Below, piece by piece: positions 1-40,526 of a stretch of 40,526 bases of DNA (positions are counted from its first letter, which is position 1; each line of letters begins with the position of its first letter). Position numbers and translations under genes: made by a program. The stretch is taken from NCBI GenBank assembly GCA_011389815.1, contig JAABTP010000022.1, positions 1-40,526 of the forward strand, in the 5' to 3' direction. The stretch is from Desulfobulbaceae bacterium. Lineage in GTDB: Bacteria; Desulfobacterota; Desulfobulbia; Desulfobulbales; Desulfobulbaceae. Under the pieces are notes generated by a model, which was not told the origin of the DNA, made no database searches, and saw only the letters and a program-made list of their open reading frames with translations.

Positions 1-612
1 TCAAATAACTGTGGACAAGGACGAGAAAACCGGCAATGCCTCACAGGTTGCCTGGAAACGGAAAGATAAACAAAATACACAGGCTACGCATCCTGGTGTG
101 TACGGCCTTCGAACGAATCATACTCAGCTTGATGAATCAGCATTATGGCACACGTACACCATGTTGACAGAGCTGGAAGCCGTTTTTCGATGTCTTAAAT
201 CAGAGCTGGGCCTACGTCCTGTTCATCATCAGATTACAAGCAGAGTGACCGGGCATTTATTCATTACTCTGCTCGCGTATCATTTTGTCCATTCAATTCG
301 TTACCGTTTGAAACAAAAGGATATTCATTTGGGATGGAATGGTTTAAGAAGACAGCTTGATGGTCAGGTTCGCACGACAACGTCAATGAAATGTGAAGGT
401 GGTGAAATGCTTCACATCAGGAAAAGTACAGCTCCGGAACCAAGACAACAGGTAATATATGATGCTCTTGACATGTCGTACTATCCTGGCGGGACAGTAA
501 GAAAAAAAATGAAAATAAAAAAATCTGTGGTGCCAAGAACGAATTGCCAAAACACTTAACATGCTGATTTCAAAAGGATTATTTTCTCGGTATCGCAAAG
601 TTGGGTTGAGCT
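1..612 (+). mobile_element. Right-hand part of an IS1634-like insertion sequence, cut by the window edge
   Basis: The left edge of the window lies inside a transposase gene of the IS1634 group. Downstream of its stop codon, the bases around 590-612 (tatcgcaaagttgggttga) look like the kind of terminal inverted repeat found at the ends of such elements. The left end lies outside the window, so neither the repeat pairing nor a target duplication can be checked. The right boundary is a guess. Confidence 0.45.
2..559 (+). CDS. IS1634-like (IS4 superfamily) transposase, C-terminal part
   Basis: The reading frame is open to the left edge, so the GTG at 11 is probably internal and the gene begins outside the window. 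About 185 residues remain. The segment TELEAVFRCLKSELGLRPVH, followed by a conserved His and then ITSRVTGHLFITLLAYHFVH, is typical of the C-terminal part of the DDE catalytic core of IS1634-type transposases, including the catalytic-Glu region with its FR-x-LKS pattern. The enzyme would cut and join DNA at the element's inverted repeats. The tail after about residue 145 is basic and ordinary for the family. Whether the full gene is intact cannot be judged from this piece. Confidence 0.85.
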   Translation, partial: QITVDKDEKTGNASQVAWKRKDKQNTQATHPGVYGLRTNHTQLDESALWHTYTMLTELEAVFRCLKSELGLRPVHHQITSRVTGHLFITLLAYHFVHSIRYRLKQKDIHLGWNGLRRQLDGQVRTTTSMKCEGGEMLHIRKSTAPEPRQQVIYDALDMSYYPGGTVRKKMKIKKSVVPRTNCQNT

Positions 613-715
613 TATTATAGAGTAAATTTATTTTTTTTTACCTTTTTTCGTGATAAAAGTAATTTCACATTCGGCAGATATTTCTTTGCTAGCCCTATAA
701 CAGAACGAGCCTCTT

Positions 716-2641
716 ATGCAAAAGATACTTATCGTCGATGATAAGGAACAGAACCTGTTCACCTTGAGAAAGGTTCTGGATGACCTTAATGTGGAGTTTG
801 TTCAGGCAACTCATGGCAATGATGCTCTCAAGGCAACCCTGCATAATGACTTTGCGCTGGCTATACTGGATGTGCAGATGCCTGATATAGACGGTTATGA
901 ATTGGCTGAATTGCTCCGTTGCGATCCTAAAACAGAAAATCTCCCCATTATTTTTTTATCAGCTGTTTATCATGATGATTATCATGTTTTTAAGGGGTAT
1001 GATTCTGGAGCCGTTGATTTTATTACAAAACCTTATGCGTCTAAAATTTTGCTCAGCAAGGTGAACTTTTTTTTACAGTTGCACCAGCAAAAGCAGGCTC
1101 TGGAAAAAGCTGTTGAACTGGAAAAGACCAAGAATTATCTCGAAAACATTCTCTTTTCCATGACTGATGCGATTTTTGTTATTAATCTTCAAGGGTATAT
1201 TGAAATCTGCAATCAGGGAAGTGAGTTCCTTGTTGGCTCTGAGCAGGACGATATTCTCGGCCAACCATTGCATGCCTTCCTGGGTGAGGAGATCTGCATG
1301 AATTGGTTGCAACGTCTTATGATTGATGAAGAGATTGCGCCTTTGCAGAATACAGAGACAACTCTGTATACAGCGAGTGGTGAAGGTATTCCGGTTCTTG
1401 CCTCTGCCTCTGCTATTTATAATGACTCAGATTGGACACATGGGGCCATCTTTGTTCTGAGAGATTTGCGGGATCATAAAAAGCTGGAAGAACGGGTTTT
1501 TCGATCAAAACGGATGGAGTCCATAGGCCTGATGGCGGGTGGTGTTGCCCATGATCTGAATAATATTTTGGCTGGAATCATCGGGTATCCGGAATTACTT
1601 CTCAAAACTATACCTGAGGACAGTAGCCTCCGTGGGCCTCTGGAGGCTATTTTAGAATCCGGTCAAAGGGCAGCAATGGTTGTTGCAGATCTGTTAACGG
1701 TTGCACGCGGTGTTGCTGTTGCCAAGGAAGTACGTAATCTCCATGAATTGATTGAGGAATATCTGGACTCGCCAGAGCAGAAAGAAATACATACGGTATA
1801 TTCAGATATTGTATACGAGTATCAATTGGAAGCCACTCAGGCTGATATTTTTTGTTCGCCGTTGCATATAAAAAAATGCCTGATGAATTTAGTGACGAAT
1901 GCTGCTGAAGCTGTTGTTGATAAAGGGACTATTCGCATTACCACCTCAAATAAGGTTCTTGATGACCAAGAGGCTCTGGAGCATGAGATAACTGCTGGCG
2001 AATATGTTGTTCTTTGCGTAGAAGATACAGGTTCAGGTATTTCTGAAAAAGATCTGCAGCATATTTTTGAGCCTTTCTATACCAAAAAGGTAATGGGCCG
2101 GAGCGGAACAGGCCTGGGCTTAGCAGTGGTTTGGAATACGGTTCAGGATCATGAAAGTAAAATATTCGTTACCAGCGATGAAAAAGGCTCGCAATTTCAT
2201 GTCTATTTTCCGGTGAGTAAGGAAGAAACAAATGTACTGGTGGGGAACAGGCAAGAGGAAAAAACAGCTGAACAGAGCGGTACCATTTTAATTATTGATG
2301 ATGAACCCCAGTTGCGTGATCTTGCTGTTCGCATGTTGCAGTCCATAGGTTATACCGTTGATTCGGTTTGCTCTGGTGAATTGGCGATAAAGTATATTAT
2401 GGAAAAACCTGTTGATCTTATTGTCATAGATATGCAAATGGAACCAGGAATGAACGGGTATGAAACCTATCGGGAAATCATTCAGATATATCCTGACCAA
2501 AAGGCGATTATTGTCAGTGGTTTCTCTGATAGCAAGGCCGTGAAGGCTGCCTTACAGTTAGGAGCAAATGGCTTTATCAAAAAACCCTACTCCACTGAGC
2601 AATTGGGGCAGGCTGTGAAAAACGCTTTTGAAGATTCATAA
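716..2641 (+). CDS. Hybrid sensor histidine kinase: REC-PAS-HisKA-HATPase-REC
   Basis: A cytoplasmic two-component phosphorelay protein of 641 residues with no membrane segment or signal peptide. Residues 1-120 form a receiver domain with phosphoacceptor Asp52 (LDVQMPD) and Lys105. Residues 122-142 look like a coiled-coil linker, followed by a PAS domain at about 143-255. The dimerisation helix carries the phospho-His in GGVAHDLNN (His279). The ATPase domain has its N box at about 391-399, G1 box EDTGSG (436-441) and G2 box GTGLGLA (464-470). A second receiver spans 522-641, with Asp572 and Lys623. The arrangement suggests input from an unseen partner kinase through the first receiver, modulation by PAS, and output through the last receiver. 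No output DNA-binding domain or cognate regulator lies nearby. The ribosome binding site before the ATG is weak. The lipoprotein gene follows after 36 bases and may be co-transcribed. Confidence 0.92.
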   Translation: MQKILIVDDKEQNLFTLRKVLDDLNVEFVQATHGNDALKATLHNDFALAILDVQMPDIDGYELAELLRCDPKTENLPIIFLSAVYHDDYHVFKGYDSGAVDFITKPYASKILLSKVNFFLQLHQQKQALEKAVELEKTKNYLENILFSMTDAIFVINLQGYIEICNQGSEFLVGSEQDDILGQPLHAFLGEEICMNWLQRLMIDEEIAPLQNTETTLYTASGEGIPVLASASAIYNDSDWTHGAIFVLRDLRDHKKLEERVFRSKRMESIGLMAGGVAHDLNNILAGIIGYPELLLKTIPEDSSLRGPLEAILESGQRAAMVVADLLTVARGVAVAKEVRNLHELIEEYLDSPEQKEIHTVYSDIVYEYQLEATQADIFCSPLHIKKCLMNLVTNAAEAVVDKGTIRITTSNKVLDDQEALEHEITAGEYVVLCVEDTGSGISEKDLQHIFEPFYTKKVMGRSGTGLGLAVVWNTVQDHESKIFVTSDEKGSQFHVYFPVSKEETNVLVGNRQEEKTAEQSGTILIIDDEPQLRDLAVRMLQSIGYTVDSVCSGELAIKYIMEKPVDLIVIDMQMEPGMNGYETYREIIQIYPDQKAIIVSGFSDSKAVKAALQLGANGFIKKPYSTEQLGQAVKNAFEDS

Positions 2642-2677
2642 CGCATTATTATCAGTCAACTCACATTACGTAAGACC

Positions 2678-5044
2678 ATGCCTTTATACCTCCGTATTTT
2701 TTCTTTCCTTATCTTGCTGTTGGCAGGATGTGCTCCCCAGCAAAAATATATTCAAAAGGAGACCACACAATCATTCATTCATCCTCTTCCTGCTGTCTTT
2801 CAAGCTGATCTTGCACTGAAGCGGTGCCCACCCACATCGTTTGAATTGGTTTTACGCCCAGACGGTCTCTATTTCCTTCAGATGCAAAGAAAAAAACCTC
2901 TTAATGCACCGGTTCAGGCTGAGATCGGGGCATGGAGCTATAACAAGGAAAAAAATATTGTGCGCCTGTTGAGCTATGACAGGGCTCTTCGAGTGTTGGC
3001 GGTCACAGGAAAAAAGACCCTGAAGCTTATCAAGGTTTCCGGTGGTATGATGCCCCCCTTGCTCCGATATAACTTTACCTTGACCAATACAGAGCCAGGC
3101 TATCAGGGCGTAGTCCGTATGCAGGGGATGTACAGCCGTAAACGTGGGCGGGGAATATTCCGGGAGTGTCTGAGCGGGGCGAGCTTTCCCTTGGTCAGCA
3201 AGATGGGAGGCCTGGCTGAAGTGGAGCAGGCCTATCAGAATATCCTTCATGGCCGTTCAGAACCTCTTTTTGTTACTCTGGATATGCGTGTCTCTGCTCA
3301 TGCAGGAAGAGGGGATCGTCTGATTCCGGTTTATTCCGTCAATATTGATCCGTACCGCTCCTGTACAGGAAAAGCACGCCGAATAGCCACGATTGCCAAT
3401 AATCGCTGGTACCTGATTGAAGTGGGAGGAAAAACCTTAGCCCCTGAGAGCGTGAGCAGGCCGCCTTTTCTGAAGGTGCAAAGCGGTGAGCAGCTGATTC
3501 AGGGGTTTGCCGGATGTAATAACTTTACCGGCAGCTGGCTTTTTGCTGATAATGATTTTGTGTTCAGTCGGATTACATCAACCCGTATGGCCTGTCCTCT
3601 TGGTATGGAAGTTGAAGATGCCTTTTTGCAGGCCCTGGATAATACGCGAAGATATAACATCAGAGGTGATATTCTGAGCCTTTATGATCGACGTGGTAAG
3701 GTGTTGGCCCGCTTGCGTTATTCCCGGCAATTGACCGATCTGGATTTCAGATATCCGTCGCCCGAGCAGGGAGATATTCTTTCTGATGATATTGAATTGT
3801 CAAGAAGCCATAGTGTAGCAACCGGAGGATCTGTCCCCGCTTCTGTTTCGTTCGCTCCCGAGAAACAGAATATAGAGAAAAAGTTACCCCTTCCTGAAGA
3901 ATCTGGTCATGAGCATTCGGATCCCCGTAAGATATCAGTACTGAAGCCGACAAAGAAGGTTGCCGTAGGTGGCAGAACTGGTCAGTCTGCCGAAGCCATG
4001 AGTTCCACTTCTGCTCCAAAAACACCGGAACCGACTGGCGAAAATAAACAGGAGGACAAAGGCGATACTCCTCCTGTCGCTTCCGGTGATGAAGACAAGA
4101 TGACGGGAGATAAAGAGGCGGAGAACCCCTCTGCTGTACGTGCTGAGCAATCGTCAGCCACGCAAAGCAATCAGGAGGAAGAGGCGACCGCTTCCATAGC
4201 ATCATCTCAGCTTACCTCAAAGAATGGGCAAGAGGTGCAACAAGCTGCATCTGTACCTGAAGCAGTGGAAAAAGAATCAGCTGGAGAGGTTAGTAAGCAA
4301 CCGATGGTGCAAGATAGTGAAGAGAAGGAGGTCGAACCGCCTCCCATTCCTGAATCAGAGATTCCAGAACCGGATATTTCTGAAACAGACAGTATTGAAA
4401 CAGATGAAGACGAGCAGGAACTTCAGTCTGACCCTACGACGACTCACGAAATCGGCGATCAGGCTGCGAACCCGGATATTTCCTCAGATGATGCGGTTCC
4501 ACCGGAATCGCAGGATGATGGTGAGAAGGTTCTTGGAGAAAATGTACAAGCAGAGTCAGCAAGCCCAGGCCCAGAGGCACGGGAAGCTGTTCAGGCCTTT
4601 CCGGTCAGTGAATCATCATGTAATCAACCGTGGAAGACTCCTCCGCTCGCAGAGATTAACGGGCAGGTCAGAAAGGTAGAAATGAACTCACCTTCTTGGA
4701 CGAATCAAAGAGGGTTGCAGCTTGACGTGCAAACCTCAGCCGGAACCTATGTTGTCCATGTATTTCCTGAGAATTTGATGGCGCAATGTCAAGAGGTACT
4801 TCATTTTGAAGTCGGGGAAAAAATTGTTGTTTCCGGTTCCGAATTTCGTACCGGAAAAGGACAGGGCCAGCTGAATATTTGTGCTGCAACAATTACGAAA
4901 GGATCGAATGTGTTGCGATTAAGAGATCCGCTGACAAGCACTCTTGATAAACGGCTATGCTGTCAGGAGATGTGTCGGGAAAGATGTGTTGGAAAGCCGG
5001 AGCAATGCAAGGGCAGATGTCTTGCCCGATGTAATGGTATGTAG
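2678..5044 (+). CDS. Large outer-membrane-type lipoprotein with NlpE-like and META domains, acidic linker and Cys-rich tail
   Basis: The 788-residue product starts with a lipoprotein signal peptide, lipobox LLAGC, lipidated Cys18. Residues about 35-110 resemble the NlpE N-terminal domain (LVLRPDGLYFLQM, then an aromatic G-x-W strand). Residues about 170-230 resemble the OB-like part found in NlpE/META proteins. Residues about 240-350 are a META (HslJ-like) domain with the hallmark GFAGCNNFTGSW and STRMACP. Residues about 380-650 are a low-complexity linker rich in Glu, Asp, Ser and Pro. Residues about 650-760 form a small beta-rich domain of unknown family, possibly an OB fold. The last 26 residues hold eight Cys (CCQEMCRERC onwards). 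Known NlpE and HslJ proteins act in envelope stress and surface sensing; the role here is inferred. The long linker could span part of the periplasm or the cell surface. The Cys-rich end could bind metal or form disulfides. Confidence 0.85.
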   Translation: MPLYLRIFSFLILLLAGCAPQQKYIQKETTQSFIHPLPAVFQADLALKRCPPTSFELVLRPDGLYFLQMQRKKPLNAPVQAEIGAWSYNKEKNIVRLLSYDRALRVLAVTGKKTLKLIKVSGGMMPPLLRYNFTLTNTEPGYQGVVRMQGMYSRKRGRGIFRECLSGASFPLVSKMGGLAEVEQAYQNILHGRSEPLFVTLDMRVSAHAGRGDRLIPVYSVNIDPYRSCTGKARRIATIANNRWYLIEVGGKTLAPESVSRPPFLKVQSGEQLIQGFAGCNNFTGSWLFADNDFVFSRITSTRMACPLGMEVEDAFLQALDNTRRYNIRGDILSLYDRRGKVLARLRYSRQLTDLDFRYPSPEQGDILSDDIELSRSHSVATGGSVPASVSFAPEKQNIEKKLPLPEESGHEHSDPRKISVLKPTKKVAVGGRTGQSAEAMSSTSAPKTPEPTGENKQEDKGDTPPVASGDEDKMTGDKEAENPSAVRAEQSSATQSNQEEEATASIASSQLTSKNGQEVQQAASVPEAVEKESAGEVSKQPMVQDSEEKEVEPPPIPESEIPEPDISETDSIETDEDEQELQSDPTTTHEIGDQAANPDISSDDAVPPESQDDGEKVLGENVQAESASPGPEAREAVQAFPVSESSCNQPWKTPPLAEINGQVRKVEMNSPSWTNQRGLQLDVQTSAGTYVVHVFPENLMAQCQEVLHFEVGEKIVVSGSEFRTGKGQGQLNICAATITKGSNVLRLRDPLTSTLDKRLCCQEMCRERCVGKPEQCKGRCLARCNGM

Positions 5045-5055
5045 ATAGAATCCAG

Positions 5056-5090
5056 GACGACGTCGCCAAATGTTCTTCAGCGGCGTCGTC
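5056..5090. terminator. Hairpin between convergent genes, probable bidirectional terminator
   Basis: The arms gacgacgtcgc (5056-5066) and gcggcgtcgtc (5080-5090) pair over 11 bases with one G-U, around a 13-base loop. It lies just after the lipoprotein stop codon and before the stop of the convergent DVU0772-like gene. The T-tract after it is short (gctttt), so termination strength is uncertain. Confidence 0.6.
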
Positions 5091-5120
5091 AGCCAGCTTT
5101 TATCTGAAACGAATCCAATC

Positions 5121-5516
5121 TTACTGTTCCGTCCCGAAAAATTCAACAGGCGGTCCTTGAATCCGGGAGTTGAGCCAGTCCTGAAGTCCTCTGTTTAAGC
5201 GATGAACCGTCCCGCCTGGCCGTTTTCCATCTTCTTTGCAGGCAGCATCAAAGAGTTCTTTAGGAACTTCAATTTTTGCCAATTCCTCAGCACCTTCCAG
5301 GGTGCGATGAACGAGCGTAACCAGTGGTGGCTCTGTTTCCCAATCATAGATGACAAAATAATAGCTTTCATCATCAGAGCTTGAGACAAAATCATTACCA
5401 CGAACCCAGCCTGTTCCCCATTCCAGATACATTTCCACGGCTTTTTCCGGAGTCATGGCCCAATCAATGCTATTCACCAATGTTCTGTTCTTTCGGAGTT
5501 CTGTAAGGCTTAACAT
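5121..5516 (-). CDS. DVU0772-family-like small protein of unknown function
   Basis: A soluble 131-residue protein with no signal peptide. The N-terminal pattern (MLSLTELRKNRTLVNSIDW, then MTPEKAVEMYLEWGTGW) matches my memory of a small family in sulfate reducers and relatives named after Desulfovibrio DVU0772. That family has no assigned biochemical function. The middle part (YYFVIYDWE) looks beta-stranded, and the C-terminal half is charged. The start is well supported: gggaggtg lies directly upstream of the ATG in the minus-strand sense. It is a single-gene transcription unit with its own AT-rich promoter region, convergent with the lipoprotein gene. Confidence 0.75.
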   Translation of the reverse strand: MLSLTELRKNRTLVNSIDWAMTPEKAVEMYLEWGTGWVRGNDFVSSSDDESYYFVIYDWETEPPLVTLVHRTLEGAEELAKIEVPKELFDAACKEDGKRPGGTVHRLNRGLQDWLNSRIQGPPVEFFGTEQ

Positions 5517-5556
5517 AGGGCACCTCCCTGTATGTTTTTATCAATTCATTATAATT

Positions 5557-5585
5557 ATTATTATCAAATAAAAAGATAAAGTCAA
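5557..5585 (-). promoter_or_regulatory. Candidate sigma-70 promoter for the DVU0772-like gene
   Basis: On the minus strand TTGACT (5585-5580) and AATAAT (5562-5557) are 17 bases apart, about 40 bases upstream of the start codon at 5516. The area is very AT-rich, so other -10 choices, including TATAAT nearer the gene, are possible. Confidence 0.45.
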
Positions 5586-5683
5586 ATGGGATTCTTTGGA
5601 AGATGCCGGTATTCGAGGTGGAGGCGCACTAAAGGGAAGAGATAAGCGAGAATTATCGATAACGTAAGAAGGGGAAGGGGAGC

Positions 5684-7372
5684 TTAAAAGGAGATGTTCC
5701 AGATGGTAGCGGCCTTGCCTGCCATCCAGTTTTGCCGGGAGGCAATGCTCTCAGGTGTCCATTTTTCATAACGTCTGCTGATCCCCTGAGTTATGGTGAA
5801 TTCACTTGCCGCATATACAGCTTTTTTTCCCTGAAAGGGTACATTGCCCAATTCTCGGTTAGCTGCTGCGGTCAGAAGCGTCATATTGCCCAGCTGATAG
5901 ACGCCGTTCTCGTGTTGGCGGTCATCAAAGGCATCCCAGCCCTGTTCAGGATGCTCCGGCAGGATGTGTTCAATGGTATAGGTAGCGTCGTCCAAGGCAT
6001 AGCTTGTCTTGGAACAGCAGCGTTCCAGCTCGAACAGGATATAGCGTACAACCTTCCGGTTTCGGCTGTTGCTTGTGCGTAAAGATTTATCAGCAAAGGC
6101 GGGTTTGAAAACTTTATCTTGGGGATAGATAGGCTGAAGCTCTGTGATAACCGTTCGGGCAGAGGTGAGCGTTCTCTCGGTGAGCCGGATGGCAATGGCA
6201 TTATAGACCCGTTCGAGCTCATTGCCTGGTAGGCCGCAGATGACGTTATAGCGGAAGGAGAGCATGGTCACGGCCCGGAGGGTTTGCTTAAAGCTGTTGC
6301 GATCCGCATCACCGAAACGGTCAAAGGCAGCCAAAAGCAGGGACAGCGGCTGGCGGACATTGAACATCTGGAGTTGTTGCAGCCAGTTTCGTTCATCCCG
6401 TTCCCAGGAGGTATCCAGAGGATTTCTCAGGGCAGCGTAGATCCGGGCATGACGGTCCAGATCACGAATCAGGGCGAATGCCTGTCCACGATCAGGCACG
6501 GCTTGGCGGATGGTTTTGAACAAATGGGCCTTACGGACCAGCTTATGACCGCTGTTCCAGAAGACCCTTAGAAATTCAGGGAAGTTGTCACTGCCGAGCA
6601 GGCCGATAATGCTCTCCCAGCGTTCTTCTAAGGTCTTCAGTTCCGAGGAATGTGTACCCTCCTTGCTGATCACGGAAAAGAGATAATTTTTCAGGAGATC
6701 TGTAGCAGATAGGCGTACCCCTCGGGCGTTGAGGGTCTCAAAGACCTTAAAGGCATTGAGTTCGTCGGTCACAGTGATGACTGTAAAGAAAAGGCGGTCT
6801 ACTGTCTGATCGACAAAGCCTGCAATGGCTTCGCCGCTTGCTTCAAGATCCGCCTTCAGCCGTGCCTTGAACCAAAGAAAGGCCTTGCGCAGGAGATGTT
6901 CCGAGGCATTCAGGCCCCGTTGGGGGAGTTGTTCAAGTGGAACAAGATAATCCTGATAAAAGCGGTCGTTATGCCGGTTCAGGGTCAGCTTGGATTTTGC
7001 TGTCAGGGTGACCGGGTCCAGGTAGCCTATATAAGAATTTCGCAGCTGCTCTGCCCGTTTATCGTTGATGGCGTCTGTCTTAGCTAGATCATGGAGCAGG
7101 GAGATCGCTCCCAGCAGGATGATACTGATGGTGGTGATGCGTTGCTGGCCGTCAATGATGTCAAAGCATTTGCTGTCAGCGGATTGCAGAACCAGATAGC
7201 CCATGTAATGGCTGGGTTCCTCATCGGTCGTGTGCAGAGCAAGGAAATCCTGCCAAAGGTCGTCCCATTCGTCTGCTGACCAGGAATAATCCCGCTGAAA
7301 GGCTGGGACTCGGTAGAGCAGGCCGTTGCCCATCAGTTGGCGGAAGGTGTTGTTGGCGGTGTTGAAGTTCAT
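5684..7372 (-). CDS. DUF262/DUF1524 protein (GmrSD-like restriction or defence nuclease)
   Basis: The 562-residue protein has the DUF262 signature at its N terminus: VPAFQRDYSW (22-31) followed by the nucleotide-binding motif DIIDGQQR (71-78). The C terminus carries a DUF1524 HNH-type domain: EHILPEHPEQGW with His469, then the QLGNMTLL strand. In the characterised GmrSD type IV restriction enzyme, the DUF262 part hydrolyses nucleotide and the DUF1524 part cuts modified phage DNA. Here both are fused in one chain of ordinary length, and all key motifs look intact. It has no methyltransferase partner nearby, as expected for a modification-dependent or stand-alone enzyme. It is the first gene of a nuclease-rich patch. 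The target is not known. Confidence 0.9.
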   Translation of the reverse strand: MNFNTANNTFRQLMGNGLLYRVPAFQRDYSWSADEWDDLWQDFLALHTTDEEPSHYMGYLVLQSADSKCFDIIDGQQRITTISIILLGAISLLHDLAKTDAINDKRAEQLRNSYIGYLDPVTLTAKSKLTLNRHNDRFYQDYLVPLEQLPQRGLNASEHLLRKAFLWFKARLKADLEASGEAIAGFVDQTVDRLFFTVITVTDELNAFKVFETLNARGVRLSATDLLKNYLFSVISKEGTHSSELKTLEERWESIIGLLGSDNFPEFLRVFWNSGHKLVRKAHLFKTIRQAVPDRGQAFALIRDLDRHARIYAALRNPLDTSWERDERNWLQQLQMFNVRQPLSLLLAAFDRFGDADRNSFKQTLRAVTMLSFRYNVICGLPGNELERVYNAIAIRLTERTLTSARTVITELQPIYPQDKVFKPAFADKSLRTSNSRNRKVVRYILFELERCCSKTSYALDDATYTIEHILPEHPEQGWDAFDDRQHENGVYQLGNMTLLTAAANRELGNVPFQGKKAVYAASEFTITQGISRRYEKWTPESIASRQNWMAGKAATIWNISF

Positions 7373-7795
7373 GGGAGGCGTCTCTTATTTTTCCTTATGA
7401 TTCAGGTAAAGTTTCGGGTGTTCTTCGGTAGAGTGGTACGACGCAGAAATGACGTTCTCCTGGATTGGGTTGAAGGGAGAAAATTCTCGGAAGATATGTT
7501 GGTGCAGGCGGCAAAAATGGCGTTGCAGTGCTACAGAACCATTTTCTCCCGCTACAGAACGACTTTTTCCTGCTCCAGGATGAGTTCTGCCTGCTCCGAA
7601 GCCTCTTTCTCCTGCTTCAGGGTGATTTTCGCCGCTTCGGGAAGATTTTCTCCCCTTGCAGCGAGGGATTCTCCTCTTGCAGGATGATTTTTTCCCGCTG
7701 TGAGAGCTTGTTGCAGTAGCAAGCTCAAAGATTGCAGAGTAACGGGTTGCTTAAAGCGGCGGTCTATTTTTTGCCGTTCTCCTGGAGTAGCAAAG
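7373..7795. other. Gene-free stretch holding a 21-bp minisatellite
   Basis: The 423 bases between two minus-strand genes contain no convincing gene. Open frames here arise from the 21-bp tandem repeat, which keeps several frames open at once and gives Leu/Phe-rich or Glu-rich peptides. The flanks (7373-7530 and 7720-7795) show no recognisable site. Confidence 0.6.
7531..7698. repeat. Degenerate 21-bp tandem repeat, eight units
   Basis: Eight successive 21-base units can be laid out without gaps from 7531 to 7698. Examples are ctacagaaccattttctccc at 7531, ctacagaacgactttttcct at 7552, ctccaggatgagttctgcct at 7573 and tgcaggatgattttttcccg at 7678. The common pattern is cTgCaGgatgAttTTctCCtg. 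Copies diverge strongly, so the array is old. The unit is a multiple of three, but no gene can be assigned to it. Confidence 0.8.
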
Positions 7796-8590
7796 TTATA
7801 CTTTCGATAGTGCGGACTCAAGAAGTGCCTTTTTCTTTTTACGATCAATTTCCGGGTCTTCCTTTTGAAGATACTCAACGGCAGATAAATCATCGCCTCT
7901 TTTCCTGTTTTGGCGCGGTTCCAATGACTCTATAAGAATAGCCTCTAAAGCCGGAACAATTTTCGGGGCGGAGTATTCCTCGGGAAGCTTGCCCAATTGG
8001 CCTTTGTCAGATACCGGTAACAAACCAAACCACGAAAATCGATCCCATCGCGTTGAAAGCCTGTCAGCCGTGTGTTCATAAAGACGTCTGCCCAGAGGTC
8101 TATTTGTTGATCTACCTACATAAATAATTTCTCTACCATCATAGAGCAAATATATGCCGATTTGGTTGTAGAAATCAACTGGGGATGCACCTAACTGCTG
8201 CATTCCAAGTATTTTTGGTGTTGAATTCCAATCGACAAAGTCACGGCGCCAAAACATCCCGAATGAAGATATGATCTCATATTGACTTTCTTTATCAGTA
8301 GCCTCTTCTAATGTCTCCTCGCCAGGTAGCCTCTTTATTTTAACCTTTTTTGCATTTTCACGAAGAATATATTCACCTCTCCCCACTTTTTGGAAAGGTG
8401 ATTTTTCGCCATCATTGGCAATAGATGTTGCAAGATTCGCACTAACGGTAGCAGAAGGGGTAGCTCCAACGTTTTGGCGCAATCCCTCACTCACGATTTT
8501 TTCAGCTATATCTTTATAATGCATAACTCCATCGGCATCTTGGAGTATTCTTTCAATTGCTTTTCGCCAAGTCAGTTCTTTGCCCATCAT
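7796..8590 (-). CDS. HARE-HTH and GIY-YIG nuclease-domain protein
   Basis: The 264-residue protein begins with a winged-helix domain of the HARE-HTH type (residues about 5-78), with the typical GRGEYIL end. HARE-HTH domains are known from restriction and chromatin-linked proteins. A linker follows, then a GIY-YIG nuclease-like domain from about 143: Gly145-Ile-Tyr147, Tyr157-Val-Gly159, the Arg-rich helix RPLGRRLYEH, and Glu residues at 216 and 221 in the EAILIESLEP helix. The active-site set looks complete. DNA cleavage is inferred from the fold. The first of two adjacent ATGs (8590) is used here; an aaggaaga ribosome binding site precedes both. It lies downstream of a relic of the ATPase family and next to the DUF262 gene, which supports a defence or mobile role. 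Confidence 0.82.
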   Translation of the reverse strand: MMGKELTWRKAIERILQDADGVMHYKDIAEKIVSEGLRQNVGATPSATVSANLATSIANDGEKSPFQKVGRGEYILRENAKKVKIKRLPGEETLEEATDKESQYEIISSFGMFWRRDFVDWNSTPKILGMQQLGASPVDFYNQIGIYLLYDGREIIYVGRSTNRPLGRRLYEHTADRLSTRWDRFSWFGLLPVSDKGQLGKLPEEYSAPKIVPALEAILIESLEPRQNRKRGDDLSAVEYLQKEDPEIDRKKKKALLESALSKV

Positions 8591-8681
8591 TCTTCCTTAT
8601 AAGTATAATGAGTTAATTATGTGGTCGGCCCCATTGAATTCATTGAAGTTACAGGTTGTGTGGCAGTATACTCACCGTACC

Positions 8682-8825
8682 CACTTCACAACCTCGGTCA
8701 CGGACAACTGTTCCGGCACATCCTTTTACTTGCATCGGAATATAACATCGCGCAAACCGAATATGACAATACAAACTTTTCAGCAAAAGATGCAATTTAA
8801 AATTCCCGTCATTACGTAAAAAACA
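8682..8825 (-). pseudogene. Relic A: 3'-terminal fragment of an AAA/PD-(D/E)XK family gene
   Basis: This stretch is a near copy of 11142-11286. Over 8701-8790 against 11161-11250, 81 of 90 bases agree by eye. On the minus strand it resembles the last 30 codons of the intact gene at 9483, with the remnant PEQLSVTEVV corresponding to KQLSSTEVVEG. There is a stop codon and a frame shift inside, so it is not coding. It ends about 90 bases upstream of the HARE-HTH gene start and could now supply its promoter or leader. Confidence 0.7.
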
Positions 8826-8877
8826 TTGCTGACTCAGGCAGCATCCAAAAAATAACAAGTGTTTTTTCAGTAGCCTA

Positions 8878-8906
8878 TTGACAAAATGTCTTTTTTGTGC
8901 GACAGT
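8878..8906 (+). promoter_or_regulatory. Candidate promoter/operator of the toxin-antitoxin locus
   Basis: TTGACA (8878-8883) makes a good -35 box, but no clear -10 follows at 17-18 bases. The element gaca-aaa-tgtc (8880-8890) is an inverted repeat, and a further gaca lies at 8901-8904. Such small palindromes before toxin-antitoxin genes are often bound by the antitoxin. No experimental basis. Confidence 0.35.
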
Positions 8907-8912
8907 GAAAGC

Positions 8913-9114
8913 ATGAAATACGAAATTGAAACAACAGATATTTTTGACCGCTGGCTTGTTTGAATTACGTTTCTTTTTTGGCCCCGGCTTCCGAGCCTAC
9001 TATACAATCAAGAACCGCAAAGTTGTTTTTCTGCTGTGCGGCGGTGATAAAGCAAGCCAGCGCAAGGACATTGAACGGGCCAGAAACATTATGATCGAAC
9101 TGGTGCAGGAATGA
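8913..9114 (+). pseudogene. HI1419-type (RelE/HigB superfamily) toxin gene with an internal deletion
   Basis: The first frame begins with MKYEIETTDIFDRWL, the usual start of this toxin family, and stops at the TGA at 8961-8963. A second frame carries the C-terminal half: ELRFFFGPGFRAYYTIKN, then FLLCGGDKASQRKDIERA, ending in the TGA at 9112-9114. Compared with the usual length of about 95-100 residues, some 35 codons between DRWL and ELRF are missing and the frame is shifted. The junction sequence ggcttgttt could belong to either side, which suggests a deletion between short direct repeats. The ribosome-fold core is lost, so no active mRNA interferase is expected. The stop overlaps the antitoxin ATG as in intact pairs. 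Confidence 0.8.
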
Positions 9115-9395
9115 TGAAGAAAATAACCACGAAAAAATGGAATGCCTCAGAATATCTAGATAGCCCTGAAATTATCAGAGAATATCTTAAAATTTCCTTT
9201 GAGGAAGGAGACAGTGAGCAGCTTATGATGGCTCTCGGGCAGGTAGCGAGATCTCAGGGAATCAGCGAAATAGCTCGTAAAACCAATTTAAGTCGTCAGA
9301 ACCTCTATAAGGCACTGTCTGAAGGCGGTTCTCCGAGATTCGAGACGGTTAAAAAGGTTGTAGAGGCTTTGGGGTGCAAGCTGTCGATTGTTTGA
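9111..9395 (+). CDS. HI1420-type antitoxin (HTH), apparently orphaned
   Basis: The 94-residue protein matches the antidote half of HI1419/HI1420-like addiction modules. It has an N-terminal WNASEYLDSPEIIREYL segment, an acidic LKISFEEGD stretch, then a Cro/C1-like helix-turn-helix: GISEIARKTNLSRQNLYKAL followed by SPRFETVKKVVEALG. It would neutralise the cognate toxin by direct binding and repress the shared promoter. Two ATGs stand in tandem at 9111 and 9114; the first overlaps the toxin stop, giving translational coupling. The gene looks intact while its toxin partner is broken. It may persist as a neutral relic, as a repressor, or as protection against related toxins elsewhere. Confidence 0.85.
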   Translation: MMKKITTKKWNASEYLDSPEIIREYLKISFEEGDSEQLMMALGQVARSQGISEIARKTNLSRQNLYKALSEGGSPRFETVKKVVEALGCKLSIV

Positions 9396-9482
9396 GGTGA
9401 TCAGAAATTCAGGACGGTGTTTACGATATACCCAGAGGCAAAACTCAGGCGACCGCCAGCACGGTGGTGAACAGATTAATCT

Positions 9483-11087
9483 CTACATCCATCCGATAGC
9501 AATAACACTAACCGTAACCCCTTCCACAACCTCAGTGGAGGACAATTGTTTCAGCACATCTTCTTCCAGCACAGGAATAAACAGGGCCACGGTCACGCTG
9601 TCAAGCCCGAGGTCGGCCGAATATTCTGCAGCCTGCTTTTGATCAGCAGCAATCTGGTAACGGTCTGTAAAACTTTTTACCTCAATAATACCCCGACGCT
9701 CGTCGCAACGAAGATGAATATCCACCCTGCCATTACCGGTGGGGAATTCAGGGCTGACTACGCAACGTCGTGTTATAGCCTCCTGAAGCCAGCTGAATAA
9801 ATGGAAGTGGCCCACTGCTTCAGTTAAGTGCAGGTCAGCACGACGGCGGGGCTGTTCTTTCCAGGGATTTACCCCCTGTTCTTTGAGGCGGTACAGGTAG
9901 TCTTTGTAGCGTTGCAGCAAAGCAGGCAGGTCAAGCTGTGGGCCGGAAAAAACATCGGCCAAGTCATCCAGCGGCGGCAGAGCGAGAATGGCTTTTCGAT
10001 CATTGAGGATTTCCCTGCTCAAGGCATGATACAGACAGGTTTGAATAAAGGGCGAAGAAAAAGAGCAAATTTCAGTAAGCTCACCGGTACCATTGCGAAT
10101 GGTTTCTGAGATTATGATGCCGTGGAGGTACAAGTAATTACAGATTGGATCATGGAAGGAAAACGGCAAGTCGGAGCGGGAAAAAAGATTAAGGAGAAAA
10201 GGTTGGTACTCCGGTATTCTGGCCTTGGCGATCAGGTTCATGACCGTGTTATTTGGCTCGGCAAAGCGGGCTTTATGCCAGACCATTTCCCAGGTCTCCG
10301 GGCCGATGCGGCGGTCTGGTCCGGGGTTGTATGTTTCCGTGAGCAGTTCGCCGAACCAGGACACCAGACCCGGCTGGCCATTCGTCACTCTGTGTACCTT
10401 CTCAACCAGCTGCGGGTCGATCTCCTGACCGCTTTCCTCCTGATACTGCCGGTACAGTTCCGCTGTTTCCGCAAAGCTAAAATTGGGCACATGCAGGGAC
10501 TTCTGAATGTTGAAGGGCGATCCCCTCCGGCTTTCAATGCCCAGCACCGCCCGCACCCCGACCAGGGCCAGTCCATGCAGATGATTGTTTTCACGGGCAA
10601 GGTAGAGTTCCCGGAATTGGGCCACCAGTGCGTCGAGTAGCAGCGGCGGCAGGGTGTCTACTTCATCGATCAGTAGAATGAGCGGCTGGTCCCATATGCC
10701 GTGCTCTTTAGAAAACAGCTGCCGCAGATCTTTCCAGCCCGCAACAGACGGTGCTCCGGGAAAGCATTCCTGCACAAGCTCTCCCAGGTCTGTCGGGAAC
10801 TGAACGGCGTCAGTTCCCTCATCACGGGCAACTCCGACGCCACGAAGGCCTCCCAGGGAAAAATGCAACAGGGCAAACTGTTCCGGGTACTGCTCGGCTA
10901 TTGTTTTTTTCAGTTGCCGCATCAACCAGGTTTTGCCGGTTTGGCGCGGTGCCCAGATGGTAAAGTAATGACCGCCTTGTTCGGGTATGCCGACCAGCTG
11001 CTCGACACCTTGAGCGATCAGTCCTGTACGTTGGACACAGAAATGATACCGGCAGTCCACCGGGCCGTAGGAGTGAAAGTGGCGCAT
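9483..11087 (-). CDS. AAA ATPase with C-terminal PD-(D/E)XK nuclease-like domain
   Basis: The 534-residue protein starts with the FHSYGPV and YHFCVQR motifs typical of a multi-copy ATPase family common in cyanobacteria and filamentous sulfur bacteria. It has Walker A APRQTGKT (46-53) and Walker B LILLIDEVD (136-144). The middle helical region resembles STAND/AAA_35-like ATPases. The last 80 residues contain the PD-(D/E)XK signature GRVDIHL (Asp456) and GIIEVKSF (Glu469, Lys471). The family has no firm assigned role; mobile or defence-linked behaviour is suspected. The gene stands alone on the minus strand. Two fragments of its 3' end lie on either side (8.7 and 11.2 kb), so the family has been shuffled locally. 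A ribosome binding site aagga lies about 14 bases before the ATG. Confidence 0.85.
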   Translation of the reverse strand: MRHFHSYGPVDCRYHFCVQRTGLIAQGVEQLVGIPEQGGHYFTIWAPRQTGKTWLMRQLKKTIAEQYPEQFALLHFSLGGLRGVGVARDEGTDAVQFPTDLGELVQECFPGAPSVAGWKDLRQLFSKEHGIWDQPLILLIDEVDTLPPLLLDALVAQFRELYLARENNHLHGLALVGVRAVLGIESRRGSPFNIQKSLHVPNFSFAETAELYRQYQEESGQEIDPQLVEKVHRVTNGQPGLVSWFGELLTETYNPGPDRRIGPETWEMVWHKARFAEPNNTVMNLIAKARIPEYQPFLLNLFSRSDLPFSFHDPICNYLYLHGIIISETIRNGTGELTEICSFSSPFIQTCLYHALSREILNDRKAILALPPLDDLADVFSGPQLDLPALLQRYKDYLYRLKEQGVNPWKEQPRRRADLHLTEAVGHFHLFSWLQEAITRRCVVSPEFPTGNGRVDIHLRCDERRGIIEVKSFTDRYQIAADQKQAAEYSADLGLDSVTVALFIPVLEEDVLKQLSSTEVVEGVTVSVIAIGWM

Positions 11088-11141
11088 AGTGGTAAGTATT
11101 TCCTTTTTCTTTCATCTTGTTGGCGATTGTGAACAGTGTTT

Positions 11142-11286
11142 CCTTCCACGATTTCAGTCGAGGACAACTGTTCCGGCACATCCTTTTGCTTGCACCGGAA
11201 TATAACACTGCGCAAACCAAACACGACAATACAAAATTTTCAGCAAAAGATGCAATTTTAAATCCTTCGCCGTTACGTAAAAAATC
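11142..11286 (-). pseudogene. Relic B: 3'-terminal fragment of an AAA/PD-(D/E)XK family gene
   Basis: A near copy of 8682-8825, with one single-base indel near the right end. The minus-strand peptide KDVPEQLSSTEIVEGNTV corresponds to EDVLKQLSSTEVVEGVTV at the end of the intact gene at 9483. The preceding YIPV is in another frame, so the relic is frame-shifted. It sits between the HAD gene stop and the ATPase gene start, about 55 bases from the latter. Confidence 0.72.
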
Positions 11287-11289
11287 CCG

Positions 11290-11931
11290 CTACCCGGACA
11301 GCGTCAAGATTCTTTTAAACTCCGGTAAATCCAAAATCTCCATAAAAGTATCCACATGATACGTTGCCTCAAGCTGCGGATTTTGAAAGGCGATCAGCTT
11401 CATGCCCACGGAGGCGCAATGATCGCGATCCACTGTGGAGTCCCCGATAAAGATGGCCTCATCCACTGACAGGCCGAAATGCTTGAGAATGATGTGCAGA
11501 GCATCCGGGGCAGGCTTGGGCCGGGGCGAGTTGGCGGCGGTCATGACGATCTCAAAGCTGTCCCGCAGACCAAATATATCCAGAATCAGGTCCATGGTAT
11601 TGGTCCGATTGGTGGAAATGGCTCTATGGAATTTCGGGGTGATGACCTGGAGGAATTCCTTGAGATCAGGGGCGATGGTCATGTATTTGAGGAACGAACT
11701 GTAATCAAGCTGCTGGCGGTACTTTTCCACTTCAGCTATATTCACCTGATGATGATTACGGAAGATATGGTTGACCGAATCAAAGACATTATGGATATGG
11801 ACATACCCAAGATCCTGCTCATTCATGAGCGGGCAGTCAAAGGCTTCTAACATATGATTATAGTAGGCCCGGTTCGCATCTCGGGAATCGAACATAACGC
11901 CGTCGCAATCAAAAATAACCAGTTTCAACAT
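11290..11931 (-). CDS. HAD-superfamily phosphatase
   Basis: Starting from the ATG at 11931 the protein has 213 residues; upstream in-frame codons are possible but lack support, while aggaa stands about 8 bases before this ATG. Motif I is FDCDGVMFDS with nucleophile Asp8 and acid Asp10. Motif II is the ISTNRT strand (Thr rather than Ser in the usual place). Motif III is the Lys of PRPKPAP, and motif IV is IFIGDSTVDRD. The cap lies between motifs I and II and is helical, so this is a subfamily I enzyme of the phosphoglycolate phosphatase or beta-phosphoglucomutase type. The substrate is unknown. It is the last gene of a probable YkgJ-HD-HAD unit, separated from the HD gene by a large hairpin repeat. 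Confidence 0.88.
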   Translation of the reverse strand: MLKLVIFDCDGVMFDSRDANRAYYNHMLEAFDCPLMNEQDLGYVHIHNVFDSVNHIFRNHHQVNIAEVEKYRQQLDYSSFLKYMTIAPDLKEFLQVITPKFHRAISTNRTNTMDLILDIFGLRDSFEIVMTAANSPRPKPAPDALHIILKHFGLSVDEAIFIGDSTVDRDHCASVGMKLIAFQNPQLEATYHVDTFMEILDLPEFKRILTLSG

Positions 11932-11979
11932 GGGGTATTTCCTGATGGTTGTTTGAAAAAAGAGGGACAGGAGAATTAC

Positions 11980-12040
11980 GTAGGGGCAGGTCCCTGTGCC
12001 TGCCCGGAATGAAAGGGCAAACACAGGGATTTGCCCCTAC
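11980..12040. repeat. Palindromic GTAGGGGCA-type intergenic repeat (REP/MITE-like hairpin)
   Basis: The outer arms gtaggggcaggtccctgtg (from 11980) and cacagggatttgcccctac (to 12040) are inverted copies with few mismatches. The inner parts, cctgccc and gggcaaa, also pair. Total span is 61 bases. The right arm includes the TAG stop codon of the HD gene, so the repeat inserted at or replaced the very end of that gene. Similar GTAGGGGC palindromes are common in deltaproteobacterial and cyanobacterial genomes. It could end or stabilise transcripts. Confidence 0.75.
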
Positions 12041-12729
12041 TCTGAGCCGTAAATCTCACGATGCAGTTCGCTGAAAAAGGTCTCCATAAAGGCGTGCCGT
12101 CGCTCGGCGATCTGCCGCCCCAAGGGCGTGAGCATCTGCTCCCGAACCTTGGACATCTTGACCTGAAACTCGCGGTAGGCGGTATCTTCAGTGGAGTAAG
12201 TTTCTGTGTGCGCCGGATCAAGCTCTGCATTATGGAGCCGGGCCCCGATCTGCCCGGCAAAGAGAAAGGCCCGGCCAATGCCGATGGCTCCGATGGAGTC
12301 CAGTTTGTCTGCATCAAAGAGAATTTTTGCCTCGCGTGTTTTCGGTGAAATGCTGCTGCGAAAACGGTGGGCATGAATACAGTGACAGATTGTGATCCGG
12401 TCTGCTGTGGAATATCCTAAGTCGCGGAGAATCGGCTCTGCCATTTCTGCTCCCAGCTCAGCATGACAGACCTTGCCTTTGCTGCTGCTCTCCTGCTTGC
12501 GCCCGATATCATGGAGCAGGGCAGCTGGAGCGATAATGTCCAGGCGGGCACCCATCTTGTCGCCTATGCTCATAGCGGTGTGGAAAACCCGCTCGCTATG
12601 GTCCGGTCCGTGTGAACCGCCTTCCTCAAGACAGTAGCGGGCACTGATCCTGTGCAGGGCCTCCAGCAGTTCCACCGCAACAGCTGGTTCTCCGGCGGCT
12701 TCCCGGCTTTCTTCTTCCTTACTCGCCAA
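12037..12729 (-). CDS. HD-domain phosphohydrolase (YedJ-like)
   Basis: The 230-residue protein shows the HD metal-binding pattern: His44 in HGPDHSERV, His73-Asp74 in ALLHDIGR, further His residues in CHCIHAHR, and the FDADKLDSIGAIGIGRAF segment (138-155) typical of the YedJ/YpgQ branch. Members of that branch hydrolyse nucleotides or similar phosphate esters; the substrate here is unknown. The first 11 codons overlap the end of the upstream YkgJ-type gene, so the two are translationally coupled. The final codon lies within a palindromic repeat, which may have changed the last residues. No signal peptide. Confidence 0.88.
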   Translation of the reverse strand: MASKEEESREAAGEPAVAVELLEALHRISARYCLEEGGSHGPDHSERVFHTAMSIGDKMGARLDIIAPAALLHDIGRKQESSSKGKVCHAELGAEMAEPILRDLGYSTADRITICHCIHAHRFRSSISPKTREAKILFDADKLDSIGAIGIGRAFLFAGQIGARLHNAELDPAHTETYSTEDTAYREFQVKMSKVREQMLTPLGRQIAERRHAFMETFFSELHREIYGSE

Positions 12730-13456
12730 AGTATTCCTGGATCAGCCAACGGATGGCGATGAGGAGCAGAACATTATCGCTGGTCTCCATGGTCTGCTGC
12801 TCCATGGGTGATAATGGTTTGTTCAGTTTGATATCGCCGTTCTTCAGCTCCTGGCGAAAGGTGTCCAGATTATAAAGGGCCATGATGTATTGCTCGGCCT
12901 GCTCTTTGGTTGGACGAAATCCTGCCTGGATTTTGGGATGCTGGAGAAGTTCCGTCATCTTATCATTATAGCGGTTATACTCTTCCAACCCCTGATCCTT
13001 GAAGTACTCAGTAGCGGTGAATTCTTCGCCTTTCTCGAAACCGCGACAATGGGGTTCTTTGAGCAGAACAAACTGTTCCTGAATGGTCCCGTCCTGTTTA
13101 CAGGAGACACCTCGCCCCACAGGATAGGCCCGGCAGGCTGCTGGCCGATCTTCATAAACGCGACAGCCATAGTCTTTGACAAAAACACAGCTGGCCTTAC
13201 CGTCATCAACCATAGTCAGGTAACAGGCCGGAAAGAGCATGCCTTTTTCCCATTCAATGATAACGAACTGCTCCAGAAACATACCAGAATGGCGATGGAG
13301 TTTATTCTTGAGACGCAGAACATCATAGGGGGTCAGAACCAAGTCCAGTTGGTGGCAGCACTCGTTGAAGCAGGGAACCTCGGGATGGCAGGCAAAACAA
13401 AATTTTTCGTTTTCGTTCAGAGCACTGCAATATTCGGGAAGATTATGATCGTTCAT
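12719..13456 (-). CDS. YkgJ-family cysteine-cluster protein
   Basis: The 245-residue protein has the YkgJ zinc/iron cluster Cys set: Cys20-x2-Cys23-x5-Cys29, Cys33-Cys34 in the N-terminal part, and further CVFV, DYGCRVYEDRPAACRAYPVG and PHCRGF downstream. The family is thought to bind a metal or Fe-S centre; its biochemical role is unsettled. The C-terminal 70 residues are helical. It is the first gene of a likely three-gene unit with the HD and HAD genes. A perfect-looking palindromic repeat lies 34 bases upstream of its start and may carry part of the leader. Confidence 0.87.
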   Translation of the reverse strand: MNDHNLPEYCSALNENEKFCFACHPEVPCFNECCHQLDLVLTPYDVLRLKNKLHRHSGMFLEQFVIIEWEKGMLFPACYLTMVDDGKASCVFVKDYGCRVYEDRPAACRAYPVGRGVSCKQDGTIQEQFVLLKEPHCRGFEKGEEFTATEYFKDQGLEEYNRYNDKMTELLQHPKIQAGFRPTKEQAEQYIMALYNLDTFRQELKNGDIKLNKPLSPMEQQTMETSDNVLLLIAIRWLIQEYFGE

Positions 13457-13489
13457 GTTTTAGAGAAATCGTCGTGTTTATGGGGTGCC

Positions 13490-13517
13490 GTAGGGATACG
13501 GCATGCCGTGTCCCTAC
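13490..13517. repeat. 28-bp palindrome of the GTAGGGACACGGCA type
   Basis: The sequence gtagggatacggca is followed at once by tgccgtgtccctac, an inverted copy with a single mismatch. I recall nearly the same palindrome as a dispersed repeat in several unrelated bacterial genomes. It lies between the bamA stop and the YkgJ-type gene, both on the minus strand, and could form a terminator-like hairpin, although no T-tract follows on the minus strand. Confidence 0.75.
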
Positions 13518-13542
13518 CGGATTAAAAATGCTTCGTTCCCCT

Positions 13543-16236
13543 TTAGAAACTCCCGCCCATGGCGAAATCCCACTGGGCATCCTCGTCCCCTTCCTGGGAA
13601 TCAAGGTTATACCCCCAGATCAGGCGAAGCGGTCCCATTGGGGAGAGCCAGTTGATACCGAGTCCGGTTGATTTTTTGATATTGCCGAAATCCCAGTCAT
13701 CGTTTATGTCGTAGACGTTACCGAAGTCAAGAAAGGCCACTCCGCGAACCCCTGCATCGGTAAGAAGTGGAAAAAATATTTCAATATTGGAGAACCACAT
13801 CTTATCGCCACCGTATTTCTCATCGTTAGTCGGATCAATGGGGCTGATGGTTGAAGATTTGAAACCGCGAATGGAGTTCATACCGCCGAGATAAAAATTA
13901 TCATAGACCGGCAGCTTGCCATCTTCATTCTCAAAGGCCTGACCAGCAGCGAGCTTGGTATGGAAGACCAGATCAAGGGGCAGGGGGAAAAACCAGCTGG
14001 TGTAGCCTTCCAGTTTGGTATAGGCAGCTTCACCGCCCAGTGGGCCACCAGCATATTTAATACTCAGGCTATGCTTGGAACCGGAGGTAGCATTGAAGCG
14101 GCGGTCTCTGGTGTCACGGACAAAGGAGAGGCGAACCGCACTGGTGATGTTGATTTTGGCCGATTCAAGGATATAGGCTGAGGCATCCTCGGAGATATCG
14201 CTCAACTCGGTGTCTGTCCAGGTGTATCCATAGTAGATGCGCCACTTTTCAAAGAATTGATGGCCAAAACGCAGACCACCACCGGTTGCACCTTTGGTAT
14301 AGTCTGTGTATTCCCGCTCCCAGTTAAAGGCGTCAATTCCTGCTGAAACATTAGAGTCAAAGATACGGGGATCGGTGTAGGAAAGGTTAAATTTATTGCT
14401 GACTGCGCTGAGGTTGGCAGCAAAGGCCAGGCGGGTACCAAGGCCGAGGAAGTTGTCTTCTGAGATTTCTCCCATGAACATGAGTTTGTCTGATGAGGAA
14501 TACCCCGCTCCAATACTAAACTGACCTGTTGGCTTTTCCTTGACCGCAACCATAACGTCCATTTGATCGTTATTTATGGTTTCCTGCGGAATGACTCTGA
14601 CATCTTCAAAATATCCCAAACGTTGTAGTCGGTTGGTAGAGGTACGAATGGCTTTTGAGTCGTAAATTCCGCCTTCTTCCACTACCAGGTCGCGACGAAT
14701 AACATTGTCTCTGGTTCGGGTGTTCCCTTGAATCTTCACCCGGTTAAAGCTGACCAACTCCCCTTGGTCGATCTGAAAGGTGATATTGACCCGTTTACCT
14801 GTTTCAGATTTCTCAACCTGGGGCCGGATATCGGCAAAGGCGTAACCATGTTCCGCATAGAGATCCGTGAGTCGTATCACATCGTCGCGCAGAATTTTTT
14901 TGTTGAGGAACCTTTCTTTGCGTACCTGCAAAAGGTCAATCATCTCACCCCGGTCTTTAATCAGATCGCCTTGGATTTCCACAGTTCCTACCTGATAACG
15001 AGGGCCTTCCTGAATGGTAAAAGTGACATAGAGATCCTCTCCAGCCTTTTCCACGTCTGGTTCGCCGACCTTGGCCTCTATGAATCCATGATTATTATAA
15101 AAAGCCCCCAAACGAGCAGCATCCTGTTCCAGGATATCTAATTTTAAGGTTCCAGCCTCAGTGATCCAGGATGAGTACCAGTTCCAGGTTGCGGTTTGGA
15201 TTTCGTCTTCCAGCTCATCTGCACTAAAGGAGTCATTACCAACAAAGCGGATGCCGGATATGGACATCTTCTCGCCTTCGTTAATAATGAATTGCACATC
15301 CACAGAATGCTCATCCGGGTGGTCCAGGGTAAATTTGCTTTGGGCACCGTAATATCCTTTGCTTCTGTAGAGTCCGTTGATCCGTTTGACCGCATTATTG
15401 AGTTCGGCCGGATTGAGGATGGTGTTTACCTGGATATTAGCTGCATCGCGGATATCTTCTTCCTCAATCTTATCCAGGCCGGTAAAAGTGATTGTTTTGA
15501 TAAGGGGCTTTTCCTGCACCCGGAAGATGACTTTTTTCCCCTCTGTTGAGTCATTAACTTCAATTTCAACATTATCAAAAAAGCCCATGGAAAATACCCG
15601 TTTTAAATCTTTGCGCAGGGCATCCGGGCTATACTGATCACCTGGTTTTGTCGATATTTTTCGCAAGATTGCCCCGGAATCAATGCGGTTATTTCCTTCA
15701 GGGGTGATTGAAGAGACAATAAATTCCCGATTGGTGTAGCTGAGCACATCCACTAAGATACTCTTCATAATAAAGTGTATCTCAGACAGTGAACTCCCTT
15801 CGCGATACAAGGAATGGGGTGATTCCGGCTTAAGGAGATCAATGACCTGCATGTCAACGGAAATATGCTCACCAAGCATGGTCAGGCTACCAACAGCCAC
15901 ATAATCCATTCCTGCGTTTTCTGCCACCTTGGTGAGTGCCGCAGGAGAAGGAGGCCATGGGCCGCTATAGTCCAGTGCTTGTTCAGCCTCAAACCGGGAG
16001 AGCATGATCAGATCTTTATCCCGTAATCCACCTTCCAGAGCAAGGTCAACCCGCTGGCCTATGGTCTCGCTGTTTTCAGCGTTAATCTTCAGGGGCAGGA
16101 AAACAGTGTTCTGCTCAATTTGTTGTGTCTGCTGGGCAATGGCTGAAGCTGTGCTAATGGCAAAAAGAAAGAGAAAAAAAAGCAATAAGCCTGTGGCCTT
16201 TTTCACAATGGATTGTGTTTGCAATGGATGACTCAT
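13543..16236 (-). CDS. bamA: Outer-membrane assembly factor BamA with an extra N-terminal domain
   Basis: The 897-residue protein inserts beta-barrel proteins into the outer membrane. A signal peptide (hydrophobic LLLFFLFLFAISTASA) is followed by an additional domain at about 40-165 (FLPLKINAENSE to ISVDMQVIDL) that looks like a TolB-N/FlgO-type periplasmic fold. Five POTRA domains follow, starting near 172 (FIVSSITPEG), 247, 325, 415 and 495. The barrel begins near QFSIGAGYSS and carries the conserved loop-6 motif IRGF. The chain ends in Phe, the usual C-terminal signature of outer-membrane barrels. It is about 90 residues longer than Escherichia coli BamA because of the N-terminal domain. 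The usual skp, lpxD or rseP neighbours are absent; plsC lies upstream on the same strand. A ribosome binding site agga lies 7-8 bases before the ATG. Confidence 0.95.
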   Translation of the reverse strand: MSHPLQTQSIVKKATGLLLFFLFLFAISTASAIAQQTQQIEQNTVFLPLKINAENSETIGQRVDLALEGGLRDKDLIMLSRFEAEQALDYSGPWPPSPAALTKVAENAGMDYVAVGSLTMLGEHISVDMQVIDLLKPESPHSLYREGSSLSEIHFIMKSILVDVLSYTNREFIVSSITPEGNNRIDSGAILRKISTKPGDQYSPDALRKDLKRVFSMGFFDNVEIEVNDSTEGKKVIFRVQEKPLIKTITFTGLDKIEEEDIRDAANIQVNTILNPAELNNAVKRINGLYRSKGYYGAQSKFTLDHPDEHSVDVQFIINEGEKMSISGIRFVGNDSFSADELEDEIQTATWNWYSSWITEAGTLKLDILEQDAARLGAFYNNHGFIEAKVGEPDVEKAGEDLYVTFTIQEGPRYQVGTVEIQGDLIKDRGEMIDLLQVRKERFLNKKILRDDVIRLTDLYAEHGYAFADIRPQVEKSETGKRVNITFQIDQGELVSFNRVKIQGNTRTRDNVIRRDLVVEEGGIYDSKAIRTSTNRLQRLGYFEDVRVIPQETINNDQMDVMVAVKEKPTGQFSIGAGYSSSDKLMFMGEISEDNFLGLGTRLAFAANLSAVSNKFNLSYTDPRIFDSNVSAGIDAFNWEREYTDYTKGATGGGLRFGHQFFEKWRIYYGYTWTDTELSDISEDASAYILESAKINITSAVRLSFVRDTRDRRFNATSGSKHSLSIKYAGGPLGGEAAYTKLEGYTSWFFPLPLDLVFHTKLAAGQAFENEDGKLPVYDNFYLGGMNSIRGFKSSTISPIDPTNDEKYGGDKMWFSNIEIFFPLLTDAGVRGVAFLDFGNVYDINDDWDFGNIKKSTGLGINWLSPMGPLRLIWGYNLDSQEGDEDAQWDFAMGGSF

Positions 16237-16292
16237 AGGGTATTCCTGTGTAGTTAATGATAAAACAACATCTTTTTTAAGGAGATACGGCC

Positions 16293-16320
16293 ATTATGCC
16301 ATGTTCCTCTTTTTTTGCAA
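16293..16320 (-). promoter_or_regulatory. Candidate sigma-70 promoter for bamA
   Basis: On the minus strand TTGCAA (16320-16315) and CATAAT (16298-16293) are 16 bases apart, in the 131-base gap after plsC. This leaves a leader of about 50 bases before the bamA ATG. It would allow bamA to be transcribed independently of plsC. Confidence 0.45.
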
Positions 16321-16367
16321 AGAAATACTCGTTTCCCGGAAAATTCTCTGGCTATTCTCTCTCAACA

Positions 16368-17159
16368 TCAAGCTACGTCAGCCGGGATGGCTTGCGCATT
16401 CGGTTTTGAATCGGATTTCGGTTCCGGCAGAGGAAGATGACATTCGTCCAGGAGTTCGGCTACCTTTTGGTGCAGGAGTTCGGCCAGCATCTGTTTATCC
16501 TTTGCCTTGAAATCCCTGGTCGATATCGGTTGGCCGATGCGGAGCACCACATTCCCACCCCGTGACAGCAGTTTGCCCTTGGGTAAAACCTGATGAGTAC
16601 CGTTAAATCCCACCGGGACAACATCGACCCCGGCCTTGAGAGCCAGCATAATAGCACCGGTTTTAAAGGGTTGCAGGTGACCATCAGTACTGCGGGTTCC
16701 TTCGGGAAAAAGGATAACCGAGGCTCCGCCAGCAATGCGTTTTGCAGCATGGTTGAGGCTTTTCACAGCCTCTCTGCCCCGTGAGCGATCAATGGAGATA
16801 TAATCCACTGCCCGCATACCAGAACCGAAGATCGGAATGGCGAAAAGCTCCTTTTTGGCAATCCAGCGGTAATCATGGGAGATATAGCCGGAAAAGGACA
16901 TAATATCAGCCATACTGGCATGGTTTCCAATAAAAATATAGGGTTTGGCAGGATCAAGATGCTCCTGGCCTTCTACCCGAACCTTAATGTTGGCGATTCG
17001 ACAAAGCAGTTTCCCCCAGGTTCTGGGAAAAATCTGTGCCTTTGCTTTTGACTTACGAAACCAATGAACATCTGCAAAGGCACTCAGGCAGACTGCCAGA
17101 GTCAGCGGTGGAATGGTCAGGTAGGCAATAAGAGATCGAAAAAATTGAACAGGAGACAT
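16368..17159 (-). CDS. plsC: 1-acyl-sn-glycerol-3-phosphate acyltransferase
   Basis: The 263-residue enzyme transfers an acyl chain to lysophosphatidic acid, the second acylation step in phospholipid synthesis, at the inner membrane. The N-terminal 30 residues form a membrane segment. Motif I is NHASMAD (His80, Asp85, spacing H-x4-D). The motif II region holds DRSRGREAV, and motif III is FPEGTRS (151-157). A final motif IV-like stretch VVPVGFNG follows. Everything expected is present, and the length is usual. The start at 17159 is preceded by a gap of only 19 bases from the telA stop, so it could be read from the stress-module transcript. BamA follows after its own promoter. Confidence 0.93.
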   Translation of the reverse strand: MSPVQFFRSLIAYLTIPPLTLAVCLSAFADVHWFRKSKAKAQIFPRTWGKLLCRIANIKVRVEGQEHLDPAKPYIFIGNHASMADIMSFSGYISHDYRWIAKKELFAIPIFGSGMRAVDYISIDRSRGREAVKSLNHAAKRIAGGASVILFPEGTRSTDGHLQPFKTGAIMLALKAGVDVVPVGFNGTHQVLPKGKLLSRGGNVVLRIGQPISTRDFKAKDKQMLAELLHQKVAELLDECHLPLPEPKSDSKPNAQAIPADVA

Positions 17160-17178
17160 AGTGGGTTACATAATTGGG

Positions 17179-18321
17179 TTAGGCTGTAACGGATTCGTTA
17201 GCCGCTTTCAAGGCCTCTTTGAGTTTTCCTTCGGCTTCGGCAAGCTTCTGGACACCTTCTGCCCGCTTCTGCTTGTTTTGGGCATCCATTTGAATACCCT
17301 GATCAATAGTTTGCACCAGTTTGTCTGTCATTTTTTGCAGGGTTTCCACCTTCACATACCCTTCTCCCTGGGCTTTTTTTACTTCTGCCTGGGTTTGTCC
17401 CAGCATATCAGCCGTGGACATCATCAGATTATTGGTCATATCTCTGGTTTCGTTCACCATAGCCATTGCCTTTTTTTGATCAAATAAAGAGATGGCGATA
17501 ACCAGTTGTTTTTTCCATTCCGGGATCATCATCAGAATGGAGTCCTGAATCATCTCAACAATGGCCTTGGAACCTTCCTGAGCAACCCGGATGGTGGGGC
17601 CGGAGGTGATTGCTGAGGCACGGGCGAGTTTCAGGTTATACAAGCGACGATCAAGGGCTTGAATGCTGTCACCAAAATCTTTCAGGTTTTGTAATTCCTT
17701 GGCATCCACTGTTTCCTGAGATGCAAGGGTCTGGCGCTGTTGCTCGAACTGCTGCTCCATTTCTACCAGCTTGAGTTCGCCAGCCGCAATAGTTATCTCC
17801 AGGGCATCAAAATATTCCTCATTGCGTTCATACAGAGTGTCCAGACGGTTGACATGCTGAATCTGATTCGCTTTTTCCGCCTCCAGTTTTTTCGCAATGG
17901 CATCAATCTGCACCTTAAGGGTCTCGTAACGCCTAATAAAGGCTCGGGCGTCATCAAATTTGGACGACATCCAGCCACCGATGACCGGAATTCCGCCGAG
18001 AAAGGCACTGAATTTTCCTCCTGCGCTCTTGGGCAGACCGCGCACATCAAGATCTAAAATTTTCCCTTTAAGATCTGCCATGAGATGTCCGGCAGGCCCG
18101 GCATCGCCAGCCCTGATATTAGTCAGCACAGAGTCAGTGAAATCCACCAGACCTTTCTGGTCGCTCACTCCGAATGCCAGCACGGACTGGGTCCTGCTGA
18201 AATCAAGGGTTGGTGCCATATCTCTGGCTGCCTGCATTTTTTTGGATGATTTCTGTTCAAGCTTTGTATACAGCAAGTCATTTTTCTGACCTGATAAGGA
18301 CAGAGCCGGTAAATTGTCCAT
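17179..18321 (-). CDS. telA: TelA-family (toxic anion resistance/YaaN-like) protein
   Basis: The 380-residue cytoplasmic, largely helical protein matches the TelA/KlaA/YaaN family linked to tellurite and other stress resistance in several bacteria. Family hallmarks visible are the long coiled-coil middle (VQIDAIAKKLEAEKANQIQH), the LYERNEEYFDALEITIAAGE helix and the QNLKDFGDSIQALDRRLYNL helix. The GPTIRVAQEGSKAIVEMIQDS segment and the terminal TRDMTNNLMMSTADML belong to the same set. The biochemical activity is unknown. It has a strong ribosome binding site (gaggag, then aaaATG). XpaC-like and solute-binding/VWA genes lie just upstream, the same combination as in yaaN-xpaC pairs of Bacillus, and this supports a joint envelope or stress role. 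Confidence 0.9.
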   Translation of the reverse strand: MDNLPALSLSGQKNDLLYTKLEQKSSKKMQAARDMAPTLDFSRTQSVLAFGVSDQKGLVDFTDSVLTNIRAGDAGPAGHLMADLKGKILDLDVRGLPKSAGGKFSAFLGGIPVIGGWMSSKFDDARAFIRRYETLKVQIDAIAKKLEAEKANQIQHVNRLDTLYERNEEYFDALEITIAAGELKLVEMEQQFEQQRQTLASQETVDAKELQNLKDFGDSIQALDRRLYNLKLARASAITSGPTIRVAQEGSKAIVEMIQDSILMMIPEWKKQLVIAISLFDQKKAMAMVNETRDMTNNLMMSTADMLGQTQAEVKKAQGEGYVKVETLQKMTDKLVQTIDQGIQMDAQNKQKRAEGVQKLAEAEGKLKEALKAANESVTA

Positions 18322-18391
18322 TTTCTCCTCTCTTGTTAAGGATGTATGATCCGCATCGTTTGCCGATGATATAAAATAGAGTTCTCAAGCG

Positions 18392-18561
18392 TTACTTTAA
18401 CAGTCGCACGAAGCCAGCTTGTTCCAAGTGATGATCGGTGGTAAATCCTTGGCTGATACAGCGTTCCTGCATAACAACAAGACTGGAGCAGTCAACCAGG
18501 CTCCACATTTTATCATCATATTTTTTGAGAAATTGCCAGGCCTGTTCATGCTGATAACTTG
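18392..18561 (-). pseudogene. PIN-domain toxin (VapC-like) C-terminal relic
   Basis: On the minus strand 53 codons, starting right at the stop of the solute-binding gene, read QHEQAWQFLKKYDDKMWSLV, then DCSSLVVMQERCIS, then FTTDHHLEQAGF, and end in TAA. This is the usual last third of small PIN-domain ribonucleases, with the acidic residues of SLVDC and TTDHH. The first two thirds and a start codon are missing, and no antitoxin gene is next to it. It is therefore a decayed fragment filling the gap before telA. Confidence 0.72.
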
Positions 18562-19659
18562 TTACATATTGAGATTCGCAGTGATTTTTCTCATCACCTT
18601 TGCGCTGGGTGCAGGCATGACCGCATCTATGCTCCGGGGAAGGCCGACCACCTCCAGGACTGATGGATCGTTTTCAACCCCCATAAGCCCGCTGCGGAAT
18701 CCGTGTCGTTCCCAGGCAAGTTCCTGGGCCTCTGGAGATTTGAGAACCTGGATCATCTTTTTGCCGTTTTCCGTCAGGGCAACAAAGGGATGGGTGGCCC
18801 AAATAGTAGGTACAGGATAGAGAATCCGTACTTTTTTTCTGAGGAGATCCAACGCCTCTTCATGCTCCAGAGAATATTCCACCAGTTGATTTTCGTAACC
18901 AACAATAAGGGGATAAGCCCCAACTCCCTGCTGGAGGAACATATTAAAAAGTACAGCAGAGGAACGCTCCATATGGCCCAGACGGGCATAGAATTTTTTC
19001 ACATCAGGCAGTACGCTGTCAATGGTTCCGGTCGTAACCACTTCACCGTTGTTCAGGGTATTGGCTACAAGGGCGGCAAACATATTGCCGGAGTTGCTCT
19101 TGGTGGGATCTGTGGTTCGAATGATCATTTTGCCGTAGAGTTGGTTAAGGCCTATATCTTTCCAGCTTTTATACTCAACAATCAGCGCAAGGAGCTTGGG
19201 CAGATCAACAATATAGTTTACTCCTTCTTTATGCTCAACAATACCGTTTTTGACCAGAGCATTGGTGATAATATCCCAGGAATAAATAACAATGGGTGAG
19301 TTGAAGATATTTTCCGTGGCCAGAGCACGACCACCAGAGCCGGTAAAAAAATCCACATTGACTTGGCTGGCCGGCCAGAGGAAATCCAGGCCTGTGGTCT
19401 CCCCCATCATTTCCACGCTGCCTGCCTTGCGCACATTAACCTGCAGGCCGTGATCAAGGAGCAGATCTTTTATCTTTTCCGATTGAAGAAAGTCTATCTT
19501 TTCGGAACCGGCCTTGCCGACAAGCATGATCTCAGCCTTTTTGTTTCCAAGAGAGGGAACAAGGGTGCCTGCGTCTTCAATGTGTTCTTTGTCGAGCAGA
19601 AAGACCCCTGCTACCCCCGCCACAATTAATAGAATGATAAGTCCTAAAAATTTTTGCAT
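18562..19659 (-). CDS. Membrane-anchored periplasmic solute-binding-like protein (no VWA domain)
   Basis: From the ATG at 19659 (clear aaggag ribosome binding site) the protein has 365 residues. A hydrophobic N-terminal segment (LGLIILLIVAGVAGVFLL) without lipobox anchors it, and the rest lies in the periplasm. The fold looks like a type 2 solute-binding protein: DFLWPAS, SPIVIY, TDPTKSNSGNMFAAL. The same blocks occur in the VWA lipoprotein at the head of the module (VWPAS, SPVVFA, TSATQSNSGASAFL), so the two are diverged paralogues. This one lacks the VWA part. The ligand is unknown. It lies 13 bases after the second XpaC-like gene. Confidence 0.78.
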   Translation of the reverse strand: MQKFLGLIILLIVAGVAGVFLLDKEHIEDAGTLVPSLGNKKAEIMLVGKAGSEKIDFLQSEKIKDLLLDHGLQVNVRKAGSVEMMGETTGLDFLWPASQVNVDFFTGSGGRALATENIFNSPIVIYSWDIITNALVKNGIVEHKEGVNYIVDLPKLLALIVEYKSWKDIGLNQLYGKMIIRTTDPTKSNSGNMFAALVANTLNNGEVVTTGTIDSVLPDVKKFYARLGHMERSSAVLFNMFLQQGVGAYPLIVGYENQLVEYSLEHEEALDLLRKKVRILYPVPTIWATHPFVALTENGKKMIQVLKSPEAQELAWERHGFRSGLMGVENDPSVLEVVGLPRSIDAVMPAPSAKVMRKITANLNM

Positions 19660-19672
19660 TGCTTCTTCTCCT

Positions 19673-20281
19673 TCAATCAAAGTCAAGCAGATTATCCAAG
19701 GTTTTAGCGTTGGTGCTCAGGTCAATAGCATCATTTTCCAACAGGCGATGGTGGAGCTGCTCAAATTTGGTAACAGCCTTGGTAACAGTCTTTTCTGTTT
19801 CCTTCAATGCTCGCATTGTCTGTGGGGACTGATTTTTTTGATTTTCCAGATCAAGATAACCGGTGAGCACCTCGTGGAGTCGTTGCAGACGATCCGGTAA
19901 GGTTTGTGCAACCTGTACGTCTTCAGGATCTTTCTCAAAATTCAGTACCAGCTCGTCGCCGAGTTCGCAGAGACGAAGCACTGTTTTTTTAAAAGACATC
20001 TGCCTGATCGCTTCCGCATCTTTTCTGAGCAGAGAAAGAACCTGCCTGCATCGGGAAAGATACTGTGTAAACTCTTCCGGTGAAATGTTATCAGGCAGCT
20101 CGGCCAGGACTTTTTTATACTCAGGCGGATAGATCAGCCGTATGCCAACATAGCTGCACACAGCAAGACTGAAGGAAAGCCACCAAGGCATGATAGATAT
20201 CTTCAGTTCTAGCACCAGAAAGGTGAATGCCGCACCGAATCCGGATACAATTTCTTTAATTAACGTATAATAATTGTTCAC
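19673..20281 (-). CDS. XpaC-family-like membrane protein, copy B
   Basis: The 202-residue protein has one or two N-terminal membrane segments (IVSGFGAAFTFLVLEL and MPWWLSFSLAVCSYVGIRL) and a helical cytoplasmic part. The C-terminal HRLLENDAIDLSTNAKTL block resembles the XpaC (5-bromo-4-chloroindolyl phosphate hydrolysis) family. XpaC genes often lie beside TelA/YaaN genes, as here. The start is a GTG at 20281 that shares a base with the stop of the 41-codon relic upstream; gaggag lies 7-8 bases before it. It is clearly a paralogue of the 226-residue copy A, with near identity in VAQTLPDRL-RLHE, NQSPQTMRA and FEQLHHRLLEN. The catalytic nature of the family is doubtful. Confidence 0.75.
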   Translation of the reverse strand: MNNYYTLIKEIVSGFGAAFTFLVLELKISIMPWWLSFSLAVCSYVGIRLIYPPEYKKVLAELPDNISPEEFTQYLSRCRQVLSLLRKDAEAIRQMSFKKTVLRLCELGDELVLNFEKDPEDVQVAQTLPDRLQRLHEVLTGYLDLENQKNQSPQTMRALKETEKTVTKAVTKFEQLHHRLLENDAIDLSTNAKTLDNLLDFD

Positions 20282-20406
20282 TATATTCTCCTCGTCAGGA
20301 GAGCCTGATATGTTATGTTATACCCCTTGGCCTTCCTGAATGCTTTGAGAATATCGGCATAACCTTCAAACATTTGTTCTGACATCACCTCAGCTGGATA
20401 CCGCAT
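20281..20406 (-). pseudogene. 41-codon relic of a second VWA-protein tail, possibly still translated
   Basis: Between the two XpaC-like genes a small frame runs from the ATG at 20406 to a TAG at 20283-20281. Its residues 5-30 (AEVMSEQMFEGYADILKAFR, then KAKGYN) match 18 of 26 residues of the C terminus of the VWA lipoprotein (AEAMSGRMFDGRADVIKAFR, then EAKGYN). Eleven extra residues follow. The bases before the ATG (tgaagg, then seven bases) could serve as a ribosome binding site. The stop is coupled to the GTG of XpaC-like B. It is the leftover of a tandem duplication of the VWA-XpaC pair. Whether the short peptide is made is unknown. Confidence 0.8.
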
Positions 20407-20417
20407 GTTTTTTTCCT

Positions 20418-21098
20418 TCAGTCAAAATCAAGCAGATCATCTAAGGTCTTGGCGTTGGTGCTCAGATCCATAGCGTTATTTTCCAGGAGGCGATGGTGAA
20501 GTTGCTCAAACTTGGCAACAGCCTTTATCACAGCTTTTTCCGTATTGTCAATGGCACGCATGGTTTGGGGGGATTGGTTTCTTTGGGTGGACAGATCAAG
20601 ATATCCGATAAGCATCTCATGAAGACGATATAAACGATCAGGGAGAGTCTGAGCGACCTGCGCATTCCGAGGAACTTTTTCAAAGTTGACCAGCAATTCA
20701 TCACCGAGTTGACAGAGGTGAAGTACGGTACTTCGGAAAGGCAGTTTGTTGATGGATTCCGCATCCTTTTTCAGCAGCGTAAGATTTTCTGAGCAGGTCT
20801 TCAGGAAGGCAATGAAGGTATCTTTGGAAAGATCTTCCGGCAGTTCCACTTCGACTTTTTTATACAGAGGCGGAAAGAGATGTCGAATACCGAAGTAGGT
20901 ACCAAGCGACAGGGCAAACGCCAGTATCCATAAAACACTTTTTTCGGAGCCGTCAAGTATATCTTTAATAAAAATAAATATACTCAACGGGAGAAAGACG
21001 AATATGGCTCCGAAACCAGCTATAATTTCTCTAACCATTGGGTACAGGCAACCCAGTGCCTTTGATTTTTTCGGTGGCGATAGTTTTACAGTGTTCAA
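20418..21098 (-). CDS. XpaC-family-like membrane protein, copy A
   Basis: A 226-residue paralogue of copy B, 24 residues longer at the N terminus. Two membrane segments (AGFGAIFVFLPLSIFIFI and SVLWILAFALSLGTYFGI) precede a helical domain with LPDRLYRLHEMLIGYLDL and the same NQSPQTMRA, FEQLHHRLLENNAMDL blocks. The probable start is a TTG at 21098 that overlaps the TGA of the VWA gene and follows aagggg at five bases, giving tight translational coupling. The following relic and copy B come from duplication. Function is inferred from its company: TelA, solute-binding and VWA proteins. Confidence 0.75.
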   Translation of the reverse strand: MNTVKLSPPKKSKALGCLYPMVREIIAGFGAIFVFLPLSIFIFIKDILDGSEKSVLWILAFALSLGTYFGIRHLFPPLYKKVEVELPEDLSKDTFIAFLKTCSENLTLLKKDAESINKLPFRSTVLHLCQLGDELLVNFEKVPRNAQVAQTLPDRLYRLHEMLIGYLDLSTQRNQSPQTMRAIDNTEKAVIKAVAKFEQLHHRLLENNAMDLSTNAKTLDDLLDFD

Positions 21099-22732
21099 TT
21101 ATACCCCTTAGCTTCTCTGAACGCTTTTATCACATCAGCACGACCATCAAACATGCGGCCTGACATGGCCTCCGCCAATTTCTGCATCTGCTCTTTTTGG
21201 GCCTTGCCGAAAAGAATGGTAAATACTGGAATATCTTTTCCTATATCGTTATTCTTCAGCATGGCGTTAAACTGCTGCAGGCTGCCTTCACTTACCCCGT
21301 CGCTCATCACAATGACTGAGGCGTGATATTTGCCTGAATCCGCATAGCTCTTCATAACCTTCATGGCACGGGCCGCTGCAAGATACATGTTGGTGCCGCC
21401 GCCGGGTTGGAGGGATTCCAATTTATGGAGCAGCTTTCTCAGTTCAGCAGGGTCATTACCCTGTGTCTGAAAGGTATCAATGACCTGATTGTTAAAAGGA
21501 ATAACAATGGTGAAATCGTTGGGCGATGCCTGGAGCAGGAATTGTTGGGCAATTTTCTGATCCAGCAAGGTGCGCATGGCCTTTTTCAGCTGTTCAATCC
21601 CGTTGCCCCGCATACTTCCTGAGTAGTCAAGGACATAGGCTGTAAGGGATGGCTTGCGGAAAGAAGTCTGGTACAGGTTCAGGGCTTCCTCTACCACTGG
21701 AACAGCAGGTACTCTGATGGGATTGAGGATGCGCTGGATATCAATACCCCATTCAGGATTGAACACCCCGCTTTTTGCTGCATCTGCCTGCATGCCCACC
21801 AGGCCGGTTCGTCGTCCCTGCGACTGGATTTTGTCCTGAACCGCAGGGCTGAGCAAATATTCCTGAAGTTTGAGAAAGGCCTTCTCTTTTGCCGTATCGC
21901 CCCGGTTGATAAAGCCCAGCGGGCTGTCAGCAATGGAAAGACCATCCACAGGATAGATTGCATAGAGGGGTTCTTGTCCTGGGGCCAGTTTTTTATTCAG
22001 CTCAATGACCATTGATTCGTAATTGACCATGCCGTCATAATACAAGTATTCTTTGAGCAGCATTTCCATGAGCCAGCCTGAGCTGCCTGAAGAGCGGTTG
22101 ACTGTGTTGAGAAAGCGTTTTATCTTGTTTGTAACCTCTGGATCGCTGAGGTGTTCTGCTGTTAATACTTCTGGAGATCCGGCAAAGGCAGAGAGAAAGG
22201 CCAAAAAGGCGGATGCACCAGAATTAGACTGGGTTGCCGAGGTCATGGCAAAGCGGACATCGCCCCGTTCCGTGGCTTCAAGGATGTCCATAACAGTGAC
22301 GTCTTTTTTATCCCAGCCGAGTTTTTCAGCAATGGATTTTTTAACCGCAAAGACCACCGGACTGCGCATGATGGATTGGGCGTGTTGTAGTATCCCCTGG
22401 TTATCTCCCAGGGAGAGCCAGAGACCAGATGCAGGCCAGACCGCATCAAATTTTGAATGCGTCCCCTGAGTAATTTCATGGGCTATGTCTACAGAACCCA
22501 TATAATGCATGGCGACCTGGATATTATGCTTCCTGCTGAACTGTTGCAGGAGTGGTTCCAGAGTCTTGTTTTCAGACCCTGAGACAATGGACAGGGAAAT
22601 TGCTGGTGCCTGGGCTTTTTGATTTTTTTTGGGAGCGGGTTGCTGTGATTGTGGTTTGTTTTGATCACAGCCTCCGAGCAAGAGGGGCACGATAAGGCTG
22701 ATCAGGAAAAGGATTTTATAGAACTGCTTCAT
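21095..22732 (-). CDS. Lipoprotein with solute-binding-like and von Willebrand factor A domains
   Basis: The 545-residue protein has a lipoprotein signal peptide with lipobox LLGGC (Cys22). Residues about 45-340 form a type 2 solute-binding-like domain (DAVWPAS, RSPVVFAV, ATQSNSGASAFLAF, YAIYPVDGL). Residues about 363-545 are a VWA domain with the MIDAS Asp369-x-Ser371-x-Ser373 in LDYSGSM, a Thr in GGGTNMYLAA, and Asp in VIVMSDGV. VWA domains with an intact MIDAS bind partner proteins through a divalent metal. It leads the module read from the promoter near 22.85 kb and probably works with XpaC-like and TelA proteins at the envelope. The ligand is not known. Similar proteins are found beside telA/xpaC genes in other genomes, from memory. 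Confidence 0.85.
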   Translation of the reverse strand: MKQFYKILFLISLIVPLLLGGCDQNKPQSQQPAPKKNQKAQAPAISLSIVSGSENKTLEPLLQQFSRKHNIQVAMHYMGSVDIAHEITQGTHSKFDAVWPASGLWLSLGDNQGILQHAQSIMRSPVVFAVKKSIAEKLGWDKKDVTVMDILEATERGDVRFAMTSATQSNSGASAFLAFLSAFAGSPEVLTAEHLSDPEVTNKIKRFLNTVNRSSGSSGWLMEMLLKEYLYYDGMVNYESMVIELNKKLAPGQEPLYAIYPVDGLSIADSPLGFINRGDTAKEKAFLKLQEYLLSPAVQDKIQSQGRRTGLVGMQADAAKSGVFNPEWGIDIQRILNPIRVPAVPVVEEALNLYQTSFRKPSLTAYVLDYSGSMRGNGIEQLKKAMRTLLDQKIAQQFLLQASPNDFTIVIPFNNQVIDTFQTQGNDPAELRKLLHKLESLQPGGGTNMYLAAARAMKVMKSYADSGKYHASVIVMSDGVSEGSLQQFNAMLKNNDIGKDIPVFTILFGKAQKEQMQKLAEAMSGRMFDGRADVIKAFREAKGYN

Positions 22733-23145
22733 TTTCTTTCTCCAAAAGAGGCTGGTGGAATGAAAAAATAACGGAAAAGATATTGCAAGAGATTGATCCT
22801 GGCCCCTGACAGCAGGGAGTATGTTCGTAAAAGAAGTATATATTGATACTCCTGGATGTCAAGTACTTCGTCGGGTTATTCATTTGTAAAAACAACAATC
22901 AGCACCAATCTTCCCCTTTGTCCGGTAAGGTAAACAGCAAGAGTTAGTTTTTTGTTAAAAAGTCTTGATGTTGGCCTCACGATTCTTTTTTGTGCTTCTT
23001 TGCATGATGAATTCGCATTTTCGCCTTGATTTTTACAGGGATGATGTGTTTCTATTGATAATAGAATTAATTGAATATTTTGTTGTCTCGCCTTGGGCCG
23101 GGATGGATGTTATATCTTAAATCAGAAGAACTGTAGGCAAAGAAT
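22733..23145. other. Intergenic region between divergent genes, with a promoter
   Basis: The 413 bases separate the minus-strand stress module from the plus-strand zinc-ribbon gene. A good promoter for the module lies inside (22835-22862, listed separately). No gene, RNA or terminator was recognised in the rest. The right part is AT-rich and must hold the promoter of the zinc-ribbon gene, but no clear boxes were seen. Confidence 0.5.
22835..22862 (-). promoter_or_regulatory. Sigma-70-type promoter of the VWA-XpaC-TelA module
   Basis: On the minus strand a consensus TTGACA (22862-22857) and TATACT (22840-22835) are 16 bases apart. The expected transcript start is near 22828, giving a leader of about 95 bases before the lipoprotein start codon. 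The near-palindrome agtata-tattg-atact at its core could be an operator. Confidence 0.65.
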
Positions 23146-24129
23146 ATGCGCTGTAAATGTGATTACATCACTTTTGATCAACTGGAGATATGTCCGAATT
23201 GCAAGAAGGATATATCGAAAATTTCTCAAGCGTTGTCAGGTGTTACAGTCAAGGCCGAAGTACCTGATTTTCTGCGAATGGATATTGATGAGTCAGAGGC
23301 AGAAGCGGAGGAAATGGCCTCATATGATGAAGAGACCGATACAGAAGATGGCTTTGACCAGGAGGTAGAGCTGGACCAGGGCGAGGAAGAAGTCGATTTT
23401 TTCGTTGATGATGAGGAGGAGGTGGAAGACGATGAATCAGGAGGAGAGATTGATTTTGATCTGTCTGGTGACGATGATTCGGAGGACGCAGATGATACTG
23501 ATGATGCCGGAATAGATTTGGCATTGGATGATGCAGATGATAGCGGTCTTGATCTTTCTCTTGATAGCGATGGAGATGATGAGGTCGGTGGCCTTGACCT
23601 CTCCCTGGATGGGGATAGCGAAGAAGGAGATACTGGCTTTTCTCTTGATAGCGATGGAGATGATGAGATCGGTGACCTTGACCTCTCCCTGGATGGGGAT
23701 AGCGAAGAAGGAGGTTCTGACCTTTCCCTTGATAGCGATGGAGATGATGAGGTCGGTGGTCTTGACCTTTCCCTTGATAGCGATGGAGATGATGATCTCG
23801 GAGATCTTGACCTTTCTCTGGATAGCGGTGATGATGACCTTGACGATCTTGACCTCTCACTTGATATGGAGAGTGAGAGTGGGCTTGATATCCCTGACCT
23901 GTCTTCTGGCTCAGATGATGGCGGAATAGGAGAGCTAAGCCTTGAAAGTGATGATGACGCAGGTTCCTCAGACGATGGCCTCTCTGGTTTAGACATGGAT
24001 AATCTTGATCAAGATACCCCTGTTAAGCCGTCAGGTGGCAAAAAAGGGGCGGGTGATAAATCCGGTCCAGAGGCCAAGACAGGAACCGCTCTTGATGATT
24101 TTGATATTGATTTGGGAGATCTTGGATAA
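23146..24129 (+). CDS. Zinc-ribbon protein with a very acidic repeat domain
   Basis: The 327-residue protein opens with a compact zinc ribbon (Cys3, Cys5, Cys16, Cys19: MRCKCDY, then ICPNCKKD). Residues from about 45 to 290 are almost only Asp, Glu, Ser, Gly and Leu, with the repeated pattern LDLSLDSDGDDE. A short basic stretch (SGGKKGAGDK) comes before the last LDDFDIDLGDLG. No signal peptide or membrane segment is seen, so it is probably cytoplasmic. Proteins with this zinc-ribbon plus acidic-repeat build occur in related bacteria without assigned function. The DGDD-type loops could bind calcium, but the pattern does not fit a classical EF hand or RTX repeat. The repeats are also near identical in DNA, so they were recently amplified. 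Confidence 0.8.
   Translation: MRCKCDYITFDQLEICPNCKKDISKISQALSGVTVKAEVPDFLRMDIDESEAEAEEMASYDEETDTEDGFDQEVELDQGEEEVDFFVDDEEEVEDDESGGEIDFDLSGDDDSEDADDTDDAGIDLALDDADDSGLDLSLDSDGDDEVGGLDLSLDGDSEEGDTGFSLDSDGDDEIGDLDLSLDGDSEEGGSDLSLDSDGDDEVGGLDLSLDSDGDDDLGDLDLSLDSGDDDLDDLDLSLDMESESGLDIPDLSSGSDDGGIGELSLESDDDAGSSDDGLSGLDMDNLDQDTPVKPSGGKKGAGDKSGPEAKTGTALDDFDIDLGDLG
23551..23850 (+). repeat. 84-bp tandem repeats within the acidic domain
   Basis: The motif ttgatagcgatggagatgat begins at 23561, 23645 and 23729, a period of exactly 84 bases. A further partial unit begins 45 bases later at 23774. The copies are nearly identical in DNA, including silent positions, which points to recent slippage or unequal recombination. 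Confidence 0.85.
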
Positions 24130-24145
24130 AAGAGCAAAAAATATA

Positions 24146-24175
24146 TTGACAGGGATATTTGAAATGTGATATAAA
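24146..24175 (+). promoter_or_regulatory. Promoter of the tRNA-Phe gene
   Basis: TTGACA (24146-24151) and TATAAA (24170-24175) are 18 bases apart, and the tRNA starts 21 bases further on. This is close to the sigma-70 consensus, as expected for a stable RNA gene. Confidence 0.7.
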
Positions 24176-24196
24176 CGTCTCCACTCAATATTGAGT

Positions 24197-24272
<76 letters not shown>

Positions 24273-24282
24273 GAGAATATTT

Positions 24283-24328
24283 AAGGGTTTTAGGTGGATG
24301 CAGAAAATCTACTTAAAACCCTTTTTTT
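24283..24328 (+). terminator. Rho-independent terminator after tRNA-Phe
   Basis: aagggtttta (24283-24292) pairs perfectly with taaaaccctt (24314-24323) around a 21-base loop, and seven T residues follow. Spacing from the tRNA 3' end is 10 bases. Confidence 0.9.
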
Positions 24329-24567
24329 GTGCCTTACGCTCCAGCCCCCACACTGCCCCCACTTTTTCGGTTATGGGGGCAAGATTTCTGTCTTGAAAAG
24401 ATACCAGGCGGGGTATTTTTTCACCCACTGAAGAACCATTGACACGCCACCCGCTCCTGTTTATCCTCCCCTGAAAAAATATCTTCTATGCGTTGCCGGA
24501 GACCTCTTTCAATTTCTCCCGGCAATAATAACGAGGCTTCCTGTTTTCCGAACACTGCAAGGACTCC
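24329..24567. other. Gap between tRNA-Phe and the DUF3800 gene, no clear feature
   Basis: No gene was recognised. The minus strand has a short open stretch (about 24330-24430) with the look of decayed coding sequence, but no family could be named. A position after a tRNA gene suits integrated elements, yet no copy of the tRNA 3' end was found downstream within the window. Confidence 0.4.
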
Positions 24568-25212
24568 ATGAGCAACGGCTGTTTATACATCTTTCTTGAT
24601 GAAGGGGGGAATCTGGATTTTGCTGCATCCGGGACAAAGTATTTCACCTTGACAAGTGTTTGTACCAAACGCCCCTTCACCGTCTGCCATGAATTGGGAA
24701 AATACAAGTTCGACCTCATCGAATACGGATTTGATTTTTCATATTTCCACTGCATCAAAGACAACCGGCATGTTCGGCAGCGGGTGTTCGGGATCATCAA
24801 GGAGAATATTGCAGATTTGCGGATAGATTCGCTCATAGTGGAGAAAAGCAAAATCGCTCCGGCGTTGCAGGCTTCTGAAGAGTTTTATCCCCGGATGTTG
24901 GGGCACCTGATCCGGCATGTTGCGGAACAAGAGCGGGAAGAGCTGGACGGTATGAAAGAGCTGATCGTGATTACTGACAGTATACCGATAAAGAAGAAAC
25001 GGGCTGCTGTAGAAAAGGCGGTCAAGACCGTGTTGAAAAGAATGGTGCCTTCAGGCTGCCGGTTCCGGGTGCTGCATCATGCCTCAATGTCAAATATGGG
25101 GTTACAGCTTGCGGATTATTGCAACTGGGCAATATTCAGGAAATGGGAATCAGGGGGCAGTGTTTTCTATGATGCGTTGCGGGAAGGGATAAAGAGCGAG
25201 CTGGAGATATAA
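24568..25212 (+). CDS. DUF3800-family protein
   Basis: The 214-residue soluble protein shows the DUF3800 layout: an N-terminal strand YIFLDEGGNLDF (normally FIDESG) with acidic residue Asp11, a middle helical part, then ELIVITDSIPI and the C-terminal LQLADYCNWAIFRKWE. The family has an RNase-H-like look and occurs often in defence islands and near mobile elements, but its activity is unproven. The Ser of the usual DESG is replaced by Gly here. It stands alone after tRNA-Phe and ends 3 bases before a strong hairpin. No convincing ribosome binding site precedes the ATG, although caagga lies about 9 bases before it. Confidence 0.82.
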   Translation: MSNGCLYIFLDEGGNLDFAASGTKYFTLTSVCTKRPFTVCHELGKYKFDLIEYGFDFSYFHCIKDNRHVRQRVFGIIKENIADLRIDSLIVEKSKIAPALQASEEFYPRMLGHLIRHVAEQEREELDGMKELIVITDSIPIKKKRAAVEKAVKTVLKRMVPSGCRFRVLHHASMSNMGLQLADYCNWAIFRKWESGGSVFYDALREGIKSELEI

Positions 25213-25215
25213 AAA

Positions 25216-25241
25216 CGGGCAGCCTCCTGGAAAGCTGCCCG
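25216..25241 (+). terminator. Hairpin after the DUF3800 gene
   Basis: cgggcagc (25216-25223) pairs with gctgcccg (25234-25241) around a 10-base loop immediately after the stop codon. No T-tract follows, so it is a terminator or mRNA-stabilising hairpin. Confidence 0.55.
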
Positions 25242-25883
25242 ATTCGACCCCCCCGACTATCCTTTCAGAAGAAACCCTTGGTTTCTTGTCATCAGGGAGG
25301 AACCTTTCACTAACCATATATTAAGCTGTTCATGCAGGGTTGTAAAGAGAGTTTTTCAACTGCGCTTCAAACTTGAAAACCGAGTGGATATAGAGCGCAT
25401 TCCCCTATAGGAAGTTAATGAAAGGTGTTCATGGTTTTTATTATCTTGAGTATCAATAGGTTATCCTCTGTTATGCCCTTCATTCCCTCCTTCAGTCCTT
25501 CACTTTTAAATTTGAATACTATCCGGTTGATATTGGTTCAATCGCAACCTGTTTAAACATAAAATATATCAGCTGAGACCAACTGGTAAAAAGAGAATGC
25601 TGGCGCATCCAAAAGTTGACAATTTTTGGTTGTTGCTGACATTTTTTGTCCATTTTGATCCCTTGTTTTTCCCTTCATTTTTTTCTCTCCTGTAATCTTT
25701 TTTGTTTGCTGTATGGTCTCGTTGTGTGCTGTGGCTGAGGCGTTTTTTGCTGGCTGAAATGGAATATATGTGCTTTATTGTTTTTTTATGAAAAATTACA
25801 GAGGATAGCGGCATGCTACTTGCAAATGCTGGCGATAGGTGAAAAGAGGGAGAGTTCTCAGTTCTTCTTGGCGGGCAATAATT
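25242..25883. other. 640-base gene-free stretch before the PilZ gene
   Basis: No gene, RNA or repeat could be recognised. The minus-strand open frame in 25569-25973 is rich in Ser, Lys and His, with no resemblance to a known family, and overlaps the PilZ start; it is treated as chance. The segment has low GC content and may hold the PilZ promoter or a leader RNA. Confidence 0.45.
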
Positions 25884-26321
25884 ATGCAACATACAATGGA
25901 TAGGCGTCAAAGTACCCGGGTAGATATCTTGCTGGATATACGTCTGGATTTCGGAGTGCGCAGGTACAGGCATTTTGCCAATAATCTCAGCCTGAGTGGG
26001 CTTTATGTAAAAGGGTTTTACGAGCAGAAGGCTGGTGATGTCTGTGTCATTGATTTGAAGCAGGCAAAATCCAGAGAAGCCGGAGCGATACGAGCGGTTT
26101 GTTCGGCTGTCAGGGTCAACGAGACAGGTATGGCCTTGAAATTTATCTCCATGAAGATTGATAGTTTTCTCCTGCTTCAGACCGTGGTGGCCTCGTTTGC
26201 CGATGATCCTGAGTTGCTGGGAGGAGAATCACTGAAAGATATCTCTTTTACGCAGGAGGACGGTCTTATCATGTATGAGAATACACTCCCGCTAATAAAT
26301 TATTCTTTTCCGCTGGCCTGA
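25884..26321 (+). CDS. PilZ-domain protein
   Basis: A soluble protein of 145 residues from the ATG at 25884; a second ATG at 25896 and an upstream GTG at 25839 are also possible, since the ribosome binding site is poor for all. The PilZ c-di-GMP motif is present: RRQSTR with the spaced Arg residues, then, about 22 residues on, NNLSLSGLYVKG matching (D/N)-x-S-x-x-G. The barrel continues to about residue 100. The C-terminal 40 residues are specific to this protein. It probably binds cyclic di-GMP and passes the signal to a partner protein; no enzymatic domain is fused, and no diguanylate cyclase lies in the window. Confidence 0.85.
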   Translation: MQHTMDRRQSTRVDILLDIRLDFGVRRYRHFANNLSLSGLYVKGFYEQKAGDVCVIDLKQAKSREAGAIRAVCSAVRVNETGMALKFISMKIDSFLLLQTVVASFADDPELLGGESLKDISFTQEDGLIMYENTLPLINYSFPLA

Positions 26322-26398
26322 AAGAGTAAAATCCAGGTCTGCGTGTTCCCCCTCCCCCCTTCTTTTTCGCAGTCATTGTAATCATCCTTGATGATTCA

Positions 26399-27016
26399 TC
26401 AATCGTTCGATAATGCCTGCGAGTCCTCTCTGTATTCTTTGTCTTCGTTTCCAGGTATACCAAATCGGGTACGCAGGGCTAGGATAAACATCCTGTCTGC
26501 CTTACTCGAAATCATATCCAGGGGCGAGTAGCCTCTTTTCCATGCCAGTGAGAAAATTATTCCCAGAGCCAGGATGGTGATGAGTATATTTTGCCAGGAA
26601 TTAAGTGCCCACTGGCCTTGCCATACCCATTGCCAACTCTCTGAAAAGGGCTGGAGATAGGGAATGGGCCATTGGTGTCCGTCTGGACCTCGTGAACCTA
26701 TCAGATCCCCAAGTAAGTGCAGGTGAAAACTGATTCCGGCAAGTAACGCAGTAATGAGTTTACGTGTTCGGGCAAGTAGATAGGCTGTCATAATCACCAG
26801 AAAAGCAAAGCCAATATTATGACCCAGCACATGATGGTAGGTGGACCAGAGTTCCAGCTGTTCTTTACTTTTTCCTGCAAAGAAGTCTCCGATAATAACA
26901 AGGCCGTCCGCGTCTGGTATAATTCCTGCAATAGTTATCATTATCAGTTCACGGCGATTAACCTGGGCGGTATTGGCAGTCAGCCATCCGATGAAAAGAT
27001 GTGTTACTGGGCTCAT
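26399..27016 (-). CDS. YdjM-like membrane-bound metal-dependent hydrolase
   Basis: From the ATG at 27016 (aggaa 9 bases upstream) the protein has 205 residues; a longer form starting at 27055 lacks support. It begins MSPVTHLFIGWL, the usual first motif of the YdjM (PF04307) family with its metal-binding His. IIPDADGL, STYHHVLGHNIGF and HLHLLGDLIGSRGPDGHQWP carry the further Asp and His residues of the active site. Three to four membrane helices are visible (AFLVIMTAYLLA, LITALLAGISFHL, ILITILALGIIFSLA). The natural substrate is unknown. It stands alone and converges on the PilZ gene. Confidence 0.88.
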   Translation of the reverse strand: MSPVTHLFIGWLTANTAQVNRRELIMITIAGIIPDADGLVIIGDFFAGKSKEQLELWSTYHHVLGHNIGFAFLVIMTAYLLARTRKLITALLAGISFHLHLLGDLIGSRGPDGHQWPIPYLQPFSESWQWVWQGQWALNSWQNILITILALGIIFSLAWKRGYSPLDMISSKADRMFILALRTRFGIPGNEDKEYREDSQALSND

Positions 27017-27180
27017 AGGTTTATTCCTTACTTGATCGGGTGTTAGTTTGTGCAACTGCGTTGTTCAGGAATGTAATAGGGAACAGAAAGGGTTCCGGGT
27101 AAAATATATACAACCAAATGTGAGAAAAGTATATTAATTATACAGAGAATATTTATTCCACCCATTGATGTTGCGAAAAG

Positions 27181-27394
27181 GTGCCAGGGTATCTTCAGCA
27201 AAGGTCTGTACTGACCTTGGGGGGAAGGTTAGTACGTACCTTAGGGTGAAGGTACCCACTGACCTTGGGGGAAAGATCCCCGCTTACCTTCGGGTGAAGA
27301 TCCCCGCTTACCTTCGGGTGAAGGTACTCACTGACCTTGGGGGAGAGATCCCTACTGACCTTCAGGGCAAGGTACCAGGGGATCTTGAGTAGAG
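27181..27394. repeat. 24-bp tandem repeat, seven full and two variant end units
   Basis: Seven contiguous 24-base units run from 27204 to 27371, e.g. gtacccactgaccttggggg (27252) and atccccgcttaccttcgggt (27276 and 27300, identical). Two 23-base end units, gtgccagggtatcttcagca (27181) and gtaccaggggatcttgagta (27372), resemble each other more than the inner ones. The unit is a multiple of three, so frames stay open, but no gene is indicated. It lies upstream of the giant secreted protein gene. Confidence 0.85.
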
Positions 27395-27613
27395 AAAAGT
27401 ATGTTGAAAGGGGGGATTTTAAAATTCCCTAAACAGGCAAAAAAATTGCTTTCTAATATTGCTTGTATATATATAATAAGCATGCAGGGCTTTTGCTCAT
27501 TCTTACCATTTGCAAAAAACAAACTGTTTTTATTGTTTGCCAGCAGGATAATAACTGTGGTACGTAAGGAGCTTTTTGACGTTCGGCATACGGGCGTTTT
27601 GGAGGATATAGTC
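27395..27613 (+). promoter_or_regulatory. Upstream region of the giant protein gene, possible -10 box and strong ribosome binding site
   Basis: The AT-rich segment includes TATAAT at 27472-27477 inside tatatataataag, a likely -10 box; a matching -35 is only weakly present (tttcta, 16 bases before). ggaggatatagtc at 27601-27613 is a strong ribosome binding site that supports the ATG at 27614. No other gene is seen here. Confidence 0.45.
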
Positions 27614-30600
27614 ATGACAGCACAGGATATTAACCGCTTGGACGGACAAAGATGGGCAAGGGTTTCTTGGCTATTTGATTTTATGGATATGATGATGAAA
27701 AAAATTTGCTGGATTACTGGAGCGTTGATTTTGAGCTTGCTGCCGGTTGCGGCGCAGGCGGACAACCCTGATGGTGAGTTGCGTATTGAGATTATCTCTG
27801 CCTATAACCTGGTGGTTGACTCAAACGTGACCACCCCTGCCACCTATGCCCCGGAAGCGGCCACCCTTGGTGCCAAGGTCTGTAATGACGGAACCGAGGC
27901 CATGCATGAGGTGCAGGTCTATATCGGTGATTATATTGAGGGCGGCACAAGCACACCGGGCAGCTATCCGGTTTTTGACAGCGCTGGTGATTCCCGTACC
28001 TGGCTTGCAGATACCGGGGAATATTCCCTCACACATGAATCCGGTTCTTTTGCCAATAATGAGGATGCCAGCCGGGCCTGGGTGGGTACGCTGGAACCCG
28101 GTGAATGTCGGGTGGAGTATTGGGTGGTTTCCTATCCGCGATGTGTGAATGTCGGGGGTACTCCCCAGGAACCACCCTGCGACACAGCTATCACCGGCGG
28201 CAGCACAACGGCGGATGATCTTTCTCTATCTTACGACATCTGGGCAACCGGTTCTTACGGTGCTGCAGAGACTCCTCTCGAAGCCGAAGATAGCCGGAAT
28301 TTAACCCTGCGCAGCGAGATCTCTGCATCTGCCAATAAAATCTGGCCCAACGGCGACAACAAGGTACCGGATGAGTATAAAGCTGCTATCCAGGAATCTC
28401 TTGGTTGGGATACCTGGACACCGACTGGGTCCAATCCTTTTCCAGGTCAGGTTTTTGAGACCCAAGGGATATGGTACGATCTGGGCAACGTGAACCAGGG
28501 CTTTGACAACAACAACGACGGAGTGCCGGATCAGAATGCCTGGCTGCAGCCGGTGGGTATCCCGGATGTGTATGATCCCGGCTGTTTTCGCCTTGTTGGA
28601 ACCTACGGAATTCTGATTGTTAAATTAAGCGGCGGGGGCGAGAAGCTTATTCCCTTCAAAGATCAGATGTATTTTGAAAATATACCGGACAACACCGGTG
28701 TGGTTGGCTTGGTCTTTTACGAATATGCTGCGCTCAACGGAAAATGTACAGGTACGCTGACTCCGTATCAGGAAGTTGCGTCCGGTTATCTGAATGAGAA
28801 GTTCAGTGGGGATTATGGGACGGCTTTTCAGATTACGACGCAGGAACCGTTGGCTTCCATCGCAAAAGGCGTTTCACCGGAAACCGCAGGTCTGGGTTCG
28901 ACGCTTACCTATACTATGACGGTAACTAATCCTCCTTCCTCTTCGTATCCTGCTACTGCCGAGTATCCCGGCGGTCTCACAGTAACGGTGGGAGATCCGG
29001 ATTCAGGGAATCCCTTGGTTGTGCGGGATACTATTCCGGAAGGGACTCAATATGTCTATGACAGTGCTCAAGTAGTGTCTGGTAGCGGAATTACCGATGT
29101 TACTATTCTGTATACTTTGAATGATGGAACTACCACTTCGACCAAACCTGCGAATCAGACCGAGGCCAATAACGTAGTTGCTTTAGAATGGCGAGCAAAT
29201 ACAGGGCTTGTAAATGATAGCACCATGACGGTTGGGTTTCAGGCAACTGTACCGGGCACCTACACCGAGCCCTTTGTTTCCAATACCGGCTGTGCAGCCA
29301 TCGGCTCCGGGCCTTGTTTTGACGAGGATGATGCGGTGACGAAAATCACCGGGAGCACCTCGATTACCGGGACGGTTTTTGAGGATGACGGCACGGGCAG
29401 CAACAACGGTAACGGCACCTACGACACTGCGGATGCCGGAGAAGTAGGCATAGCCGGAGTGCCGGTGGGTATTTATTACGATGCCGACGGTAGCGGAACC
29501 TACTCTGAAGGCGATTTTCTGTGGGAGGAAGTGACCACCTTGGCGGACGGCAGTTACACTTCCAGCAGCACCCTGCCGCCGGGTGATTGGTTTGCTGTGG
29601 TCGGTGATTTACCGGTCACTCATGACGGCTGGGCCAGTACGACTGGGACAGTGCATGGTGTCACCACAACAATAGGGGAAGCAACTGCGCTGGATACCGG
29701 TTTTGCACCGGCTTTGACTCTGGATAAGCAGTTTGTCGGGGCTTCTCCTATTAAGGAGGGGGATGTTGTTACTTATACGATTGATTTGAATAATGAGTTG
29801 TATGCCGAAGGTGTTGCTGTAAGTGGCGGTTGCGAATATTTAGTTTGGTCTTCAGCCGAATCAGTGACTAATAGTGCCAGCACCGCTAACAAACAGTTTT
29901 TGAATATTCCAAATGCGTTTGGTACGCAAGGGCCTGATGGTGCTTATGCTAGTGGCGACTATACAGGCGGTAATAATCAATTCATTACGGGATCAAGTTT
30001 TAATATTGATCCCAAGTCGGGAAATATCATCAAAGTAGAGGCATTGGCGCAAATCTACATTGCTTCTGCTCTTACAGATGATTCTGCAATGTTTGAACTG
30101 TACGGTGCAGGCGCACAAACGAGTATCATTACTACTGCCGATTTAAATACCGCAGTTGGTGCAGGCAACGCAACACTCTTTTCGTGGGACGTCACCAGTT
30201 TAAAAACTTGGGATTGGACCGTGTTTGCCAGTGCTTCAGAATTCGGAATAGGACTTGATAAAACAGGACAAGCTGATACTAACACGATTTACCTTGATGC
30301 GCTTGGCTACCGTATCACCACAGATGCGGTTTGTGAGAATAGTCCCTCAACCATCATCGACCCGCTCCCCCTCTATGACACCTTTGACGCCAACAAAATT
30401 GAATTCGCTTCCGCATCACCTGTACCGGACCGGCTTGTTCCCTATGATGACGGCGATCCGACAACCGATATGTATCGAATTGAATGGGACAATCTCGGCC
30501 CGCTCAATCCTAGCGAAACTACTCAGGTAACGGTTAATTTCACCGCGATGGAACCGGCAGGTTCACCGGAGACGGTAACCAATACAGCCGAAGTGAAAAA

Positions 30601-33600
30601 CGCTTATTTTACCAGCGGTACTCCGGCCAATGATGCCGACGATGCCGAGACAGTCAATCTGAATGCGACTGCTTCTATCGGCGACTTCATCTGGTCCGAT
30701 ACAAACGGTGACGGCATACAGGATGCCGGAGAGCCGGGTATTCCGGGCGTGACCGTGTATCTCTGCACAACGACTGATCCATGTGTTTCCGGTGCCCCTG
30801 ACGCAGTACAAACCACGACTGACAGTGACGGACATTATCAGTTTGACTATCTTGACGGTACGTACTACATGGCTGTGGATACAACTACCCTGCCTGACGG
30901 ATTTAACGCAACGCCGACCGGCGATCCGGACGGAACCGCCGATGGACAGACAAGTGTCACTGTATCAGGCAATACGGACAATATGGACCAGGACTGGGGC
31001 TTCAATTCCACAGCAGGCACAATTACCGGCAGCGTGTGGCAGGATTTCGACGGCGATACAAACCGGGATGATAATGATACGCCTTTTGCAGGCTGGATAG
31101 TAACATTATATAATTCTGACGGAACTGTTGCAGGTACTACAACGACGAATGCGGACGGCACATATATTTTCGGTGATTTATCGAACGGAGACTATTACAC
31201 AACTGTTACACCGCCAGCAGGCTATACCCAGACCTATGATTATGACAGTATCCTGAATAATAACAGCGGTACGCTCACTGTCAACGGCAACACCTTTATT
31301 TCCGATGTTGATTTCGCCTATCAGACCGGAGACAATTCCATCGGCGATACCCTGTATGTTGATCTGAACGGTGACGGGATAGAGCAGACCGGAGAACCGG
31401 GAATCAGTGATGTTACGGTTTCCCTGTATTTGGACAGCGGCTCTGTTCCCGGCGTACTTGATCCGGGTGATGTGCTGCTGGGAAGTGAGGTGACAGACAG
31501 CAACGGCCAGTACGATTTCACCAATCTACCTGATGGAGATTATCTTATTGTCCCGGATGAAGACGATGTCGATCTTCCCATGGTTCAGCAAACCGGAGAT
31601 CCGGATGAAAGCGGTGTCTGCACAGTCTGCGACGGTATCACCTCAGTGACCGTGACCGGCGGCCAGGATATTGATACTGCCGACTTCGGCTATGAACCCG
31701 ACGGCGGCAAGATCGGCGACAGCATCTATTGGGATGTCAACGGCGACGGTACACAGGGTGCTGGAGAACCTGGAATAGAAGGTGTTGAAGTCTATCTTTG
31801 CACTAAGCCGGTGGGTTCACTCCCGTGTGATCCTACGGATAGTGAATATGTTGGTACCGCTACCACAGATGCGGATGGCAAGTACCTCTTCTATGGCCTG
31901 CCGGATGATGATTATGTTGTTACGGTGGGGAGCGGCCCCGGCACGGAGATAAACGATGCCGACCAGACAGCCGACCCGGACAACAACGGTTTGGTCTGCA
32001 CTGATCCTTTGGCGTATACATGCGACAGCAGCCAGGATGTTACCATCAACGGCAACAGCTACATGGGCGCGGATTTCGGCTATGAACCGCCCCTGTTCAT
32101 CGGTGATCAGCTGTTCATAGACATGGACGGCGACGGCAGTCCGATGGAAAACAATGATCTGCCGCTGGCCTATGTGACGGTTACGCTCACGGATTGCGGG
32201 CCTGACAAGGACTGCGCTACCACAGGAGACAATGAAACCTATACAACCCAAACCGATGAGAACGGCAACTATGCCTTTGTTGACGGATTGGTTGACGGGA
32301 ACAAGTATATAATCGAAGTGGACACGAACGACGAGGATCTCCCGGCAGAGTACGGAGCATTAACTCCGTCCTATAATGGACATGACAGTGACGGAACGAC
32401 AGACAGCAGTATTGAGCTGACCCTTGGTTCAGTCCCTATTGATGATGCCGATATGGGGTTCAAATTCCCGGTGATTAACAACACCCTTAGCGGCACAGTC
32501 TGCCTGGAAGGCTCCTCGGTAGATGGTTATTGCGGCTCTGGGCTTAACTTGACTGATGGAGTAGCAGGCGATGAGTCTGCCTACGAAGGTACAACGGTCT
32601 ATGTATCTAAATGGATTGACGATGGCGACGGTATCGTAGAGTCAGGAGAGCTGTTCCCGATAACTCAGACCGTTACTGATGAAAACGGAGACTATTCTTT
32701 TACCGGTTTGCCTTCAGTAAGCGGAAGTAATGAGAGTTATTTGGTATCTCTTGACGCCCCGGCAGATCTACTTGAGTTGACAACAAAACTGGCTGACACC
32801 CCGCCTGATACTCCGGCGGATGCCCTGAAAGAATATATCGACCTTGATGGGCACACCACTTCGGTATGGCAGAGCATTAGTGTTGCTGACGGTAATATCG
32901 TTGCAGGGCTTGACTTCGCCTTTCAACAGACAGCCGCCTTCGATTTCGGAGACTTGCCCCTGCCCTTTGAAACCAAACTGGCTATTGACGGTGCCCGTCA
33001 TCTTGTACCGGACCCGGTGAATCCAGATCTGTATCTCGGTGCAGGTGTGACAATAGAAATAGACGGCAAGCCTTCCGTCGGTGCCATCGCTGATGAGGAT
33101 GACGGGATTGTTCCAGTTAATCCTGACACTTGCAATGCTGTTGATCCGCGTACTTCTTGGAATGAAACGGATGGCGGTGCTGTTGAAGTCACAGCCGTAG
33201 GTGATGGTTGGTTGCTTGGCTGGATAGACTTTAACGGAGATGGATCTCTCAACGGCGATAATGAGTTGATTATCAACGAGGCCCTATCTGGTGGAGATAC
33301 TCCGAAATGCATAAAATTTTCTATCCCTGCGGATGCCTTTGATGGGGATGGTAATTTTAAGGCACCTGGCTATGCCCGCTTCCGTCTCTTCCCGGTTAAC
33401 GCACCGGCCTTATCGCTTCCAAGGTTTGCCTTTAAAGGTGATGCTAAGAACGGCGAAGTGGAGGATTATCTCTTTAACTTGGGGGCACTTAGTGCTATTG
33501 GCGATGAGATATTATTGCTTAAGCCGGACGGCACAACAGAAGGAATAGAAGGCGTTGTTGTGGAGCTGCAAAACGAATTCTGCAATGCTGGGGTGGACTG

Positions 33601-36600
33601 TCCGACTGCGGTAACCGATGCAAATGGTCACTACCTGTTTACCGGCGTTGGTTTGGGCGACTATACAGTTGTCGTTAAGGAGGGAATTAGTGGACTGACT
33701 CAGGTCTATGATCCTGATTCAACAGTAGACGGGCAACATCCAGTGTCTGTCACTACAGCTGGAACTGAGTACCTTGATGCTGATTTCTGGTATGCTGCAT
33801 CTGCACCGACCACCGGCACCATCGGCGACCGCATATGGAACGACGCTGACGGCGACGGTGTGCAGGACTTGGGTGAGTCGGGGATCGGAGGCATTACCGT
33901 TGTTCTGAAAGATAGCAATGGTGATCCGGTTAAAAACAGTAATGGCGAAGATATAAAAGCCACTACTAATCCCGACGGCAGTTATTTGCTCACTGATGTT
34001 CCAGAGGGAAGCGGTTATACAGTCGAAGTAAGCAATCCGCCAAGCGGTGGAACATCAACGACTGGAGGCCATAGCACTACTGTTGATGTAGGAGCAGGTG
34101 AGACGGTTCTAACAGCCGACTTTGGATACCAGTTTCCAGAGGCGAATACTTCTGATATCGGCGACACTATCTATCACGAAGATATTGGAGGTATTGCCGG
34201 TGTCACTGTGGTGCTCAAGGATACCAACGGCGATATTATTGCTCAGGATGTAACCGATTCCAACGGCAACTACCTTTTTCCAGGTCTACCTCCAGGTGAC
34301 TATACTGTGGAGGTGACGGATACCAACGGTCAACTGGACAGCTATGTACTCACTGTGGATCCAGATTCCGGTGACGCATTGTCAGAGTCCTATTCGTTAA
34401 CCACGGTAGCAGATACCGACTACCTTGATGTAGATTTTGGCTATAATGATCCTGTTCCTACTTACGCAACGGTCAGTTCGTTCAATGCCTATGTGAACAC
34501 AGCAAACCAAATCGTCCTTGAATGGACAACAGCCAGTGAGATAGGCACCATAGGTTTTCATTTGGAACGATTAAACGAGCAGAGCGGTGAGTATCAGGCG
34601 GTAACAAAAAAACTGCTGCCCGGGATGCTGGCTCCGCCGCACGGCGGCACCTACCGCTTTGTGGATAAGCAGGCTAAACCCGGAAAAGGTTATACTTATC
34701 GGGTGGTCGAGGTTGCTCTTGATAATCAGGGTGTGATTTCCGGACCGTACGTTGTACAGGCAAGCAAGGCTTTGCCGGTGAATAATCAGATGTTTGCTGA
34801 TGGCCCGGAGGGCTATACATTGGCGCACCAGGATTTTTCCAGGAAACAGCTGAAGCGTTTTACAGCCCGAAGCAAGTTTGTTCAGGAGCTTGCTGCTGCA
34901 AAGAAGAAAAAGACGGGTAATACCCTGAAGATTCCGGTAAAGAAAAACGGATTGGTTTACCTCACCGCTGTCGAGCTGGCTGAGTTGTCTGGAATGACTC
35001 GTGTTAAGGTGGAGCAGAGCTTGAGAGCGAAGAAGTGCCTGCTGACTCTGTCAGGGGAATCCATCCCTGTCATTACGTCAAATACCGGCTCGGGTCTTTG
35101 GTTTTACGGACAGGGACCAGGCAGAAAGGATGTTAGTCACAATGTCTACTTGCTGGAACTGGGTAAGAAAGGCGTAAAGATGAAAAATACTCCGGGCAGG
35201 CCAGAAAAGAGTGTTGAGGTAGCACAGTCATACCTGGCTCAGGTTAGACTAGAGGAAAATCATCAGCCGTTGTATTTTTATAATATCAATAAACCCTTGG
35301 ATGATTTTTGGGCCTGGGAATATCTGTTTGCCTATGGTAATGAATATGTTCTTGTTCACACTGTGGATACTCCGTATGTAACCGGGGAAGGCATGGCAAT
35401 GATCACGGTTAATCTGGTAAGTGTAGCCAATAAAAAATCCAGTAGTGCAGCACCGTACAAGGTGGCTGTCCTGTTGAACGGACATGAGATCGGTACAACC
35501 GAATGGTCTGAGAAGGGCGCACATTCATTCCAGAGCGAAATCCCGGCGAATTGGCTCTACGAAGATGGCAATGAAGTGCAAATTGTCTCACAACTGAACA
35601 GGGGAGTGAATTATTCACTTATCTACTTGGACTCTATTGAGGTGGATTATCAGCGTAGCTATGAAGTAGTCGATAGCAAGCTGAGTTTTTCTGCTGCTGA
35701 TTACGACAGCGTGACGATCAGGGGATTTAAGAGTAGTAATGTTTTGGCTCTTGATATCACCGAGCCAACCAATCCTTTGCGCTTGCGCACTTTGCCTGGT
35801 AAAAATCAAGCTGGTGAATACACAATTACGGTGTCCACCAAACCGGGACATGATTATTATGTTGTTGGAGCCTCAAATGTAAATTTTGTTGGTAGTATAA
35901 CTGTAGACACCCCATCTCAGCTGCGCAGTGCAGAGAATCAGGCTGATTATTTGGTCATCACTTCCATTAATTTAATGGATTCCGCCCAAAGGCTTGCAGA
36001 CCATCGTGCGTCTGAGGGAATGAGGACGATGATCGTTGATATTGAGGATGTACAGGATGAGTTTAGCCATAGTTTGCCAGATCCAGAGGCGATTCGGGAT
36101 TTCCTGAGCTATGTGTATACGCATTGGAGCTTGGTTCCGAAGTATGTAACACTGATCGGTGACGGCTCCTATGATTATAATGATTATATGGGGTACGGAG
36201 CTCCGCTGGTCCCTAGTGTAGTGGTCTCAACCCCAGACGGTTTCTACCCCAGTGACAGTGTGTTGGCGGACGTTGTTGATGATGACGGTGTGCCAGAGTA
36301 CGCCATAGGTCGTATCCCGGTCGTTGATAGTGAGGAGCTTGATAGATATATTGATAAGGTCATGGCTTATGAGCATGCTCTTGAGGGAGGTTCAAAGACG
36401 ATGACCTTGGTGACCGATCAAAAAGATCCCTTGGCAGGTGATTTTCGGGCCAGTACGGATCAAGTGGCTGCCCTGATGCCGGAATATGTTCAAGTGGATC
36501 GTCTTGATGCCGATACACTGGGCTATAATGGAGTCAAAAACGGAATTAATGTTGCACTCCGTGAGGGCAGTGATATCCTGCATTATACAGGCCATAGTTC

Positions 36601-36997
36601 CTGGATTGGTTACGGCAGCAATAGTTCTTTGATGTCCTCCAATAGCCTTGCCTCCATGAATGACTTGGGTTCCCCCATGTTGATGGTGAGTATGGCTTGC
36701 TCTGCTGCCAGCTTCGGTTATCCACCTATGGACAGTGTTGGTGAGAGTGCCTTGCTTCAGGCAGACGGAGCCGCTGTAGGGTTCTTTGGGGCAACGGGGT
36801 TGTCTCATAATTACCTCTCAGATATAATGGCCGAAGGATTCTATAAAAGCCTGTTTGATCCCGCAATCACCAGGATTGGAGAGGCCGTTCAGGCTGGGAA
36901 ACGTCATTATCAATCTCAGGGGATGAAACGCTATCCTCTTGATATCTACAATCTGCTTGGTGATCCGGCTGCACATACTCCGGTCAACCGTCAGTAG
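27614..36997 (+). CDS. Giant secreted multidomain protein with SdrD-B repeats and C-terminal C25 (gingipain-type) peptidase
   Basis: From the ATG at 27614 (ggagg eight bases before) the product has 3,127 residues. Residues 1-49 form a long signal peptide with hydrophobic core ICWITGALILSLLPVAAQA; a shorter start at 27683-27695 is possible. Next come a unique region, a DUF11 domain (about 412-577) and a first SdrD-B-like domain (583-695). A DUF11-like stretch follows to about 1016, then SdrD-B-like repeats to 1772 with DxNGDG calcium-type loops (SDTNGDGIQDAGE, VDLNGDGIEQTGE). A GEVED domain (1774-1957), three more SdrD-B units (to 2280) and an Fn3-like domain follow. Then comes a PorU-like pre-peptidase region. 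The C25 peptidase domain (2777-3126) has catalytic His2994 (HYTGHSSW) and Cys3029 (SMACSAASFG). It lacks LPXTG, PEP-CTERM or T9SS sorting tails. A role in the surface layer, adhesion or maturation of other surface proteins is inferred. Confidence 0.9.
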   Translation: MTAQDINRLDGQRWARVSWLFDFMDMMMKKICWITGALILSLLPVAAQADNPDGELRIEIISAYNLVVDSNVTTPATYAPEAATLGAKVCNDGTEAMHEVQVYIGDYIEGGTSTPGSYPVFDSAGDSRTWLADTGEYSLTHESGSFANNEDASRAWVGTLEPGECRVEYWVVSYPRCVNVGGTPQEPPCDTAITGGSTTADDLSLSYDIWATGSYGAAETPLEAEDSRNLTLRSEISASANKIWPNGDNKVPDEYKAAIQESLGWDTWTPTGSNPFPGQVFETQGIWYDLGNVNQGFDNNNDGVPDQNAWLQPVGIPDVYDPGCFRLVGTYGILIVKLSGGGEKLIPFKDQMYFENIPDNTGVVGLVFYEYAALNGKCTGTLTPYQEVASGYLNEKFSGDYGTAFQITTQEPLASIAKGVSPETAGLGSTLTYTMTVTNPPSSSYPATAEYPGGLTVTVGDPDSGNPLVVRDTIPEGTQYVYDSAQVVSGSGITDVTILYTLNDGTTTSTKPANQTEANNVVALEWRANTGLVNDSTMTVGFQATVPGTYTEPFVSNTGCAAIGSGPCFDEDDAVTKITGSTSITGTVFEDDGTGSNNGNGTYDTADAGEVGIAGVPVGIYYDADGSGTYSEGDFLWEEVTTLADGSYTSSSTLPPGDWFAVVGDLPVTHDGWASTTGTVHGVTTTIGEATALDTGFAPALTLDKQFVGASPIKEGDVVTYTIDLNNELYAEGVAVSGGCEYLVWSSAESVTNSASTANKQFLNIPNAFGTQGPDGAYASGDYTGGNNQFITGSSFNIDPKSGNIIKVEALAQIYIASALTDDSAMFELYGAGAQTSIITTADLNTAVGAGNATLFSWDVTSLKTWDWTVFASASEFGIGLDKTGQADTNTIYLDALGYRITTDAVCENSPSTIIDPLPLYDTFDANKIEFASASPVPDRLVPYDDGDPTTDMYRIEWDNLGPLNPSETTQVTVNFTAMEPAGSPETVTNTAEVKNAYFTSGTPANDADDAETVNLNATASIGDFIWSDTNGDGIQDAGEPGIPGVTVYLCTTTDPCVSGAPDAVQTTTDSDGHYQFDYLDGTYYMAVDTTTLPDGFNATPTGDPDGTADGQTSVTVSGNTDNMDQDWGFNSTAGTITGSVWQDFDGDTNRDDNDTPFAGWIVTLYNSDGTVAGTTTTNADGTYIFGDLSNGDYYTTVTPPAGYTQTYDYDSILNNNSGTLTVNGNTFISDVDFAYQTGDNSIGDTLYVDLNGDGIEQTGEPGISDVTVSLYLDSGSVPGVLDPGDVLLGSEVTDSNGQYDFTNLPDGDYLIVPDEDDVDLPMVQQTGDPDESGVCTVCDGITSVTVTGGQDIDTADFGYEPDGGKIGDSIYWDVNGDGTQGAGEPGIEGVEVYLCTKPVGSLPCDPTDSEYVGTATTDADGKYLFYGLPDDDYVVTVGSGPGTEINDADQTADPDNNGLVCTDPLAYTCDSSQDVTINGNSYMGADFGYEPPLFIGDQLFIDMDGDGSPMENNDLPLAYVTVTLTDCGPDKDCATTGDNETYTTQTDENGNYAFVDGLVDGNKYIIEVDTNDEDLPAEYGALTPSYNGHDSDGTTDSSIELTLGSVPIDDADMGFKFPVINNTLSGTVCLEGSSVDGYCGSGLNLTDGVAGDESAYEGTTVYVSKWIDDGDGIVESGELFPITQTVTDENGDYSFTGLPSVSGSNESYLVSLDAPADLLELTTKLADTPPDTPADALKEYIDLDGHTTSVWQSISVADGNIVAGLDFAFQQTAAFDFGDLPLPFETKLAIDGARHLVPDPVNPDLYLGAGVTIEIDGKPSVGAIADEDDGIVPVNPDTCNAVDPRTSWNETDGGAVEVTAVGDGWLLGWIDFNGDGSLNGDNELIINEALSGGDTPKCIKFSIPADAFDGDGNFKAPGYARFRLFPVNAPALSLPRFAFKGDAKNGEVEDYLFNLGALSAIGDEILLLKPDGTTEGIEGVVVELQNEFCNAGVDCPTAVTDANGHYLFTGVGLGDYTVVVKEGISGLTQVYDPDSTVDGQHPVSVTTAGTEYLDADFWYAASAPTTGTIGDRIWNDADGDGVQDLGESGIGGITVVLKDSNGDPVKNSNGEDIKATTNPDGSYLLTDVPEGSGYTVEVSNPPSGGTSTTGGHSTTVDVGAGETVLTADFGYQFPEANTSDIGDTIYHEDIGGIAGVTVVLKDTNGDIIAQDVTDSNGNYLFPGLPPGDYTVEVTDTNGQLDSYVLTVDPDSGDALSESYSLTTVADTDYLDVDFGYNDPVPTYATVSSFNAYVNTANQIVLEWTTASEIGTIGFHLERLNEQSGEYQAVTKKLLPGMLAPPHGGTYRFVDKQAKPGKGYTYRVVEVALDNQGVISGPYVVQASKALPVNNQMFADGPEGYTLAHQDFSRKQLKRFTARSKFVQELAAAKKKKTGNTLKIPVKKNGLVYLTAVELAELSGMTRVKVEQSLRAKKCLLTLSGESIPVITSNTGSGLWFYGQGPGRKDVSHNVYLLELGKKGVKMKNTPGRPEKSVEVAQSYLAQVRLEENHQPLYFYNINKPLDDFWAWEYLFAYGNEYVLVHTVDTPYVTGEGMAMITVNLVSVANKKSSSAAPYKVAVLLNGHEIGTTEWSEKGAHSFQSEIPANWLYEDGNEVQIVSQLNRGVNYSLIYLDSIEVDYQRSYEVVDSKLSFSAADYDSVTIRGFKSSNVLALDITEPTNPLRLRTLPGKNQAGEYTITVSTKPGHDYYVVGASNVNFVGSITVDTPSQLRSAENQADYLVITSINLMDSAQRLADHRASEGMRTMIVDIEDVQDEFSHSLPDPEAIRDFLSYVYTHWSLVPKYVTLIGDGSYDYNDYMGYGAPLVPSVVVSTPDGFYPSDSVLADVVDDDGVPEYAIGRIPVVDSEELDRYIDKVMAYEHALEGGSKTMTLVTDQKDPLAGDFRASTDQVAALMPEYVQVDRLDADTLGYNGVKNGINVALREGSDILHYTGHSSWIGYGSNSSLMSSNSLASMNDLGSPMLMVSMACSAASFGYPPMDSVGESALLQADGAAVGFFGATGLSHNYLSDIMAEGFYKSLFDPAITRIGEAVQAGKRHYQSQGMKRYPLDIYNLLGDPAAHTPVNRQ

Positions 36998-37050
36998 CCT
37001 GGATCCCAAGAAGCAGCTTGCTGTAAGACAGCTTTTTGGTTCACTTTTAT

Positions 37051-37085
37051 AAGGAACGGCATCCGGCTGGGTCGTTCCTTTGCTT
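37051..37085 (+). terminator. Terminator after the giant protein gene
   Basis: aaggaacg (37051-37058) pairs with cgttcctt (37073-37080) around a 14-base loop, followed by tgcttt. It separates the giant gene from the peptide-modification cluster, about 40 bases before the PqqD start. Confidence 0.65.
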
Positions 37086-37118
37086 TGAAATTGCAGGGGA
37101 AATAAAGGAGAAAAGTTA

Positions 37119-37421
37119 GTGCAGCTTGACACAGTGTTCAGGAAAAGAGATAATATTGTTACGCGAAAGGTGATGGAGGAAACATTGCTTGTGCCTATTT
37201 CAGGTGAATTGGCTTCTATGGATAATTTATACTCAATGAATGAAACAGGGGCCTTTATCTGGGAGGCCCTTGATGGTTCACGTTCACTTGCTGAGATAGG
37301 GGAGCAATTGGAAAAGTTATATGATGCCGATTCTGTAGTCATTAAAGCGGATCTTATAGAGATTATTACAGCATTATTTGAGTCGGGGCTGATTGTGGAA
37401 ACCACCGGGAGTGAAGGTTGA
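37119..37421 (+). CDS. PqqD-family peptide chaperone of a RiPP-like cluster
   Basis: The 100-residue protein has the PqqD winged-helix layout: an N-terminal strand, the hallmark LYSMNETGAFIWEALDGSRS (Asn-x-x-Gly-x-x-x-W), then the LAEIGEQLEKLYD helix and a final ADLIEIITALFESGLI helix. Such proteins bind the leader of a precursor peptide and present it to a radical SAM enzyme. The start is a GTG with a good ribosome binding site (aaaggag, 8 bases before). The stop codon shares a base with the ATG of the radical SAM gene, so the two are made together. Confidence 0.9.
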   Translation: MQLDTVFRKRDNIVTRKVMEETLLVPISGELASMDNLYSMNETGAFIWEALDGSRSLAEIGEQLEKLYDADSVVIKADLIEIITALFESGLIVETTGSEG

Positions 37422-38581
37422 TGGTCAGGGAAAAGGATTGCTTTGGGATCGCTGACTCAGATATAGCACGGTATTTTACCAGGGCTACGGCATCGCGAAT
37501 ACCCTTGGCGGCCTCTTTTGAGTTGACCCGTCGTTGCAACTTTCGTTGTGTTCATTGCTATCTTGGTGACCAGAAGTCTATTCGGCGACATCAATATCGC
37601 GAGCTTGATAAAGATACAATTTTTCGTCTATTTGACGAGATGGTTGAGTCTGGAACCTTGTTTCTCCTTCTGACCGGAGGGGACCCTATGCTCCGGACTG
37701 ATTTTGTAGAAATTTATAAGTATGCTGTTCGGGCTGGATTACTGGTCACGGTATTCTGCAATGGTTCTTTGGTGACGGATGAAATCGTTCGAGCCTTTGT
37801 TGAATATCCACCAAGAATACTGGAAATTACAGTTTATGGAGCAACACAGGAGACCTTTGAAGCGGTAACCCAGCAACCCGGCTCTTTCTCCGCTTGTATA
37901 GCCGGAATAGAGCGGTTGCAAAAGGCAGGGATCAGGGTACGTTTGAAGACAATGGTGTTAACTTTGAATGTGGACGAATTTTCAGCTATTCGGCAGCTGG
38001 CAGAAGATATGGGCTTGCAGTTCCGGCATGATTGTTCCCTCCATGCAGCAGTGGCTCATGAGGATAATGGCGGGTGTTCAAATATCTGCGACAGCGAAGG
38101 TAGCTTGTCTGATACATTACAATATCGTGTTCTTCCTGAACAAGCAGCAGCTGTGGATTTGAGTATAGATAAGCTGGCACTTGAATTGGTTGAAGCAGCA
38201 GAAAAAACATGCCCGTCAGAGGCTACGTATCAATTGTACTACTGCGGTGCAGGAAAGTCGTCATATCATGTTACTCCCTATGGGGGATTGCAACCTTGTT
38301 TGATAGTGCGTACACATAGTGTTAATATATGCGATACTGGAGGACTTCAGGGCGGCTGGGACGGTGTGCTCCAGAACTTTACATCATGCAGGGCTTCCTC
38401 ATCATTTTCCTGTAATAACTGCAGAAGCAAAAACGTGTGTACTGCCTGTCCGGCTGTATTTGCCACAATGTCAGGCAATCCAGAGCAGGTTGATACTTTT
38501 TTTTGTCAGTATGCGAAAAAAAGAAGCGAAAAAAAAGAATTAAAGAGAGTGATATGGGCGAGGACAGAAGAGCGGGCGTGA
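37421..38581 (+). CDS. Radical SAM/SPASM peptide-modifying enzyme
   Basis: The 386-residue enzyme carries the radical SAM cluster CNFRCVHC (first Cys at residue 39 from the ATG at 37421; a TTG one codon earlier is an alternative) after the typical FELTRRC. The glycine-rich LLLTGGDPMLR strand follows. The SPASM part holds CGAGKSSYHVTPYGGLQPC and then CNNCRSKNVCTACP, FFCQY, the auxiliary Fe-S ligands. Such enzymes form carbon-sulfur, carbon-carbon or other crosslinks, or epimerise residues, in ribosomal peptides. PqqD directly upstream and a Cys-containing small peptide overlapping its 3' end point to a precursor substrate. The precise reaction cannot be read from the sequence. The last 25 residues are very basic because they overlap the start of the peptide gene. 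Confidence 0.93.
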   Translation: MVREKDCFGIADSDIARYFTRATASRIPLAASFELTRRCNFRCVHCYLGDQKSIRRHQYRELDKDTIFRLFDEMVESGTLFLLLTGGDPMLRTDFVEIYKYAVRAGLLVTVFCNGSLVTDEIVRAFVEYPPRILEITVYGATQETFEAVTQQPGSFSACIAGIERLQKAGIRVRLKTMVLTLNVDEFSAIRQLAEDMGLQFRHDCSLHAAVAHEDNGGCSNICDSEGSLSDTLQYRVLPEQAAAVDLSIDKLALELVEAAEKTCPSEATYQLYYCGAGKSSYHVTPYGGLQPCLIVRTHSVNICDTGGLQGGWDGVLQNFTSCRASSSFSCNNCRSKNVCTACPAVFATMSGNPEQVDTFFCQYAKKRSEKKELKRVIWARTEERA

Positions 38582-38739
38582 TAAAAAAAAAAGAGCAAAG
38601 AAATACAGAGCAGAAGCTTCATTATGAAAAGCCAAAATTGACACCGGTGTCTCTGTTTGCTGATCAAGTTCTATCGGGCTGTGCTAAACAATACCCAAAC
38701 TTTTTTTGTACAAATTACGGTAAGGACTTGACTTCTTGA
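38554..38739 (+). CDS. Candidate RiPP precursor peptide
   Basis: A 61-residue peptide from the ATG at 38554, or 53 residues from a GTG at 38578 that overlaps the radical SAM stop as GTGA. The leader holds YEKPKLTPVSLFADQVLSG, the pattern K-P-x-L-x-x-x-x-L-x-A-x-x-V-L-x-G of small peptides found beside PqqD/radical SAM genes in deltaproteobacteria. The tail after Ser-Gly begins with Cys43 and reads CAKQYPNFFCTNYGKDLTS, with a second Cys52. The Cys and aromatic residues are likely sites of modification. The gene overlaps the enzyme gene by 28 bases, so expression is coupled. The product and its activity are unknown. Confidence 0.75.
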   Translation: MGEDRRAGVIKKKEQRNTEQKLHYEKPKLTPVSLFADQVLSGCAKQYPNFFCTNYGKDLTS

Positions 38740-38743
38740 GTGA

Positions 38744-38896
38744 GTGAAATGGAGTGATGCATTAGTGTTTGTTGAGAAAAAGGTTGATGGATTTAACAAT
38801 GGCTTTTCGGTAGAGAAGGAGGGGAATTTACTTTCTCTGTTTGTTATCTATGCAGAGAATGGTTCAGTTCGGACAATCTTGGTGTCTTGTTTTTAG
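38744..38896 (+). CDS. Possible small protein between precursor and kinase-like gene
   Basis: A 50-codon frame from GTG 38744 (or GTG 38765) to TAG 38896 lies directly after the precursor gene. It reads like a real small protein: DALVFVEKKVDGFNNGFSVE, then LLSLFVIYAENGSVRTILVS. ggag precedes the second GTG at about nine bases. No family was recognised. It may be a second substrate, a clipped chaperone or chance; the 193-base gap has no other content. Confidence 0.35.
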   Translation: MKWSDALVFVEKKVDGFNNGFSVEKEGNLLSLFVIYAENGSVRTILVSCF

Positions 38897-38932
38897 ACAA
38901 TTAATAATACAGGGAAAAGGCTGATTGTTAAT

Positions 38933-39841
38933 ATGGTTCATCAGCAATTATTTATTCATCGGATTGGAGGATTGAGTGTTCATGTTGTAAACAGCATCCG
39001 AGCCGAGTTACAAGGTGAAGATACTGCCGAGTATTTGCATTTTGTTCGTCCTGTCGGTTCTCAAGGATCGGATGTTCAGGTCTGCATGACAAGTTCATTT
39101 AATCAATATAAGCCTGTGGCAGGCGATGTGATATTTGCTGCCCGATATTTAAGAATCCAAAAGGTTGGGAGGGGAATTCAGGTGCTTTACTACCGGATGG
39201 ATCCCCAGCCATATGTGACTATCTTGGTTGACCAGCAGTTTTCTCGGTTTTCGTTTTGTTTTTATTGTGGAAACGAGGAAAAGAGTTCCGGTAAAATTAA
39301 AAAGTATAGTGTTTATCCTTATAGAGCATCAGCAGATGCTCTTTTGTTGCAACACAGCTTCATTAATCATCAAGGAATGTTAATTCATGCTGGTGGTGGT
39401 TCTGTTCGGGGCAAGGGGATGGTTTTCGCCGGGATATCAGGTGCAGGTAAATCAACTCTTACTGAATTATTGAGTTCTTTTCCAACGAACCGACTCTTCA
39501 GCGAGGAGCGTTTGGTAGTTCGCTTTGTTGGGAACCAGTGGACTGTTTGGGGAACTCCATGGAAAGGGACCGGAAATATTGTACGCAATGAAAGTGCCCC
39601 TCTTTCAGCATTATTTTTTTTGAAACAGGCTGAAAAAACACATGTTACTGCATTAACTCCGTCACAAGGACTGCATCGTTTACTTCAGGTCGCCTCTATT
39701 CCCTGGTACAGTGCAGAGTGGACCAATAAGGGCATCGCTGTTTGTGAATCGTTGATTCGGGATATTCCTATGTTCGAGTTGGCTTTTCGACCGGATCAAA
39801 CGGCGATTCAGGAAGTGGAGCACCTTGCTGCTTCGCTGTAG
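38933..39841 (+). CDS. HPr-kinase-like P-loop protein of the RiPP-like cluster
   Basis: The 302-residue protein has Walker A GISGAGKST in the context HAGGGSVRGKGMVFAGISGA, the layout of HprK-related kinases found in many PqqD/radical SAM peptide clusters. The N-terminal 130 residues form a separate beta-rich domain typical of those proteins. A Walker B-like strand is less clear (RLFSEERLVVRF). These homologues are thought to use ATP in peptide processing or modification, but the role is unproven. The gene follows the precursor by 193 bases on the same strand. No ribosome binding site better than aaagg at 16 bases is seen before the ATG. Confidence 0.82.
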   Translation: MVHQQLFIHRIGGLSVHVVNSIRAELQGEDTAEYLHFVRPVGSQGSDVQVCMTSSFNQYKPVAGDVIFAARYLRIQKVGRGIQVLYYRMDPQPYVTILVDQQFSRFSFCFYCGNEEKSSGKIKKYSVYPYRASADALLLQHSFINHQGMLIHAGGGSVRGKGMVFAGISGAGKSTLTELLSSFPTNRLFSEERLVVRFVGNQWTVWGTPWKGTGNIVRNESAPLSALFFLKQAEKTHVTALTPSQGLHRLLQVASIPWYSAEWTNKGIAVCESLIRDIPMFELAFRPDQTAIQEVEHLAASL

Positions 39842-39871
39842 GCGGGTTGCCAAAAAAATGTGAGTTATCTT

Positions 39872-40486
39872 ATGAAGGGCCGTATTCAAAAAATATTGAT
39901 CCCTCTGTTTCTGCTCTGTTTGTATCCGAACATAATTGTCGCTGCTGAGTTACTCTACGAAGACTTTAATCTCTGCGAGACTCCTGACGGTTGGACCCTG
40001 GAAAACCTTGCTGGTTCCTGTTCTTGGCTCTTTAACAGCAATCGCCAGAACGAGACAGGCGGAGAAGGCTGTTACGCTATAGCCGATAGTGATAACTGCG
40101 CAGATCAACCAATGGATACAACGTTGAGTATTTCTTCTATTGACTGCTCCACCTCAAGCGGAACAAAGCTTTTCTTTAATTATGATGCATTGCATAGTAT
40201 TGGTAATACTTCATTTACTGTTCAGCTTTCCGTGAACGGCGGCACAGAGTGGGTGGATATATGGCATAGAACAGAATCCGATCTTGGCCCGAAAACAGCA
40301 AGTGTTGATATCAGTGCGGTAGCGGACGGCCAATCCTCTGTACTTCTCCGTTTTCATTACTACACGGATAAATCGGACTTCTGGTGGCAGGTTGATGATG
40401 TGAGGGTGTCCGCCGATGAAAAGAATACCTTTAACGGGATCCCCTTTTTACAGGCCCCTGACAGCCTTTTTCTGCTAGCTGGTTAA
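39872..40486 (+). CDS. Secreted choice-of-anchor-J-like (MAM-like) domain protein
   Basis: From the ATG at 39872 the protein has 204 residues: a signal peptide (ILIPLFLLCLYPNIIVAA) and one beta-sandwich domain. The pattern LYEDFN-x-C-x-x-P-x-GW, then YAIADSDN, STSSGTKLFFNYDA, QLSVNGGTEWVDIW and FWWQVDDVRV, is that of the choice-of-anchor J or MAM-like domain of surface proteins. The chain stops soon after the domain (GIPFLQAPDSLFLLAG), without an anchor, so a once longer protein may have been cut. A GTG at 39860 is a possible alternative start. It lies 30 bases after the kinase-like gene and could be co-transcribed; whether it is functionally linked is open. Confidence 0.75.
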   Translation: MKGRIQKILIPLFLLCLYPNIIVAAELLYEDFNLCETPDGWTLENLAGSCSWLFNSNRQNETGGEGCYAIADSDNCADQPMDTTLSISSIDCSTSSGTKLFFNYDALHSIGNTSFTVQLSVNGGTEWVDIWHRTESDLGPKTASVDISAVADGQSSVLLRFHYYTDKSDFWWQVDDVRVSADEKNTFNGIPFLQAPDSLFLLAG

Positions 40487-40526
40487 TCTTTTAATTTTAC
40501 ACCAGAAAAAAATGGACATTTGAGAT

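Follow-up and report, generated by a model that had tools for sequence, protein, structure and literature searches.

What, if anything, does the compact gene cluster near the end of this contig make? The window, meaning the whole 40,526-nucleotide stretch analysed here, was described in a preliminary reading as carrying at 37119–39841 a RiPP-like cluster in which a PqqD protein, a radical SAM/SPASM enzyme, a 61-residue peptide and an HprK-like protein follow one another. Open reading frames and Pfam matches bear out this gene order (Table 1). The overlapping starts proposed at the same time hold for the PqqD/radical SAM junction (4 bases) and the radical SAM/peptide junction (28 bases), but not for the HprK-like gene, which begins 193 bases past the peptide. 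The contig stops 40 bases beyond the last gene listed.

Table 1. Features of the cluster and its flanks.
Feature	Position	Strand	Description
Giant C25 peptidase protein	27401..36997	+	3198 aa in longest reading; SdrD_B repeats; C-terminal Peptidase_C25
PqqD-like RiPP recognition protein	37119..37421	+	GTG start, 100 aa; Pfam PF05402 58.3 bits, cut-off 23.4
Radical SAM/SPASM peptide maturase	37418..38581	+	TTG start, 387 aa; Pfam Radical_SAM 87 bits
Precursor peptide	38554..38739	+	ATG start, 61 aa; leader YEKPKLTPVSLFADQVLSG, tail CAKQYPNFFCTNYGKDLTS, C-terminal Ser
HprK-like P-loop protein, predicted C-terminal-serine kinase	38933..39841	+	302 aa; weak matches to HprK-related profiles
Probably secreted protein	39860..40486	+	homologue of relatives' choice-of-anchor J protein

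The peptide and its genomic neighbourhood

The peptide carries the KPxLxxxxL leader and the 19-residue tail with two Cys, Tyr and Phe that had been read from it; an alternative TTG start at 38503 would lengthen it to 78 aa. It has no match in Pfam or NCBIfam. Its homologues share the leader YxKPxLxxVxLxADxVLxxC, and the window leader, itself one of the sequences used to build the leader profile, matches that profile with an E value of 3.1e-13. Peptide, PqqD, radical SAM and HprK-like genes were co-located by tblastn in 9/9 near loci (L033–L041), which argues that the arrangement is not chance; in the loci fetched for leader matches at E < 1e-4, the leader adjoins homologous enzymes everywhere except in L124. 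Absence of the peptide beside PqqD/radical SAM homologues had been named as grounds for rejecting the cluster; the peptide proved conserved there, and its assignment as the precursor of a RiPP-like cluster has good support. Tail conservation had been proposed as a further check, and it extends to additional Cys residues (one or two after the leader Cys in 31/31 peptides) and to the last residue, while the remaining tail is variable. RiPP cores commonly vary in this way. At the gene level the locus has the make-up of a RiPP cluster: genes for a leader-binding protein and a tailoring enzyme stand next to that of a short precursor, whose leader is conserved and whose core varies.

The LSGC motif is lipobox-like in some members. 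A lipoprotein reading was rejected, the −1 residue often being other than Gly, Ala or Ser; no hydrophobic segment was seen by eye ahead of the motif in the peptides.

Upstream of the cluster, the giant protein matches Peptidase_C25 (251.4 bits, residues 450–791 of its 798 C-terminal residues) as well as SdrD_B in Pfam, and a signal peptide is readable from an internal Met. A C25 protein lies upstream in the window and in 9/9 near loci; with L042, L043, L048, L082 and L086, homologues total 15 of the 54 loci examined. A gene for an S26-like (signal-peptidase-like) protease is present in 39 of these 54 loci and adjoins the cluster in most relatives; in this genome it stands at the end of another contig. 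The protein encoded last in the window shares 44% identity with a protein of L034 that matches NF038128 (48.3 bits, cut-off 30), and has no NCBIfam match of its own. No transporter gene was recognised among the listed ORFs of eight near loci, which counts against the pathway proposed below.

Leader profile matches occur in 7/8 genomes of the genus, 17/257 of the class and 10/395 sampled genomes of the phylum, these last ten comprising the window's own genome, six that contributed to the model and three that did not (G346, G418 and G464). All ten fall within the 28 genomes of the same sample that are positive for the HprK profile, and the leader-type module spans at least ten families in the phylum of Desulfobulbaceae. 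The host is a sediment bacterium, and its genus is probably a cable-bacterium genus. That the operon serves a cable-bacterium structure such as the surface or the conductive fibre, the modified Cys peptide acting there as metal or sulfur ligand, is scarcely credible to us: the near-universal presence in the genus would suit it, as would the nickel bis(dithiolene) cofactor reported from cable fibres (PMC11247825), but other families of the phylum carry the same module, so it is not a cable trait, and no link from peptide to metal appears in the sequence data here.

Leader recognition and radical SAM chemistry

Another kinase, from a lasso-type system, is reported to work with a YxxPxL leader and with a B1 protein that is PqqD-like (PMC10368454), and RREs of the PqqD group are described as binding W/Y/LxxP motifs (PMC12710340). 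In the window, the PqqD-like protein would bind the leader at its YEKPKL stretch and present the precursor for modification by the radical SAM/SPASM enzyme. The CxxxCxxC cysteines of that enzyme and seven further Cys in its C-terminal part are invariant among 20 aligned sequences, the window's included. By profile, its closest solved chains are SkfB (1.9e-26) and then PqqE (1.1e-23), and it scores under the cut-offs of the best 25 of 75 NCBIfam models. A defence role was dismissed, the only matches being of viperin type, confined to the radical SAM domain and at most 58.4 bits, as expected for the superfamily.

With SPASM-type Cys in the enzyme and Cys in the substrate both present, the modification is most likely a thioether between a core Cys and another residue, of the sactipeptide/ranthipeptide type. 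The sactipeptide and ranthipeptide systems (SkfB, PapB, StsB) likewise join a SPASM radical SAM enzyme to a Cys peptide, and SkfB is the best solved match; they differ from the window cluster in that its enzyme falls below the family cut-offs, its partners are HprK-like and S26-like, its terminal Ser is conserved and its crosslink is a putative one.

The PQQ pathway (PqqA, PqqD, PqqE) also brings PqqD and a radical SAM enzyme to a ribosomal peptide, and PqqE is the second-best solved match, so that the peptide might instead give rise to a small redox cofactor that is excised from the tail, in the manner of PQQ or mycofactocin. Such a precursor would require an invariant core. Window-type tails have no fixed core motif, sharing only Cys and the last Ser, which counts against this reading, and the NCBIfam PQQ equivalog models remain below cut-off for PqqD (29.8 of 46 bits) and PqqE (55.8 of 381.35 bits); we consider it improbable.

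The terminal serine and the HprK-like protein

Selection on the leader alone, at E < 1e-4, yielded 31 peptides, and Ser is the final residue of 29, against a background of 10.1% in 7580 ORFs of 40–110 aa from the same loci. This nearly invariant Ser, paired with the HprK-like gene, is the strongest clue to the cluster; like the signal-peptidase-like gene of relatives and the upstream C25 peptidase, it did not feature in the preliminary reading. All six Ser codons are used for the terminal Ser, and at position −2 the commonest residue reaches only 11/31. At the looser limit of E ≤ 0.3, the last residue is Ser in 40/48 peptides, Thr in 3 and another in 5; where the leader had built no model, 5/6 end in Ser (L084, L099, L123, L124 and L146; L147 ends in Asn). 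Mapped on the tree of 54 HprK-like proteins, the peptide end is clustered, with 6 changes against 16 in shuffles; this tree and the leader-type counts exclude L091, L096, L097, L102, L103, L106, L107 and L110, where an HprK-like gene is present and no leader-type peptide was found by model or pattern. Several exceptions count against phosphorylation of the terminal Ser: the peptides L035a (Ala), L051 (Lys) and L147 lack it despite an adjoining HprK-like gene, as do peptides with weak matches at L104, L109 and L111. The sole locus without such a gene, L050, is hardly any control, its candidate ending in Asp and its contig soon after.

The HprK-like protein matches HprK-related models weakly. 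Its profile also aligns to HPr kinase (1jb1, E 5e-5), through the His, the P-loop and the Asp-Asp pair. Across 20 aligned sequences, the window's included, H152, S169, G170, G172, K173 and T175 do not vary. At the Asp-Asp position the window protein has E191-E192, and its ten nearest homologues (L033–L041) have Asp-Glu, Glu-Asp or Glu-Glu; the kinases of L042 and L086 carry Asp-Asp. An AlphaFold2 model, built from only three input sequences, gave no usable structure (pLDDT 33.5). Among 30 loci retrieved by the HprK profile, the matching profiles detect a radical SAM gene in 27 and a PqqD gene in 25; four loci (L087, L090, L091 and L094) have a single ORF that matches both the HprK and radical SAM profiles. 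A plasmid search with the protein yielded two records, from Prevotella and Butyrivibrio, each about 25% identical.

An HPr kinase homologue with a precursor ending in Ser is a feature of phosphorylated lasso peptide systems that the window shares, and the window protein is predicted to be a C-terminal-serine kinase. For lasso clusters, HPr kinase homologues are reported to phosphorylate the C-terminal Ser and to require little other sequence (PMC8498205). Being such a homologue is not enough to tell which Ser is modified, because BsfK, another lasso HprK homologue, acts on an internal Ser (PMC10368454). The product could also be a radical-SAM RiPP whose HprK-like protein is a pseudokinase, a regulator or an enzyme acting elsewhere, with the Ser kept for a protease, exporter or partner that reads the peptide end. 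The Glu-Glu substitution fits this, lasso kinases being reported to need the Asp-Asp pair (D186-D187 in BsfK; PMC10368454), as does the company of peptides without a terminal Ser kept by the HprK-like proteins of the Butyrivibrio plasmid and SynChlorMet cassettes (0/13 candidates in SynChlorMet-type cassettes with their own HprK-like protein). Against it, the His, the Walker A motif and an acidic pair are retained, terminal Ser tracks the kinase tree beyond chance, and C-terminal Ser is the published substrate of such enzymes; we hold it to be unlikely, albeit a serious contender.

Known systems and a proposed pathway

The phosphorylated lasso peptides, one of whose kinases bears the name PadeK, resemble the window cluster in several parts. 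Represented by paeninodin and by the kinases ThcoK, SyanK and BsfK, they share its PqqD-like leader binder, YxxPxL leader and HPr-kinase homologue, and in most of them, as here, the precursor has a C-terminal Ser (PMC8498205, PMC10368454). The window cluster instead has a radical SAM/SPASM enzyme and a Cys-containing core. Neither a lasso cyclase nor a B2 leader peptidase was seen among the ORFs read in the window and listed for the near loci, and membership of the lasso peptides was therefore rejected; the genome's one Transglut_core3 match (26.1 of 26 bits) is on another contig.

SynChlorMet cassettes (ScmA, ScmC–ScmF) combine the same part types, HprK-like, PqqD-like and radical SAM/SPASM, and the cluster could on that count be one of them. 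They differ in mostly having two radical SAM genes, against the one adjoining here, in the CxxG-like repeats of many of their peptides and in their kinases, the nine ScmC-locus proteins forming a separate branch of the tree (100/100). The window scores lie far under the cut-offs for ScmC (24.6 of 125), ScmD (20.2 of 100), ScmE (78.2 of 400) and ScmF (72.5 of 400), and the NCBIfam model of the ScmA precursor, TIGR04252, matches neither the window peptide nor those of four relatives. We rejected membership, and regard this identity as very improbable.

We consider it reasonably probable that the cluster makes a radical-SAM RiPP with a likely thioether crosslink and a phosphate on the terminal Ser, and that a protease of signal-peptidase type cleaves it. 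We infer four reactions: leader binding and presentation by the PqqD-like protein, crosslinking of a core Cys by the radical SAM/SPASM enzyme, phosphorylation of the terminal Ser by the HprK-like protein, and leader removal near the first conserved Cys by the protease. A further link may connect the product with other proteins of the operon, namely the C25 peptidase and the surface proteins.

More tentatively, the cluster may represent an undescribed RiPP class that occurs in at least ten families of the phylum and perhaps beyond it. Its members would combine a Cys crosslink made by a radical SAM/SPASM enzyme with a phosphate that an HPr-kinase homologue adds to a nearly invariant C-terminal Ser, this phosphate serving in export, attachment or activity. 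For the window's genus, a coupling of the class to the giant C25 peptidase and surface proteins would be added. Our literature search found no paper describing such a system. If this is correct, C-terminal Ser phosphorylation, described only for lasso peptides in the literature consulted, would extend to radical-SAM peptides. The one-residue rule, a terminal Ser beside an HprK-like gene, could reveal the precursors of otherwise unrecognised clusters and makes the kinase testable by simple co-expression. The finding would also place a peptide pathway in nearly all examined genomes of a probable cable-bacterium genus.

Gene cluster of the window and its nearest relatives

The preliminary description had placed a PqqD chaperone, a radical SAM/SPASM enzyme, a short peptide and an HprK-like P-loop protein in order, and our ORF readings, which underlie all gene calls, recover all four genes in the window. 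The PqqD-like protein matches Pfam PF05402 at 58.3 bits (cut-off 23.4) and the radical SAM protein reaches 87 bits in Pfam (cut-off 29.5); the peptide gene shares 28 bases with the radical SAM gene, and the peptide has no match among Pfam or NCBIfam models. For the HprK-like protein, scores with HprK-related models are weak (29.7 bits against a cut-off of 200), and its family profile finds HPr kinase 1jb1 at E 5e-5, ranked below three unrelated P-loop proteins. Elsewhere in the window, one protein consists mostly of Asp/Ser/Leu-rich near-repeats behind a Cys-containing N-terminus.

Coordinates of features in the window and in related loci
Sequence	Coordinates	Feature
Window	23146-24129	Near-repeat protein
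Window	27401-36997	Giant protein with SdrD_B repeats and a gingipain-type (C25) peptidase domain at its C-terminus; lies upstream of PqqD here and in the nine nearest loci
Window	37119-37421	PqqD-like protein
Window	37418-38581	Radical SAM/SPASM protein
Window	38554-38739	Precursor peptide, 61 residues, ATG at 38554 (ORF reading)
Window	38933-39841	HprK-like protein
Window	40486-40526	Window end, compared with the C227 end (L177)
L087	6727-8754	Radical SAM + HprK-like ORF
L090	5463-7457	Radical SAM + HprK-like ORF
L091	6813-8825	Radical SAM + HprK-like ORF
L094	6836-8845	Radical SAM + HprK-like ORF
L095	12707-12931	Peptide ending in Thr
L095	15396-15557	Peptide ending in Thr
L124	2653-2898	Family peptide ending in Ser
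L160	7233-7448	Candidate scanned with TIGR04252
L168	10991-11269	Candidate scanned with TIGR04252
L172	9681-9920	Candidate scanned with TIGR04252
L174	7383-7625	Candidate scanned with TIGR04252
L179	5587-7610	Plasmid pNP243 of Butyrivibrio fibrisolvens: consecutive genes for HprK-like protein, 57-aa peptide, PqqD and S24/S26 peptidase

Nine genomes from the window's family contain close homologues of the radical SAM protein (49-72% identity). The peptide, proposed earlier as a precursor candidate, is conserved beside homologous enzymes in these relatives: the C25 giant protein, PqqD, radical SAM, peptide and HprK-like genes stand together in all nine loci (L033-L041). Five loci hold one peptide and four hold two (L035, L037, L038, L040), one of the pair preceding the radical SAM gene in L037 and L038; L035 also has two HprK-like genes. 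The leader was present in seven of the eight genomes of the window's genus, the genome lacking it being 69% complete.

After the HprK-like gene, several relatives encode a choice-of-anchor J protein (the L034 copy matches NF038128 at 48.3 bits, cut-off 30), and downstream genes also include a CarboxypepD_reg protein and a signal-peptidase-like protein that scores 30 to 48 bits with TIGR02228 in three relatives (cut-off 51.85). The window is contig C134 in a genome of 4.0 Mb, and it stops within this stretch. At the end of contig C227 of the same genome, the expected order is found with the S26-like gene and a gene whose product is similar to the CarboxypepD_reg protein, from which we infer that the two contigs probably belong together. 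The window end and the C227 end both cover the 3' end of one gene, in similar but non-identical versions, which suggests an assembly break in a variable or duplicated stretch. The choice-of-anchor J type proteins of L034, L036, L039, L040 and L041 share a terminal motif resembling FNWLLFLPAI, possibly a sorting signal of the C-terminus that has escaped recognition; the copy in the window has a different end.

Leader family and the last residue of the peptide

Leader models were truncated after the first conserved Cys, and the tail therefore had next to no part in the picking of peptides. At E < 1e-4, the 52 loci searched yielded 31 peptides, all with one or two additional Cys. Ser is the last residue in 29, the exceptions being Ala in one of the two L035 peptides and Lys in L051; among 7580 ORFs of 40-110 aa from the same loci, 10.1% end in Ser. 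The binomial tail of this excess, 5e-27, is not the probability of independent events, because the peptides are related. Better arguments for conservation of the terminal Ser are the variable position -2 (the commonest residue, Gly, in 11/31), the differing codons, with all six in use (TCC 9, TCA 7, TCT 6, AGC 3, AGT 2, TCG 2), and the long branches of the kinase tree.

A looser limit (E <= 0.3) gave 48 peptides, ending in Ser (40), Thr (3), Ala (2), Lys (1), Arg (1) and Gly (1). While most of the 31 leaders also went into building the models, the four that did not (L084, L099, L123, L124) all belong to Ser-ended peptides, L123 sharing a genome with L083, whose leader is in the models. Two peptides with leaders outside the models were found later, L146 ending in Ser and L147 in Asn. 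The 10.5 kb examined at L124 contain the peptide but none of its partner genes; HprK-like genes are present on two further contigs of that genome. L095 encodes two peptides with terminal Thr in place of Ser, and its kinase sits on the same branch.

The HprK-like protein and the peptide end

Among 395 genomes of the phylum, at least 28 matched the HprK profile at E <= 1e-20, a lower bound with at most five candidates scored per genome; the leader search found 10 genomes at E <= 0.001, all within these 28. Besides the window's own genome, six of the ten had supplied model leaders and three (G346, G418, G464) had not. By these profiles, the 30 loci fetched with the HprK profile contain a radical SAM gene in 27 cases and a PqqD gene in 25, some missing partners falling at contig ends; the surveys covered one phylum, in which many genomes are fragmented and possibly MAGs. 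Four ORFs of ~670 aa (L087, L090, L091, L094) match both the radical SAM and HprK-like profiles and, judged from sequence, are apparently natural fusions of both enzymes.

A tree was computed for 54 HprK-like proteins to which a peptide could be assigned, the peptide ending in Ser for 35 and in another residue for 19; some assignments, e.g. L046, L094, L100 and L101, were made from a pattern or by eye. On this tree, the end residue requires 6 changes versus 16 in shuffles, and none of 500 shuffles was as low. The window protein retains His152 and P-loop residues S169, G170, G172, K173 and S174, with Glu191-Glu192 at the place of two Asp. Most members with Ser-ended peptides have DDR, DER or EER at this acidic motif; L051 (EEN) and L147 (DEN) both accompany peptides without terminal Ser. 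Two observations speak against a simple rule tying kinase motif to peptide end: i) the Arg is missing from the L100 and L101 kinases too, although the peptides beside them, detected by pattern rather than by the leader model, carry a terminal Ser, and ii) L035 has a kinase from the window's own branch beside an Ala-ended peptide. L050 has PqqD, radical SAM and a candidate peptide ending in Asp but, over the 10.1 kb examined, lacks an HprK-like gene; its contig ends shortly after the radical SAM gene.

The SynChlorMet cassette differs in that nine HprK-like proteins from loci of its ScmC protein form their own branch (100/100), apart from the rest of the tree. ScmC scored above cut-off in 17/395 genomes. 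The peptide pattern, run on 18 ScmC loci and L105, L106, L107 and L110, gave 22 matches, 13 of them judged peptides by eye (L159, L160, L163, L165, L167, L168 twice, L170, L172, L173, L174, L105, L106); these represent 10 of the 18 ScmC loci plus L105 and L106, and no candidate was found in the other eight. None of the 13 ends in Ser, and L106 ends in Thr. Four ScmC-locus candidates were scanned with the ScmA model TIGR04252 (cut-off 35); two reached 22.1 and 13.6 bits and two gave no match, and the model may therefore be too narrow.

The HprK-like protein had two plasmid matches, one from Butyrivibrio. The pNP243 peptide carries YVKPEL, several Cys and a terminal Trp, and no radical SAM gene is annotated within the 12.4 kb examined. 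The HprK/PqqD/S26 module is thus wider than the window-type system, and its peptides do not all end in Ser.

Proposed maturation

Among the papers listed in searches of open-licence literature, with subscription literature mostly outside them, none describes a radical SAM RiPP accompanied by an HPr-kinase homologue, which is weak evidence of novelty. No word starting with HPr occurs in the main text of either of two papers on RREs or of a mining study of Bacteroidales, and term searches of four cable-bacteria papers found neither radical SAM nor PqqD in the main texts.

In PMC10368454, the HPr-kinase homologue BsfK phosphorylates Ser3 with help of the PqqD-like B1 protein, and its His, P-loop residues and two Asp are important for activity. 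The window leader motif YEKPKL fits both YxxPxL of lasso leaders (PMC10368454) and W/Y/LxxP of PqqD-type binders (PMC12710340). Among solved chains, SkfB is the best match to the radical SAM profile (1.9e-26), with PqqE at 1.1e-23, and the C-terminal part of the enzyme has seven invariant Cys. An S26-like protease gene lies nearby in 39/54 loci.

Conservation and gene order are the observations at hand; from the kinase residues kept, the YEKPKL fit, the likeness to SkfB and PqqE and the invariant Cys, we propose a four-step mechanism read from sequence. The PqqD-like protein would bind the leader, the radical SAM enzyme would form a thioether or similar crosslink, the HprK-like protein would phosphorylate the peptide terminus, and the S26-like protease would remove the leader.
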